A stretch of DNA of 55,689 nucleotides from Alphaproteobacteria bacterium (GTDB lineage: Bacteria > Pseudomonadota > Alphaproteobacteria > Sphingomonadales > Kordiimonadaceae). A program made the translations under genes and the position numbers. The stretch covers positions 1 to 55,689 of the forward strand of contig SBGU01000050.1 of NCBI GenBank assembly GCA_006226495.1, written 5' to 3'. The stretch's first letter is position 1; each line of letters begins with the position of its first letter. Below the pieces are notes generated by a model. It was not told where the DNA came from, did no database searches, and saw nothing but the letters and a program-made list of their open reading frames with translations. Positions 1-55,689 of this stretch are shown here, piece after piece.

Positions 1-113
1 CATTTAATGATTTTTGGAATTGCAATTCTTGATGCCGTAAATTGTAATGCTCATATCATTCAACACTTTGTCTTTGCAGGTTGCGATGTGCGGGGTTTGT
101 ACATCCGCCTCCC
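1..113. other. Left-edge non-coding stretch
   Basis: AT-rich sequence downstream of the leftward PhyH gene. It holds a perfect 12-bp palindrome, GAATTGCAATTC, at 17-28. I see no convincing gene; short open frames here lack a ribosome site and the GC3 bias of the real genes. Confidence 0.4.
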
Positions 114-1106
114 TCATGCCTCAGGATGCCGCTTCAGAATACCATGCCTTTTATTCACCTTCAGCTTTTCGGGCGTCAGGTGCAGGACATAGCTGTGTCT
201 TGTCCGGTCTGGGTCCAGGCGGGCTGAGCCACCATGGGCCAGCGCCGCGTGCCAGAAAATGGCATTGCCTTTTTTCACGATGAAGGTTTCCCGCGGGTAT
301 GTGTTTTCCACCTGGGCCCGAAGCCAGTCCAGATAGGCCTGGCCGTCTTCTTCGCCCACGGTCACGAAATTGGTTTCCGGGTAATTCGCATCATAGCTGG
401 GCCACATGCCGATGCGGTGGCTGCCCGGGTAATAGACCAGCGGGCCACTGTCCGGATGAATGTCCTCAAGCGCGATCCAGCAGCCGATCAGGTGGTTGCG
501 GGGATAAATATGAAAAAAGGCATTGTCCTGATGGACGGGCTGTTCGCTGCCATTGCCGAAACTCAGGCTGAAATCGGTTGTCGCCTTCCGGCCAAACAGC
601 AGACTGCAGGTGTCGATAATGTCTGGCAGGTGCGCGGCGTCGTAAAACAGCCGGGATTCTTTCATCAGGTCGTGAATGCGCCAGTTGCTGTTGGTTTTGA
701 CCCATTCCCGTTCCTCAGCCGACAGGGTCACGGCTTCCGTCTGGCGCATCCAGCGGTGGCCGTCCTCACCCTGCCGCCGCACGCTGACGGCACGGGCCTT
801 GGGGAATTTTTCCCTGCCCTCCCAGAAGCCGGTATTGATGCTGTCGATCAGCCGGTCGCACATCGCACCCGGCATCACTTTTTTGGTGACATAACCCTTG
901 TCCAGCCAGGTTTGCAGGGTTGCGCGGTCCTCAGGAGCCAGGTCCTGCCGCCGGTCCAGTTGCGCCTGCGCGTCGGGCTGGTCATACCAGGGCATGTCCT
1001 TGATATTGTTGGGCCACTGGCCATCGATACGGAAATCCTTCGCCGTGCGATACCTGTATGCCTTCTTCAGAAGGGAAGCTCTGGTCTTTAGCGACAGTTT
1101 GGCCAT
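114..1106 (-). CDS. Phytanoyl-CoA dioxygenase (PhyH) family protein
   Basis: 330 residues. The double-stranded beta-helix of Fe(II)/2-oxoglutarate oxygenases is recognisable from the iron-binding facial triad: H192-Q-D194 in PVHQDNAFFH, then a distal His at 291 in LAHGGSARL. An Arg a few residues later (RTRHSYVLHL, about 301-303) would hold 2-oxoglutarate. Family members hydroxylate lipids or small molecules; the substrate here cannot be read. The ATG follows AAGGG at a normal distance. It lies 29 bp after the CDF exporter gene and is probably co-transcribed with it. A second, distant PhyH protein is encoded at 18.1 kb. Family assignment is firm, substrate unknown. Confidence 0.9.
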   Translation of the reverse strand: MAKLSLKTRASLLKKAYRYRTAKDFRIDGQWPNNIKDMPWYDQPDAQAQLDRRQDLAPEDRATLQTWLDKGYVTKKVMPGAMCDRLIDSINTGFWEGREKFPKARAVSVRRQGEDGHRWMRQTEAVTLSAEEREWVKTNSNWRIHDLMKESRLFYDAAHLPDIIDTCSLLFGRKATTDFSLSFGNGSEQPVHQDNAFFHIYPRNHLIGCWIALEDIHPDSGPLVYYPGSHRIGMWPSYDANYPETNFVTVGEEDGQAYLDWLRAQVENTYPRETFIVKKGNAIFWHAALAHGGSARLDPDRTRHSYVLHLTPEKLKVNKRHGILKRHPEA

Positions 1107-1135
1107 ATCTCAGCCCTTGATGCCCGGAAAGATGA

Positions 1136-2062
1136 TCATGCTTCTTCCTTGATATCCGGCAATTCCTGGACCGTCAGGCCATGCGACAGCACGGTCGGCG
1201 GGTCCATATGGATCAGAATTTCGGTGTCCGGGAAGGTTTCACCGAGGGTGGCCTCCACTTCGTCCGCGATCACATGGGCGGCGGCCACCGTCATATCCCC
1301 CGGCACCTCGATATGCATCTGGATGAAACGGTCGCGGCCGGCGGAACGGGTCTTAAGCTCGTGCAGGCCCTTCACGTCCGGGTTGCCCATGACAATGTTG
1401 AAAATCTGTTCGCGCTCCTCGGGCGAAAATTCCCGGTCCATCAGCATGTCGATGGCGGGGCGCACGATATCATAGGCGCTTTTGAGGATATAAAGCCCGA
1501 TCAGCACGCCGAAGATGCCGTCCGCACGCAGGAAACCCTCGGCGCTCAGAAACGCTGCCGCGATGACCGACAGATTGAGGAGCATGTCGCCCTTATAATG
1601 CAGATGGTCGCCCCGGACTGCGAGCGACGCCGTGTGCCGGACCACATAGGACTGGAACATCACCAGGCCGAGCGACAGCAGGATGGCGATGGCGGAAATG
1701 ATCATCACCAGGCTGGACTGCTCCACCGGTTCCGGCTCCCAGATATGGCTGGACGATTCAAGCACCAGGAACACGGCAGAGCCGCTCATCACCGCGGCCT
1801 GAAACAGGCCCGCCAGCGCCTCGGCCTTGCCGTGCCCGAACCGGTGATCGTCATCAGGCGGCATCAGGGCGGTGCGGATGGCAAACATGGTAACCAGGGA
1901 CGCCGCAAGGTCGAGCGACGAATCTGCCAAGGACCCCAGAAGCGCCACCGAGCCCGACAGCCACCAGACAATGGCCTTGCCGACGACAAGGCACAGCGCC
2001 ACGGAAACCGAGGCCCGTGTCGCCCAGCGCATCAGGTTGCCTGCGTCGCCTTTGTCCAGCAC
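1136..2062 (-). CDS. Cation diffusion facilitator (FieF-like metal exporter)
   Basis: 308 residues, normal for the family. The N-terminal part is hydrophobic with about six transmembrane segments. It carries the metal-site aspartates in SLADSSLDL (early TM2) and the HRFGHGKAEAL loop typical of FieF/YiiP. The C-terminal 90 residues form the cytoplasmic metallochaperone-like domain (VKGLHELKTRSAGRDRFIQMHIEV). It would exchange Fe(II)/Zn(II)/Mn(II) for protons at the inner membrane. Translation probably starts at a GTG preceded by GGGGGA. It is first in a two-gene unit with the PhyH dioxygenase, an iron enzyme, which may or may not be meaningful. The exact metal is not determinable. Confidence 0.9.
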   Translation of the reverse strand: MLDKGDAGNLMRWATRASVSVALCLVVGKAIVWWLSGSVALLGSLADSSLDLAASLVTMFAIRTALMPPDDDHRFGHGKAEALAGLFQAAVMSGSAVFLVLESSSHIWEPEPVEQSSLVMIISAIAILLSLGLVMFQSYVVRHTASLAVRGDHLHYKGDMLLNLSVIAAAFLSAEGFLRADGIFGVLIGLYILKSAYDIVRPAIDMLMDREFSPEEREQIFNIVMGNPDVKGLHELKTRSAGRDRFIQMHIEVPGDMTVAAAHVIADEVEATLGETFPDTEILIHMDPPTVLSHGLTVQELPDIKEEA

Positions 2063-2132
2063 TATCGTTATCCCCCGTCACACGCGCGGTCCGCGCCCCA
2101 CATGGCTAGCCAATAGGGAGATGCCGCACAAG

Positions 2133-2158
2133 AAAAAACGCCCCGCCGAAGCGGAGCG
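2133..2158 (-). terminator. Intrinsic terminator of the F0 operon
   Basis: On the minus strand an 8-bp GC-rich stem (2139-2146 with 2151-2158, one G-U pair, TTCG-type tetraloop) is followed by six T residues. It sits about 35 bp after the atpF stop and would end the ATP synthase transcript. Confidence 0.8.
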
Positions 2159-2193
2159 TTTGGGTACTCGGTACAGATTACTCGAAACAGAAA

Positions 2194-2700
2194 TCAGTGC
2201 AGCTTGGCTTCGACGTCGCCAATAGCGGCATCAACCAGGGCGCCACCGGCCTTGCCTTTGAGGTTGTCGGCCAGCACGGCGGTTGCGGCAGTAACAGCCA
2301 CATTCACGGCAACGGCCTTGACTTCCTTCACCGCAGCGGCTTCGGCCTGGCGGATCTTTTCTTCGGCGGCGCGGCTGCGACGCTCGACCAGGCGGGTGAT
2401 ATCCGCTTTGGCTTCTTCAGCCATGATGCGGGCATCTTCCTGCGCCTGGGCAACCATTTCGGCAGCCTCTTTTTCGGCTTCGCGCTGTTTGCGCTGATAG
2501 TCGCTCAGCAGGCTTTCGGCCTCGTCGCGCAGGGCCTTGGCTTCCTCGATCTGGGCCTTGATGGCGTCAGAACGGGCATCCAGCATTTCGCCGATTTTCT
2601 TGTGGGCCTTGGCATACACAACACCGCCGACAAACACGACGAAGGAGCAGCCTACCCAGAAGGTCGGATCAAGATAGAAGGGTTCGCCTTGAACGGACAT
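2194..2700 (-). CDS. atpF: F0F1 ATP synthase subunit b
   Basis: 168 residues from the ATG that follows the b' stop by one base, preceded by AAGGAAGGGAG. One N-terminal membrane anchor (about residues 8-28, FWVGCSFVVFVGGVVYA) is followed by a long charged alpha-helix, the peripheral stalk, which dimerises with b' to hold F1 against rotation. The helix is rich in A, E, K and R with no proline, as expected for the right-handed coiled coil. A longer upstream in-frame start exists but would overlap the b' gene by 36 bases and lacks a better ribosome site. Last gene of the F0 operon, just before the terminator. Confidence 0.95.
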   Translation of the reverse strand: MSVQGEPFYLDPTFWVGCSFVVFVGGVVYAKAHKKIGEMLDARSDAIKAQIEEAKALRDEAESLLSDYQRKQREAEKEAAEMVAQAQEDARIMAEEAKADITRLVERRSRAAEEKIRQAEAAAVKEVKAVAVNVAVTAATAVLADNLKGKAGGALVDAAIGDVEAKLH

Positions 2701-2701
2701 G

Positions 2702-3241
2702 TTACGCTCCCTTCCTGCTTGCCAGCGCGGTTTCAACCGCTTTGGCTACCGCGGCATCTTCACCTTCGACGCCGGCCAGTTTGGCCATGATGTCGACGGC
2801 AGCGCCGGTGGCGATTTCGCTGATACCGGCCAGGGCTTCATCCTTGGCCTTGGCGATACGGGCTTCGGCTTCGTCGGCTTTTTTGCCGAGTTCGGCATCC
2901 AGCTCGGCCTGGGCCTTGGCGATATCGGCCTGGATCGCGTCCTTGGCGCCGAGGATCAGTTCCTGGGCCTTCCTGCGCGCTTCGGCAACGGCGGCTTCAT
3001 AGGAAGCCTTCACCTCTTCGGCGTCCTTGCGGAGACGCTCGGCGGTATCCAGATCAGTGGCGATACGCTCTTCGCGCTCTTCCAGGACCTTGGTCACACG
3101 CGGCAGAACGGCGCGCGACACGATCAGGAACAGCACGGCAAAGCTGATGATCAACCAGATGATCTGCTCTTCATAGGTCGCGAGATTCAGTTGCGGCAGA
3201 CCGCCCTTTTGTTCTGCGACTTCTGTATGAGCTTCTGACAT
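2702..3241 (-). CDS. atpG: F0F1 ATP synthase subunit b' (second b-type subunit)
   Basis: About 179 residues. After a 30-residue N-terminal arm there is a single membrane helix (EEQIIWLIISFAVLFLIVS), then PRVTKVLEEREERI and a long amphipathic stalk helix. Phototrophs and most Alphaproteobacteria carry this divergent b' copy beside b, and the two form a heterodimeric peripheral stalk. The ATG at 3241 is chosen; a GTG immediately upstream (3244) would add one residue. It is separated from atpE by a 143-bp spacer that contains a stable hairpin, and is followed directly by atpF. The symbol is sometimes given as atpF2 or atpX. Confidence 0.93.
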   Translation of the reverse strand: MSEAHTEVAEQKGGLPQLNLATYEEQIIWLIISFAVLFLIVSRAVLPRVTKVLEEREERIATDLDTAERLRKDAEEVKASYEAAVAEARRKAQELILGAKDAIQADIAKAQAELDAELGKKADEAEARIAKAKDEALAGISEIATGAAVDIMAKLAGVEGEDAAVAKAVETALASRKGA

Positions 3242-3293
3242 CACTTGCCTCTATGGCTTGGGTGTTCAAAAACGGGCCATTTGGCCACGGGGC

Positions 3294-3312
3294 CGCGGAA
3301 CCAGGTTCCGCG
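3294..3312 (-). other. Intercistronic hairpin between atpE and the b' gene
   Basis: Perfect inverted repeat, CGCGGAA (3294-3300) with TTCCGCG (3306-3312), five-base loop, and no T-tract. Placed directly after atpE, it could stabilise the upstream message and so help give the higher yield of subunit c that the ring needs. That role is inferred. Confidence 0.45.
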
Positions 3313-3384
3313 AAGGTCCGGATAGTGGCTGGCGCGGCCGACCTGCGACCGCGCCAAAACCTCCAGACCCAGTGTTCGCTGTTC

Positions 3385-3609
3385 TTAGGTGAACAGGATC
3401 AGGAACGCGATAACGAGCGCGAACAGGCCGGTAGCTTCGGTCAGGGCGAAGCCGATCAGCAGGTTGGTGAACTGCTTCGGAGCAGCCGACGGGTTCCTGA
3501 GGGCGCCCGAGAGGTAGCTACCGAAGATGTTGCCGAGGCCGATACCGATACCTGCGAGAGCGAGGGTGGCAATGCCAGCACCGATCATTTTTGCAGCAGC
3601 GAGTTCCAT
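3385..3609 (-). CDS. atpE: F0F1 ATP synthase subunit c
   Basis: 74 residues forming a helical hairpin of the proton-driven c-ring. The first helix has the glycine-rich packing motif GIGIGLGN (residues 20-27), the polar loop is RNPSAAPKQ (38-46), and the second helix carries the ion-binding carboxylate Glu58 in FALTEATGLF. The motif around E58 indicates proton rather than sodium coupling, because the extra polar ligands of Na+ rings are not evident. It is third in the F0 operon. Confidence 0.97.
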   Translation of the reverse strand: MELAAAKMIGAGIATLALAGIGIGLGNIFGSYLSGALRNPSAAPKQFTNLLIGFALTEATGLFALVIAFLILFT

Positions 3610-3675
3610 GTTCTAGTCCTTTTCTGTAACTGGATCGATTGGTTGTTTGGTTGTTTGGTCGTCTGAACCGGTATC

Positions 3676-4425
3676 TTAGTGGCCCGGATGCATTGCATCA
3701 TTCAGGTAGATACAGGTCAAAATCGTGAAGACATAAGCCTGCAGGCAGGCAACCAGGATTTCGAGGCCGGTCAGCAGCACGGTTACACCGAACGGCAGCA
3801 CAGCACCGACCATACCGGCAACACCGGCAGCGCCAAGGCTGATGATAAAGCCTGCGAAAACTTTCATCATGATGTGGCCGGCCAGCATGTTGGCGAACAG
3901 ACGAACCGCCAGGCTGATCGGGCGCGTGCAGTAGGAGATGATCTCGATGAGCACGATCAGCGGCAGAAGCCACAGCGGAACGCCCGACGGCGCGAACAGG
4001 CGCAGGTAACCGGCGCCGTTCTTGATGAAACCGATAAGGGTCACGCCGACGAACACAAACAGGGCCATCGCGAAGTTGACGGCGATATGGCTCGTGGCGG
4101 TGAAGCTGTAAGGCAGCATGCCGGCCAGGTTCAGGCCCAGGATGAACACAAACAGCGTGAAGATGAACGGGAAGTATTTCTTGCCTTCGCGGCCCACGTT
4201 GTCGCGGATCATGCCGGCGACAAATTCATAGAGCACCTCGACGGCCGACTGCCAGCGCCCCGGTACCGCTGCGCTTTTGCGCATGCCGGCAACCATGAAC
4301 AGGCTCATGAAGCTGACAACGATAACCATCCAGAGCGAGCTATTGGTGAACGACGCATCAAAGCCGGCGATTTCCATTTGAAAGAGGGGCTTGATCTCGA
4401 ATTGCTCAATAGGGCTGTGGGCCAC
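3676..4425 (-). CDS. atpB: F0F1 ATP synthase subunit a
   Basis: 249 residues from a GTG that gives the usual alphaproteobacterial beginning MAHSPIEQFEIKPLF. The frame is open to a TTG at 4476 that overlaps atpI, but that start makes the protein longer than usual. Five to six membrane helices are visible. The essential proton-channel arginine lies in LAVRLFANMLAGHIMMK, and the C-terminal helix (LEILVACLQAYVFTILTCIYL) packs on the c-ring. Subunit a forms the two half-channels that load and unload Glu58 of subunit c. Confidence 0.95.
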   Translation of the reverse strand: MAHSPIEQFEIKPLFQMEIAGFDASFTNSSLWMVIVVSFMSLFMVAGMRKSAAVPGRWQSAVEVLYEFVAGMIRDNVGREGKKYFPFIFTLFVFILGLNLAGMLPYSFTATSHIAVNFAMALFVFVGVTLIGFIKNGAGYLRLFAPSGVPLWLLPLIVLIEIISYCTRPISLAVRLFANMLAGHIMMKVFAGFIISLGAAGVAGMVGAVLPFGVTVLLTGLEILVACLQAYVFTILTCIYLNDAMHPGH

Positions 4426-4472
4426 GGCTACAGTCTCTTCAAGTTGGGCACGCCGCACCAAGCGGCCTGCTG

Positions 4473-4805
4473 TCAATCCTTACCATGTTCCTGAGACACC
4501 GGATCGGCGTCCTGGTCCTGCATTTTCCTGGCCTCGCGGATAACGTTCCTCAGGCCTGCAGCAAATCCCATAATCAGAAACACGAACAAAAACACGGGCG
4601 GTGTAGCGAGCCATTTGTCCAACGTCAAGCCAATTAGCACGCCGACTGCAACTCCGGCCACCAATTCTATGCCCATCTTGAAAGCCACGCCCATGGCGCT
4701 CCCCTTACCCGTCGTATTTTCGGGCTCAGGCTCGGCTTTCTTGCGGGCGGCGCTCAACCGTTGTTCAAGGTCGGCAAGCTTCGGGTCTTTCGTATTTTCA
4801 CCCAT
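4473..4805 (-). CDS. atpI: AtpI-family F0 assembly protein
   Basis: 110 residues. A charged N-terminal 40 residues are followed by two transmembrane helices (about 45-66 and 70-88, with FKMGIELVAGVAVGVLIGL and FLFVFLIMGFAAGLRN) and a charged tail. This is the AtpI/AtpQ arrangement that leads F0 operons; family members assist c-ring assembly and possibly Mg2+ uptake. It is the first gene behind the strong promoter at 4893-4921. Its stop overlaps the possible early TTG of atpB. Confidence 0.88.
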   Translation of the reverse strand: MGENTKDPKLADLEQRLSAARKKAEPEPENTTGKGSAMGVAFKMGIELVAGVAVGVLIGLTLDKWLATPPVFLFVFLIMGFAAGLRNVIREARKMQDQDADPVSQEHGKD

Positions 4806-4892
4806 CGCCTACGTCCCCTAAGGTTATGGATCAAACAGACCACCGCCATGGCGCTCCCGGCATTGCCAGAATCGCCGCCAAAAGGCGCCTGC

Positions 4893-4921
4893 AACATAGT
4901 GATTGCCCCCCAAAGTGTCAA
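4893..4921 (-). promoter_or_regulatory. Sigma-70 promoter of the F0 operon
   Basis: The minus strand reads TTGACA (4916-4921), a 17-bp spacer, then TATGTT (4893-4898). Transcription would begin near 4886, giving an 80-base leader before atpI. A perfect -35 with optimal spacing fits a constitutive, highly expressed operon. The rest of the 326-bp gap up to 5131 is AT-rich, with a run of eight A residues near 4961-4968, and shows no gene. Confidence 0.75.
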
Positions 4922-5131
4922 GACATTGCGGAAAAAGCTTAACTTATTGTTTTTATTACAAAAAAAATGAAAATACATCGGACCTTGGGCCATATGGGCG
5001 CCCGCCCCTTCCGGTTCCGGCATCCTGCCTTCGGGGATTCAGCCTTCAGGGCACGTCATGGCAATGGATTGCATTCACGGCCAAACCGTACCAGTCTGGC
5101 CACACAGATCAGGCAGGGAGGGCCGAACACC

Positions 5132-5485
5132 ATGGCAAATCACCGTATTTATGCAATGAGCTTCGCGAAGGTTTACCCGGCCTATATCGCCAAGGCCGAA
5201 AAGAAAGGCCGCACCAGGGCCGAAGTCGACACGGTCATCCACTGGCTGACCGGCTATGACCGGGACGCGCTGTCCGATGTCCTGGAACAGGGCACCGATA
5301 TCGAAACCTTCTTCACCAAGGCCCCTGCCCTGAACCCGGCCCGGACCTTGGTTACCGGCGTGATCTGCGGTGTGCGGATCGAGGAAATCGAAGACGATAT
5401 CATGCGCGAAGTGCGCTACCTGGACAAACTGGTCGACGAACTGGCCAAGGGCCGGCCCATGGAAAAGATTCTGCGCACGGCCTGA
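5132..5485 (+). CDS. DUF2200 family protein
   Basis: 117 residues, matching my memory of the DUF2200 family ([19 protein letters not shown], then [21 protein letters not shown]). The family has no established reaction. The ATG at 5132 is chosen because AGGGAGGG sits just upstream and the family begins exactly here; the frame is open further upstream but that part is not protein-like. The gene is transcribed away from the F0 operon and converges with smc, whose stop is only 12 bp away. It is a small, soluble, mixed alpha/beta protein with no membrane segment. Confidence 0.8.
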
Positions 5486-5497
5486 GGACCTTCCGGC

Positions 5498-8400
5498 CTA
5501 GCCGGCGTCCCGCATTTCGGATGCCCGCTCCAGGTCGACCGACACCAGGGTCGAAATGCCCCGTTCCGCCATCGTGACCCCAAACAGCCGGTTCATGCGC
5601 GCCATGGACACCGCATTGTGGGTGACAATCAGGAACCGGGTGTCGGTGCGACCGGTCATTTCGTCCAGCAAATTACAAAAACGTTCCACGTTGGCATCGT
5701 CCAGCGGGGCGTCCACCTCGTCGAGCACACAAATGGGCGCCGGGTTGGTGATAAAGACGGCAAAGATCAGCGACAGCGCCGTCAGCGCCTGCTCGCCGCC
5801 CGACAGCAGGGACAGGGCCTGAAGTTTCTTGCCCGGCGGGCTCGCGAAAATCTCGAGGCCGGCATCCAGGGGATCGTCGGATTCGGTCAGTTCCAGATGC
5901 GCGGTGCCACCACCGAACAGGCTTTTGAACAGTTCGCCAAAATGCTGGTTCACCACCTCGAACGCCGCCAGCAGGCGTTCGCGGCCTTCCCGGTTCAGGC
6001 TGGATATGGCTTGCCTCAGCCGCGCGATGGCGCTTTCAAGGTCGGCCCGCTCGCCCGTCAGGTGGGTCAGTTGCTCTTCGATCTCGGTCAGTTCCTCGTC
6101 GGCGCGCAGGTTCACCGCCCCCAGGCGTTCGCGTTCGCGTTTCAGCCGGTCCAACTGGACCTCCAGCACGCTGGCGTCCGGCAGCCTGTCGGCGCTTTCG
6201 ATCCCGACCTTTTCCATCAATTGCGTCGGCGCACATTCAAAGCGTTCACCCACCTGCAGCGCAATGTCCTTGCGGCGGCTGACGGCGTTTTCGACCGCAG
6301 CTTCGGCCCTGATCTGGCGTTCGCGCGCTTCGGTCTGGGTTTCCTGAACCGCACGCAGGGCGCGGTCCTTTTCGGCCAGTTGTACTTCGGCTGCCTGCAG
6401 TTTTTCGTTCGCTTCCGTGCGGGCAGCGTCAGCCAGCGATAGCTGGTCCAACAGGAGCTGCAGGCGGCGTTCATGTTCTTCGGGGCCGGCTTCCACGGCA
6501 GCGAGCTGCTTCTTGGTATCCGCCTCACGTTCGTCCAGCGCCTTCAACTGTTTCTCGGCACTTGTCACGCGCAGGGTCCAGGCGCCTGATTCGGTATGGA
6601 TGGCGCTCAGCCGGTCGGTGCGGGCCTGGGCTTCACGGCGCAGACTGTCATAGGCCGCACGTGCGGTCGACAGCTCGGCGCGCAGGCTTTCAACCTTCGC
6701 CCGCAGGCTTTTCAGTTCTTCCTCCAGCGCCAGGTTCTGCGGCAGTTCGGCGATGCGGGCATCGATGGCATCCAGCCGGCTTCTGGTCTCGGCCTCCTCG
6801 GCCTTCAGGCGCGCCAGTGTATCCTTCAGCATGTTGGCACGGCTGGCGCGTTTGCTGGCTTCCTGTTCGGCGGCCACCAGTGCCCGGCGCGCGTCAGCCA
6901 GCGCTTTTTCGGTTTCCTGCCTCAGTTGCCGCATGGCCTGTTCGGCCTCGCGCGCTTTCTGGTGCGCGTCGCCGGCCTGGGCCGCGGCAGCGGTTGCCCG
7001 CTCGGCCTCGCCTGCGGCTTTCTCATGCTGGGCCTTCAGGGCCGCCAGCCGGTTTTTCTGTTCGAGCCGCACAGCAGCCGCGCCCGGCGCACCGGCTTTC
7101 TGCACATAGCCGTCCCAGTCCCAGAAGGCGCCGTCCTTGGATACCAGCCGCTGGCCTGGTTTCAGGGCCGCTTGCAGGCCGGCACCGTCCATGCCGTCCG
7201 GCAACAGGCCCGCGAACGCGAACCGGCGCTTCAGCGCCGCCGGGGCCTCGACAAACTGGTCAATCGCTTCGATGCCTGCGGGCCATGTGGCGGCCTCAAG
7301 CGCGGGCAGTTCCTGCCAGAAACGGCTGGCGCCATCATTCAGGCCGGCTTCGGCTTCTTCGCCCAGCACGGCGCCCACGGCGCGTTCATATCCGGGTTTG
7401 GCTTTCAGCCGGTCGGCGACCGGGCTGTCGGCCTTGGCGCTCGCAGCTTCAAGAAGCCGGCTCAGGCTTGCGACCTCGCCCATCAGGGTTTTGGCGGCAC
7501 CTTCCAGTTCGGCCCGGGTGGCATCGGCATCGTTCCGGCGCGCACGGGCCTGCTGCGTGGCGCTTTCCGCCGCCTGCAATGCCTCGCCCGACTTGGCCAG
7601 CCGGTCCTCGCCTTCCGCGACCGCCACTTCGGCTGCCTTCAGGGCGGCGGCCACCGTGTCTTCTGCGGCCATGGCATCCATTTCGCGTTCAATGCGGGCC
7701 TGTTCGGCGCGCAACTGGTCGCCACGCCGGTTGATCGCCAGCTTGTCGCTTTCAAGGCTGGATCGCCGGGCGCGGGCCTGGGCCGCCTGCTCACTTTGCC
7801 TGTCGTAGGCCGATTCGGCTTCACCCGCCGCCTTCTGGGCCGTTTCCATGCGTTCGCGGGCCGAAACTTCGGCATCCTTTTCCGCGTCGCGTGCTGCTTC
7901 CAGCCGTGCCTTTTCGCTGTTCAGCCGTTCAAGCGCCGCGCCCGCGTCGGCAGAGATTTCCTGTTCGCGGTCGCGGTCGCCCGCAATCTGTTCAAGGCTT
8001 GCGCGCAAATTGGCGGCGGCTTCGCGCCGGCGCGCGGCTTCGGCGTCCAGGTTTTCGCGTTCGATGGTCAGGCGCTGCAACTTCGCTGCGGCTTCGGCAT
8101 CGGCTTCCCGCAGGGGCGGCAGGGTTGCGGCCAGGTCGGCCTGCGCCGCCGACAGTTCCGCCACCTGGCCGGTGATGGCCGCAGCCGCGGTTGCCGCCTC
8201 GCGCATCTTGCGCTCAAGCTCGATCACATCTTCGGCCGCCTGTTTCCATTTCAGATACAGTAGCGAGGCTTCGGCCTGGCGGATATCGCCCGAAATCGAC
8301 CGGTAGCGCACCGCCTGTTTGGCCTGGCGTTTCAGGCTGGCGATCTGCACTTCCATGGCCTGGATCACATCCTGCAGGCGCACCAGGTTGCCTTCGGCGC

Positions 8401-8956
8401 CCTTGAGCCGGCTTTCGGCTTCCTTACGGCGCGTGTGCAGGCCGGAAATGCCGGCGGCTTCTTCAAGGATGGCGCGCCGGTCCTGCGGTTTGGCGTTGAT
8501 CAGGCTGCCGATGCGGCCCTGGCTCACAAGCGCCGGCGAATGCGCGCCGGTGGCCGCGTCCGCGAACAGAAGCTGCACATCCTTCTGGCGCACGTCCTTG
8601 CCGTTGATCCGGTAGGCAGAGCCCGAATCCCGCTCGATCCGGCGGGTGATCTCCAGCATGTCCTCGTCATTATAATCGGTGGGGGCGGACCGGTCGTGAT
8701 TGTCGATCACCAGCGTCACTTCAGCCAGGTTGCGGGCGGAGCGTTTGTCGGTGCCGGCGAAGATCACGTCTTCCATGCCGCTGCCGCGCAAGGACTTGGC
8801 CCGGTTTTCACCCATGACCCAGCGGATGGCTTCAAGAAGGTTGGATTTGCCGCAGCCGTTCGGCCCCACCACCCCCGTCAGGCCGCGTTCGATATGCAGC
8901 TCCGTCGGATCGGCGAAGGATTTGAATCCTGACAATCTGAGACGCGAAAATCTCAT
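5498..8956 (-). CDS. smc: Chromosome segregation protein SMC
   Basis: 1152 residues, the usual length. The N-terminal ATPase half has Walker A GPNGCGKSN at 31-39. Two very long alanine/glutamate-rich coiled coils flank a hinge region near residues 500-620. The C-terminal half has the ABC signature LSGGEQ at 1051-1056 and Walker B ICVLDEVDAPLDD with the catalytic Glu at 1080. SMC dimers with ScpAB extrude DNA loops and align the chromosome arms. It lies downstream of the tandem dsbA genes behind a terminator-like hairpin. GC3 is extreme, which gives a long open antisense frame that is not a gene. Confidence 0.98.
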   Translation of the reverse strand: MRFSRLRLSGFKSFADPTELHIERGLTGVVGPNGCGKSNLLEAIRWVMGENRAKSLRGSGMEDVIFAGTDKRSARNLAEVTLVIDNHDRSAPTDYNDEDMLEITRRIERDSGSAYRINGKDVRQKDVQLLFADAATGAHSPALVSQGRIGSLINAKPQDRRAILEEAAGISGLHTRRKEAESRLKGAEGNLVRLQDVIQAMEVQIASLKRQAKQAVRYRSISGDIRQAEASLLYLKWKQAAEDVIELERKMREAATAAAAITGQVAELSAAQADLAATLPPLREADAEAAAKLQRLTIERENLDAEAARRREAAANLRASLEQIAGDRDREQEISADAGAALERLNSEKARLEAARDAEKDAEVSARERMETAQKAAGEAESAYDRQSEQAAQARARRSSLESDKLAINRRGDQLRAEQARIEREMDAMAAEDTVAAALKAAEVAVAEGEDRLAKSGEALQAAESATQQARARRNDADATRAELEGAAKTLMGEVASLSRLLEAASAKADSPVADRLKAKPGYERAVGAVLGEEAEAGLNDGASRFWQELPALEAATWPAGIEAIDQFVEAPAALKRRFAFAGLLPDGMDGAGLQAALKPGQRLVSKDGAFWDWDGYVQKAGAPGAAAVRLEQKNRLAALKAQHEKAAGEAERATAAAAQAGDAHQKAREAEQAMRQLRQETEKALADARRALVAAEQEASKRASRANMLKDTLARLKAEEAETRSRLDAIDARIAELPQNLALEEELKSLRAKVESLRAELSTARAAYDSLRREAQARTDRLSAIHTESGAWTLRVTSAEKQLKALDEREADTKKQLAAVEAGPEEHERRLQLLLDQLSLADAARTEANEKLQAAEVQLAEKDRALRAVQETQTEARERQIRAEAAVENAVSRRKDIALQVGERFECAPTQLMEKVGIESADRLPDASVLEVQLDRLKRERERLGAVNLRADEELTEIEEQLTHLTGERADLESAIARLRQAISSLNREGRERLLAAFEVVNQHFGELFKSLFGGGTAHLELTESDDPLDAGLEIFASPPGKKLQALSLLSGGEQALTALSLIFAVFITNPAPICVLDEVDAPLDDANVERFCNLLDEMTGRTDTRFLIVTHNAVSMARMNRLFGVTMAERGISTLVSVDLERASEMRDAG

Positions 8957-8978
8957 GCCGCGCCCTGCTCCCCCTCTT

Positions 8979-9020
8979 TAAATCGAAACAGGCGACCTGC
9001 CCCCCGGCCGGTCGCCTGCA
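8979..9020 (-). terminator. Hairpin with T-rich tail between dsbA-like gene and smc
   Basis: A perfect 9-bp stem (CAGGCGACC at 8989-8997 with GGTCGCCTG at 9010-9018) is followed on the minus strand by TTTCGATTT. It lies between the stop of the lipoprotein DsbA gene and the smc start, so it probably attenuates or ends transcription before smc. Confidence 0.6.
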
Positions 9021-9029
9021 ATGACAGCG

Positions 9030-9725
9030 TTAAAGCGCGCCGTCGATCGCTTCCTTCAGGGCATCGAGGCCATTGCTGTCCACCCGTTTGCCATTGACAA
9101 ACAGGGTCGGTGTGCCCTGGACATCATATACTTTCTGGGCATTCTGGGTCAGTTCCACCAGATGCTTGTGCATGTTGGTGTCCGACAGGCAGCGGTCGAA
9201 TTCGGTGCGGCTGATGCCGACCCGGCGCGCAAGCGCGGCCAGTTCGTCGATCGGCTTTTCAGACCCGGCCCATTCGCGCTGGCGCGCAAAATAGATCTGC
9301 ATCATCTTCTTGGTACTTTCCATGTCGCCGCAACGCGCCACGGCGGATGCCGCCAGGTCAAGCTGGTTCAGGATATAGTTGCGGTAAACAAAGCGCACCT
9401 TGCCGCTTTCGATATAGTCCTTCTCGATTTCCGGGAACACCGCCTTGTAGAAGGCCGCGCAGTGCGGGCAGGTCAGCGACGCATATTCGATCACTTCCAC
9501 GGGCGCATCGGCGCTGCCATAGACAATGTCACCCCAGGTGCCGGTCTGGCTGACCGCAGGATCAACCGCAACCTGGCTGTCGGCAGCCCGTGGCAGGCCG
9601 TCCATCTGCTTGCCGTCGGCGCTGTCGCCCGCCTTGTCGCCGCCATCACAGGCGGCAAGCGCCAGAAAACCGGCCAGAAGGCCAGCCATACGCATGTTGG
9701 AACCGAATTTCTTGTAGATAGCCAT
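9030..9725 (-). CDS. DsbA-family thiol:disulfide oxidoreductase, putative lipoprotein
   Basis: 231 residues. The N-terminus has a membrane stretch ending in the lipobox LAAC (Cys26), so the protein is probably anchored to the periplasmic side of a membrane. A 40-residue linker leads to a thioredoxin fold with active site C86-P-H-C89 and a cis-proline loop in VQGTPTLFVNG. It belongs to the DSBA-like/BdbD group that oxidises or isomerises periplasmic thiols. ATG 9725 follows TGAGGAC; a GTG four codons earlier is less likely. It is the downstream member of a tandem pair. Alphaproteobacteria often keep such genes between DUF721 and smc. Confidence 0.88.
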   Translation of the reverse strand: MAIYKKFGSNMRMAGLLAGFLALAACDGGDKAGDSADGKQMDGLPRAADSQVAVDPAVSQTGTWGDIVYGSADAPVEVIEYASLTCPHCAAFYKAVFPEIEKDYIESGKVRFVYRNYILNQLDLAASAVARCGDMESTKKMMQIYFARQREWAGSEKPIDELAALARRVGISRTEFDRCLSDTNMHKHLVELTQNAQKVYDVQGTPTLFVNGKRVDSNGLDALKEAIDGAL

Positions 9726-9805
9726 GTCCTCACCCACTAGATATTGTGTTTTACAATGTCAGGCGCTGCCTGACGAGTCAATTCTTGCGCCAGACCGGAC
9801 CAGGC

Positions 9806-10408
9806 TTATTGCCCGCCCTCGATCAATTGTTTCAGGTCTTCAAGCTCGTGCTTCACGGTCGGCACGCCATTGATCACGAGGGTCGGTATGCGTTCGATTT
9901 TATAGAGCTTGATGCCGTCCTGTTTGCTCATCACCAGGGTTTTGGCCAGGTCCTCGTTATCGAGGCAGGCGGCAAACGCCTCCTTGCTGACCCCCGATTT
10001 GGCGGCGATCGCAAAGACGGCTTCATAATAGTTCGGCGACCGTATCCATTGCTGCTGTTCGGCGAACAGTGCCGCGATCATGGTTTTGGTCGCTTCCACG
10101 TCCCCCGTGCAGCGGGACGCCAGCGACGCCACCATGTCATAGGGGTCGCGCACGAAGTTGCGGAACACGAAACGCACCTTGCCGGTGTCGATATATTGTT
10201 TCTTGAATTCGGGGAACACGTCGGTCGAAAAATGCGCACAGTGCGGGCAGGTCAGCGAAGCATATTCGATGATCTCCACCGGCGCCGACACACTGCCATA
10301 GACAATGTCGCCAGACTGGACCGCGGGCGCCGCATCTGTTGCAGATGCAACAGAAACAGGAACCAGAATCGACAGAATTGTTGCTACCTGCAACATGAAA
10401 CGTGTCAT
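9806..10408 (-). CDS. DsbA-family thiol:disulfide oxidoreductase, secreted
   Basis: 200 residues from the ATG behind GGGGGAG. A Sec signal peptide (about 1-23, hydrophobic ILSILVPVSVASA) precedes a thioredoxin domain with C54-P-H-C57 and the cis-proline loop IERIPTLVING. The core around the active site (DIVYGS, APVE, IEYASLTCPHC) is almost the same as in the next gene, so the pair arose by tandem duplication. This copy is soluble and periplasmic, while the other is lipid-anchored. It lies 20 bp after the DUF721 gene in a probable operon. Confidence 0.88.
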   Translation of the reverse strand: MTRFMLQVATILSILVPVSVASATDAAPAVQSGDIVYGSVSAPVEIIEYASLTCPHCAHFSTDVFPEFKKQYIDTGKVRFVFRNFVRDPYDMVASLASRCTGDVEATKTMIAALFAEQQQWIRSPNYYEAVFAIAAKSGVSKEAFAACLDNEDLAKTLVMSKQDGIKLYKIERIPTLVINGVPTVKHELEDLKQLIEGGQ

Positions 10409-10427
10409 ACCAAACTCCCCCAATCGA

Positions 10428-10955
10428 TCACTTGACCTGGCCCTTCGGTTTCGGGCCCAACACATATTCTCCAAGGCTTTTAACCGCTTGGCGCAGCGGG
10501 CTCAACTCCCCCGTACCGGTCAGGGCGTCAAGCTTTGCTTTCTCCGGCGCCGCCAGCGGCTGTTTCGCCATCTGGGCCCGCACAATCTTGCGCGGCAACG
10601 GCCCCTGGACCACCGACATTTTGGCAACCGCGCCATATCCGAAAAAAGCGTTTGTTTTCTCGATGATACGCGGCGCCTTGTGGCTGAGAAGCGGCGCAAA
10701 GGCCGATTCCGTCCTGACCACCAGGGTCGCGCCCATGCGTTCCCCGCGCGGGAAAACCAGCTTCACCGGCACGGTACTGCCGGCCAGTTCCACGCCCACA
10801 ATGTCAGCCCAGCGGGTAATGACCTCGGCCTGCAGGAAGCCGCGCTTGCGCATGGTGCCGGCCAGCAGTTTTCCAACCGCCGCAGATGCGGGGGTGGTCT
10901 TCATGCGCCGGTCGTCGGATTTGCGCGTCTCGGATTTGCGCGGGGGTTCCGCCAT
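10428..10955 (-). CDS. DUF721 (DciA-like) protein
   Basis: 175 residues. The DUF721 core is seen at about 20-110 (VGKLLAGTMRKRGF, then EVITRWADIVG, and a later TESAFAPLLSHKAPRIIEKTNAFFGYGAV). Members related to DciA help load the replicative helicase DnaB in bacteria that lack DnaC. Whether this alphaproteobacterial form has that role is inferred. The lysine/arginine-rich N-terminus and proline-containing C-terminal tail look flexible. It is divergent from mutY and leads the dsbA unit. Confidence 0.82.
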   Translation of the reverse strand: MAEPPRKSETRKSDDRRMKTTPASAAVGKLLAGTMRKRGFLQAEVITRWADIVGVELAGSTVPVKLVFPRGERMGATLVVRTESAFAPLLSHKAPRIIEKTNAFFGYGAVAKMSVVQGPLPRKIVRAQMAKQPLAAPEKAKLDALTGTGELSPLRQAVKSLGEYVLGPKPKGQVK

Positions 10956-11049
10956 GGGGCTTGCTCTATTCTACGCAATGACTATGGTTCAGTGCTATCA
11001 AACGCCCCCCATGGGCACAAGGACAAAGCACCCGCTTCAACGAGCCGTG

Positions 11050-12096
11050 ATGACCAGCCTCGCCGCCGATCTTCTTGCCTGGTACGATGCCAACCGACGC
11101 CGCCTGCCCTGGCGCGCGGAACCGGGCGCGCATGCCGACCCCTATGCCGTGTGGCTGTCGGAAGTGATGCTGCAGCAGACCACGGTCGCGACCGTGAAGG
11201 ATTATTTCGCCCGCTTCATGAAAAAATGGCCGACCGTAACCGCACTGGCCGCAGCACCCCTCGATGATGTGCTGAAGGAATGGGCCGGCCTTGGTTATTA
11301 TGCCCGCGCCCGCAACCTGCATAAATGTGCGACCGTGGTGGCCCGCGATTTTGGCGGCAAATTCCCGGACACCGAAGCCGGCCTCCGGGCCCTGCCCGGC
11401 GTTGGCGACTATACCGCCGCCGCCATTGCCGCCATCGCGTTTGATGTGCCCGCCACGGTGGTTGACGGCAATGTGGAGCGGGTGATCAGCCGCCTCAGGC
11501 GCCTTGAAGAAGAATTGCCGGGTGCCAAAAAATCGATCCGGGCCCTGACCGGCGAGATCACGCCCGACCGACGCCCGGGCGATTTTGCCCAGGCCATGAT
11601 GGACCTTGGTGCCACCGTGTGCACACCCCGCAATCCCAAATGCCTGTTGTGCCCCTGGGCGCGCGCCTGTGCCGCCCGCGCGGCGGGTGATGCCGAACGT
11701 TTCCCGCAGAAAGCGCCAAAGAAAGAAAAACCCACCCGCCGCGCGGTCGCCTTCTGGCTGGTGCATGATGGCCATGTGCTTCTGGAAAGGCGTGCGCCCA
11801 AGGGGCTTCTGGGCGGCATGCCGGGGCTGTATTCAACGCCCTGGACCGAACGGCCCGATTTCCCGGCCAAGGCCGAATGGCTGACGTCGGTACCGAGCGA
11901 CGATTACTGGAAACCGGTTGAGGGGCTGGCCAAACACACCTTTACCCATTTTCATCTGGAAACCCGGCTGGTGTCGGCCAAGGCCGCACAGCGGCTTAAC
12001 CTGGAGAACGGGTTCTGGCATCCGCTGGACCGGCTGGACGATGTCGGCCTGCCGACCGTATTTGCCAAAATGGCGAAACTGGTTTCAGGCCAGTAG
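11050..12096 (+). CDS. mutY: A/G-specific adenine DNA glycosylase
   Basis: 348 residues. The N-terminal helix-hairpin-helix glycosylase has the catalytic Glu in SEVMLQQTTVATV, the hairpin LPGVGDYTAAAIAAIAF and the catalytic Asp in VDGNVERV. The iron-sulphur ligands follow in CTPRNPKCLLCPWARAC. The C-terminal third is the NUDIX-like 8-oxoG recognition domain (RRAVAFWLVHDGHVLLERR). It removes adenine mispaired with 8-oxoguanine. The frame is open upstream with in-frame ATGs at 10978 and 11011; 11050 matches the family's beginning best. It is divergent from DUF721, and the last 12 bp overlap the convergent HutD gene. Confidence 0.95.
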   Translation: MTSLAADLLAWYDANRRRLPWRAEPGAHADPYAVWLSEVMLQQTTVATVKDYFARFMKKWPTVTALAAAPLDDVLKEWAGLGYYARARNLHKCATVVARDFGGKFPDTEAGLRALPGVGDYTAAAIAAIAFDVPATVVDGNVERVISRLRRLEEELPGAKKSIRALTGEITPDRRPGDFAQAMMDLGATVCTPRNPKCLLCPWARACAARAAGDAERFPQKAPKKEKPTRRAVAFWLVHDGHVLLERRAPKGLLGGMPGLYSTPWTERPDFPAKAEWLTSVPSDDYWKPVEGLAKHTFTHFHLETRLVSAKAAQRLNLENGFWHPLDRLDDVGLPTVFAKMAKLVSGQ

Positions 12097-12675
12097 GCGC
12101 ACGGCCACGACCGCAGCCTGCACCGCGGCGGGGCCGGTGGCAGCAAGCAGGCAGTTGGTACCCTTGTCGAACACCAGGGTATCGCCGGTGCGCGCCGCGA
12201 CAAAACGCCCGTCCGGCCACTGCAGGGATGCCGGGCCGAACAGATGCACGGCAATCGGCGCGCCTTTGAGGGCAACCGGCTGCGGCACGGCCCCCAGGGT
12301 CATGACCGCGACATCGGTACGTGCATAACGCCGGTCGGACATCACGTTGAAATCCTTCACCGGGCCACCCAGCAGACGCCCGTAAACCGGCCAGTCGCCT
12401 TCAAACGGCACCGGCGTGAAAGGGTGGCTGAGATCGAGTGTTCCGGCTTCACCGGCATCCAGCACCATGCCCTTGCCTTCGATCAGCATGATCGTGCGGT
12501 CGACATGGGGAAATTTGGAAAACGGGCCGTCAGCGGTGACATCGGCGATGCTGATGCGCCATTTGAAGCCGTCACCCTCGTCTGTTGGCACAGACAGGAT
12601 TTCGGTCGTGCTGCCCTGCCCGTTTTTCCAGGGCATGGCCCGATAGTCGGCCGCTGTCAGGTGATGGAAGCTCAT
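12085..12675 (-). CDS. HutD/Ves family protein
   Basis: 196 residues matching the HutD (DUF886/Ves) bicupin family: an early PWKNGQGSTTEI motif, FKWRISIADVTADGPFSKFPHVDRTIMLIEG-like strands and a later RLLGGPVKDFNVM. Family members are linked to histidine utilisation, or to cold response (Ves), but their activity is undefined. No hut genes are nearby, so a HutD role is not supported by context. It overlaps mutY tail to tail. A 9-bp inverted repeat lies upstream at 12707-12729. Confidence 0.85.
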   Translation of the reverse strand: MSFHHLTAADYRAMPWKNGQGSTTEILSVPTDEGDGFKWRISIADVTADGPFSKFPHVDRTIMLIEGKGMVLDAGEAGTLDLSHPFTPVPFEGDWPVYGRLLGGPVKDFNVMSDRRYARTDVAVMTLGAVPQPVALKGAPIAVHLFGPASLQWPDGRFVAARTGDTLVFDKGTNCLLAATGPAAVQAAVVAVRLLA

Positions 12676-12706
12676 GGCGCAATACTCAACAAAACACAGG
12701 GTCTGT

Positions 12707-12729
12707 CATGGCCCGATGACCGGGCCATG
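12707..12729. repeat. Perfect 9-bp inverted repeat
   Basis: CATGGCCCG (12707-12715) and CGGGCCATG (12721-12729) surround a five-base loop, between the small lysine-rich gene and the HutD gene. It has no T-tract on either strand, so it is a weak terminator at best. It may act on mRNA stability or as a protein site. Confidence 0.5.
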
Positions 12730-12765
12730 GCTTGATTTCAAGGATAAGCGGGAATTAGGGCAGGA

Positions 12766-12879
12766 TTATAGTCCGTAGCCCGGACCGGCCTTCTTGGCAG
12801 CCTTGGCGGCTTTCTTTTCCTTCTTGTCCAGAAGCGGCTTTTTCTTCGCTTCTTTCTTGGTGTTGCGTTCCTTGCTCAT
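12766..12879 (-). CDS. 37-residue lysine-rich small protein
   Basis: A short open frame translating to MSKERNTKKEAKKKPLLDKK followed by EKKAAKAAKKAGPGYGL. An ATG with a good ribosome site (GGAG, eight bases away) and GC-biased third positions support translation. The protein is extremely basic, with about 15 lysines, no hydrophobic core and a glycine/aromatic end. Such composition suits nucleic-acid or ribosome binding, but I recognise no named family. It stands alone between the HutD gene and the ccrM terminator. Confidence 0.7.
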   Translation of the reverse strand: MSKERNTKKEAKKKPLLDKKEKKAAKAAKKAGPGYGL

Positions 12880-13057
12880 CACTTTATCTCCGTGCGGGCC
12901 GGGCACCGCACCATGGGCACCCTACGTCGGCCACAAGTGTCCTCCGCCCGCGCTAATATTGGGCGCAGGACAGCGGAAGACTGTGCTTAAATGGGCACCC
13001 TGTCACGCGGTTTCAGCACACATTAGAAAAGATTGCCGAACGCCTTTGCGTCCGAAG

Positions 13058-13090
13058 AAAACAGGCGCTCCCCGGGCAGAGGAGCGCCTG
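13058..13090 (-). terminator. Intrinsic terminator of ccrM
   Basis: A perfect 10-bp stem, CAGGCGCTCC (13062-13071) with GGAGCGCCTG (13081-13090), is followed on the minus strand by TTTTCTTC. It lies about 40 bp after the ccrM stop. Confidence 0.85.
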
Positions 13091-13130
13091 AACAAAAGCG
13101 CAGACGGGCATCCGCGCTTTCGGAGGTATT

Positions 13131-14378
<1,248 letters not shown>

Positions 14379-14389
14379 TCAGTTGTAAG

Positions 14390-15052
14390 CTATTCTTCAC
14401 TCAGAATCTGGCGAATCGGAGCAAAAGATTTGCGATGATGCGGGCTGACACCCACCAATCTTAGTGCCGCCATATGACGGGGCACACCATATCCTGCGTT
14501 TTGCTCCCATCCGTAGTCGGGATGCTGGAGGGCGAGATTTTTCATCAGCCGGTCGCGAAAAACTTTTGCGACGATACTGGCCGCCGCAATCGACAGCGAG
14601 CGGGCATCGCCCTTCACCAATGTGCGCGTCGGCAGGCCAAGGCCGGGGTCGCGGTTGCCGTCCACAAGGGCCCCAGATGGGCAGGTTTCAAGGCCTTCCA
14701 CCGCTCGCCGCATGGCCAGCATCGCGGCTTCAAGGATGTTGATCTCGTCGATTTCCGCAACCGACGCTTCGGCGATGCACACGGCAAGGGCCTGTTCGTG
14801 AATCAGGTCGAACAGATGTTCGCGTTTTTTTTCGGTCAGTTTCTTGCTGTCATTGAGCCCTACCGGCACCCGGTCGGGGTGCAGGATCACGGCGGCTGCG
14901 ACCACGGGGCCCGCAAGCGGGCCGCGCCCGACCTCATCGACACCACACACGGGGCCTACCACCTCTGCCATCAGGCGGGCTTCCGACGCCCAGTCGGGCC
15001 CGGCGGCGAGATCAAGCCCCGCGGCGGAAAAGAGTGTCTTGTCCTGTTTCAT
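14390..15052 (-). CDS. rnhB: Ribonuclease HII
   Basis: 220 residues. The catalytic start of the fold is [19 protein letters not shown], with the metal-binding pair D39-E40. Further acidic residues occur in the ALVDGNRDP and [18 protein letters not shown] regions. The enzyme cuts RNA in RNA/DNA hybrids and removes misincorporated ribonucleotides. ATG 15052 is preceded by a weak CAGGG. It lies upstream of ccrM in the same direction, a neighbourhood also known in other Alphaproteobacteria. Confidence 0.95.
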
Positions 15053-15121
15053 GCCCTGCCCTGCGACCGTGTATGACCTCGCGCATTAAACAACGGCGCG
15101 GCCGGCCCCGCAATCGCATGC

Positions 15122-15335
15122 AACAGAAAAAGGCGCCACCTTCAGGAAGGGGGCGCCAGAGTGCTTGGGTAGGTTTAGGAGTGGAACGCAGAGCTGTCAC
15201 CCAAAGGCAAACGGGTAAAGCTCCGATACTCGGAACAGAATTGGGAAAGTTGGGGGTTGGTCGGGCCAGGATGGGCTCTTGGGGCTAGGGTCAGGGGTAT
15301 GATCCGCACCCCGGCCCGACCGGAACCTGTCATCA
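15122..15335 (-). ncRNA. Candidate structured small RNA with intrinsic terminator
   Basis: No gene occupies 15053-15523. On the minus strand, in order, I see a 9-bp stem GGTCGGGCC/GGCCCGACC enclosing a C-rich loop with an inner GGGGT/ACCCC stem, a TCCGA-GTA-TCGGA hairpin, a GAGCT...ACCC-loop-GGGT...AGCTC nested stem, and a GGCGCC-based 12-bp hairpin followed by TTTTT. The last element is a proper terminator with no protein gene upstream to serve. The signature sequences of SRP RNA and RNase P RNA were not found. I cannot name a family. The 5' end and promoter are unclear. Confidence 0.4.
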
Positions 15336-15523
15336 CCTTATGCTTTGACGCACAGAACCTGGAGCCGTGGCGATGACTGGCTCAATATGACCGCGACGCT
15401 CAGGATGCGAGCGAAACGCGGGCCAGACGTTCATGCCGCCGGCGGCGACGCCAGGTGCGGGTGGAACGTATCGGCTGGGAACTGGAAAGACCAACACTGG
15501 TCTTGGAGAGAAGTTCGGTAAAC

Positions 15524-15805
15524 ATGGCTTTTATCCTCGCTATAGTTGCCATCGTTGTATTTGTTTTACGTATGGCATTGTCGTTTGCTGTCGTTTTATG
15601 TGCCGTTACCCATTTTATTTGGGTTTGTCTTGCCGGCTACAGGCTTAATGTAGGCATGCACGAACAAAGGTTCAATAGCCCCCGTCCCGCTTTTTGCACG
15701 CTTCATCGCAAAAGCCGCCACAATCCTGTCACGATCCGCAGGAAACCGGGACAACGGCCGATCCGGGACCATTTTGCCGAGCCGCCCCCAATCCCCGCCC
15801 CATAA
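15524..15805 (+). CDS. Possible small membrane protein
   Basis: 93 residues if real. A hydrophobic segment of about 40 residues (MAFILAIVAIVVFVLRMALS, then FAVVLCAVTHFIWVCLAGY) would make one or two membrane helices, followed by a basic, proline-rich tail. A GGAGAG lies 14 bases before the ATG, which is rather far. A bidirectional terminator follows directly at 15812-15848, which favours a transcript here. Codon bias is weaker than in neighbours. I recognise no family. Confidence 0.3.
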   Translation: MAFILAIVAIVVFVLRMALSFAVVLCAVTHFIWVCLAGYRLNVGMHEQRFNSPRPAFCTLHRKSRHNPVTIRRKPGQRPIRDHFAEPPPIPAP

Positions 15806-15811
15806 ACCAAA

Positions 15812-15848
15812 GTAAAAAGGGGCACCACTGTGGGCACCCCTGTTTTAC
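15812..15848. terminator. Bidirectional terminator
   Basis: A GGGG/CCCC-based hairpin with an A-run on its left and TTTTAC on its right (outer arms GTAAAA and TTTTAC). It serves the rightward small frame and the leftward DUF465 gene. Confidence 0.7.
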
Positions 15849-15872
15849 TTCGCGCGCGACTGACCCTGATGG

Positions 15873-16109
15873 TCAGTTTTTGAGAAGGCCATAGATGGCG
15901 TCCTTCAGCACCATGCGCTTCTTGCGCAGGTCTTCCTCGGCAAACTCGGACGCCGGCGCGACGCCGGTTTCCATACGGTGGATTTCCCGGTTCAGGGCAT
16001 GATATTCGTCGGCCATATGGCGGAAATGTTCGTCATCCTGCTTCAGGGCCGTGATGCGGTCGGCAAATTCGGGAAATTCCTCACGCAGTTCGTGGGGGAC
16101 GTGGCTCAT
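15873..16109 (-). CDS. DUF465 (YdcH) family protein
   Basis: 78 residues, all helical, with the family pattern LREEFPEFADRITALKQDDEHFRHMADEY followed by a second helix ending RKKRMVLKDAIYGLLKN. Family members are short coiled-coil proteins without a proven role. The ATG follows AAGGAG. It stands alone between a bidirectional terminator and the VOC gene. Confidence 0.85.
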   Translation of the reverse strand: MSHVPHELREEFPEFADRITALKQDDEHFRHMADEYHALNREIHRMETGVAPASEFAEEDLRKKRMVLKDAIYGLLKN

Positions 16110-16229
16110 GGCGATGCTCCTTCTTGCTGTGTTGCAGCAAGACTAGTCCGGCCCAGCCTACGGCGGATTGATTTGCGTCAATCGCGAACGGAAAAGCGAA
16201 TTTGCCCGAAAAAGCGCCCCGCGTCGTGT

Positions 16230-16601
16230 TCAGACATGCTGGTCCAGCAGCACCGGGTTGCCGTCCGGGTCCAGCAGCATGCAACTGGCCGGGCCGGTGG
16301 TGGTCTCGTCGGCTTCCGATACCATGGTCATGCCCGCTGCCTTCAGCCGTTTCTGGATATCGCGTATATCGTCGAAACTGTCGAGTGTGTTGCAGTCGGC
16401 GTCCCAGCCGGGGTTGAAGGTCAGCATGTTCTTGTCGAACATGCCCTGGAAAAGCCCGATCACGCACGAGGGTGATTTCATGATCAACCAGCCCTGCGCC
16501 TGTTCGCCGGCAAAAACACTGAAGCCCAGCGTTTCATAGAAACTGCGTGATGCCGCGATGTCCTTCACCGCAAGGCTGAGTGAAAAATTCCCGAGTTGCA
16601 T
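16230..16601 (-). CDS. VOC (glyoxalase/bleomycin-resistance) family protein
   Basis: 123 residues with two beta-alpha-beta-beta-beta modules: FSLSLAVKDIAASRSFYETLGFSV opens the first, and the second ends GPASCMLLDPDGNPVLLDQHV. Many relatives are metal-dependent isomerases or dioxygenases, or drug-binding proteins; the ligand here is unknown. A strong GGAGGGG precedes the ATG. It is monocistronic by spacing. Confidence 0.85.
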   Translation of the reverse strand: MQLGNFSLSLAVKDIAASRSFYETLGFSVFAGEQAQGWLIMKSPSCVIGLFQGMFDKNMLTFNPGWDADCNTLDSFDDIRDIQKRLKAAGMTMVSEADETTTGPASCMLLDPDGNPVLLDQHV

Positions 16602-16664
16602 ATTCGTCCCCTCCTCCTGAGTACCTCAGGAAGTGTCGACAATATAATGGCACAGTGCAAGCCC

Positions 16665-17915
16665 TCAGGAGTCCTCGTCCCCGAACAGCAGCGCCGTGCC
16701 TTCACCTTCGACCGCCTCGACATTCTTGAGCGCACGCAGCATTACCCGTTTGCGTTTCTGGATCTCTTCGGTCTGGTTCATGGCGGTGTTCAACTGTTTG
16801 GCGATCTTGTCGACATCGTCGCCGAATTTCTCGAATTCGCGCTTCACCGCGCCCAGCACATCCCAGACCTCGTCCGCGCGTTCCTGCAGTGCAAGCTGGC
16901 GGAAGCCCATGCGGAAGGTGCTCAGAAGCACCTGGAAGTTGGTTGGCCCGGCCACAGTGACCTTCAGGTCCCGCTGCAGGCTTTCAAAAAGGCCCGGGCG
17001 CCTGAGCACTTCGGCATACAGGCCCTCGGTCGGCAGGAACAGGATCGCCCAGTCGGTGGTGTGCGGCGGATTGATATATTTATCGCTGATATCCTTCGCG
17101 AACTTGCGGATCGAGCGCTCAAGGCTTTTACCCGCCTCGTCGATGCCCTGCTTGTCGCCGATTTCGGTGGCACCCAGCAGGCGTTCATAATCCTCGGTCG
17201 GGAATTTGGCGTCGATAGGCAGATAGACGGCGCGTTCGGCTCCAGGCACGCGGATGCCATATTCCACCCGCTCACCACCCGACGGCTTGCCGCAGTCATA
17301 GTTGGCGACAAATTGGTCCTGGGTCAGGAAATCCTCGATCAGCAGGCCAAGCTGCACCTCGCCGAATGTGCCACGGGATTTGACGTTCGTGAGCACGCGC
17401 TTCAGGTCGCCCACCCCGGTGGCCAGTTGCTGCATTTCGCCAAGGCCGCGCTGCACCGCTTCCAGCCGCTCGGACACCGCCTTGAAGCTTTCACTCAGGC
17501 GCTTTTCCAGCGTGGTTTGCAGCTTTTCATCCACGGTCTTGCGCATTTCGTCGAGCTTCTGGCTGTTTTCCTGCCGAAGTTCTTTCATCTTCTCGTCCAG
17601 CTTGTCGCGGAACTTCAACTGATCCTCGGCCTGCGCTGCACCCAGCTTGCGCACGGATTCGGACAGCTCGGAAATCACCTTCGCAAGCTCGAAACGGTTT
17701 TCGCGGAACTGCTGGCCAAACTCGGCGCGCGTGGCCTGCTCGCGGCGCTCGGCGGCCTGGCCCATGTCGGAGATACGGGTTTCGATTCGCATCAACTGGC
17801 CATCGTCGCCTGCGCCCATGCGGCCCTTCAGGCCCCTGATCTCGAGCAAAAGCCACAGGACCAGCAGCAACAGGAGCCCGGCCCCGCCCAACAGCATCAT
17901 TTCAAACTCGGTCAT
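16665..17915 (-). CDS. rmuC: DNA recombination protein RmuC homologue
   Basis: 416 residues. An N-terminal membrane anchor (about 6-25) is followed by a long coiled coil (residues 40-170) and the RmuC nuclease-like domain (KSRGTFGEVQLGLLIEDFL, then LPIDAKFPTEDYERLL and LFLPTEGLYAEVLRRPGL). RmuC limits rearrangement between inverted repeats and belongs to the PD-(D/E)XK-like group. The ATG at 17915 is chosen because GGGGAGAG precedes it; the upstream extension is not family-like. Confidence 0.92.
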   Translation of the reverse strand: MTEFEMMLLGGAGLLLLLVLWLLLEIRGLKGRMGAGDDGQLMRIETRISDMGQAAERREQATRAEFGQQFRENRFELAKVISELSESVRKLGAAQAEDQLKFRDKLDEKMKELRQENSQKLDEMRKTVDEKLQTTLEKRLSESFKAVSERLEAVQRGLGEMQQLATGVGDLKRVLTNVKSRGTFGEVQLGLLIEDFLTQDQFVANYDCGKPSGGERVEYGIRVPGAERAVYLPIDAKFPTEDYERLLGATEIGDKQGIDEAGKSLERSIRKFAKDISDKYINPPHTTDWAILFLPTEGLYAEVLRRPGLFESLQRDLKVTVAGPTNFQVLLSTFRMGFRQLALQERADEVWDVLGAVKREFEKFGDDVDKIAKQLNTAMNQTEEIQKRKRVMLRALKNVEAVEGEGTALLFGDEDS

Positions 17916-18092
17916 ACAACTCTCCCCGCGCACCGCATTCACCTAAGGGCGTACCGCAGTCGCCCCCGCACGCGCAAGGCTTGACGCAAACCGGGGCCTA
18001 TGCTTCGTTCATGTCACTTGGGTCCGGCCTAAATCAACCTCCGTCAGACATGGGTCTAATCGGCGGGCGGGACCCCAGGGAAACAGAAGGAA

Positions 18093-18974
18093 ATGATACC
18101 CCGTTTTGACGCGCGTGCCTTCAGTGGCATCACGGCCGCGATGCGCGACGCTTTTGACCGTGACGGCGTTCTTGTGCTTGATGGCCTGATCAGGCCAGAG
18201 GAGTGTGACCGGCTCAAGGCACGCATGATGGAACTGGTCGATTGTTTCGACCCTGCAGCCCACCGCTCGGTCTTTTCCTCCACCAGTCGCCAGCATGACC
18301 AGGATGCCTATTTCCTGGAATCAGGCCACGAGACCCGCTTTTTCTTCGAGGAAGAAGCCTTTGACGCTGACGACAAGCTGACCGCGCCCAAGCATCTGGC
18401 GCTCAACAAGGTCGGGCACGCCATGCATGATACCGACCCGGTGTTCAGCGCTTTCGCCCGGCAGGATGCCTTCCGGCTGGCCGCCACCGGCCTTGGCCAC
18501 CAGGACCCGCTTCTGTTGCAGTCCATGTATATCTTCAAGCAGCCCAGGATCGGTGGCGAAGTGGTGTGCCACCAGGACGGCACGTACCTGCGCACGGAAC
18601 CGGAAAGCTGCCTTGGTTTCTGGGTCGCGGTCGAAGACGCTACGGTTGAAAACGGCTGCCTGTGGGGCATTCCGGGCGGTCACAAGACCGGTGGGCTGCG
18701 CTCGGCCTTCTACCGCGCCGAAACCGGTGTGCACACCTGGCATGAAACCCTGGACGACACGCCGTTTGACGAGGACCTGAAGGCCCCATTGGAAGCCCCC
18801 AAGGGCACGGTGCTGGTGTTCGGCGGCCTGTTTCCGCACCTGAGCAGCGCCAACCGGTCCGACAGGTCGCGCCATGCCTATACCTTGCATACCATCGACC
18901 GGTCTGCGCATTATCCGGCCGACAACTGGCTTCGCCGGCCGGACCATCTTCCGCTGAAGGGTTTCGATATATGA
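18093..18974 (+). CDS. PhyH family 2-oxoglutarate dioxygenase (PHYHD1-like)
   Basis: 293 residues. The iron ligands are H160-Q-D162 in VVCHQDGTYL and a distal His at about 249 in GGLFPHLSSANRSDRSRHAY, where the arginines would bind 2-oxoglutarate. Overall pattern and size resemble PHYHD1-type phytanoyl-CoA dioxygenases. Its stop overlaps the start of the ferredoxin reductase gene by four bases (ATGA), so the two are translationally coupled; an electron-transfer partner for an iron oxygenase is plausible but not required by this class. It is not closely similar to the PhyH protein at 0.1 kb. Confidence 0.88.
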   Translation: MIPRFDARAFSGITAAMRDAFDRDGVLVLDGLIRPEECDRLKARMMELVDCFDPAAHRSVFSSTSRQHDQDAYFLESGHETRFFFEEEAFDADDKLTAPKHLALNKVGHAMHDTDPVFSAFARQDAFRLAATGLGHQDPLLLQSMYIFKQPRIGGEVVCHQDGTYLRTEPESCLGFWVAVEDATVENGCLWGIPGGHKTGGLRSAFYRAETGVHTWHETLDDTPFDEDLKAPLEAPKGTVLVFGGLFPHLSSANRSDRSRHAYTLHTIDRSAHYPADNWLRRPDHLPLKGFDI

Positions 18975-20218
18975 CAAAACTGGTGATCGTTGGTGGTGGA
19001 CATGCGGCAGCCCAGGCCGTGACCACACTCCGGCAGAAAAAGTTCGAAGACGAGGTTACCCTTGTCAGCGACGAGCCGGTCGTGCCCTACCAGCGGCCAC
19101 CCCTGTCGAAACTGTATCTGGCGGGCGAAATCGGCCCCGAACGCATGGCGATCCTGCGCGAGCAGGCCTACGAGGCTGCGGGTGTTACGCTGAAGCTGGG
19201 AAGGCGTGCCACCCGCATCGACCGGGCACACAAAAGCATCGAGCTTTCGGACGGCACGAGCCTTGCCTATGACAAGCTGGTTCTGGCCACCGGCGGCCAC
19301 GCCCGGCGGCTGACTTGTCCGGGGCATGACCTCAGTGGCCTGCATTATGTGCGCACCATGGCCGACACCGACGCCATGCGCGCCGAATTCATGCAGGCGG
19401 ACAAGCTTGTGGTCATTGGCGGCGGCTATATCGGGCTTGAGACCGCGGCGGTAGCGCGCAAGCTGGGCAAGCAGGTGACTGTGTTGGAGGCGGCCGACCG
19501 TATCCTGCAGCGTGTGGTCGCGCCCGAAGTTTCCGCCTGTTACCAGGCCATCCATGAAGCCGAGGGCGTGTCTGTGCACACGCGCCAGATGGTCACAGCC
19601 ATCGAAGGCCGGGACGGCCATGTGGCTGCCGTGCTGACCGCTGACGGTGGCCGCTACGAAGCCGACATCGTGGTCGCAGGCATCGGCCTTGTTGCCAATG
19701 CGGACCTTGCGGCGGCCGCCGGCCTTGACGTGCATCCGATGGGTATCATCGTCGACGCGCAGTGCCGCACATCGGACGCCGATATCTATGCGGTCGGCGA
19801 CGTGACCTGGCACCATAATGCGCTTTATGGCCGCGACATGCGGCTCGAATCGGTTCAGAACGCGGTCGACCAGGCCAAGGTGGCGGTCGAGCATATCCTG
19901 GGCGAGGATGTATCCTATAATGCCCTGCCCTGGTTCTGGTCCGACCAGTATGGCCTGAAACTGCAGATTGCCGGGCTGTCAGAGGGCTATGATACCCTTG
20001 TCGCACGCGGTGATGCCGCGGGTCGTTCGGTCGCCTTTTTCTACCTGAAGGCCGGTAAACTGATCGCCGCCGACTGTGTGGGCCGCATCCCTGAATTCAT
20101 GGGTGCGAAAAAACTGATTGCGGAACAGGTGCCGGTAAGCGCAGAACAACTGGCCGACGAAAGCCGGCCGTTCAAGGAAATCGTCGCCGACCTGACCCTG
20201 CCCGCAGGCGGCGCATAA
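18971..20218 (+). CDS. FAD-dependent ferredoxin/rubredoxin reductase family protein
   Basis: 415 residues. Two Rossmann motifs are clear: FAD at LVIVGGGHAAAQAV (residues 4-17), and NAD(P)H at LVVIGGGYIGLETAAVARKLG (about 145-165). The FAD-closing motif is DIYAVGDVTWH, and the C-terminal domain resembles rhodocoxin, putidaredoxin and other oxygenase-coupled reductases (PYQRPPLSKLYL, then RLESVQNAVDQAK). It would pass electrons from NADH to a ferredoxin or oxygenase. It is coupled to the PhyH gene by ATGA and followed 11 bp later by rlmJ. Confidence 0.9.
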   Translation: MTKLVIVGGGHAAAQAVTTLRQKKFEDEVTLVSDEPVVPYQRPPLSKLYLAGEIGPERMAILREQAYEAAGVTLKLGRRATRIDRAHKSIELSDGTSLAYDKLVLATGGHARRLTCPGHDLSGLHYVRTMADTDAMRAEFMQADKLVVIGGGYIGLETAAVARKLGKQVTVLEAADRILQRVVAPEVSACYQAIHEAEGVSVHTRQMVTAIEGRDGHVAAVLTADGGRYEADIVVAGIGLVANADLAAAAGLDVHPMGIIVDAQCRTSDADIYAVGDVTWHHNALYGRDMRLESVQNAVDQAKVAVEHILGEDVSYNALPWFWSDQYGLKLQIAGLSEGYDTLVARGDAAGRSVAFFYLKAGKLIAADCVGRIPEFMGAKKLIAEQVPVSAEQLADESRPFKEIVADLTLPAGGA

Positions 20219-20229
20219 GGAATTCAGCC

Positions 20230-21048
20230 ATGTTCAGTTATCAGCATATCTATCATGCCGGCAGCTTCGCCGACGTGCACAAGCATGTCGCCCTGATGCT
20301 GCTTCTTGAAAAGCTGAACGAAAAACCGAAACCCTACGCCTATTTCGACACCCATGCCGGCCGCGGCATGTATGATCTGTCGAGCCGCGAAGCCAACAAG
20401 ACCGGCGAATACAAGCATGGTATCGCTGCCATTGGCGTGGACGTGAAACTCACCTCGGCGCTTGGCCGGTATCTTGACCTCTTGAAGACCGTGCGTGCCA
20501 AATATGGCGAAACCGCCTACCCCGGCTCGCCTGCGATCGCGCGGGAAATCCTGCGGCCGGGCGACCGTATGGTGCTGAGCGAACTGCATCCGGGCGAGCT
20601 GACCCACCTGCGCGAGACCTTCGAACATGACCGGGTCGAAATCCACCGGCAGGACGCCATGAACGGCATGACAGCCATGATCCCGCCCTCGGTGCGCCGC
20701 GGGCTGGTGCTGATCGATCCGTCCTACGAGGTGAAAACCGAATATGCCGAAATGGCACCGAAGCTTGCCAAGGCGCTCCGGCGCTGGGACAGCGGCATCT
20801 TCGCGCTCTGGTACCCGATCCTGAAGGATGCCCGGCATACGGACATGCTCTCTGCCCTGAAGGCCCTGCCCCATGACAAGCTGGTCAGCGAATTCATGGC
20901 CCCCGACAGTATCGAGGGCCACCGCATGATCGGTTCCGGCCTGGTGGTGTTCAACGCACCCTGGAAGTTTGCCGAAAACCTGGATGCCGCCATGAAGGAC
21001 CTGCGCACCGCCCTTTATGCGGGCGGCGGCAGCCACACGGTCGGCTGA
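20230..21048 (+). CDS. rlmJ: 23S rRNA (adenine-2030-N6)-methyltransferase
   Basis: 272 residues. It begins MFSYQHIYHAGSFADVHKH, typical of RlmJ, with the SAM site near FDTHAGRGMYDL. The catalytic motif reads DPSYE where N6-adenine methyltransferases usually have (D/N)PP(Y/F), so one proline is replaced by serine. It methylates A2030 of 23S rRNA before ribosome assembly. AAGGA precedes the ATG, and the gene sits 11 bp after the reductase gene, probably in one transcript. It converges with glutathione peroxidase, with eight bp between the stops. Confidence 0.92.
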   Translation: MFSYQHIYHAGSFADVHKHVALMLLLEKLNEKPKPYAYFDTHAGRGMYDLSSREANKTGEYKHGIAAIGVDVKLTSALGRYLDLLKTVRAKYGETAYPGSPAIAREILRPGDRMVLSELHPGELTHLRETFEHDRVEIHRQDAMNGMTAMIPPSVRRGLVLIDPSYEVKTEYAEMAPKLAKALRRWDSGIFALWYPILKDARHTDMLSALKALPHDKLVSEFMAPDSIEGHRMIGSGLVVFNAPWKFAENLDAAMKDLRTALYAGGGSHTVG

Positions 21049-21056
21049 GGCAAACC

Positions 21057-21611
21057 CTACTGCAGGACCTTGTCGATCGCGGCCTTCAGTTCCGCTGATT
21101 CCGGCTCGACCTTGGAACCGAAATAGGCCACCGGATGGCCTTCGCGGTCGATCAGGTATTTATGGAAGTTCCATTTGGGCCGGCTCTCATCGCCCAGCTC
21201 GGCGGCCAGCCACTGATAGATTTCCGCTGTGCCTTCGCTGCCGTTCACGACCATCTTTTTGGTCATGGGGAAATCGACCTGGAAATTCACCTTGCAGAAA
21301 TTCTTGATGTTGCGCTCGCTGCCCGGCTCCTGGTCGCCAAAATCGTTGGCAGGCACGCCAAGGACCACAAGGCCCTTGTCCCTGTATTCCTGCCACAGGG
21401 CTTCAAGCCCCTTGTACTGAGGGGTGAAACCGCAATAGGACGCGGTGTTCACCACCAGCACCGCCTTGCCCTTATAGTCGGACAACGGCATGTCCTTGTA
21501 TTCAATGGACGTCAGGGTGAAGTCGTATGCCGACTTCTCGCTGGCTGCCGCCGCCGGCAGGCTGAAGGACGCCGCAACAAGTGCCGCCCAAATGACTGAT
21601 GTAAACCGCAT
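21057..21611 (-). CDS. Glutathione peroxidase, periplasmic
   Basis: 184 residues. A Sec signal peptide (about 1-23, cleaved after AAA) precedes a thioredoxin-fold peroxidase with the peroxidatic Cys60 in NTASYCGFTPQYKGL, followed by GVPANDFGDQEPGS and WNFHKYLID, which carries the family's tryptophan and asparagine. It is a cysteine rather than selenocysteine enzyme. It would reduce hydrogen or lipid peroxides, probably with thioredoxin-like donors outside the cytoplasm. It is divergent from the old yellow enzyme gene, also a redox-stress type gene. Confidence 0.93.
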   Translation of the reverse strand: MRFTSVIWAALVAASFSLPAAAASEKSAYDFTLTSIEYKDMPLSDYKGKAVLVVNTASYCGFTPQYKGLEALWQEYRDKGLVVLGVPANDFGDQEPGSERNIKNFCKVNFQVDFPMTKKMVVNGSEGTAEIYQWLAAELGDESRPKWNFHKYLIDREGHPVAYFGSKVEPESAELKAAIDKVLQ

Positions 21612-21697
21612 GCCATATCTCCCCGAAAATGGTTCCCGTCATCAATAAGCCTGCATCCTTGTAGGGGCAAGAGCCTGACACAGATGTGAAGACGGGC

Positions 21698-21741
21698 TTG
21701 ACCGTGGGGCAACACACCCTATCTGGAAACCATATGTGTTG
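21698..21741 (+). promoter_or_regulatory. Promoter and inverted repeat upstream of old yellow enzyme gene
   Basis: A candidate -35 TTGACC (21698-21703) and -10 TATCTG (21720-21725) have a 16-bp spacer. The perfect arms CAACACA (21711-21717) and TGTGTTG (21735-21741) straddle the -10. A repressor site is plausible because old yellow enzymes are often controlled by TetR-type sensors, but no regulator gene is adjacent. Confidence 0.4.
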
Positions 21742-21781
21742 ACGGCGGGCCCAATCCGCCCCGAACCCCAAGGAATACAGT

Positions 21782-22885
21782 ATGAGCGTTTCGAGCCTGT
21801 TCCGGCCCTTCGATCTCAAAAGCCTGCACCTGAAAAACCGTATTGTCATGGCGCCCATGACCCGGACCTTTTCGCCCGGCAATGTGCCCAACGACCTGAA
21901 TGTGGAATATTACCGCCGCCGCGCCGAAGGTGGTGTCGGCCTGATCGTCACCGAAGGCACCTGTGTGGACCACAAGGCCGCGAACGGTTATCCGAACGTG
22001 CCCTTCATCTATGGCGACAAGGCCCTGGCCGGCTGGAAACGTGTGGTCGATGCCGTACATGCCGAAGGTGGCATGATCGTACCGCAACTCTGGCACGTGG
22101 GTGCGGTGCGCAAGCCGGGTGTCGAGCCCGACCCCGATGTACCGGGCCACGGCCCGTCCGGCCTCGTGATGCCGGGCAAAAAGCGCTGCCATGAAATGAC
22201 AGAAGAAGACATCGCCGATGTCATCAACGCGTTCGCCAAAGGCGCGAAAGAATCCAAGGAAATCGGCTTCGACGGCGTCGAGGTCCACGGCGCCCACGGC
22301 TATCTGATCGACCAGTTCTTCTGGGAAGGCCTGAATGAACGCACCGACGCATGGGGCGGCTCGCTGGTGAAGCGCACCCGTTTCGGCGCCGAAATCATCA
22401 AGGCGATCCGGAAGGAAGTGGGCGATGATTTTGCCATCATCCTGCGCTGGTCGCAGTGGAAACAGCAGGACTATTCCGTGAAGCTGGCGAAGGACCCGGC
22501 TGAACTGGAACAGTTCCTGACCCCGCTGTCGGATGCTGGCGTCGATATTTTCCACTGCTCGACCCGCCGTTTCTGGGAACCGGAATTTGAAGGCAGCGAC
22601 CTGAACCTGGCCGGCTGGACCAAAAAGATCACCGGCAAGCCCACCATCACGGTTGGCAGCGTCGGCCTTGATGCCGCGTTCGCCGAAGAAGGTGTCGCCG
22701 GCTTCCAGGAAGCCCAGCCCGCCAGCCTCGATGACCTGACCCGCCGCCTTGAGGCAGACGAGTTCGACCTGGCCGCTGTTGGCCGTGCCCTGATCGCAAA
22801 CCCCGATTGGGCCAACAAGGTGAAGGCGGCCGCGTTTGCCGAGATCGCGCCCTATACCAAGGATATGCTGACCAAACTGGCCTGA
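21782..22885 (+). CDS. NADH:flavin oxidoreductase, old yellow enzyme family
   Basis: 367 residues, a TIM barrel binding FMN. It begins SLFRPFDLKSLHLKNRIVMAPMTR as in OYE/NemA. The substrate-site pair appears as DGVEVHGAHGYLIDQFFWEGLNERTD and the phosphate-binding end as FDLAAVGRALIANPDW. It reduces activated C=C bonds of enones, quinones or nitro esters at NAD(P)H expense. AAGGA precedes the ATG. A strong terminator follows at 22912. A palindromic operator candidate lies upstream. Confidence 0.93.
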   Translation: MSVSSLFRPFDLKSLHLKNRIVMAPMTRTFSPGNVPNDLNVEYYRRRAEGGVGLIVTEGTCVDHKAANGYPNVPFIYGDKALAGWKRVVDAVHAEGGMIVPQLWHVGAVRKPGVEPDPDVPGHGPSGLVMPGKKRCHEMTEEDIADVINAFAKGAKESKEIGFDGVEVHGAHGYLIDQFFWEGLNERTDAWGGSLVKRTRFGAEIIKAIRKEVGDDFAIILRWSQWKQQDYSVKLAKDPAELEQFLTPLSDAGVDIFHCSTRRFWEPEFEGSDLNLAGWTKKITGKPTITVGSVGLDAAFAEEGVAGFQEAQPASLDDLTRRLEADEFDLAAVGRALIANPDWANKVKAAAFAEIAPYTKDMLTKLA

Positions 22886-22911
22886 CGCCGGCCAGAAAGG
22901 CCCATGATATG

Positions 22912-22947
22912 AGAGCAGCGCACCACAGGGTACGCTGCTCTTTCTTA
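22912..22947 (+). terminator. Terminator of old yellow enzyme gene
   Basis: The stem GAGCAGCG (22913-22920) with CGCTGCTC (22933-22940), extended by one A-T pair, is followed by TTTCTTATT. Confidence 0.85.
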
Positions 22948-22968
22948 TTCATTGTCCTCGCGCGTGGC

Positions 22969-24261
22969 TCAGGCCGTCGGGTCTTCGTTCGTGTCCCCGG
23001 AACTGTCGTTCTCGTCCGTCCCCTGCACACGATCCTTGACCGGCTGCACAGGTTCGAGTTTTTTGCCGGGGTCGATTTCCTCGATATCCACCGTGCCGTC
23101 ACGGTCAATATTGCGCTTGCGCACCTTGGCCAGATATTCCATCGCCTGCGGCGGGAAACGCGAGGTCGAAAGGCCGGAAGCCGCTGTATTGCTCTGTTGG
23201 GCCAACTCGGTACCGAAGTCCATGGACAGGGCTGGCACGTCGACACCGCCAAAGGTGCCACCTCCAACCACGGCGCCCATCAGCGCCGAAGCGTTGCCCA
23301 GCGCGGAATCGCTCGTATATTTCACACCGCCATTCAGGTCGGCGATATAGAAATCCTTGGTTTTGGGGCTGACCCGCTTGGCCGCCATGATGCGGGCGCG
23401 GTCGGCGAAGTCGCTATAATAAGCGAGATGCGCCTTAATATCCTCGTCAAAGTCGGGGAAATAGTCGGCAAAATCCTCATAGATCGCGGCCACCAGCAGC
23501 TTGTTGCCCCGGATGCGCAGGCCCCGGTTCGAATTGATGAATTCGCGGGCGTTTTCTTCCAGCAGTTCATAAACATTGGCCGCCGTATAAGCCTGGTCGC
23601 GCACATTGCCGCTGCCGACAAAACCGTGGAACAAACCATAGATCACCAGCGGGTTGCGCCATTTCTGCAACAGGATTGTGTGTTCAATGTCATTCAGGGA
23701 CAAGGGTACACCCGCCACATTCAGAAGCTTCTCGTCCCACAGCGACGGTTCTTCCCTGTCGCCGTAATATAGCGATTTCAGGGACCGGACCGGATAGCGC
23801 AGGCCAATCTGTTCAATGACGGTGACATTATAGAGGTTCAGCCAGTAGGCCAACTGCTCGTTCCGGCTCCAGAGCCCAAGCGGCGCATAGGCCGGCACGG
23901 CCTCGAGCTCGCGTCGAATTCTGCTGACAACAGCCAGGGCGTCCTCGTCAAGCGCGGTGAACATCACCCGATTGCCTTCAAGGCGCCGGCTGCTCTGGTT
24001 GCCGTTTTGCACCCGCGTTCCGACACTGTGCTTCGGTGCAATGGCGGCCGTGCGATCCGACGTGCCGGCCTCGAACACGATCGCACCCAGGATATAGTCC
24101 CAGTCCGCATAGGAAACCGTGATCTCGGAACCGGACTGGTGCCCCCGGAACGGCTCCGGCACACCGTCCTCGTTTGGCAGCAGCCGCTGCGCAGACGCCG
24201 GCGCTGTCGCCAGAGAAAACCCGGCAATGAGCAAAAACAATAACCTTCGGTATAGTTTCAT
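22969..24261 (-). CDS. DUF547 domain protein, secreted
   Basis: 430 residues. A Sec signal peptide (about 1-24, ending ASA) leads to the DUF547 domain (about 110-260), with RNEQLAYWLNLYNVTVIEQI, DIEHTILLQKW and NPLVIYGLFHG. The C-terminal region is low-complexity and acidic, and contains an EF-hand-like loop, DRDGTVDIEEIDP, near 385. DUF547 resembles a cysteine-peptidase or transglutaminase-like fold, but activity is unproven. The ATG follows GGAGGGGG. It converges with the old yellow enzyme terminator. Confidence 0.85.
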   Translation of the reverse strand: MKLYRRLLFLLIAGFSLATAPASAQRLLPNEDGVPEPFRGHQSGSEITVSYADWDYILGAIVFEAGTSDRTAAIAPKHSVGTRVQNGNQSSRRLEGNRVMFTALDEDALAVVSRIRRELEAVPAYAPLGLWSRNEQLAYWLNLYNVTVIEQIGLRYPVRSLKSLYYGDREEPSLWDEKLLNVAGVPLSLNDIEHTILLQKWRNPLVIYGLFHGFVGSGNVRDQAYTAANVYELLEENAREFINSNRGLRIRGNKLLVAAIYEDFADYFPDFDEDIKAHLAYYSDFADRARIMAAKRVSPKTKDFYIADLNGGVKYTSDSALGNASALMGAVVGGGTFGGVDVPALSMDFGTELAQQSNTAASGLSTSRFPPQAMEYLAKVRKRNIDRDGTVDIEEIDPGKKLEPVQPVKDRVQGTDENDSSGDTNEDPTA

Positions 24262-24673
24262 GTCCCCCTCCTACTCCAAGAGTTGCATCTTCCGATATAA
24301 CGTAACATGGTGTCAACCCCCGGGCATTTTGATGGTCAGCCTCAAGGGGTTGGCCAGCATCCCTGCTCGCCCCCTTCCGGCCTTCGGCCTCTGCCGGGGC
24401 GGGATGAGTCGCCATTCTCCGCCACTGGCCTGCGTTGCAAGCCGCCGTGTCAGGCATTGGCAGACGCCCCCTACCGGCACCCATGCGACATTGGGCAATT
24501 TCATGCCACTGCAAGCCGGTTTTTTGATATAAAAAGACAAGAGTTGCCGCACCTGGGCCAGCCGGCACGAATCTGCTTTGCCGCCGGCGAAATTGGCGTT
24601 ATGGAGGGCCTTAAATTGTATACAAAATAAAATATGGCCCGATGCGCCAGCCGCCGTGAATGAGGGATTTGCA
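24262..24673. promoter_or_regulatory. Intergenic region with GntR-type palindrome upstream of putA
   Basis: 412 bp between divergent DUF547 and putA without a gene. A perfect palindrome, TTGTATACAA, lies at 24616-24625, 48 bp before the putA ATG. This form matches operators of FadR-subfamily GntR regulators. The neighbouring sequence is AT-rich (AAATAAAATAT), fitting a promoter. Since this PutA lacks its own DNA-binding domain, a separate regulator would be needed. I saw nothing else convincing here. Confidence 0.5.
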
Positions 24674-27600
24674 ATGGCCACTACCCGTATCGCCCCGCCG
24701 CCTGCCCCGACCAAAGCCGCCGCCCACAAGGCGTTGCGCAAGCATTTCCTTGCTGACGAGGAAACGGTGGTCCGGGACCTGATCGACAATTTCCCGATTG
24801 ATGATGCAACCCGCGATGCCGTGACCACCAAGGCCGCTGCCATCGTGGCCCAGTCGCGCGCCATGAAGGAAGAACAGGGTACGCTGGATGCGTTCCTGGC
24901 CGAGTTCGGCCTGTCGAACCAGGAAGGTGTCGCGCTCATGTGCCTCGCCGAAGCGCTTTTGCGCGTACCGGACGCCGAAACCCAGGACCAGTTGATCGCC
25001 GAAAAGATCAATTCCGGCAACTGGGCCTCGCACAAGGGCCAGTCGGACAGCCTGTTCGTCAATGCCTCGACCTGGGCCCTGATGCTGACCGGCAACGTGA
25101 TCCGGCTTGACAAGGCGATCATCCGCAACCCCGGCAAATTCATGGCCAACCTGGTGTCGCGCACCGGCGAACCGGTGATCCGCAAGGCCGTGCAGCAGGC
25201 CATGAAGATCATGGGCCGCCAGTTTGTGTTTGGTCGCACCATCAAGGAAGGCCTGGCCCGCCAGTCCAAACAGCCGGCCGAAATGAAGATGATGAGCTTC
25301 GACATGCTGGGCGAGGGTGCACGCACCATGAAGGCCGCCGAGCGTTATTTCGAGCTCTATATGAAATCGATCGACGCCGTGGGTACCGCCACCAGGGGGG
25401 ACGGCGACAATATTCACGACCGGTCGAGCGTTTCGATCAAGCTGTCGGCCATTCACCCGCGTTATGACGAAGCCAACGACGCCCGTGTGATGGCCGAAAT
25501 GCTGCCGTGGGTCAAACAGTTGGCCGTGCGCGCCAAATCCTACGACATCCAGATGACCATCGATGCCGAGGAAGCCGACCGGCTTGAAATCTCGCTGCGT
25601 ATCTTCGAACAACTGGCCAAGGACCCGGACCTTGCCGGTTGGGAAGGCCTTGGCCTTGCCGTTCAGGCCTACCAGAAGCGTGCGCCCTATGTCATCGACT
25701 GGCTGGTGCACCTGGGCCGGGAAAACGGTCGCAAGTTCGCCGTGCGCCTTGTGAAAGGCGCCTATTGGGACACCGAAATCAAGAAAGCCCAGGAAATGGG
25801 CCAGTCGGATTATCCGGTCTATACCCGCAAGCAGGCGACCGATATCAGCTATCTCTATAGCGCCGCGCGCATGCTGGACGCGCAGGATGCCATCTATCCG
25901 CAGTTCGCCACCCACAATGCGCACACCATTGCCGCCATCAACGAAATGGCAGGCGACAAACATTATGAATTCCAGAAGCTGCACGGCATGGGCAACCTTC
26001 TCTACAAGGCCGCCGGGCGAGTGATGGGCCGGGTGATCCGTACCCGCACCTATGCGCCCGTGGGCCTGCATGAAGACCTGTTGCCCTATCTGGTGCGCCG
26101 CCTGCTGGAAAACGGTGCCAACTCGAGCTTCGTCAACCGTTTCATGGACGCCGATGTACCGGTCGAGGAAGTCGCGGGCGACCCCGTGACCGCCATCCTG
26201 GCCCTGCCGGCCCTGCGCCATACCCTGATCGCCAAACCGGAAGCCATCTTTGGCGCCGACCGCAAGAATTCCCAAGGATGCAACCTGATGGACCGTAACC
26301 AGTATGAACCGCTTCTGAAAGCGCTTGAAGAGCGCAAGTCCCATGTCTATGCCGGCGCCTGCATCGTGGCTGGCCTCGAGAAGGGCGACAAACCGGTCGA
26401 GATAACCAACCCCGCCGACCGCCGCCAGGTGGTGGGCAGCGTGCGCGAAGCCCGCGACGAGGACCTGGAAACCGCCGCCCACCGTGCGGCGCAGGCGCAG
26501 CATGACTGGGACCTTCTGGGCGGCAAGGCCCGCAGCGATATCCTGAAAGCCATGGGCGATGCGCTTGAAGCCAACCGCGACATGCTGGTGGATATCCTGG
26601 TGCGCGAAGCAGGCAAAACCCTGGGCGACTGTATTGCCGAAGTGCGTGAAGCCGTCGATTTCTGTCGCTATTATGCGGTGGAAGCCGAAAAGAAATTCGG
26701 TGGCCCGATCGCGCTGCCGGGCCCCACGGGCGAGAAAAACGAGCTGCATCTGTCGGGTCGCGGCACCTTCCTGTGCATCGCACCCTGGAACTTCCCGCTG
26801 GCGATCTTCGTTGGTCAGGTCGCGGCCGCCCTTGCCGCCGGCAACAGCGTGATCGCCAAACCGGCCGAACAGACGCCGCTGATTGCCTACCAGGCCGTGA
26901 AGCTGTTCCACAAATCGGGCGTGCCTGCCGATGTGCTGCATCTTGTGCTGGGTGACGGCGCCCGTGTGGGTGCCAAGCTGGTAGCGGACGAACGCATCGC
27001 CGGTGTGGCCTTCACCGGTTCGACCGAAACCGCCAGGATCATCAACCGCACCCTGGCCGCGCGCGACGGTGCCATCGCCACCCTGATCGCCGAAACCGGC
27101 GGCCAGAACGCCATGATCATGGACTCGACCGCGCTGCCCGAACAGGTGGCGGACGATGCCATCATGTCGGCCTTCGGCTCTGCCGGCCAGCGCTGCTCGG
27201 CCCTGCGTGTACTTTATGTGCAGGACAGTGTCGCCGACAAGGTGATCGACATGCTCAAGGGCGCCCTGAAGGAACGTGTGGTCAGCAACCCCGCCCTGCT
27301 GACCACCGACATCGGCCCGATCATTGACGCCGAAGCCCGCGACCGGCTGGCTGCACACTGTGCGCGCATGGAAAAGGAAGCCAGGCTGATAGCCAGGGCC
27401 GAACTGGGCGAAGGCTGCGAACATGGCACCTACCTGGCGCCGCATATCTTCGAACTGTCGAGCCTGAGCCAGCTTGATGGCGAAGTGTTCGGCCCCGTGC
27501 TGCATGTCGTGCGCTTCAAGGCATCGGAAATGGACAAGGTTGTCGCCGACATCACTGCCACCGGCTATGGCCTGACCTTCGGTGTGCATTCGCGCCTGGA

Positions 27601-27838
27601 AGGCCGCTGGAAGGACCTGTTCGCCAAAACCCGCATCGGCAACACCTATATCAACCGCAACATGATCGGCGCGGTTGTCGGTGTGCAGCCGTTTGGTGGC
27701 GAAGGCCTGTCTGGCACCGGCCCCAAAGCGGGCGGCCCGCACTATCTGCTCAGGTTCGCGTCCGAACGCACGCTCACCATCAACACGGCGGCCGTGGGCG
27801 GCAATACCGAACTGTTCAGCATGGACGAAAGCGCCTGA
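24674..27838 (+). CDS. putA: Bifunctional proline dehydrogenase / delta-1-pyrroline-5-carboxylate dehydrogenase
   Basis: 1054 residues. The N-terminal part (about 1-130) is helical; proline dehydrogenase follows as an FAD-binding barrel (VSIKLSAIHPRYDEAND, VRLVKGAYWDTEIKKAQ, FATHNAHTI). P5C dehydrogenase fills the C-terminal half, with Glu807 in IAETGGQNAM and the nucleophile Cys841 in GSAGQRCSALRV. It oxidises proline to glutamate at the membrane. The ribbon-helix-helix repressor domain of enterobacterial PutA is absent, as is its C-terminal extension. The ATG at 24674 follows GAGGGA. The third-position GC bias is so strong that an antisense frame of over 1000 codons is open. Confidence 0.97.
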   Translation: MATTRIAPPPAPTKAAAHKALRKHFLADEETVVRDLIDNFPIDDATRDAVTTKAAAIVAQSRAMKEEQGTLDAFLAEFGLSNQEGVALMCLAEALLRVPDAETQDQLIAEKINSGNWASHKGQSDSLFVNASTWALMLTGNVIRLDKAIIRNPGKFMANLVSRTGEPVIRKAVQQAMKIMGRQFVFGRTIKEGLARQSKQPAEMKMMSFDMLGEGARTMKAAERYFELYMKSIDAVGTATRGDGDNIHDRSSVSIKLSAIHPRYDEANDARVMAEMLPWVKQLAVRAKSYDIQMTIDAEEADRLEISLRIFEQLAKDPDLAGWEGLGLAVQAYQKRAPYVIDWLVHLGRENGRKFAVRLVKGAYWDTEIKKAQEMGQSDYPVYTRKQATDISYLYSAARMLDAQDAIYPQFATHNAHTIAAINEMAGDKHYEFQKLHGMGNLLYKAAGRVMGRVIRTRTYAPVGLHEDLLPYLVRRLLENGANSSFVNRFMDADVPVEEVAGDPVTAILALPALRHTLIAKPEAIFGADRKNSQGCNLMDRNQYEPLLKALEERKSHVYAGACIVAGLEKGDKPVEITNPADRRQVVGSVREARDEDLETAAHRAAQAQHDWDLLGGKARSDILKAMGDALEANRDMLVDILVREAGKTLGDCIAEVREAVDFCRYYAVEAEKKFGGPIALPGPTGEKNELHLSGRGTFLCIAPWNFPLAIFVGQVAAALAAGNSVIAKPAEQTPLIAYQAVKLFHKSGVPADVLHLVLGDGARVGAKLVADERIAGVAFTGSTETARIINRTLAARDGAIATLIAETGGQNAMIMDSTALPEQVADDAIMSAFGSAGQRCSALRVLYVQDSVADKVIDMLKGALKERVVSNPALLTTDIGPIIDAEARDRLAAHCARMEKEARLIARAELGEGCEHGTYLAPHIFELSSLSQLDGEVFGPVLHVVRFKASEMDKVVADITATGYGLTFGVHSRLEGRWKDLFAKTRIGNTYINRNMIGAVVGVQPFGGEGLSGTGPKAGGPHYLLRFASERTLTINTAAVGGNTELFSMDESA

Positions 27839-27863
27839 CGGCCCGCGCGGTCTGGTGTGACAG

Positions 27864-27893
27864 GGGGAGCCTTCGGCTCCCCTTTTTCTTTCG
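27864..27893 (+). terminator. Terminator of putA
   Basis: GGGGAGCC and GGCTCCCC arms with a TTC loop (27864-27882) are followed by TTTTTC. A textbook intrinsic terminator. Confidence 0.9.
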
Positions 27894-27927
27894 GGTGTCG
27901 CCCCGCTTGTCCACCGGGCCGTGGTGC

Positions 27928-28068
27928 CTACTCAAAATTGGCGGTCACCGTGTAGGTCCCGCTGCCATCGGGCACGACCACAATCTGGCTGGCGCCATCA
28001 GCCGCAAAGCCCGCGACGATCTTTCCGAGCGTCGCCAAGGGGACCAGGTTCATTTTTTCCTGTCGCAT
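27928..28068 (-). CDS. 46-residue small protein of unknown function
   Basis: A short frame MRQEKMNLVPLATLGKIVAG followed by a C-terminal part ending GSGTYTVTANFE. It begins 18 bp after the stop of the lipoprotein gene and has a perfect AGGAGG ribosome site seven bases before the ATG, plus GC-rich third positions. It looks like one helix followed by a beta-hairpin, with no signal sequence. I know no family. It is the last gene of a three-gene leftward unit. Confidence 0.7.
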   Translation of the reverse strand: MRQEKMNLVPLATLGKIVAGFAADGASQIVVVPDGSGTYTVTANFE

Positions 28069-28086
28069 ATCAAAAGCCTCCTGATC

Positions 28087-28926
28087 TCAGTCATTGGCGC
28101 TGATGGCCTTGCTGGCCTCCGCCTGCAGTGCGGGATAACAGTTGCTGTAGGCAAACATGGTGGGCGACATGTCGATATTGCGGGCCTCCAGCCACAGGCG
28201 CAGTTCCTCCCGGTTGCCCGGCTTGTCGAGAAGAGCCTGCAGCCGCACGGCCTCGGCGGTATCCGAAGCAGCGCATTCGACGATCTTCATGGCCTTGCTT
28301 GCGGTTTCGGCAAAATTCGCCCGCACCAGCGGGGCGAGGTTCTCGGCCGCCACACCGGTTGCAATAAACTGCCCGATCCCCATGCCCGAACTGCTGTAAT
28401 CGGAATTGTCGACATTCAGTTCGATATGGGCGAGCACCGATCCATAAACATCACCCTCCTCGCCATTCTTGAGGATCGGAATCGCCGAATATTCCTGGCG
28501 GATATAACCAAGGCTGATGCTGGGGTCCGGCGCAAAACCAAGCCGAAGCCCCACATTCGTCGCGGTGCCGAACAGCATGGTCTTGCGTTTACCGCGCAGC
28601 TTTTCCTCCTGCGCCGACGCACCGCCTGTTGCAATCAGGGCAGCGTCGCCCGTGGCATAGGTCTGGCTGACCTTCGGGTTCAGGACCGAGGCATTGGCAT
28701 GGATGTCCGCATAGATGGGCGGCACGGCGCCGCCTTCATACACAGGCCCGATAACCCCGTCCATGCGGCTGAAGCCGATATCGACACTTTGTGTTTTGGC
28801 GTCGGCACTGACCCCAAGCTGGGTGGTGGTGACAAATGTCACCCGTTCTTCGGTGCCGGCACAAGCCACGAGCATGAGGCAGCCAAGCCAAAGCCCCGAT
28901 TTACGGCCGCATGCTTTCAGGTTCAT
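28087..28926 (-). CDS. Putative lipoprotein of unknown function
   Basis: 279 residues from the ATG at 28926. It has a lipobox-type signal (LWLGCLMLVACAG, lipidated Cys at about 22). The mature protein is rich in beta-strand and small residues (VGLRLGFAPDPSISLGYIRQEY, then AHIELNVDNSDYSSSGMGIGQF), with a helical C-terminus containing two cysteines. It overlaps the upstream lipoprotein gene by 26 bp, so translation is likely coupled. I recognise no family. Co-transcription with another lipoprotein and a 46-residue protein suggests an envelope complex. Confidence 0.75.
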   Translation of the reverse strand: MNLKACGRKSGLWLGCLMLVACAGTEERVTFVTTTQLGVSADAKTQSVDIGFSRMDGVIGPVYEGGAVPPIYADIHANASVLNPKVSQTYATGDAALIATGGASAQEEKLRGKRKTMLFGTATNVGLRLGFAPDPSISLGYIRQEYSAIPILKNGEEGDVYGSVLAHIELNVDNSDYSSSGMGIGQFIATGVAAENLAPLVRANFAETASKAMKIVECAASDTAEAVRLQALLDKPGNREELRLWLEARNIDMSPTMFAYSNCYPALQAEASKAISAND

Positions 28927-29305
28927 GGTTTTGTTCTGCATCGCCTTTCCCTTCGAAGCGGCAGCGGTAAACCGGCTTGACCGACAGGCTGCCTTCCATC
29001 AATTCGCCACAGACGAGACGGTTGTCTTCCAGCTCCACGATGGTATCGCGGGCGTAGCCCAGCGTGATCACCGTGCCCGAGGGCAGAAGCATGATACCGA
29101 GCCCGACTGTCGAAACCGACAGGGCGTCCCCTGCCACTGGCTTGCCCTCGGCGGGAAGTGGCTGCTCGATATGAACAAGGCCGGTCGTATAACGCACGCC
29201 ATCCTTCTCGTACACGAGGGCGCAGCCGCCCAGTCCGCATACAACCGCCGCCAACAGGACCGGGCGGCACACATGTGGCAGTCGGCCATTTTCCAGAATG
29301 CGCAT
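28901..29305 (-). CDS. Small putative lipoprotein of unknown function
   Basis: 134 residues from the ATG at 29305. The signal sequence ends in lipobox LGGC (about residue 26), followed by a compact beta-rich body (VEKDGVRYT-like start, LPSGTVITLGYARDTIVELED) with two further cysteines in CGELM and YRCRF. It is the first gene of the leftward three-gene unit and diverges from the symporter gene. No family recognised; it could be a partner of the downstream lipoprotein. Confidence 0.7.
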   Translation of the reverse strand: MRILENGRLPHVCRPVLLAAVVCGLGGCALVYEKDGVRYTTGLVHIEQPLPAEGKPVAGDALSVSTVGLGIMLLPSGTVITLGYARDTIVELEDNRLVCGELMEGSLSVKPVYRCRFEGKGDAEQNHEPESMRP

Positions 29306-29447
29306 ACAGGGGCCTTTCCGGGTCTCAGCCTGGTAGACTGCCGGCGCCGCCCGCTTGTGAACTCTGCCTCTTTTCAACAGCCGCGCCGTCAATATAATGG
29401 CGCGGTTCGGCGCCGGGGTGCGCCGCCTCCGGGAGCATCACATCATC

Positions 29448-30932
29448 ATGTTATTGTGGTTCGTCATCGTTTATTGGGTGATTTCGGTCGCCATCGGCCT
29501 TATTGCCGCGCTCAGGGTCAAGAACACCAGCGACTTTGCGATTGCCGGCCGGCACCTGCCCTTCTATATGGTCACCGCGACCGTGTTCGCGACCTGGTTC
29601 GGGTCCGAAACCGTGCTCGGCATCCCGTCCACCTTCCTGGGCGAAGGCCTGAAGGGCATTGTTGCCGACCCGTTCGGTGCATCCCTGTGCCTCATTCTCG
29701 TCGGGCTGTTTTTTGCGGCCCCCTTGTACCGCATGAAACTTCTGACCATCGGCGACTTTTACAAACGCCGTTTCGGGCGCGAGGTTGAAGTGCTGACCAC
29801 TGTTGCCATCGTGATTTCCTACCTCGGCTGGGTGAGCGCGCAGATCACGGCGCTCGGCCTCGTTTTCAACGTGGTTTCGGGCGGCGAGATCAGCCCGCTC
29901 ATGGGCATGCTGATCGGGTCATCCACGATCCTGATCTATACTTTCTTCGGCGGCATGTGGGCGGTGGCCATCACCGACCTCATCCAGATGATCATCATCG
30001 TCATCGGCATGCTCTATATCGGCAGCGAAGTGACCGACCTTGTGGGCGGCGTGGGTGTCGTGATCGAACATGCTGCAGAGGCCGGCAAGTTCGAATTCTG
30101 GCCCAAAGCCAACTTTGTCGAGATCATCGGGTTTGCCGCGGCCCTGTCGACCATGATGCTGGGCTCGATGCCGCAACAGGACGTGTTCCAGCGCGTGCAA
30201 TCTGCCAAGACCGAAAAGATTGCAGTCTGGGGCTCGGTAACCGGCGGCAGCCTTTATTTCGTCTTCGCCTTTGTGCCCATGTTCCTGGCCTATTCCGCGA
30301 CACTCATTGACCCCGACATGGTCGCGGGCCTGATTGACGACAATCCGCAGATGATCCTGCCCACATTGGTCTTGAAGCACGCGCCCCTGTTCGCGCAGGT
30401 GATGTTCTTCGGCGCCCTGCTGTCGGCAATCAAAAGCTGTGCGTCGGCAACATTGCTGGCGCCGTCCGTCACCTTCACCGAAAACATCCTGCGCCCGATG
30501 ATGAAGAACATGACCGACAAGCAGCTTCTGAAGGCCATGCGCATCGTCACCCTGCTGTTCACCGCGCTTGTGACCTTCTATGCGGTCAATTCGGAATACA
30601 GCATCTTTGAAATGGTCGAAAACGCCTATCAGGTGACTCTAGTGTCGGCCTTTGTGCCACTTTTGGCTGGTGTTTACTGGTCGCGCGCCAGCAAACAGGG
30701 GGCACTGCTGTCGATTACGCTGGGTGTTGTCACCTGGCTGTCGCTGTCGATGGTTGGGTCAGAAGACCCGGTGGTACCGGCCCAGTTCGCCGGCCTGATC
30801 GCGTCGGCCATCGGCATGATCCTTGGCTCCCTTATGCCGCAGATGCTGAAGCATGACCCGCATGTGCATCACAAGCTGCGCGCCGGGCACTATGCCGAAG
30901 AAATGGCCGAAAGCGCCACGCCGAACGGCTGA
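29448..30932 (+). CDS. Sodium:solute symporter (SSS family)
   Basis: 494 residues, about 13 membrane helices. Family hallmarks are the N-terminal FAIAGRHLPFYMVTATVFATWFGSET-type helix, the GDFYKRRFGREVE loop, the unwound-helix region WAVAITDLIQMIIIVIG, and LGSMPQQDVFQRVQSAKTEK. It imports an organic solute with Na+. Its closeness to putA would suit proline, but other substrates (pantothenate, acetate, sugars) are equally possible. The ATG at 29448 lies 13 bases after GGGAG. A terminator follows. Confidence 0.9.
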   Translation: MLLWFVIVYWVISVAIGLIAALRVKNTSDFAIAGRHLPFYMVTATVFATWFGSETVLGIPSTFLGEGLKGIVADPFGASLCLILVGLFFAAPLYRMKLLTIGDFYKRRFGREVEVLTTVAIVISYLGWVSAQITALGLVFNVVSGGEISPLMGMLIGSSTILIYTFFGGMWAVAITDLIQMIIIVIGMLYIGSEVTDLVGGVGVVIEHAAEAGKFEFWPKANFVEIIGFAAALSTMMLGSMPQQDVFQRVQSAKTEKIAVWGSVTGGSLYFVFAFVPMFLAYSATLIDPDMVAGLIDDNPQMILPTLVLKHAPLFAQVMFFGALLSAIKSCASATLLAPSVTFTENILRPMMKNMTDKQLLKAMRIVTLLFTALVTFYAVNSEYSIFEMVENAYQVTLVSAFVPLLAGVYWSRASKQGALLSITLGVVTWLSLSMVGSEDPVVPAQFAGLIASAIGMILGSLMPQMLKHDPHVHHKLRAGHYAEEMAESATPNG

Positions 30933-30956
30933 ACCGGCAAACAATCCACAACAAAA

Positions 30957-30983
30957 GGGGCCATACGGATGGCCCCTTTTTTT
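30957..30983 (+). terminator. Terminator of symporter gene
   Basis: GGGGCCAT (30957-30964), four-base loop, ATGGCCCC (30969-30976), then seven T residues. Confidence 0.93.
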
Positions 30984-31005
30984 ATTTCATGCCCTACCCG
31001 GCAGA

Positions 31006-32142
31006 TCAGTTGAACAGGCTATATTGCCCGCCCGCCAAAATCGGTTTCCTGAAGCGGGTGTCATCCAGGCCCACGCGGTCCTGGTTCAGCTTCAGGCGCC
31101 GGCACAGGTTGCGGAACCGCAGGTCCATCAGCTCGGCCTCCAGCCCCGTGCCTTTCATGCGGTGTTTGAACCGCGGGTCGTTCACCTTGCCGTCGCGCAT
31201 GGCGGCCAGCCGGCCCATCACCCGGCTCTTGCGCTCGGGGTAATGTTCCTCGAGCCATTCCTCGAACAAGGGCGCCACCTCGCGCGGCAGGCGCAACAGG
31301 ATATAGTTGGCATCCTTCGCCCCCGCGTGCGCAGCCGCCGACAACACGGCTTCCATTTCATGGTCATTCAGCGCGGGGATCACGGGCGCGAACATCATGC
31401 CCGTGGGCACCCCCGCGTCCGACAACAGCCTGAGCGCATCCAGCCGCCGCTGCGGCGTGCTGGCCCGGGGTTCCATCAGCCGCGCCAGGCGCCGGTCCAG
31501 GGTCGTGATCGACAGGGACACACGTATCAGTCCCTTCTCGGCCATCCTGGAAATGATATCCAGGTCCCGCACCACAAGGCGGGATTTGGTGAGCAAGGTC
31601 ACCGGATGTTCGCATTCCAGCAATACCTGCAGGATTTCGCGGGTGATGCCGCGTTCTTTCTCGAGCGGCTGGTAGGGGTCGGTGTTGGTGCCCATGGCGA
31701 TGGGCGCCACCTTATAGCCCTTGGCGCCGATTTCCCGGCGCAACAGCTCAGCCGCATTCGGTTTGGCGAACAGCTTGCTTTCGAAATCCAGCCCCGCCGA
31801 CAGACCGACATAAGCGTGGCTCGGGCGCGCGAAACAATAGACGCAGCCATGCTCGCAGCCCCTATAGGGGTTGATCGAACGGTCGAACGGAATGTCCGGG
31901 CTCTGGTTCCGGGTGATGATATGTTTGGGGGCCTCGTCCGTCACTTCGGTGCGCAGGGGCGGCACATCTTCAGCGATCTGCCAGCCGTCGTCCACGCGCT
32001 CTTTTGCGAAACGTTCAAAACGACCGGTCTGGTTCGAAACCGCACCACGGCCACGGGCCGCAACGCCCATCATATGCCTTTGGGCCTGCGCTTGCAGTTG
32101 CGGCATTACCATCTTCAACCAGGGGGACTGGGGGGCTGTCAT
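31006..32142 (-). CDS. PA0069-family radical SAM protein
   Basis: 378 residues. The radical SAM cysteines are in YRGCEHGCVYCFARPSHAYV (CxxxCxxC), after an N-terminal arm, and a TIM-barrel-like core follows (PIAMGTNTDPYQPLE, LTKSRLVVRDLDII). The family resembles spore photoproduct lyase, but its substrate is unknown. The ATG at 32142 has GGAGAA upstream; the earlier ATG at 32163 would coincide with the predicted transcription start. A LexA-type box overlaps the promoter, pointing to DNA-damage control. Confidence 0.9.
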   Translation of the reverse strand: MTAPQSPWLKMVMPQLQAQAQRHMMGVAARGRGAVSNQTGRFERFAKERVDDGWQIAEDVPPLRTEVTDEAPKHIITRNQSPDIPFDRSINPYRGCEHGCVYCFARPSHAYVGLSAGLDFESKLFAKPNAAELLRREIGAKGYKVAPIAMGTNTDPYQPLEKERGITREILQVLLECEHPVTLLTKSRLVVRDLDIISRMAEKGLIRVSLSITTLDRRLARLMEPRASTPQRRLDALRLLSDAGVPTGMMFAPVIPALNDHEMEAVLSAAAHAGAKDANYILLRLPREVAPLFEEWLEEHYPERKSRVMGRLAAMRDGKVNDPRFKHRMKGTGLEAELMDLRFRNLCRRLKLNQDRVGLDDTRFRKPILAGGQYSLFN

Positions 32143-32169
32143 CTGTTTGTTCTCCGCTGTCATATGGTC

Positions 32170-32198
32170 ATATTACCATAAGAACAAAAAGAGAACAA
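32170..32198 (-). promoter_or_regulatory. SOS-controlled promoter (LexA box over -35)
   Basis: The minus strand carries -35 TTGTTC (32193-32198), a 17-bp spacer, and -10 TAATAT (32170-32175). A perfect alphaproteobacterial LexA site, GTTCTCTTTTTGTTC (GTTC-N7-GTTC), covers 32182-32196, overlapping the -35. Transcription would start near 32163. Confidence 0.8.
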
Positions 32199-32226
32199 AC
32201 AGATTCAGAACAGGTTCTCCGTGCCC

Positions 32227-33960
32227 TCAGGCGGCGCGGATATTCACGGCTTCCGGCTTGCCGCGGCGCGGGTCGGTCGCAACCTCGAAGCTGATCTTGG
32301 CACCGTCAGCCGGCGGCTGCATGCCCGCGCCTTCCACGGCCCGCATATGCAGGAACACATCGTCACCGCCCTTGTCCGGCGTGATGAAACCGAAGCCTTT
32401 TTTGGCGTTGAACCATTTCACCGTGCCGGTGATGGCAGCACCGCCTGCGCGGGCCGGTTTGCCGGCCGGCTTCTGGGCCTGCCGCTGTTGCGGTTTCTGC
32501 TCACGCTTCGGTTCCGGCTTCTGCTCAGGACGCGGGCGCGACTTGTTGCCCAGCATGCGGTCAAGGCCGGCGTTCGGGTCGGCAGATACCTCGTCCGCCT
32601 GCCGGCGCACACCATCGCGGCCCCAACGATCCTGCCGGTCCTGACGCTCGGGACGCGCACCGCGGTCCTGGCGTTCCTGCCGTTCGCCACGGTCCGGGCG
32701 CGCCTGGCGTTCGCCCCTGCCTTGACGGGCACCATCTTCGCGGCGCGGCTGTTTTTCGCGTGCGGGTTTGGCGGCGGCTTTTTTGGGCGCAGGTGCCGCG
32801 CGGTCGGCGGCAGACACATAGACGACGCTGCTGTCCTGCCGGCGGTCGGTTACAGGCAAACTCTGGCGCGTGGTTTTTTCGATCTCGCGCAGCAGTTTCT
32901 GCTCGTCATCCGAACAGAAGGCATAGGCGGTGCCGGCAGCACCACCCCGGGCCGTGCGGCCGATCCGGTGCACATAACTTTCCGCCACTTCCGGCAGGTC
33001 ATAGTTCACCACATGGCTGACCGCATCAATATCGATGCCGCGCGCGGCGATATCGGTTGCCACCAGCACCTTCACCTTGCCGTCCTTGAAACCGTCCAGC
33101 GCCTTTTCACGCTGGCTTTGGCTCTTGTTGCCATGAATGGCGGCGGCGGACTGGCCTTCGGCATTCAGGAACTTGGCAATGCGGTCGGCGCCGCGTTTGG
33201 TGCGCGCGAACACAAGGGTGCGCGAAAAATCGGGCCGGGCGACAAGCTCCAGCAGCATGTCGCGCTTGCGCGGGGTTTCGACGAGCCAGACATGCTGGTC
33301 CACCTTTTCCGCCGTGGTGGCCACGGGGGTGACCTGCACCGTCACCGGGTCGGCCAGCATTTCGCCCGCCAGTTCCCCAATCGGCCCCGGCATGGTGGCC
33401 GAGAAGAACAGGTTCTGGCGCTGTTTGGGCAACAGCTTCAGGATGCGGCGGATCGGCACCAGGAAACCGAGGTCGAGCATATGGTCGGCTTCATCGAGCA
33501 CCAGCGTCTGCACATGGTCAAGCACGATGGCGCGGGTGCCGACATGGTCCAGAAGCCGGCCCGGTGTTGCCACCAGCACATCGGCGCCGCGCGCCATGGC
33601 ACGGACCTGCGGGCCCGGTTTCACACCACCGATCACCACCTCGACCTTGAGGCGCAGGTGTTTGGCATAAGCGCGGAAGCTTTCGGCGATCTGGATCGCC
33701 AGTTCGCGGGTCGGCGCCAGGATCAGCGCCTGGCAGGCCTTTGCCGGCGTCTGCTTGCGGGCATGATACAGCTTGTTCAGGATCGGCAGCGCAAAGGCTG
33801 CGGTTTTGCCGGTACCGGTCTGGGCAATGCCCAGCAGGTCGGCGCCCTTCAGGAGATGCGGGATCGCCTGCGCCTGAATGGGGGTCGGGGTGTCGTAGCC
33901 GGTTTCGGTAACGGCACGGAGAATAGGCTCGGCAAGGCCGAGAGCGGAAAAATGGGTCAA
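32227..33960 (-). CDS. DEAD-box RNA helicase fused to a C-terminal cold shock domain
   Basis: 577 residues from a TTG that gives MTHFSALGLAEPIL, the usual RhlE-type beginning; an in-frame ATG at 34065 would add 35 unlike residues. Helicase motifs in order: AQTGTGKT, PTRELA, TPGRLLDH, DEAD, SAT, then ARGIDIDAVSHV and HRIGRTARGG. A 130-residue basic, Q/R/D-rich disordered linker follows. The last 70 residues are a cold shock domain (GTVKWFNAKKGFGFITPDKG, then DDVFLHMRAVE). It probably unwinds and chaperones RNA, for example at low temperature. The start codon is uncertain. Confidence 0.9.
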   Translation of the reverse strand: MTHFSALGLAEPILRAVTETGYDTPTPIQAQAIPHLLKGADLLGIAQTGTGKTAAFALPILNKLYHARKQTPAKACQALILAPTRELAIQIAESFRAYAKHLRLKVEVVIGGVKPGPQVRAMARGADVLVATPGRLLDHVGTRAIVLDHVQTLVLDEADHMLDLGFLVPIRRILKLLPKQRQNLFFSATMPGPIGELAGEMLADPVTVQVTPVATTAEKVDQHVWLVETPRKRDMLLELVARPDFSRTLVFARTKRGADRIAKFLNAEGQSAAAIHGNKSQSQREKALDGFKDGKVKVLVATDIAARGIDIDAVSHVVNYDLPEVAESYVHRIGRTARGGAAGTAYAFCSDDEQKLLREIEKTTRQSLPVTDRRQDSSVVYVSAADRAAPAPKKAAAKPAREKQPRREDGARQGRGERQARPDRGERQERQDRGARPERQDRQDRWGRDGVRRQADEVSADPNAGLDRMLGNKSRPRPEQKPEPKREQKPQQRQAQKPAGKPARAGGAAITGTVKWFNAKKGFGFITPDKGGDDVFLHMRAVEGAGMQPPADGAKISFEVATDPRRGKPEAVNIRAA

Positions 33961-34151
33961 GTCGTGTCTTTCATGAACAACAGCATATGCCGGCCTCGCA
34001 AACCTGCGATAGGCCGGACCCTGTTGGTCTTTTCTTGTTCTGGAAAGCCCCGCGTACCTGGGCATTTCGCGTGCTTCTGTCGCACGGGTCGCTCAACAGG
34101 CAATGGCGGGGTCGCCATGTTACGCGGCTGGAGCGGCCGTCTGTGGCGCGG

Positions 34152-34176
34152 AGAGTGCGCAGCTTTTGCGCACTCT
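34152..34176. repeat. Perfect 10-bp inverted repeat
   Basis: AGAGTGCGCA (34152-34161) and TGCGCACTCT (34167-34176) enclose a five-base loop, in the gap between the exporter permease stop and the helicase. On the minus strand it is preceded directly by TTGACA. With no T-tract, it is either a terminator of the exporter operon or an operator for the helicase promoter. Confidence 0.45.
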
Positions 34177-34225
34177 GTCAAACTATTCCTGCGCCCGGTC
34201 TCAACCGGGGGCTTAATCGAGGGCC

Positions 34226-35362
34226 CTAATCGAGGGTCTGGCGATAGCGTGTCATGGCAATCGCGGTGGCCACAATCACGAAGGCGGTGATGCCCAGAAG
34301 GTCGGCTGCGATGTCGGTAAACGTACTGCCCTTCAGTAGGATACCCCGCGCGATCCGGAGGAAGTGCGTGAGCGGCAAGGCCTCGCCCAGAACCTGCGCC
34401 CACTGGGGCATGCCCCGGAACGGGAACATGAAACCGGACAGCAGGAGGGACGGCAGGAAGAAGAAGAAGGTCATCTGCACCGCCTGCAACTGGTTCTGCG
34501 CGATGGTCGAAAAGGTGAAACCGACCGCCAGGTTCGCGACCATGAACAGGATCGCGGCGGCAGAGAGCAGCATCACACTGCCTTCGACCGGCACATGGAA
34601 CAGCACCGATGCCGCGATCAGGATAATGGTGGCCTGCACATAGCCCACGATCACATAGGGGATGATCTTGCCCAGCATCACCTCCATGGGCCGGACCGGC
34701 ATCGCCAGCAGGTTTTCCATGGTGCCGCGTTCGCGTTCGCGCGTCACCGCAAGGCCGGTGATCATGACCAGGGTCATGGTCAGCACCACGCCCATAAGGC
34801 CGGGCACGATGTTATATTGCGTAATATTTTCAGGGTTATAGCGCCGGTGGATGATGACATCGAATGCGGGTGGCGCCGGCGCGCGCGCCAAGGACACGCC
34901 CTTCAGGTCACGGTCGAACACGCTTTGTTTCACCTGCTGCAGGGCGCTGATGGCGCTGCCGGTGGCCACGGGATCGGTGGCGTCTGCCTCAACCAATATC
35001 TCCGGCCGCTCACCGCGGATCAGGTCGCGGGTGAAATTGGCCGGGATGGTGACGGCAAACTGCACCTGCCCGCGTGTGAGCATGCCGTCGACATCCTCGC
35101 GGCTGCGCGCTTCGGTGACGATTTCGAAATAGCCGGTGTTCACAAGTGCCGCCGTGAAATCGCGGGTATAGGCCGAGGTATCGGCGGAATAGATCGCGGT
35201 CGGCAGCGCTTTGGGGTCGGTGTTGATGGCGAAGCCGAACAGGGTGAGCTGGATCAGCGGCACCCCGATCATCATGCCGAGGGTCGTGCGGTCCCGGCGC
35301 ATGTGATTGAATTCCTTCATCAGCATGGCCACCAGGCGGGTGATGGAGAGGAGGCGTCTCAT
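34226..35362 (-). CDS. ABC-2 type transporter permease
   Basis: 378 residues. One N-terminal membrane helix is followed by a periplasmic domain (about 50-170) and five C-terminal helices with the ABC-2 pattern (GLAVTRERERGTMENLLAMPVRPMEVMLGKI, FFLPSLLLSGFMFPFRGMP, LPLTHFLRIARGILLKG). It resembles YbhS/YbhR exporters. Its start overlaps the ATPase stop by four bases. Only one permease is present, so it would work as a homodimer. It ends the exporter operon. Confidence 0.92.
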   Translation of the reverse strand: MRRLLSITRLVAMLMKEFNHMRRDRTTLGMMIGVPLIQLTLFGFAINTDPKALPTAIYSADTSAYTRDFTAALVNTGYFEIVTEARSREDVDGMLTRGQVQFAVTIPANFTRDLIRGERPEILVEADATDPVATGSAISALQQVKQSVFDRDLKGVSLARAPAPPAFDVIIHRRYNPENITQYNIVPGLMGVVLTMTLVMITGLAVTRERERGTMENLLAMPVRPMEVMLGKIIPYVIVGYVQATIILIAASVLFHVPVEGSVMLLSAAAILFMVANLAVGFTFSTIAQNQLQAVQMTFFFFLPSLLLSGFMFPFRGMPQWAQVLGEALPLTHFLRIARGILLKGSTFTDIAADLLGITAFVIVATAIAMTRYRQTLD

Positions 35363-36291
35363 GAAAAATTGTCCTTCGACCCGGCTGTAAGATGAATGAA
35401 CACATCCTCGAGCGTCGGTTTGGTCGGGTGCCAGTTCAATTTTCCGGTGCCCCGGAACGGCTGGATCGCGGCCTCAAGCGCCGCTTCATCCGTGCCGCTG
35501 ACATGCAGGTCGGCGCCAAAAGCGACTGCCATTTCAACCCCGTCCTTGCCCCTGAGCTGGCCGGCCAGCCGGTCGGCATCGGGGCCATGGGCGCGCCAGG
35601 TGAACAGTTTGGTCCCGTCGATGATTTCATCCGACGTGCCGGACGCCAGCAGCTTGCCGTATGCGATATAAACGATCTCGTGGCAGCGTTCGGCCTCATC
35701 CATATAGTGGGTGGACACCAGCACCGTGATGCCCCGGCCCGCAAGGGTGTGGATTTCGTCCCAGAAATCGCGCCGGGCCGTCGGGTCCACCCCCGCCGTG
35801 GGTTCATCCAGCAACAAAAGCCTCGGTTCGTGCAGGATGCAGGCGGTCAGGGCCAGCCGCTGTTTCCAGCCGCCCGACAGCGTACCGGTCTGCTGGTCGC
35901 GCCGACTATAGAGGCCCAGGTCGCGGAGCGCGCTGTCGACCCGTTCGCCACGCTTGTCCATTTCATACAGCCGCGCGACAAATTCCAGGTTCTCCCGGAT
36001 CGTCAAGTCTTCATACAGGCTGAATTTCTGCGTCATGTAGCCGGTCTGGCGCTTGATCAGCGGCGCCTGGTTGCGGAGGTCAAGGCCAAGGCAGGTGCCT
36101 TCGCCCGCATCGGGGGTAAGGAGGCCACACAGCATGCGCAATGTCGTGGTCTTGCCGCTGCCGTTTGGCCCCAGAAAGCCGAAGATCTTGCCTTCCGGGA
36201 TACGCATGGAGAAATCGTCCACCACGCGCCGGCCACCGAAACTCTTGACCAGCCCGCGCACATCGATGGCAAGCGGGGTTTCATTGGTCAT
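35359..36291 (-). CDS. ABC transporter ATP-binding protein
   Basis: 310 residues. Walker A GPNGSGKTT is at about 39-47, the Q-loop in YMTQKFSLYEDLTI, the signature in LSGGWKQRLALTACILHEPRLLLLDEP, with Walker B within it, and the H-loop in VSTHYMDEAERC. The signature reads LSGGW where LSGGQ is usual. The C-terminal 80 residues form the extra domain typical of drug or lipid exporters of the YbhF/CcmA type. It overlaps both the HlyD gene and the permease gene by four bases. Confidence 0.93.
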   Translation of the reverse strand: MTNETPLAIDVRGLVKSFGGRRVVDDFSMRIPEGKIFGFLGPNGSGKTTTLRMLCGLLTPDAGEGTCLGLDLRNQAPLIKRQTGYMTQKFSLYEDLTIRENLEFVARLYEMDKRGERVDSALRDLGLYSRRDQQTGTLSGGWKQRLALTACILHEPRLLLLDEPTAGVDPTARRDFWDEIHTLAGRGITVLVSTHYMDEAERCHEIVYIAYGKLLASGTSDEIIDGTKLFTWRAHGPDADRLAGQLRGKDGVEMAVAFGADLHVSGTDEAALEAAIQPFRGTGKLNWHPTKPTLEDVFIHLTAGSKDNFS

Positions 36292-37247
36292 TTCTGCACC
36301 TCGACCGGCAGACCCAGCGGCAACAGCACACCTTCGGGCACGGCTTCAACGAGGAACACCAGCTTCTCGCGGCTTTCGGCGGAATAGATCACCGGCGGGG
36401 TATATTCCGCCTCGGGCGCGATGTAGCTGATTTTGGCGCTCAGCCCTTCCGCACAGCCGTCGCAGGAGAATTTAACCGCCTGCCCCATCTTCAGGGTCGC
36501 GATTTCGGATTGCGGCACATAGAAGCGCAGCTTGCGTTTGTCGTCCGGCAACAGGGATACGATGGCCATGTTGGCCGGCACCCACGCGCCCGGCAGGTAA
36601 TAGGTGTCCTGCACCATGGCCGCGACGGGCGCCAGCGGCTGCAGTTCCGCAAGCTTGCGGTTGGCGGCCTTGACGCCGGCTTCGGCCTCAGTGACCGCGC
36701 GGCGGGCGGCGTCGATGCGGTCGGCCCGCGCCGGCAGGTTCGATACATCAATGCCGGCCTTCAGGGCCTTCACCCGCGCTTTGGCCTGATCGCGGGCCGC
36801 CAGCGCACTGTCATACTTCGCCTGGATATAAGCGGCGGTGCCCTTCAGTTCCTGCTGGCGCACCAGATCAACCTCGGCATTCCTGAGCGTCGCCCTAGCT
36901 TCCGCCAGTTCCGCTTCCTGCACCCTAATTTCTTCGGCGCGCGCACCTTTGCTCAGGTCCTCAAGCTCGGCTTCAGCGCGCTCGACCGCGGCCTGCGCCC
37001 GGGCCTGTTCGGCCTCGGCACTCGTGGTATCCAGCGCAAAAATCGGCTGGCCCGCACCAACCCTGCCGCCGCGCTGCACATCCAGCCGCGCCAAGACGCC
37101 GGACACGGGTGCGGACAGGTGCACATATTCACCTTCCACATAACCGTACCAGGCGCTTTCGTCGGTTTTGAAACGGTTGAGGTACCAGGACCCACCGGCG
37201 GCCAATCCCGCCAGGGCCAGAACGATAAGGATACGCAGGGCTTTCAT
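36288..37247 (-). CDS. HlyD/YbhG-type periplasmic adaptor
   Basis: 319 residues from the ATG behind AGAGAGG. An N-terminal membrane anchor (5-22) leads to a lipoyl/barrel-sandwich half (YVHLSAPVSGVLARLDVQRG), a long alpha-helical hairpin (about 80-190), and the second half with PGAWVPANMAIVSLLPDD and a beta-barrel. It would connect the ABC pump with an outer-membrane channel. It is the first gene of the exporter operon, divergent from the TetR gene. Confidence 0.9.
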   Translation of the reverse strand: MKALRILIVLALAGLAAGGSWYLNRFKTDESAWYGYVEGEYVHLSAPVSGVLARLDVQRGGRVGAGQPIFALDTTSAEAEQARAQAAVERAEAELEDLSKGARAEEIRVQEAELAEARATLRNAEVDLVRQQELKGTAAYIQAKYDSALAARDQAKARVKALKAGIDVSNLPARADRIDAARRAVTEAEAGVKAANRKLAELQPLAPVAAMVQDTYYLPGAWVPANMAIVSLLPDDKRKLRFYVPQSEIATLKMGQAVKFSCDGCAEGLSAKISYIAPEAEYTPPVIYSAESREKLVFLVEAVPEGVLLPLGLPVEVQK

Positions 37248-37401
37248 GCTTGCCTCTCTAAACCGGGCAGAGGGGCCGACCGGGACATGAGGCAAAGGGG
37301 TTGCGGCAATCTGCGCCACACCCGTTTCCCTGAACATTCCGGACCGGCGGTATGCGCCGTGCCCTCACCCGTTTTTTTTGCTGTCGTGACTCGGGTGCTG
37401 C

Positions 37402-37438
37402 ATTATATGCTTGAATTTAATTAATGCGTCAATTAATT
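37402..37438. promoter_or_regulatory. Operator and promoter between exporter operon and TetR gene
   Basis: Inverted repeat AATTAAT (37419-37425) / ATTAATT (37432-37438) with a six-base centre. On the minus strand TTGACG (37427-37432) overlaps it, and TATAAT (37402-37407) follows after a 19-bp spacer. This is a likely binding site for the neighbouring TetR protein, able to control both directions. Confidence 0.6.
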
Positions 37439-37446
37439 TATAAGGC

Positions 37447-38085
37447 ATGACACAGGACACCTCAAAAACCCGCTCGAAACCGCGCCGTGTGGGCCGCCCG
37501 AAGGACGGCGAAGGCGACGACCGCAAGGCCCGCCTGATCGCCGCCGCCGGCCCCGTTTTCTCGCGCCAGGGATTCGCCGCCACCAAGATCAGCGAACTTG
37601 CCGCCGCCGCCGGTGTGACCCCCGCGATGGTGCATTATTATTTCGGCGGCAAGGAAAAGCTGCTGGAAGCCGTGTTCGAACAGGCGTTCGAGCCGGTGAA
37701 GGCGGCGCTTGCAACCACCACGACCCTTGAGGAGTGGGTGACCTTCTTCCATGGCAACATCCTGAAAAAACGCTGGATGCCGCACCTGATGCTTCGGGAA
37801 GTCATCATGGAAGGCGGGCACCTGAACGCATTTTTCCTGCAGAATTACGGCCCCTATTTCGCCCAGAAATGGTTCACCCTGATGGAAGCCGAAAAGGCCG
37901 CCGGCCGCCTGCGCGCCGACGCGCACGAACTCAGGCATATCGTGCTGCTGATCTCGATGATCATCCACCCGTTTGTCGTCGCCCCCATGAGCGGCCCGAT
38001 GATGGGTGAAGTGTTTTCAGATGAAGAAATGATCCGCTTCCGCGACGACGCTCTGCGCCTGTTCCGCAAGGGCGCGATGGGCTGA
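37447..38085 (+). CDS. TetR family transcriptional regulator
   Basis: 212 residues. A basic arm (1-30) is followed by the TetR helix-turn-helix (ISELAAAAGVTPAMVHYYFGGKEKLLEAVF, about 50-80) and a helical ligand domain. Divergent from a HlyD/ABC/permease operon, with the arrangement of E. coli CecR and ybhGFSR, it probably represses that exporter until an amphiphilic drug binds. AAGG lies close to the ATG. Confidence 0.9.
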   Translation: MTQDTSKTRSKPRRVGRPKDGEGDDRKARLIAAAGPVFSRQGFAATKISELAAAAGVTPAMVHYYFGGKEKLLEAVFEQAFEPVKAALATTTTLEEWVTFFHGNILKKRWMPHLMLREVIMEGGHLNAFFLQNYGPYFAQKWFTLMEAEKAAGRLRADAHELRHIVLLISMIIHPFVVAPMSGPMMGEVFSDEEMIRFRDDALRLFRKGAMG

Positions 38086-38102
38086 CAGCCAGCCCTGCCC
38101 GC

Positions 38103-38453
38103 CTAGATATCGGGGCCGGTCAGGAACGGCATGATGTCGACGCTGTAACCCGGGAACACGCCGATATGCGGATGGTCCGCGAACAGCTTCGCGGCATCTT
38201 CCGCCGTTTCGGCCTCGACGATCACATAACCGCAGAAATCATTGGCGCCGGGCGCGATGCCGTCCCGTGTGATGCGTGTGGTCTTGCCGACCATGCCACC
38301 AAGGTTCAACAAGGAAGCGGCGTTCCGCGCCTCCCATGCCTGCCACTGAGGCAAGCCGGCAGCATCAATGGCATCCTGCTCCGCCTTCGACAGACGACGG
38401 AAGGCCGCCAGATCTTCGGGGCGCATAGTATAAACGGCCAGGAATTTGGGCAT
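38103..38453 (-). CDS. YCII-related small protein
   Basis: 116 residues with the ferredoxin-like alpha/beta pattern of YCII/DGPF proteins: MPKFLAVYTMRPEDLAAFRRL at the start, FCGYVIVEAETAEDAAKLFADHPHIGVFPGYSVDIMPF at the end. Function unknown; some relatives bind or break down small aromatics. It ends 18 bp from the TetR stop in convergent orientation and follows the EAL protein gene with a 17-bp gap. Confidence 0.8.
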   Translation of the reverse strand: MPKFLAVYTMRPEDLAAFRRLSKAEQDAIDAAGLPQWQAWEARNAASLLNLGGMVGKTTRITRDGIAPGANDFCGYVIVEAETAEDAAKLFADHPHIGVFPGYSVDIMPFLTGPDI

Positions 38454-38470
38454 GGGTCGCTCCCCGCAGT

Positions 38471-39670
38471 TCAGGCGTTCAGGCCGGGTACTTTGACGAC
38501 ACCGTCCTGCACGTCTTCCATCCAGATCAGGAATTCTTCCGCCGACATGGGTTTGCCGAGGAAATAGCCCTGGGCGATGTCGGCGCCCAGGTCGCGGATG
38601 ATGGCCAGGTGTTCGGCGGTTTCGACACCTTCGCAGGTGCAGGTGAGATCAAGTTTGTGCGACAGGTCAATCGCGGTCTCGAGAATGGTGCGGGCGACCG
38701 GGTTTTCCTGTGCGCGGCTGAGGAACAGGCGGTCGACCACCAGTTCGTCGAACGGGATGACCTGCAGGCGCATGAGCGAGGCAAAACCGGTGCCGAAATC
38801 GTCGAGTGCCAGGCCAAAACCGGCCATATGCAGGCGCGACAGCACTTCAAGCGGCACCCGTTCGTCGACTTCGAAATCGGATTCCGTGACCTCAAGCCGC
38901 ATGGTTTTGGGATCGACCTCGAACTGGCCGGCAAGGCCGGTGACCACATCGGCAAAATCGGGTTTGCGCAGGTTTTCGCTGGAAACGTTCACGGACAGGG
39001 TGACGGTCTGGCCCTGGCGTTTCCATTTGCCCTGCTGTTCCATCGCCAGCTCGAGCATGCGGTAGGTCAGCACATCCATATGGCCCTTTTCGCGTGCTGC
39101 CTTGATCACAGCCCCCGCGCCCAGATAGCCACCGGACGGCGAGCGCCAGCGCGCGAACACCTCGGCGCCGGCGATCTTTTTGGCCTTCAGGTCGATCTTG
39201 GGCTGGAAGGCGGGCGACAGGCCGTCGGTCATCAGGCCGCGCATGAATTCGGCTTCCGACAGCACGGTTTCGGTGCTCTGGCGACCGGCCGGGCGGGTTT
39301 CCGCGACTTCGGTCAGCATGTCCAGAAGCGCCGCCTTGTCGATGGGTTTCGACAAGGTGCCCAGAAGGTTGATACTGTAGGCGAGCGCCAGTTCCTTGGC
39401 GGCGGCCAGCGAACGGCTGTCCTGCTGGGTCATCAACACGATGCCCGGGTCCCAATCGAGGTCGGAAATGGCGCGGATAAGCTGGAAGCCATCCATGTCC
39501 GGCATCATCAGGTCGGTGACGATATAATCATATTGTTCGGTCTTCAGGACCTCAAGCGCCTGCAGGCCGTTTTCGGCACCCGCAACCATATAATCGCCGG
39601 TGCGCAGATACTGCATCAGCAGCTCGCGCATGGTGGCGGAATCGTCAACAACTAGAATACGTTTGCTCAC
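38471..39670 (-). CDS. Response regulator with degenerate EAL domain
   Basis: 399 residues from a GTG preceded by GGAGG. The receiver domain (1-125) has D9-D10, the phospho-acceptor D53 in IVTDLMMPDMDGF and K108. The EAL domain (about 150-395) keeps N228, E263, D290-D291 (DDFGTG), E347 and Q367. However, the signature reads E170-V-F instead of EAL, and the catalytic lysine of the KID motif is replaced by valine (LVVDRLF, residue 311). It is probably a c-di-GMP sensor or weak phosphodiesterase rather than a full enzyme. No kinase gene is adjacent. Confidence 0.88.
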   Translation of the reverse strand: MSKRILVVDDSATMRELLMQYLRTGDYMVAGAENGLQALEVLKTEQYDYIVTDLMMPDMDGFQLIRAISDLDWDPGIVLMTQQDSRSLAAAKELALAYSINLLGTLSKPIDKAALLDMLTEVAETRPAGRQSTETVLSEAEFMRGLMTDGLSPAFQPKIDLKAKKIAGAEVFARWRSPSGGYLGAGAVIKAAREKGHMDVLTYRMLELAMEQQGKWKRQGQTVTLSVNVSSENLRKPDFADVVTGLAGQFEVDPKTMRLEVTESDFEVDERVPLEVLSRLHMAGFGLALDDFGTGFASLMRLQVIPFDELVVDRLFLSRAQENPVARTILETAIDLSHKLDLTCTCEGVETAEHLAIIRDLGADIAQGYFLGKPMSAEEFLIWMEDVQDGVVKVPGLNA

Positions 39671-39772
39671 AGGGCCTCCTCGTCCGGCAACGCACAACCT
39701 AGCACCAAAGCATTAAAGATCAAACATATCTGACACTTGTGCGGCACACGCGCGGGCCATGATGCGGCCAAT

Positions 39773-39794
39773 AAAAAAGGGGCCCGAAGGCCCC
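39773..39794 (-). terminator. Terminator of the gcv operon
   Basis: GGGGCC/GGCCCC stem with a four-base loop (39779-39794) followed on the minus strand by six T residues, 25 bp after the gcvPB stop. Confidence 0.9.
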
Positions 39795-39818
39795 TTCCCC
39801 ACAGGCGGTTGCCTGAGA

Positions 39819-41360
39819 TTATTCTTCAGCCGCGGACCAGCGCAGCACCGGGTTCCGGGCGGCCTGGGTTTCGTCCAGCCGCTTCCAGGGCGCATGGTAG
39901 GGCGCACCCGAAAAACGCTCGACCTGTCCCGCTTTCGCCGCTTCGGCGAGGCCGCGCATGGAGCGGATGAACTGGTCCATGTTGGCCTTGCTTTCGCTTT
40001 CGGTGGGTTCCACCAGCATGGCGCCGTGTACCACCAGCGGGAAATACATGGTCATCGGGTGGTAACCCTCGTCGATCATCGCCTTGGCGAAATCGAGCGT
40101 GGTGACACCCGTGTCCTTCAGGAACCGGTCGTCAAACAGGGCTTCGTGCATGCACGGGCCGTCGTAGGACGGGGTCATGATGTCCTTCAGGGACGCCAGC
40201 ACATAGTTGGCATTGAGGACCGCATCTTCCGACGCCTGCTTCAGGCCGTCGGACCCGTGGCTCAGCATGTAGGAAAGCGCGCGCACATACATGCCCATCT
40301 GGCCATGGAAGGCGACCAGGCGGCCAAACGACTGGCCTTCCTTGTCTTCGACGATGCGGAAGGACTTGCCTTCCTTCACCACATAGGGGACCGGCACGAA
40401 GTTCTTGAGCGCGTCCGAGAACACCACAGGACCCGAACCCGGGCCACCGCCGCCGTGCGGGGTGGAGAAGGTCTTGTGCAGGTTGATATGCATGGCGTCG
40501 ACACCCAGGTCACCCGGGCGTGCCTTGCCGACGATGGCGTTGAAGTTGGCGCCGTCGCAATAGAAGAAGGCACCGGCCTTGTGGATTTCGTCGGCGATTT
40601 CGCGCACTTCGTTTTCAAACAGGCCACAGGTGTTGGGGTTGGTGATCATCACCGCCGCGACGGTGTTATCGAGCGCGGCCTTGAGGGCATCGATATCGAC
40701 ACGGCCGTTTTCCTTGGCCGGGATCGATTTCACCTTGTAGCCGCAGAAAGCTGCGGTTGCCGGGTTGGTGCCGTGTGCCGATTCCGGGCACAGGATGATC
40801 TCGCGCGCGTCACCGCGAGCTTCAAGCGCCGCGCGAATGGCCATCACGCCGCACAGTTCGCCGTGCGCGCCAGCCTTGGGACTGAGCGCGACCGCCGGCA
40901 TGCCGGTGAGGGTCATCAGCCAGTGGCTGAGCTCGTCCATCAGGCCCAAGGCACCCTGGACGGTCGACTGGGGCTGCAGCGGGTGAATATCGCCAAAGCC
41001 CGGCAGCCGGGCCATTTTTTCGTTAAGGCGCGGGTTGTGCTTCATGGTGCAGGACCCGAGCGGGAACACACCCATGTCGATACCGTAGTTGCGACGGCTG
41101 AGGCGGGTATAGTGGCGCACGGTATCGGGTTCCGGCAGGCCGGGGCAGCCGATCTTGCTGGTGCGGCCAAGGCCGCCCAGGCAATCGTCAAAGTCACCCA
41201 CTTCCGGCGCGTCGACACCCGTGGTTTCGGTGGTGCCCAGTTCGAAGATCAAGGGTTCGGCGAGGCGCAGGCCCACGTGGCCCGAGAAGCTTTCGAACTG
41301 GCCTTCAGCCGAAGCGATACCATCAATGCCCGAAGGGCGGCCCTGGTTGTTCATGCTCAT
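39819..41360 (-). CDS. gcvPB: Glycine dehydrogenase (decarboxylating) subunit 2
   Basis: 513 residues. The pyridoxal-phosphate lysine is in NLHKTFSTPHGGGGPGSGPV. Other family stretches are GSCTMKHNPRLNEK, CPESAHGTNPATAAFCG and CDGANFNAIVG. With GcvPA it forms the split P-protein that decarboxylates glycine and loads the aminomethyl group on GcvH. Its ATG overlaps the gcvPA stop by one base (TGATG). It is the last gene of the operon. Confidence 0.96.
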   Translation of the reverse strand: MSMNNQGRPSGIDGIASAEGQFESFSGHVGLRLAEPLIFELGTTETTGVDAPEVGDFDDCLGGLGRTSKIGCPGLPEPDTVRHYTRLSRRNYGIDMGVFPLGSCTMKHNPRLNEKMARLPGFGDIHPLQPQSTVQGALGLMDELSHWLMTLTGMPAVALSPKAGAHGELCGVMAIRAALEARGDAREIILCPESAHGTNPATAAFCGYKVKSIPAKENGRVDIDALKAALDNTVAAVMITNPNTCGLFENEVREIADEIHKAGAFFYCDGANFNAIVGKARPGDLGVDAMHINLHKTFSTPHGGGGPGSGPVVFSDALKNFVPVPYVVKEGKSFRIVEDKEGQSFGRLVAFHGQMGMYVRALSYMLSHGSDGLKQASEDAVLNANYVLASLKDIMTPSYDGPCMHEALFDDRFLKDTGVTTLDFAKAMIDEGYHPMTMYFPLVVHGAMLVEPTESESKANMDQFIRSMRGLAEAAKAGQVERFSGAPYHAPWKRLDETQAARNPVLRWSAAEE

Positions 41361-42709
41361 CAGAGGACCTCCCCCAGTGCGGCGACCAGCGCCTTGATAT
41401 CGTCTTCGGTGACGGTTTCGGTGGCCGCCATGATCAGGATATTGTCGAGACCCGCCCCCGGATAGAGGCGCGAGGCCGGCACACCGGCGAGGATGCCCTC
41501 GTCCGCCAGCTTGTCGACAACTGTTGCAGCCGCAACAGGAAGCTTGACCGAAATCTCGTTGAAGAAGGCCTTGTTCAGCACTTCAACACCCGGCACGGAC
41601 GCCAGCGCATTTTCCAGGTCCACCGCCGCCTTGTGGTTGGCCATAGCCACACCGCGCAGGCCTTTTTCGCCCAGGAGCGTCATGTGAATGGTGAAGGCCA
41701 GCGCACAGAGCCCAGAGTTGGTGCAGATGTTCGATGTCGCTTTTTCGCGGCGGATATGCTGTTCCCGGGTCGACAGGGTCAGCACAAAACCGCGCTTGCC
41801 GTCGGCATCGACCGTCTGGCCGCACAGGCGGCCCGGCATCTGGCGCACCAGCTTGTCGTTGGTCGCGAACAGGCCAAGGTACGGGCCGCCGAAATTGAGG
41901 CCGTTGCCGATGGACTGGCCTTCGCCAACCACGATATCGGCCCCCATTTCACCGGGGCTTTTGACCGCACCCAGCGACATGACCTCGGTGAAAACCACAA
42001 TCAGCAGCGCCTTTTTGGCGTGCGCGGCTTCCGCGAGCGGGGTCAGGTCCATGATATGGCCGAACACACCCGGATTCTGGAACACCACGCAGCTTGTTTC
42101 GTCATCAATGGCGTCGATGGCGGCCTGAAGCTGGGCTTCCGCATCCATCGGGTTGGGCGCCAGCGACACGATCACGTCTTCGGTATATTGGGTCGTGGTT
42201 TCGATCACGGCCTTGTAGTGCGCGTGCAGGCTGCCGGCCAGGATGGCTTTTTTCTTGCGGGTCACGCGGCGTGCCATCAGCACGGCTTCAGCCGCTGCGG
42301 TCGAACCGTCATACATGGAGGCGTTGGCCACATCCATGCCCGTGAGCTGCGCCACCTGGGTCTGGAATTCGAAGATATACTGCAGGGTACCCTGCGCGAT
42401 TTCCGGCTGGTACGGCGTATAGGCGGTCAGGAATTCACCGCGCTGGATCAGGTGATCCACGGTTGCCGGCACATGGTGCTTGTAGGCACCGGCGCCCACG
42501 AAGAAAGGCACGCTGCCGGCATTGGTGTTCTTGCCCGCCAGGCGGCCAAGATACCGTTCGACTTCCATTTCGCTTTTGTGGCGCGGCAGGTCGATTTCGG
42601 GGTTGAGAACGGCCGACGGCACGTCCTTGAACAGATCGTCCACATGACGAACACCGATCTTCGCCAGCATTGCCTGACGGTCGGCGCCTGTGAGCGGCAG
42701 ATAGCGCAT
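41360..42709 (-). CDS. gcvPA: Glycine dehydrogenase (decarboxylating) subunit 1
   Basis: 449 residues from the ATG with AAGGAG upstream; it begins [19 protein letters not shown]. Family segments include [39 protein letters not shown] and [18 protein letters not shown]. This is the non-catalytic half of the split P-protein. A strong hairpin with eight T residues lies just before its ribosome site, so readthrough from gcvH may be partial. Confidence 0.95.
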
Positions 42710-42727
42710 GCCCTGCTCCTTATCGAG

Positions 42728-42761
42728 AAAAAAAACGCCGGCGCCCCTGGGGCGACCGGCG
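42728..42761 (-). terminator. Internal terminator/attenuator between gcvH and gcvPA
   Basis: The minus strand has arms CGCCGG (42756-42761) and CCGGCG (42736-42741) extended inwards by CGCCC/GGGCG after one mismatch, followed by eight T residues (42728-42735). Thermodynamically strong, and placed inside the operon. Confidence 0.75.
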
Positions 42762-42770
42762 ATACAAAAT

Positions 42771-43142
42771 TTATTCGAGGCCTTCGATGAACTCGGCATA
42801 GGCGGTCTCGTCCATCAGGTCGTCAAGCTCGCTTTCGTCGGTGATCTTGATCTTGAAGAACCAGCCACCGTCCATGGCGGCGGTGTTCACCAGACCGGGT
42901 TCACCTTCGAGGGCCGAATTGACCGCGACGATCTCGCACGAAACCGGGGCATAAACCTCGCTGGCGGCTTTCACGGATTCAACCACGGCAACTTCGTCGC
43001 CCTTCGAATAGGTGGCGCCAACCTCGGGCAGTTCCACAAACACAACATCACCCAGGGCATTCTGGGCATAGTCGGTGATGCCAACGGTTGCGGTATTGCC
43101 GTCGATGTCCAGCCACTCATGGTCTTCGGTAAATTTCAGCAT
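42771..43142 (-). CDS. gcvH: Glycine cleavage system H protein
   Basis: 123 residues. The lipoyl-bearing lysine is K58 in [14 protein letters not shown], within a barrel-sandwich domain that begins [14 protein letters not shown]. It shuttles the aminomethyl group between the P, T and L proteins. It lies between gcvT (31 bp upstream) and the internal terminator, which would favour its expression over the P-protein genes. Confidence 0.97.
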
Positions 43143-43173
43143 GGGTCTTTCCTCTTAAAAGCAGGCGATTTTG

Positions 43174-44307
43174 TCAGGATGTCTTGCGCTTGTAGCGCTG
43201 TTCGATAAAGGGCATCTGCGCCACCGTCGCCGGGTGCGCCTTGCCGCGAATGATAAGCTGGATCTGGCTGCCGACGGAAGCAAAAGCCGGCGGCACAAAA
43301 CCCATGGCGACCGGGCCTTCGACCGTGGGGCCAAACCCGCCCGAGGTGATGACACCGATCTCGTTGCCGTCCATGTCGGCGATCGGGGTGCCTTCGCGGG
43401 CCGGGGCACGGCCTTCGGGGCGGATGCCCACGCGCAGCTTGGCGGCACCGTCGGCCAGTTCTTTCAGGATACGGTCGGCGCCCGCAAAATCACCATCTTC
43501 ACGGCGCTTTTTGCCAAGCGCGAAGGTTACATTGGCTTCCACGGGGCTGACGGTCGCGTCAAAATCGTGGCCCGAGAGGCAGAGCCCGCTCTCGAGGCGC
43601 AGGCTGTCGCGCGCACCAAGGCCGATCAGTTCAACATCGTCGTGCCTGAGCAGGCGGCGGCAGAAGCTTTCCACTTCGTCAGCGGGGATCGAGATTTCAT
43701 AGCCGTCCTCGCCGGTGTAACCCGAACGGGACACCCAGCAGACCACGCCTTCAAGGGTGACGGCGGTGGCTTCCATGAAACCGAGCTCGGCCACTTCGGG
43801 CGCCAGTTCGGCCAGCACGGCTTCGGCTTTCGGGCCCTGCAGCGCCACAAGCGCGCGGTCGTCCAAAGGCTCAAGCGTGATCAGGTGACCGAGCTTTTCT
43901 TCGATGATGTCGTAATCCTTGTCCTTGCAGGCGGCGTTGACGACCACATACAGCATGCCATCGGGCTCGTGCGTGCGGGTGACCATCAGGTCATCCTCGA
44001 TACCGCCCTCGTTGTTCAGGAGCAGCGTATAGCGCATCTTGCCGGGTTTCAGGACCTGAAGCGCACCGGGCATCAGCTTTTCAAGCGCTGCCGCGGGGTC
44101 GCCGCCGTCCTTGGCATGGATAAAACACTGGCCCATGTGCGACACGTCGAACAGGCCAGCACCCACGCGCGTGTGTACATGTTCCTTCATGATTCCAAGC
44201 GGATACTGGACCGGCATCAGGTAACCGGCGAACGGCACCATCTTGCCCCCGCATTCAACATGCAGGTCGTAAAGTGGGGTTTTCTTGAGATTTTCTTCCG
44301 TCGACAT
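43174..44307 (-). CDS. gcvT: Glycine cleavage system aminomethyltransferase (T protein)
   Basis: 377 residues from the ATG behind GGAG; it begins MSTEENLKKTPLYDLH. Folate- and substrate-binding segments are LFDVSHMGQCFIHAKDG, SRSGYTGEDGYEISIP and LGARDSLRLESGLCL. It transfers the methylene group to tetrahydrofolate and releases ammonia. It is the first gene of the operon, directly under the glycine riboswitch. Confidence 0.96.
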   Translation of the reverse strand: MSTEENLKKTPLYDLHVECGGKMVPFAGYLMPVQYPLGIMKEHVHTRVGAGLFDVSHMGQCFIHAKDGGDPAAALEKLMPGALQVLKPGKMRYTLLLNNEGGIEDDLMVTRTHEPDGMLYVVVNAACKDKDYDIIEEKLGHLITLEPLDDRALVALQGPKAEAVLAELAPEVAELGFMEATAVTLEGVVCWVSRSGYTGEDGYEISIPADEVESFCRRLLRHDDVELIGLGARDSLRLESGLCLSGHDFDATVSPVEANVTFALGKKRREDGDFAGADRILKELADGAAKLRVGIRPEGRAPAREGTPIADMDGNEIGVITSGGFGPTVEGPVAMGFVPPAFASVGSQIQLIIRGKAHPATVAQMPFIEQRYKRKTS

Positions 44308-44358
44308 TGGGCAAACTCCAGCGCAAGCGTTTCGCCGGCCGGAGCCGGTCATGTTGCG

Positions 44359-44549
44359 CCCCCTCTGTCACGGGACCTGAGAGATTTCGCCGGGAATACA
44401 GCCGGCTTACCCCGTCGGTGAGGATGAACGTTCGTCCAGCCTGCTTTCCAGAGTGTCAAATGGCCCGTGCGGTCCTTTTGCCTGAGAGTTTCCGGGGCGG
44501 TTGCTCCTTCGGCGCCGACCCTGAAAACCTGGGCCGATCTCTCCCGCAC
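44359..44549 (-). ncRNA. Tandem glycine riboswitch
   Basis: Two aptamers are read on the minus strand. The first starts GTGCGGGAGAGAT and closes with CTCTCAGGCAAAAGGACCGC (P1 GTGCGG/CCGCAC). The second runs from CTCTGGAAAGC to AATCTCTCAGGTCCCGTGAC and CAGAGG (P1 CTCTG/CAGAG). They are joined by a short linker and precede gcvT by about 50 bases. Glycine binding normally turns on gcv operons. Confidence 0.93.
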
Positions 44550-44597
44550 AAACCAACAAAAGACCGAAGCCCCTTGCCTGACGTGATGGTGCGCGAT

Positions 44598-44626
44598 GAT
44601 ATGCCGAAAGGCAGGCGGAGAGTCAA
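44598..44626 (-). promoter_or_regulatory. gcv operon promoter
   Basis: TTGACT (44621-44626), a 17-bp spacer and CATATC (44598-44603) on the minus strand, about 50 bp before the riboswitch. A GANTC site (44620-44624) overlaps the -35. Confidence 0.6.
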
Positions 44627-44662
44627 TCGGGAAGGAAGGCGAATTGCCTCCCAAATTCAAAA

Positions 44663-45853
44663 TCACTTCATCTCGAGCTTGGGCGCGACCCACGGCATGC
44701 CATCGTCTTTAATCACACCGTCTTGAGTGTGCGAGAAAATGGAATTCAACACAATCTGCCTATCATCTTTTTCGGCGCGTCCTTCGGCCATAAGTGCAAT
44801 ATAGGTCTCAATTAGAGTTACTTTTTCTTCCGCTCTCGTCCGCAAATGATTTTCGCTGAGAATTTGCCGCACAAGAACACGAAGTCCCCACACGCCAACA
44901 CCAATCAAGAGCAAGTTTGAGGGAAGGTAAGGGACGAGATCATATATATCGCTGGCATTCATAACATGCTCGCGGTACGCCGCTAGCGCGTCGCCCAATA
45001 TATACCACGCCCAAACAAGCCACGCCGCCGTAGAAAGAACGAACAACCAGCCTCGAGCTTCATGGCTATCTCGTTTATTAGTCCAGAACTTGGTTGCGTA
45101 TTCCAAATTCTCTTTTTCAAATCGCGCGGTTATGTTGTCCTCTAGACGCTTCAACTGGGCACTATATGTCTTGTCAAACGTAGTGACTCTGCCTTGCCAC
45201 TCGGATGCGATCGCGTCTAGCCTCCCCTGAGTATCCGTCAGGCGACCTATGTCGTTTTGTAGGCCTGATGAACGATTTTCCTGGTCCGACACACGCTTTT
45301 GCAACTCAGCAAATGCATGTTCAAGGTTGCGCACCATAGACTCACCGCTATTCCGCGACATAGCTAACGTAGGTAAATCTCGTTGGTTCCACGTGCGGAC
45401 TGGCATTTCCTGCCGCGTTGGGTCGAAATACCTCCTGAGACCTATGTTAACCAACTTCTCATAATCAGATCGGTTATCTTCATCATGAGCGCGCTCCAAA
45501 TCAGCGAACCATTGATCACCGTCAATCGGAACCGCCGACCTTCTATAGTCGTATATGTTACGAATATGCTCCAGCAGATTTTCAGTACCGTCATCTGCAA
45601 TGCCAGAGGCGTATAAGTCTTCCGCCCAATCGCGCAAAAACTGGACGTGCTCTTTTAGCTTCTCCAGAGGCTCGGACCATGTGTCATCCGGCGCAATCCC
45701 GGAAACCCGGATTAAAGCTGTTAGTTGCTCCTGTAACCAGTCAGCAAGGGATCGCGCATCTTTAAAAGTGCGATTCTTGGTAGAAGAAAAATGCAAATCG
45801 AAAGGCTTATCAAATGCCCCTCTCTTTGCTCGTTCGTATTCCGCATCGTCCAT
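44663..45853 (-). CDS. Coiled-coil membrane protein of unknown function (DUF6161-like?)
   Basis: 396 residues from the ATG with GGGAGGGG upstream; an in-frame TTG start at 45895 is weaker. The soluble N-terminal half (1-185) is mixed helical with many aromatic and charged residues. A coiled coil follows (about 180-260). Then come two membrane helices (GWLFVLSTAAWLVWAWYIL near 270-290, and LLLIGVGVWGLRVLV near 315-335) and a conserved-looking end (SENHLRTRAEEKVTLIETYI). That end recalls DUF6161, but I am unsure. GC content and codon use are clearly lower than in all neighbours, so it was probably acquired horizontally. Proteins with this design occur among phage-defence effectors; there is no direct proof here. 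Confidence 0.7.
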   Translation of the reverse strand: MDDAEYERAKRGAFDKPFDLHFSSTKNRTFKDARSLADWLQEQLTALIRVSGIAPDDTWSEPLEKLKEHVQFLRDWAEDLYASGIADDGTENLLEHIRNIYDYRRSAVPIDGDQWFADLERAHDEDNRSDYEKLVNIGLRRYFDPTRQEMPVRTWNQRDLPTLAMSRNSGESMVRNLEHAFAELQKRVSDQENRSSGLQNDIGRLTDTQGRLDAIASEWQGRVTTFDKTYSAQLKRLEDNITARFEKENLEYATKFWTNKRDSHEARGWLFVLSTAAWLVWAWYILGDALAAYREHVMNASDIYDLVPYLPSNLLLIGVGVWGLRVLVRQILSENHLRTRAEEKVTLIETYIALMAEGRAEKDDRQIVLNSIFSHTQDGVIKDDGMPWVAPKLEMK

Positions 45854-46047
45854 CTGCCCCTCCCAAGTTGGAGGGAATTCTACACGTAGCAACAAATTCT
45901 TTCCATAGCGTCGCGCAATAGCGCCTCTCGACTATGATTGATTGTTTTAAGGTGTTGTCGATATATATTGCTCGACCTCAGTAAATGCGGTGACCTATCT
46001 TAAGGCTGCGAGAACGCTTATCTACCTTTCTCTAGCGCCGTCACGCC
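45854..46047. other. AT-rich non-coding end of the insert
   Basis: No gene. The sequence is AT-rich and contains GTCGA/TCGAC arms around TATATATTGC near 45957-45976. GC content rises sharply at about 46030, marking the edge of the foreign segment. I see no direct repeats or integrase. Confidence 0.4.
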
Positions 46048-46209
46048 TCAGTTGAAGATGTCGCTGACCGGCACACCGCCGTCCGGGAGCAGGGCGAGGC
46101 CGTGGAGGGAGCTGTATTGGCCGATGTCCTTGCCGGGGACGCCGCACGCGACCTGATCGATTATCTGGTGGCGGACTGTGAGACCCTGGGCCTTGGCTGA
46201 GGCCGTGCC
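46048..46209 (-). pseudogene. Coding-like 53-codon tail in frame after the recQ stop
   Basis: Directly after the recQ TGA the same frame stays open for 53 codons to a TGA at 46048. It reads ...HQIIDQVACGVPGKDIGQYS, then a segment ending LLPDGGVPVSDIFN. Third positions are G or C in most codons, as in real genes here, and much more so than on the opposite strand. No ATG, GTG or TTG start lies inside. It is probably the 3' end of a gene whose rest was lost when the AT-rich insert arrived. Alternatives are a recQ extension reached by stop readthrough, or a recent nonsense mutation. The family is not recognised. Confidence 0.4.
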
Positions 46210-48018
46210 TCAGGCGCTCACATGATCATTGATCACCGCTAGGAACGCCTCGGCATACCGTTCCAGCTTGGCGCCCCCTACCCCCGGCAGCAGCGCGAAG
46301 CCGTATTTGTCGGTCGGGCGGTCGGCGGCCATGGCGGCGAGCGTGCTGTCATGGAAGATCACATAGGGCGGTACACCCTGTTCGCGGGCGAGCGCGGCGC
46401 GGCAGGCGCGCAGGGCGCCGAACAGGCTTTCGTCAGCTTCTGCGACCACAGCGCTGGTGCGTTTGGCCTTGGCCGATTTGGCTTTCTTCGCGGCCGGGTC
46501 GTGCCTGAGCATCACCTGGCGTTCGCCCTTGAGGACCGCGCGGGCCCCGGGCCCCAGATGCAGGCCGCCATGGCCGGCGATATCGACCGTCAGCAGATTC
46601 TGGGCCACCAATTGGCGCACGAAGGATTGCCATTCGCGCCGGTCATGTTCCTTGCCGATGCCATAGGTGGACACCGTATCGTGCCCGAACTTGCGGATGC
46701 GTTCGGTATTGCCGCCCAGAAGTACGTCGATCACGTGCCCTGCCCCGAACATCTGGTCGGTGCGGTACACACAGGACATCAGCTTCTGCGCCGCGACCGT
46801 GCCGTCGAACACCGCCGGCGGATTGAGGCAGGTGTCGCAGTTGCCGCAGGGTTCGTGATGGTTTTCGCCAAAATAGGACAGCAGAATCTGGCGTCGGCAA
46901 CTTGCGCTTTCGCAGAAACCGATCAGGGCATCCAGCTTCTGGCGTTCGATGCGTTTCTGGGCCTCTGGCGCACCCGAATTTTCGGTGAACTGGCGGATTT
47001 TGGCGATATCCTTGGTGCCATACACCAGGAAGGCTTCCGCCGGCAGGCCGTCGCGCCCGGCGCGGCCGGTTTCCTGATAATAGGCCTCCAGGCTTTTGGG
47101 CAGGTCCATATGGGCGACAAACCGCACATCGGGTTTGTCGATGCCCATGCCGAAGGCGATGGTCGCGGTCATGACCATGGCGTCTTCCTTGAGGAACCGG
47201 TCCTGGTTCGCGGCGCGCACGGCACGGTCGAGCCCCGCATGGTACGGCAGGCTTTCGATGCCCTGCTGGTTCAGCCACACGGACGTTTCCTCGACCGCCT
47301 GCCGGCTGAGGCAATAGACGATACCCGACTGGCCGGCATGTTCGCCCTTGATGAAATTCAGGATTTGCGTGCGGGCATTGTCCTTGGGGGCAATCAGGTA
47401 GCGGATGTTGGGCCTGTCGAAACCCGCGATGAACACATCGTCGGGGCGAAGCGCCAGGCGTTCGACGATATCGGCGCGTGTGGGTTCGTCCGCCGTGGCC
47501 GTGAGCGCAAGGCGCGGCACGGCGGGGTAGCGCGTGGCAAGGAGTTCAAGCTGGCGGTATTCAGGCCGGAAATCATGCCCCCACTGGGACACACAGTGGG
47601 CTTCGTCGATGGCGAACAGCGCCACACGCAGTTCGTCCAACAGCGCCAGGAACCGGTCGGTCAGCAGCCGTTCGGGCGCCACATACACAAGGTCCAGTTC
47701 ACCCGCCCGCAAGGCATTTTCAGCCGCCACAAGGTCGGCGAATTCCATGGCGCTGTTGATGGCGGCGGCGCGCACGCCAAGCTGGCGGAGCGCGGTCACC
47801 TGATCCTGCATCAAGGCAATCAGCGGCGAGACGACCACCGCGACACCGGGCAGCGCCAAGGCCGGCACCTGATAGCACAGCGACTTGCCGCCGCCCGTGG
47901 GCATGACCAGAAGGCCGCTGCCACCGGCGACAACATGGTGGATAACCTCTTCCTGCCGCCCCCGGAACGCGGGGAAGCCGAAAACCGATTTCAGGATCTG
48001 TTCGGGACTTTGGGACAT
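46210..48018 (-). CDS. recQ: ATP-dependent DNA helicase RecQ
   Basis: 602 residues. Walker A is in MPTGGGKSLCYQ, the DEAH box in FAIDEAHCVSQWGHDFRPEY, and motif VI in QETGRAGRDGLPA. The zinc-binding RQC cysteines follow in CRRQILLSYFG and EPCGNCDTC, and an HRDC domain closes the protein (ALLPGVGGAKLERYAEAFLAVI). It unwinds recombination and replication-fork intermediates. It is divergent from the sulfotransferase gene. A coding-like tail follows in frame after the stop. Confidence 0.96.
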   Translation of the reverse strand: MSQSPEQILKSVFGFPAFRGRQEEVIHHVVAGGSGLLVMPTGGGKSLCYQVPALALPGVAVVVSPLIALMQDQVTALRQLGVRAAAINSAMEFADLVAAENALRAGELDLVYVAPERLLTDRFLALLDELRVALFAIDEAHCVSQWGHDFRPEYRQLELLATRYPAVPRLALTATADEPTRADIVERLALRPDDVFIAGFDRPNIRYLIAPKDNARTQILNFIKGEHAGQSGIVYCLSRQAVEETSVWLNQQGIESLPYHAGLDRAVRAANQDRFLKEDAMVMTATIAFGMGIDKPDVRFVAHMDLPKSLEAYYQETGRAGRDGLPAEAFLVYGTKDIAKIRQFTENSGAPEAQKRIERQKLDALIGFCESASCRRQILLSYFGENHHEPCGNCDTCLNPPAVFDGTVAAQKLMSCVYRTDQMFGAGHVIDVLLGGNTERIRKFGHDTVSTYGIGKEHDRREWQSFVRQLVAQNLLTVDIAGHGGLHLGPGARAVLKGERQVMLRHDPAAKKAKSAKAKRTSAVVAEADESLFGALRACRAALAREQGVPPYVIFHDSTLAAMAADRPTDKYGFALLPGVGGAKLERYAEAFLAVINDHVSA

Positions 48019-48156
48019 GCCCTCCTCTATAGGGGATTCGCCCGCCCAGTAAAGGCCGGCTTTCAGGCCGCCTTCATATATCCCGATAAAACAACGCGTT
48101 GCAGCGACCGGGTAGCCCTGCTAGGCTCCCTTCAAATCAGCGATCAGGGGGCGAAC

Positions 48157-49011
48157 ATGGCAACACCAACACTGCATTTCATCTCGGGCCTGCCCCGTTC
48201 GGGTTCGACCCTGCTTGCCGCGCTTCTGCGCCAGAACCCGCGCTTTCATGCCGCGATGTCGAGCGCGCTTGCCCCCCTGGTGACCGCCAACCTGGATATC
48301 ATGAGTTCAGGCAGCGAAGTGTCCCTGCTTCTGGAGGAGGCACAGCGCCCTGCGATCCTGCGGGCCCTCGTGGACACCTTCTGCGCCACCACCACCGACC
48401 GCGAGGTGTTTTTCGACACCAACCGCGTCTGGTGCGCCAAAATGGCGCTTCTGGACCGGCTGTCGCCCGGTTCGAAGGTCATTGCCTGCGTGCGCGACGT
48501 ACCCTGGATCATGGACAGTATCGAGCGCCTGTTTCGCAAGAACCCCTATGAAAACACCCGGCTGTGGACCACGGCCCAGGAACGCGCGACGGTTTACAGC
48601 CGGGTCGAGGCCCTGGCGCACCATAACCGGCTGGTGGGCTACAGTTGGACCGCCCTCAAGGAAGCCTTCTATGGCGAGCATGGCGAAAAACTGATCATCG
48701 TCGATTATGAAGTACTGACTCGCGCGCCCGAGAAAACACTGAAGCTTCTGTACCGGTTCGTCGGCGAGCCCTGGTTCGAAGGCCACGATTTCGACAATGT
48801 CGAATATAATGCCCAGAAGTTCGACCAGGCCCTCGGGCTGTCCGGCCTGCATCAGGTGCGCCCCAAGGTCAAGTTTGAACCCCGCAAGACGGTCCTGCCG
48901 CCTGACCTGTTCAGAAAATATGAAGGCATGGATTTCTGGCGCGACAACGCGGGCAGCCGCGCGAACCTGATCGCGCCGAAGAAAAAGGTCGCCGCGCCGT
49001 CGGTTGCATAA
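48157..49011 (+). CDS. Sulfotransferase family protein
   Basis: 284 residues. The N-terminal PAPS 5'-phosphosulfate loop is FISGLPRSGSTLLAALLRQ (about 8-26). The 3'-phosphate region is near VIACVRDVPWIMDSIERLF, and the typical C-terminal VDYEVLTRAPEKTLKLLYRFVGEPW follows. It would transfer sulfate from PAPS to an unknown acceptor such as a sugar or peptide. The frame is open far upstream only because it runs antisense to recQ; the ATG with AGGGGG at 48157 is the real start. It precedes the giant surface protein gene, separated by 412 bp. Confidence 0.88.
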   Translation: MATPTLHFISGLPRSGSTLLAALLRQNPRFHAAMSSALAPLVTANLDIMSSGSEVSLLLEEAQRPAILRALVDTFCATTTDREVFFDTNRVWCAKMALLDRLSPGSKVIACVRDVPWIMDSIERLFRKNPYENTRLWTTAQERATVYSRVEALAHHNRLVGYSWTALKEAFYGEHGEKLIIVDYEVLTRAPEKTLKLLYRFVGEPWFEGHDFDNVEYNAQKFDQALGLSGLHQVRPKVKFEPRKTVLPPDLFRKYEGMDFWRDNAGSRANLIAPKKKVAAPSVA

Positions 49012-49423
49012 CAGGGAACCACCCCGGACTCCACACGCCAAAGTACACCATTAACGCGAACTATAGTGCCTTTCCGGACCGACAATACAAAGCCTGGCAC
49101 ATATTTTTTTGCCGGCGCTGTATCAATGCCGCCAATTTCGCAACGCAGCAATATTTCCTCAATAATTCCTGCAACCTAGCCATATCGCGAAATTTAATTT
49201 CAATCGTTAACAATCATTAAACATACCGGCCCAAAAAACGACAATTTTCGTAAAATTGTGCCGGCTCCGTGGTTGTGCCTGCCAAAACCCGATGATACTA
49301 ATACTTGCAGTAGGTACTGGTATCGATCTTTGGGGCAGGTCAGCAAACCGCATTGCGTCAGCTTCGCACGCGACAGGCCACATGTAAGTCAACGACCGGC
49401 ATTCCGGTCGCGGTGGGGGATTT
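49012..49423 (+). promoter_or_regulatory. AT-rich leader region of the giant protein gene
   Basis: No gene. It contains a perfect ACAATTTT-CGT-AAAATTGT hairpin (49241-49259) flanked by CCGGC and GCCGG, a near-palindrome GATAC...GTATC with 8 of 10 matching arm bases around 49292-49322, and a GACCGG/CCGGTC hairpin (49394-49409) ending just before the ribosome site GGGGGA. The motif GTTAAC-AATCA-TTAA at 49206-49220 recalls a CtrA box, but its spacing is one base short. The length and structures suggest elaborate control. Confidence 0.45.
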
Positions 49424-52400
49424 ATGACGCTGCAAGACCGCAAGAAGTTCTATTTTGCCAGCACATCTTTGTCGTCAATCACCCCCCTAGCCCTTGAGCC
49501 GCGGTTCATGTTTGACGCCGCCGGCGCCGCAACCGGTGTCGAGGCCGCGCAGGATGCCGCCGCGCATGCCGAAGCCGACAAGGCCGTTCATGGCCGGGGT
49601 TATAACACCGCAGCTCCCCACGATACGGGCGGCAGCAACGCAAGCGACCTTGCCGAGCTGATTGCCGCGGCAAACGGCCCCGCGACACCGCGCGAGCGTA
49701 CAGATGTCGTGGTCGTCGACACCACGGTCAGCGGCTATCAGGACCTGGTCGCCGGCCTTGCGCCCGGTACGGACGTTGTCCTGATTGACGGCAGCCACGA
49801 AGGGCTGGCCGACCTTGCCGCCAGCCTGGCGGGCCGTACCGATATCGATTCCTTATATATTGTGTCTCACGGCGACACGGGCCTGCTGTCTTTCGGAACA
49901 GACGTCCTGACCGGCGAGAATGTGAACCAGTTTGCCGATACGCTGGCGGCCATTGGTGCCACCTTGTCTGCGGACGGGGATATCCTGCTGTACGGCTGCC
50001 GCGTGGGTGAAAGCGGCCAGGGCCTTGATCTCGTCAATGCCATTGCGGCCCTGACCGGCGCCGATGTGGCAGCGTCGGACGACACGACCGGCGCTGGTAC
50101 GCTGGGCGGCGACTGGGACCTGGAGATCACCACCGGCAACATTGAAAGCGACCAGCCTTTCAGTAACACCGCACTGGCCGATTTTTCCGGCATTCTGGCC
50201 TATACGGGCACATTCGATTTTGAATCGAGCACCGGCTACGATAGCGGCCTTGAAGCCGTGACCCAGACCCTGGGCGGCTATACCCTTGTTGTGGACGGCG
50301 CCGACCATAATACGACGATTTCCAGCTACGACGGCTATACACACGGCAACTCGGTCTATACGACAACCACCTATGTCTATGGCCAGCCTGTCCCGACCGA
50401 AAGCCAGTTGACGATTTCCTTCACGAACGGCGAAACCTTCGATATTTCGTCGCTGTTCATCTATAACTGGAATGGTCAGGGTAATACCGAAACATTCACC
50501 ATCACATCGGACAAGGGCGATACATTCACCACAAGTGCGCTCGATGACCTTGCTGGCGCCTCATTCGACCTCGATGGCTTCACTGGCATCACGCAGCTCT
50601 ATATCACGTCGGACGGCGCCTTCAACATCTGGGTCGACGACTTCGCAATTGCCAACGTCACCCCCGCCAGCAGCGGCAACACCGCCCCGGAAGTCAGCGG
50701 CGCACCATCCAGCGTGACCGTGACCGAAGATGTGGAAACCGCCATCAACCTGTCGAACGTCGTACTGTCTGACGACGATGCCGACACCCTGACCGTAACC
50801 CTGTCCGTGGATGCCGGCACCCTGTCGGCGGCCTCGAGCGGTAGTATCACGATCGGCGGCACGAGCACGGCCCTGACCCTGTCGGGCACAGCAAGTGCCA
50901 TCAACACCTATCTCGATACGACCTCGAACATCACCTATACAAGCGCATCGAACGCAAACGGCACCGCCGCCGCGACCCTGACCATTACGCCGAACGACGG
51001 CACCGAGGACGGCACCGCCGCCACGGTCAGCATCAATATCACGGCGGTCAACGATGCGCCGACATTCTCGGGCCTTGATGGCACACCGTCCTATACGGAA
51101 GGTGACGCGGCGGTCACCCTTGACAGCAATGTCACCATCACCGACATCGAACTGGATGCCGCCAACGATTATACCGGTGCATCCTTGACCATTGCGCGCA
51201 ATGGCGGCGCCAATGCGGACGACAGTTTCAGCCTGGACACCGGGAACGGGGCGACCTTTACGGTCAGCGGCTCGAACATCCTGTCCAATGGCGACATCTT
51301 TGCTACCTTCAGCAGTTCAAATGGCACCCTGACCATCGACTTCACCGGTGCGGGCGCAACCCCCACCGGCGCCCTTGTGGACGACCTGCTGCAGCATATC
51401 CAGTATTCCAACAGCAGCACGTCACCTGATGCGAGTGTCCAGCTTGACTGGTCGTTCAATGACGGGGAAGACAATGGTACAGGTTCGACCACTGTTTCCG
51501 TCACCGATGTCAACGGCCAGCCGACCCTTTCCGGCCTGACACCGCTTGTCTATGTCGAGGACGATGGTGTGGTGTTCCTGGCGCCCGATGCCAGCCTCAG
51601 CGACGTTGAAACGGATTATGACGGCGCCACCCTGGTTATCGGCGGCGTCGTGTCCGGCGAAACCGTGACCCTGAACAACGCAGGCACCGGTTCTGGCCAG
51701 GTTGGCTATTCGGGCGGCACCATCACCTATGAAGGTGTTACGGTCGGCACCGCCACCGGTGGCAGCGGCAGCGATTTCAGCATTACCTTCAATGCCAGCG
51801 CAACTGCCGCCTCGGTCCAGGCCGTGCTGCAGAATATCACCTATGTCAACACCGCCGAAACATCGAGCGCCGGCCGTGCTCTGAGCGTAACCTTCACCGA
51901 CGCGGACGGTGATAGCCCTGCCACAAGTGTGAGCTTCAGTGTCCTGAGCAACGGCAGCGATCCCCTGAACGGGCTGAGCTACGGGGCCTATGCCAGCCCG
52001 GCCTTCGCCGACCTGGATGACGACGGCGACCTGGACATGATTGTCGGCATCAACGCCGGCACCTTCGTCTATTACCGCAACGAGGGCACGGATACGGCGC
52101 CCAGCTTCGTGAAATATAACCCCGGCAACGCCACCAACCCCATGGGCAGCACCGACATCGGCAATTATTCCACCACTGCGCTGGTGGATATCGATTATGA
52201 CGGCGACTATGACCTGTTTGTTGGCCGGAACGACGGCACGATCCAGTTCTACCGCAATGACGGCACGGCCAGCGCTCCGTCTTTTGTGGCAGACTCGGAT
52301 AATAACCCGCTCTCCGGGGTGGATGTGGGCACCTACAGCACCATCACGTTTGCCGATATCGACGGCGATGGCGACCAGGACGCCTTTATCGGCGGCTTCA

Positions 52401-55400
52401 ACACCATTCAATATTACCGCAACATCGGCGACGCCGCCAATCCGAGCTTCAGCATCGTTGACAGCGGCAGCCCCATCCCCAGCCTGTCCAACGGATATCA
52501 GAGCCCCACATTCGGCGATTTCGATGCCGACGGCGACCTGGACCTGGTGGTCGGCAGGGGCAATGGCTCCGTCGCCTTTTATGAGAATACCGGCACGGGA
52601 AGTTCGCCCACCTTCACCAGTGGCACCAACCCCTTCTCGTCTGCAAGCCTCAGCAGCCTTGTACGCCCCGCTGTCGCGGACCTGGACGGCGACGGCGATC
52701 TGGAAGTGGTGTTCGGCCGTTCTTCCGGCGGTTTTGCCGTGTATGAAAACAACAGTGTGGTGGACGGGATTGCGGTCACCATTTACGAACGCAACGATGC
52801 GCCGACCTTCAGCGCCACGGGGGCTACACCCAGCTTCACCGAAGGCGACAGTGCGGTCAGCCTGTTCTCCGGCACCAGCGCCAGCACCGTTGAAAGCGGC
52901 CAGTCCTTCGAGGGTCTTACCCTCACTGTTACGAACGTTGACGGCACCGACGCTGAAACCCTGTCGATCGACGGGACCAGTATCGACCTGACAGACAGCA
53001 ATTCGGGCACCACCGACACCAACAGCCTGACCTACAGTGTATCGGTCAGCGGCGGCACCGCCACTGTGACCCTGACCGGCGGCAGCCTTGATGCGTCGGC
53101 ACTGGCGACCCTGGTTGATGCGATCAGCTACAGGAATACCAGCGACGATCCCACTGCATCGGGCACCACCCGGGTGATCACCATCACCGAAGTGCAGGAC
53201 GACGGCGCGAATGCGCATGGCGGCGACGGTACGGCTACGCCCAATACCACCGCCACGGTCACCATCACCCCGGTGAATGACCCCGCCACCTTCAGCATGG
53301 ACGACATCAGCTATACCGAAGGCGATGGTACGGTCTTCCTGGATGCGAATGTTGTCTTCACCGATGTGGACGGCGGTTTCGACGGCGCCACCCTGGTGAT
53401 TACCGGCCTTCTGAGCGAAGACACGGTTGCCGTGAACAACGAGGGCACAGCCAGCGGCGAGATCGGCGTGTCGGGCAGCGACATCACCTATGGCGGCACG
53501 ACAATCGCGACCTTCTCGGGTGGCGCCGGCACCAGCCTGACCATCACCTTCAACAGCAGCGCCACGCAGGCAGCCGTTGAAGCGTTGATGCAGAACCTGA
53601 CCTATGCCAACAGTTCCGATGAACCCACAGCCAGCCGCAGCCTGTCGATCACCTACACGGATGCCGACGGTGTGGAGGCCAGCACCGGCCCATCCTGGAC
53701 CAGCGCCAGCAGCAACCCGATCGGGGCGAGCGGCTTCAACGTAAGCATTTACCCCAGCATCGCGAGCGGCGACTTTGACAATGATGGCGATATCGACATC
53801 ATCGCGTCTGACGACCAAGGGGAGTTCTATTATTTCCGGAACGACGGGACTGCCCTCGTGCCTTCGTTTACGCGCATCGACAACGCTTCCGGCAACCCGC
53901 TGCAGGGCATCAGCTTCGTGACCCCCGAAGGGTCCCCGAGCGGCGGCGGGACCCTGGACGTAACCACCCTGGCCGTCGCCGACATTGATAATGACGGCGA
54001 CCTGGACATCTTTGTCGGGCTGGATAACTACACGGTTGCCTTCCTGCGCAACGACGGTACCGCGTCCGCACCTTCGTTCACCGAGGTCAGCGGCAGCAGC
54101 AACCCGCTGAACGCCGCGACGTTGGGCAAATACAGCGCGGTCGGTTTTGTCGATATCGATGACGATGGCGACCTCGATGCCCTGATCGGTTCGCACAACG
54201 GCATGACCTTCTGGCTTAATGGCGGCACGGCGTCGAGCCCGAGCTTCAGCCAGGTCACCGACGATTCCGCCAACCCCTTCAGCGCGAGCACCTTCGCAGG
54301 CGCCGAATATGCCGCGCCGACCTTCGCCGATTTCGATAATGACGGCGATTTTGACCTGCTGATGAGCCAAATTGACGGCACCGTGCACTATTATGAAAAT
54401 ACCGGAACGGCAAGCAGCGCTGTCTTTGTCGAACGCACGGGGTCCGACCTTCCGTTCACGGTGGCACCCAGCGGTTTAGGCTTCAACCGGAACACGGTCG
54501 GCGATTTCGACAATGACGGCGACCTGGACCTCGTGGTTACAAATTCAGCCGGCACCTTCGAGTGGTACGAAAACACCCCCACGACCAGTCTCAGTGTGGA
54601 TGTGACGGTCACCGCAGTGAACGATGTTCCGACCCTGACGGCAACAGCGGCCGACCCGTCCTTCACCGAAGGCGACAGCGCCGTGGCGCTGTTCACGGAC
54701 ACGTCGGCCTCGACGGTCGAAAGCGGCCAGTTTATTTCGGGCATGGTGCTGACCGTGACCAACGTGGACGGCACGTCGGACGAAAGCATCACGTTCAACG
54801 GCGCCACCATCAGCCTGGCCACCGGGGCCGGCTTCACCGACGACTTCAACTATAGTGTCTCGGTATCAGGCGGCGTTGCCACCGTCACCTTCTCGAACGC
54901 ATCCGTCGACACGACAAGCCTGGCCAGCCTGGTCAACGGCATGACCTATGCCAACACGAGCGACGACCCGACCTCGACCGGTTCGACCCGTGTGATCACC
55001 ATCACGAGCCTGACCGACAACGGTGCAGACGGCACGGCCGCCCTGAGTATTGCCTCGACGGTTTCCGTGACGGCCGTCAACGACGCCCCGTCGGGCAGCA
55101 CCGTGCCCGCGACCGCAACCTTCACCGAAGACACCGCGGGCAACCTGGACCTGTCGGGCCTGACCCTCGCGGACGCCGACAGCGGCACAAGCGACGTCAC
55201 CCTGACCCTGACCGCAACCAACGGCACCATGGCCGCCAGCGATGGCGGCGGCGTGGTCATCGCGGGTTCCGGCACCAGCGAAATCACGCTCACCGGCACG
55301 ATTTCCGAGATCAACACCTACCTGGATACGGCATCCAACATCCAGTACACCGGTGCCGCGAACGCCAATGGTACGGGTGCAGACAGCATTGCCCTTACCC

Positions 55401-55689
55401 TCAATGACGGCGGCAACACCGGCACGGGCGGCGGCAGCGATGTCGACCTCGGCACCATCAGCATCGACATCACATCAGTCAATGACGTGCCCACACTGTC
55501 CGGCCTGACTGCGATCGCCTATACCGAAGGCGACGGCACGGTATTCCTGGATACCGACGTCAGCTTCTCAGACGTTGACGAGAACTTCGACGGCGGCACC
55601 CTTGTGGTGTCGGGCGTCCTGGCTGAAGAAACCCTTTCGATCAATGATGCCGGCACCGATGCAGGCCAGATCGGCTTTGACGGCACCAA
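49424..55689 (+). CDS. Giant DUF4347 / cadherin-like / FG-GAP repeat protein (partial, runs off the right edge)
   Basis: 2088 codons are in the window, without a stop. The N-terminus has no Sec signal but carries LEPRFMFDAAGAA (24-36), like other giant LEPR-type proteins. DUF4347 spans about 93-260 (LYIVSHGDTGLLSFG, LLYGCRVGESGQG). From about 430 come Ig/cadherin-like repeats, each ending in a VNDAP-type motif. Two sets of five FG-GAP/VCBS repeats with DxDxDGDxD calcium loops start at 863, 922, 978, 1032, 1086 and at 1450, 1520, 1577, 1636, 1694. It is probably a calcium-dependent adhesin exported by a type I system, whose signal would lie beyond the edge. It is acidic and rich in T, S, G, D and A, with very few lysines after the N-terminus. 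Confidence 0.9.
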   Translation, partial: MTLQDRKKFYFASTSLSSITPLALEPRFMFDAAGAATGVEAAQDAAAHAEADKAVHGRGYNTAAPHDTGGSNASDLAELIAAANGPATPRERTDVVVVDTTVSGYQDLVAGLAPGTDVVLIDGSHEGLADLAASLAGRTDIDSLYIVSHGDTGLLSFGTDVLTGENVNQFADTLAAIGATLSADGDILLYGCRVGESGQGLDLVNAIAALTGADVAASDDTTGAGTLGGDWDLEITTGNIESDQPFSNTALADFSGILAYTGTFDFESSTGYDSGLEAVTQTLGGYTLVVDGADHNTTISSYDGYTHGNSVYTTTTYVYGQPVPTESQLTISFTNGETFDISSLFIYNWNGQGNTETFTITSDKGDTFTTSALDDLAGASFDLDGFTGITQLYITSDGAFNIWVDDFAIANVTPASSGNTAPEVSGAPSSVTVTEDVETAINLSNVVLSDDDADTLTVTLSVDAGTLSAASSGSITIGGTSTALTLSGTASAINTYLDTTSNITYTSASNANGTAAATLTITPNDGTEDGTAATVSINITAVNDAPTFSGLDGTPSYTEGDAAVTLDSNVTITDIELDAANDYTGASLTIARNGGANADDSFSLDTGNGATFTVSGSNILSNGDIFATFSSSNGTLTIDFTGAGATPTGALVDDLLQHIQYSNSSTSPDASVQLDWSFNDGEDNGTGSTTVSVTDVNGQPTLSGLTPLVYVEDDGVVFLAPDASLSDVETDYDGATLVIGGVVSGETVTLNNAGTGSGQVGYSGGTITYEGVTVGTATGGSGSDFSITFNASATAASVQAVLQNITYVNTAETSSAGRALSVTFTDADGDSPATSVSFSVLSNGSDPLNGLSYGAYASPAFADLDDDGDLDMIVGINAGTFVYYRNEGTDTAPSFVKYNPGNATNPMGSTDIGNYSTTALVDIDYDGDYDLFVGRNDGTIQFYRNDGTASAPSFVADSDNNPLSGVDVGTYSTITFADIDGDGDQDAFIGGFNTIQYYRNIGDAANPSFSIVDSGSPIPSLSNGYQSPTFGDFDADGDLDLVVGRGNGSVAFYENTGTGSSPTFTSGTNPFSSASLSSLVRPAVADLDGDGDLEVVFGRSSGGFAVYENNSVVDGIAVTIYERNDAPTFSATGATPSFTEGDSAVSLFSGTSASTVESGQSFEGLTLTVTNVDGTDAETLSIDGTSIDLTDSNSGTTDTNSLTYSVSVSGGTATVTLTGGSLDASALATLVDAISYRNTSDDPTASGTTRVITITEVQDDGANAHGGDGTATPNTTATVTITPVNDPATFSMDDISYTEGDGTVFLDANVVFTDVDGGFDGATLVITGLLSEDTVAVNNEGTASGEIGVSGSDITYGGTTIATFSGGAGTSLTITFNSSATQAAVEALMQNLTYANSSDEPTASRSLSITYTDADGVEASTGPSWTSASSNPIGASGFNVSIYPSIASGDFDNDGDIDIIASDDQGEFYYFRNDGTALVPSFTRIDNASGNPLQGISFVTPEGSPSGGGTLDVTTLAVADIDNDGDLDIFVGLDNYTVAFLRNDGTASAPSFTEVSGSSNPLNAATLGKYSAVGFVDIDDDGDLDALIGSHNGMTFWLNGGTASSPSFSQVTDDSANPFSASTFAGAEYAAPTFADFDNDGDFDLLMSQIDGTVHYYENTGTASSAVFVERTGSDLPFTVAPSGLGFNRNTVGDFDNDGDLDLVVTNSAGTFEWYENTPTTSLSVDVTVTAVNDVPTLTATAADPSFTEGDSAVALFTDTSASTVESGQFISGMVLTVTNVDGTSDESITFNGATISLATGAGFTDDFNYSVSVSGGVATVTFSNASVDTTSLASLVNGMTYANTSDDPTSTGSTRVITITSLTDNGADGTAALSIASTVSVTAVNDAPSGSTVPATATFTEDTAGNLDLSGLTLADADSGTSDVTLTLTATNGTMAASDGGGVVIAGSGTSEITLTGTISEINTYLDTASNIQYTGAANANGTGADSIALTLNDGGNTGTGGGSDVDLGTISIDITSVNDVPTLSGLTAIAYTEGDGTVFLDTDVSFSDVDENFDGGTLVVSGVLAEETLSINDAGTDAGQIGFDGT
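51544..55080 (+). repeat. Super-repeat inside the giant gene: Ig-like B, FG-GAP x5, Ig-like A
   Basis: Unit B (YTEGDGTVFLD...FDGATLVI type) begins near 51544, 53311 and 55519; the FG-GAP sets begin near 51960 and 53736; unit A (SFTEGDSAV...TSASTVESGQ type) begins near 52846 and 54664. The B-FG-A block thus occurs twice with a period of about 1.77-1.82 kb, and a third B starts at the edge. Confidence 0.75.

What the first reader, a model, noticed from the sequence alone, without database searches (positions are those of the whole stretch)
49424..55689. Giant modular protein with calcium-loop propellers nested in cadherin-like repeats
An open frame of at least 2088 codons runs off the window. 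Each set of five DxDxDGDxD repeats interrupts an Ig-like unit just before its last strand: the upstream part stops at TDADGDSPATSVSFSVLSN, and the missing strand with the ERNDAP-type ending appears after the fifth blade. This implies a small propeller inserted into a stalk domain, repeated twice, which I do not know as a described architecture.
Basis: partly seen in the sequence, partly recalled or inferred. Interest (0 to 1): 0.7.

Follow-up and report, generated by a model that had tools for sequence, protein, structure and literature searches.

The report
Five-bladed propellers nested in stalk domains
A giant bacterial surface protein carries small calcium-loop propellers that interrupt its stalk domains just before their last strand, which would hold the propellers out sideways; side display of this kind is known from other adhesins, but with different guest domains and a different cut point.

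Summary
The frame at 49424-55687 runs off contig C3; the gene very probably continues on contig C45 (at least 5,863 residues). It has three five-blade sets: two in the window, one on C45. Each interrupts an Ig-like unit before its last strand: a profile of uninterrupted units stops short before the propeller and is completed by the segment after it in 10 of 11 modules tested. One correction: 'SVSFSVLSNGSDPL' is not stalk but the propeller's own closing strand.

The arrangement recurs: the same Ig type in other families, a cadherin domain at another loop, and, with weaker support, a Big_13-type unit. Elsewhere such sets sit between complete domains.

AlphaFold2 predicts five blades but does not place the completing strand confidently, so the structural test is open. 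Split Ig-like domains that project other guests are published (PMC10865825, PMC12077191), cut after the first strand in the two cases read. Best reading: a giant adhesin that holds five-bladed VCBS propellers sideways from split stalk domains; ligand unknown. New variant of a known kind.

The parts
49424..55687 (+). Open frame, 2,088 codons, 5' part of the giant gene; runs off the contig
49493..49516 (+). N-terminal LEPRFMFD motif (name recalled; the NCBIfam scan did not report a LEPR-XLL model at E<=0.1)
49706..50197 (+). DUF4347 domain (PF14252), residues 95-258
51062..51526 (+). Uninterrupted Ig-like unit before module 1 (residues 547-701)
   Evidence: sequence
51527..51925 (+). Module 1: split Ig-like unit, strands up to F (residues 702-834)
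51926..52756 (+). Module 1: five-blade propeller insert with N-terminal closing strand (residues 835-1111)
52757..52816 (+). Module 1: completing (G) strand of the split unit (residues 1112-1131)
52817..53290 (+). Uninterrupted Ig-like unit between modules 1 and 2 (residues 1132-1289)
   Evidence: sequence
53291..53686 (+). Module 2: split Ig-like unit, strands up to F (residues 1290-1421)
53687..54580 (+). Module 2: five-blade propeller insert (residues 1422-1719)
54581..54643 (+). Module 2: completing (G) strand (residues 1720-1740)
54644..55102 (+). Uninterrupted Ig-like unit after module 2 (residues 1741-1893)
   Evidence: sequence
55496..55687 (+). Start of module 3's split unit; the rest is probably on contig C45 (L002:1-1131)

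Best explanation
This is the 5' part of a giant exported surface protein (DUF4347 N-terminus, long Ig/cadherin-like stalk), probably an adhesin. In three of its stalk units the last hairpin carries a five-bladed VCBS/FG-GAP propeller. The propeller closes on itself by 'velcro': its first strand serves as the outer strand of blade 5. Its two ends therefore lie side by side and fit into a hairpin of the host domain. The stalk domain closes with its last strand after the propeller. The result would be calcium-stabilised propeller heads hung sideways from the stalk as ligand-binding or interaction modules. Shown by sequence: the frame, five blades per set, the conserved Asp loops, the homologous closing strand, the incomplete stalk unit before each set and its completing segment after it. 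Predicted: the five-blade strand order. Inferred: continuation on C45, ring closure, strand pairing across the insert, Ca2+ binding, sideways display, ligand binding, adhesion, export by the downstream genes.
For: Each of 20 blades (4 modules of this genome) has the loop D-x-D-x-D-G-D-x-D/E; the first strand before blade 1 aligns with the strand that starts the other blades. Split test with a profile of 13 uninterrupted units: 11 modules tested; in 10 the post-propeller 22 residues complete the profile (+3.9 to +15.7 bits), and 0 of 200 windows drawn from that module's own propeller reach this score. E-INS-i alignment places the last strands of 3 of 3 uninterrupted units under the post-propeller strand. 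The same-genus protein of G005 alternates interrupted units (374, 370, 376 residues, then a fourth) with three 83-residue uninterrupted units. In G180 (two modules) and G148 (one) a Pfam cadherin domain is split at position 55-57 of 93: 21.2-27.7 bits without and 35.9-43.3 bits with the piece after the propeller (cut-off 28.8), 3 of 3. AlphaFold2 gives the strand order of five four-stranded blades in both models, mostly pLDDT 86-95 in module 1 and 78-92 in most of module 2; Foldseek matches are VCBS/integrin-like and other propellers. Same-genus G011 has a DUF4347 gene followed by the same kind of gene set; its 3,223-codon frame lacks the Asp loops and module 1.
Against: Both AlphaFold2 models leave the completing strand at pLDDT 28-45, the closing strand is only at about 73 (module 1) and 52 (module 2), and no coordinates were available to see pairing or ring closure. 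One of 11 modules (G018 contig C4) fails the split test (-0.5 bits; 127 of 200 windows as high). For the G005 sets a three-sequence profile does not support the completing strand: 105-197 of 200 windows score as high; with Pfam Big_13 the gain is only 1.0 to 6.4 bits, set 1 stays under the cut-off, and an uninterrupted unit given as control itself reaches only position 94 of 102. A two-sequence cadherin profile let 2, 4 and 13 of 200 windows score as high, and the Pfam tests had no window control. Three of four MAFFT strategies do not place the last strand after the propeller, nor do two runs with longer rows. The Trp of the loop linked with sugar binding in PVL and tachylectin is absent (0 of 20 blades), so a lectin function has no motif support. 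No binding, secretion or localisation data exist here. C3 and C45 share no exact end overlap.
Confidence: 0.7

Rival explanations
1. Beads on a string: the propellers are independent domains between complete Ig-like domains, and the strand after the propeller is a linker or begins the next domain.
For: This arrangement exists for similar five-blade sets elsewhere: L032 and L033 place them between complete Calx-beta-like units, L159 after a complete Ig-like unit, and L027 at the N-terminus (read by eye). AlphaFold2 does not place the completing strand confidently. One module of 11 fails the split test.
Against: The profile of uninterrupted units stops 20-42 positions short before the propeller and is completed by the segment after it in 10 of 11 modules. 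Cadherin scores cross Pfam's cut-off only with the post-propeller piece, 3 of 3. G005 alternates 83-residue units with units longer by 287-293 residues.
Confidence: 0.15
2. Structural spacers: the propellers are split-domain guests but bind no ligand; they stiffen, space or bulk up the stalk, or help folding after secretion when calcium is met.
For: The Asp loops are conserved in 20 of 20 blades, whereas the sugar-pocket Trp is absent. A same-genus relative lacks the Asp loops altogether.
Against: Split Ig-like domains of RTX adhesins carry known or putative ligand-binding guests in the cases read (PMC12077191, PMC10865825; passages). A lateral guest is a poor stiffener (inference). PMC8023676 describes beta-propellers as mostly recognition sites.
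Confidence: 0.25
3. Assembly or repeat artefact: mis-assembly of repeats created the interrupted units.
For: The contig breaks inside a third copy of the module, as repetitive genes often cause.
Against: The copies are only 39-48% identical to module 1, the window's copies read in one frame, and the same architecture is found in G018, G014, G701, G444 and Pelagimonas varians.
Confidence: 0.02

Closest known systems
Split Ig-like domains of RTX adhesins (V. cholerae FrhA, A. hydrophila AhLap, M. primoryensis MpIBP; PMC10865825 and PMC12077191, passages read)
   Same: A stalk Ig-like domain, discontinuous in sequence, carries a guest domain whose two ends emerge side by side; the guest is held out sideways.
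   Different: Guests there are sugar-binding, PA14, peptide-binding, RTX-roll and vWFA domains. In FrhA (12 residues, then the guest, then 106 residues) and in the AhLap RTX-roll case the cut follows the first strand; here the cut precedes the last strand. The gene here has no RTX match at its C-terminal end and no ABC transporter found beside it.
VCBS / FG-GAP propeller superfamily (PF13517; Pereira and Lupas, PMC8023676, parts 1-2 of 3 read)
   Same: Pfam FG-GAP_3 matches, DxDxDG loop between strands A and B, company of Ig-like domains; Foldseek hits include CRTAC1, PVL-type lectins, TcB, KICSTOR and BBSome chains.
   Different: Five blades rather than the seven of the VCBS members named in that paper; no GW motif in the D-A loop; nested in a host domain.
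BapP of Pseudoalteromonas tunicata (PMC12153261, passages read)
   Same: AlphaFold-predicted five-bladed propeller plus cadherin/BIg-like stalk in a calcium-dependent adhesin.
   Different: There the propeller is a single N-terminal domain (226 residues), followed by the stalk domains.
Tachylectin-2 (five-bladed lectin; from PMC8023676)
   Same: Five blades; placed in the same VCBS supercluster.
   Different: Tachylectin-like propellers lack the Asp-rich loop and have the Trp-containing pocket motifs; here it is the reverse.
DDxP proteins that grow by module insertion (PMC7730722, passages read)
   Same: Giant repeat proteins in which modules are gained at boundary motifs; 'empty' relatives exist.
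   Different: Inserted modules there are whole repeats with DDxP ends; 'propeller', 'FG-GAP' and 'VCBS' do not occur in the text.

Membership tests
VCBS / FG-GAP propeller (PF13517) | Profile match over the curated cut-off | tested here: met
   143.1 bits against 26.9
VCBS / FG-GAP propeller (PF13517) | DxDxDG loop between strands A and B | tested here: met
   20 of 20 blades of four modules
VCBS / FG-GAP propeller (PF13517) | GW motif in the D-A loop (not universal according to PMC8023676) | tested here: not met
   Trp in the 20-residue stretch before the loop: 0 of 20 blades
VCBS / FG-GAP propeller (PF13517) | Closed propeller of four-stranded blades | tested here: inconclusive
   Predicted strand order d, (a b c d) four times, a b c in both models and Foldseek matches to propellers; no coordinates to see ring closure
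Split Ig-like domain of RTX adhesins | Ig-like domain discontinuous in sequence around a guest domain | tested here: inconclusive
   Supported by profile test in 10 of 11 modules; AlphaFold2 does not place the completing strand
Split Ig-like domain of RTX adhesins | Cut after the first strand, bulk of the domain after the guest (FrhA, AhLap RTX roll) | tested here: not met
   Here the bulk precedes and one strand follows the guest
Split Ig-like domain of RTX adhesins | Guest ends lie side by side | tested here: inconclusive
   Inferred from the closing strand aligned; no coordinates to measure
Split Ig-like domain of RTX adhesins | Guest binds a ligand | not testable with these tools
   Needs binding assays
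RTX adhesin exported by type I secretion | RTX nonapeptide repeats near the C-terminus | tested here: not met
   No HemolysinCabind reported for the C45 frame at E<=0.01; the separate protein on C25 has them (4.2e-18)
RTX adhesin exported by type I secretion | ABC transporter beside the gene | tested here: not met
   Downstream are OEP, two HlyD and an M50-HlyD fusion; the genome's four PF00664 matches, one of them under the cut-off, lie on contigs C41, C42, C26 and C37
Alpha-integrin-like propeller | Seven blades | tested here: not met
   Five blades

The most novel reading that the evidence does not exclude
A self-closing five-bladed VCBS propeller acts as a portable plug-in. It has entered three kinds of stalk domain (a tandem-repeat Ig unit and a Big_13-type unit at the last hairpin, a cadherin domain at a middle loop), in several families of the phylum, giving a general way to hang sideways heads on giant surface proteins, with the cut mirrored relative to the known split adhesin domains.
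Probability: 0.5. Interest if true: 0.62.

Novelty: new variant of a known kind. Interest (0 to 1): 0.5.

Why it matters
Split domains are used to spot the ligand-binding heads of giant adhesins (PMC12077191). If VCBS propellers are such heads, many 'FG-GAP repeat' proteins of unknown role gain a testable function, and host domains that profile searches report as truncated can be recognised as split. The module also suggests why this class favours five blades: a self-closed ring with adjacent ends can enter a hairpin without breaking the host fold (inference).

Tried and rejected
AlphaFold2 was meant to be decisive. Both jobs gave well-scored blades but a completing strand at pLDDT 28-45; the second job (module 2 plus next unit) was worse overall (mean pLDDT 69). 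VIA-align was not available. A three-sequence profile for the G005 Ig type did not support its last strand; the curated Big_13 profile gave small gains, and its control unit reached only position 94 of 102. A two-sequence cadherin profile was weak (2, 4 and 13 of 200 windows as high), so I used Pfam's own. A lectin reading was considered and not adopted because the Trp motif is absent. Viral contigs: 4 loci, not followed up; the one printed in the survey (L136) is a four-blade set.

Rows dropped before counts. The 13-unit profile took units from loci L110, L112, L113, L114, L119, L120, L123 with a score over 35, plus three set by hand (L066, two of L046). Two units cut off by the locus end (L119, L128) were left out, and units of L109, L111, L118, L122, L125, L126 that lack the usual ending were not used. 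The L113 and L119 copies of one unit overlap, so about 12 of the 13 are distinct. From the first 32-row structure alignment I dropped five rows, including the misaligned L066 and two window Ig rows, before the job. In one search, sets were made distinct by their first 60 residues only, and some are cut by locus ends.

Papers. Ten searches were made, all used; absence from print is claimed only for those terms and that library. DUF4347 (4 papers), LEPR-XLL (2) and M50/HlyD/TolC/giant protein/cadherin/adhesin (18) were seen as listings only. 'DUF4347' with 'FG-GAP', the four-term search FG-GAP/cadherin/adhesin/propeller, and 'split Ig-like' with 'propeller' found no papers. In the global alignment with G011 the gaps around module 1 are scattered by chance matches; I read the empty site from the flanks; module 3's site was not resolved. 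On re-checking I lowered the best explanation from 0.72 to 0.70 and the novel case from 0.55 to 0.50, because of the Big_13 control.
Full report
What is there. The frame starts at ATG 49424 and is open for 2,088 codons to the end of the window, which is the end of contig C3. Pfam gives DUF4347 (residues 95-258, 2.7e-52), FG-GAP_3 in nine stretches (3.8e-42), FG-GAP, and a weak Cadherin_4 match under its cut-off. Two sets of five DxDxDGDxD-type loops lie at residues 863-1094 and 1450-1702.

The rest of the gene. Contig C45 begins inside a 3,775-codon frame. Its first residues (VTYGGVTIGTATGG...) continue the kind of unit that C3 breaks off (GQIGFDGT). It holds a third five-blade set at once, then a long stalk, and stops at 11328. 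The contig ends have no exact overlap, so the join is inferred. It is supported by G011, a same-genus genome: a 3,223-codon open frame with a DUF4347 domain near its start and a similar C-terminal end (ALLAHKPPAA against ALMQHRPPAA) is followed by four frames on the same strand. The last of these is the M50-HlyD fusion, 62% identical to that of C45. The three between have end sequences like those of the OEP and two HlyD proteins of C45; I matched these by eye, not by Pfam. On C45 the same places hold OEP, HlyD, HlyD and M50-HlyD by Pfam. The M50-HlyD protein was found in 3 of 29 genomes searched by handle: G000, G011 and, at 33% identity and far from its DUF4347 gene, G025. Together the two pieces give at least 5,863 residues. 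I found no ABC transporter here: the genome's four PF00664 matches, one under the cut-off, are on other contigs. The C45 frame has no RTX match.

Where the propeller starts and ends. Aligning the 20 blades of the four modules of this genome (two in the window, one on C45, one in a separate protein on contig C25) shows that the stretch before blade 1 (for example SVSFSVLSNGSDPLNG) is like the stretch that starts the other blades (PSFVADSDNNPLSG), while blade 5 is followed directly by the post-propeller strand. That is the pattern of a propeller closed by its own first strand. The inserts are 277 and 298 residues long (835-1111 and 1422-1719). All 20 loops keep D-x-D-x-D-G-D-x-(D/E).

Is the stalk unit really split? 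I built a profile from 13 uninterrupted units of related Ig type (about 12 distinct, see Tried and rejected). They come from other loci, but two are from the Pelagimonas contig that also holds one tested module, one of them in the same frame. Eleven interrupted modules were scored: four of this genome (the C45 one lacks its first half), two each of G014 and G018, one each of Pelagimonas varians, G701 and G444. Before the propeller the match stops at model position 104-126 of 146. With the 22 residues after the propeller it reaches 144-146 in 10 of 11, gaining 3.9 to 15.7 bits, and 0 of 200 windows from the module's own propeller reach that score. The exception is G018 contig C4 (-0.5 bits, 127 of 200 windows as high). 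In G444 the match before the propeller is weak (6.5 bits). Of four alignment strategies, only the one made for long internal gaps (E-INS-i) puts the last strands of the three uninterrupted units under the post-propeller strand; two further runs with longer rows did not.

Other host domains. In G180 and G148 (other families of the same class) the host is a cadherin domain and the cut lies elsewhere: Pfam Cadherin scores 27.5, 21.2 and 27.7 bits up to position 55-57 of 93, and 35.9, 43.3 and 36.8 bits up to 77-81 with the piece after the propeller (cut-off 28.8). A weak home-made profile let 2, 4 and 13 of 200 control windows score as high. In G005 (same genus) four five-blade sets sit in one long frame. 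Interrupted units of 374, 370 and 376 residues, and a fourth, alternate with three uninterrupted units of exactly 83 residues. The length pattern is clear, the sequence support is not: a three-sequence profile is inconclusive (105-197 of 200 windows as high), and Pfam Big_13 runs to position 90-91 of 102 before the insert and to 100-102 with the piece after it, with gains of 2.0, 6.4, 1.0 and 3.2 bits, while an uninterrupted unit reaches only 94. In contrast, L032 and L033 carry such sets between complete Calx-beta-like units, L027 at the N-terminus and L159 after a complete Ig-like unit (read by eye). Nesting is therefore a feature of some proteins, not of the propeller as such.

How common. 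With module 1 as query, 7 of 59 relatives match at 1e-10 (these include partial and propeller-only matches). With the four-row module alignment, 3 of 385 genomes of the class at 1e-30, 7 of 296 of the order at 1e-20 and 5 of 398 of the phylum at 1e-25. The own genome is counted each time, and only a few candidates per genome were scored in the last three searches, so these are lower bounds. Besides the own genome, matches read and judged split at the same place: G018 and G014 (two modules each), G701, G444, and one module of Pelagimonas varians (L046, four blades). Of 135 sets of four or more blades among all loci held, 44 have exactly five, 30 have four, 19 have seven, 15 have ten.

Structure. 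AlphaFold2 on module 1 (27-row alignment, no row showing an uninterrupted unit with its last strand): mean pLDDT 83.3; strands in the order d, then a-b-c-d four times, then a-b-c, blades mostly 86-95 (lowest ten-residue block 77); closing strand about 73; post-propeller strand 416-422 assigned E but pLDDT 28-41. On module 2 plus the next unit: mean 69.0, same strand order, most blade blocks 78-92 (a loop at 48), closing strand about 52, post-propeller strand 434-442 assigned E, pLDDT about 31-45. No coordinates were supplied, so I cannot say what the strand pairs with or whether the ring closes. Foldseek with model 1 finds CRTAC1 (2.4e-8), PVL-type lectins, TcB, KICSTOR and BBSome chains, with low TM-scores. 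By sequence the alignment finds CRTAC1 and integrin alpha-4 (three distinct sequences). The Ig unit finds no convincing solved relative: two antibody light chains at E 0.054 and 0.67.

Gain and loss. G011's protein runs directly from the unit like residues 547-701 into the unit like 1132-1289 (STTVSITAVNDAPTLTATAADPGFTEGG). The whole of module 1, split unit and propeller together, is absent, and a 601-residue stretch covering module 2 and about one more unit is absent too; module 3's site was not resolved. The modules seem to come and go as one unit.

Mechanism proposed. The chain is exported, probably by the downstream OEP/HlyD/M50-HlyD set; that route is inferred and unusual in lacking an ABC partner nearby. 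Outside, the Asp loops bind calcium and the propellers close. Because each propeller's two ends lie together, it fits into the hairpin before the last strand of its stalk unit and hangs sideways. Three heads per molecule would give multivalent contact. What they bind is unknown; the Trp-based sugar pocket of PVL and tachylectin is not there.

Known and new. Split Ig-like domains that project ligand-binding domains are described for RTX adhesins (PMC10865825 and PMC12077191, passages read). In FrhA 12 residues precede the guest and 106 follow. The word 'propeller' does not occur in PMC12077191, and the listing counts none in PMC10865825. A five-bladed propeller at the N-terminus of a calcium-dependent adhesin is described (BapP, PMC12153261, passages read). 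VCBS propellers with Ig-like companions are described (PMC8023676, parts 1-2 of 3 read). A propeller as guest of a split stalk domain, with the cut before the last strand, did not turn up in my ten paper searches of open-licence papers. I therefore call it a new variant of a known kind.

Noticed in passing
L002 (contig C45) 11368-17214; L140 (G011) 9723-15659: Export-like gene set beside DUF4347 giants: outer-membrane efflux protein, two HlyD-type adaptors, M50 peptidase-HlyD fusion (Pfam on C45; by eye and one search in G011), no ABC transporter found nearby.
   Followed up: partly
L003 12077-19507 (-), contig C25: A second giant protein of the same genome with one split five-blade module and RTX repeats at its end, about 1.2 kb from a gene that looks like a TonB-dependent receptor (by eye).
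   Followed up: partly
L004 2665-4335 (-), contig C58; L148 (G010): An ordinary FG-GAP protein (556 codons) next to a TonB-dependent-receptor-like and a FecR-like gene (named by eye); a similar protein occurs in G010.
   Followed up: no
window 48148-49011 (+): Sulfotransferase family gene (PF13469, 1.2e-16) directly upstream of the giant gene; the frames upstream in G011 look different.
   Followed up: partly
L046 9083-12313 (Pelagimonas varians): The split module tested here has four blades rather than five, and a second four-blade set lies in the same frame; whether a four-blade ring closes is unknown.
   Followed up: no
L025-L104: Blade numbers seem to cluster: sets of about 55 residues per blade often come in fives or tens, sets of about 50 residues per blade in sevens or fourteens; many exceptions, no statistics done.
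   Followed up: partly
window 51422-54388 (-) and 46351-49011 (+): Very long open frames (988 and 886 codons) antisense to, or reaching across, real genes; taken as chance frames of GC-rich coding DNA (not tested).
   Followed up: no
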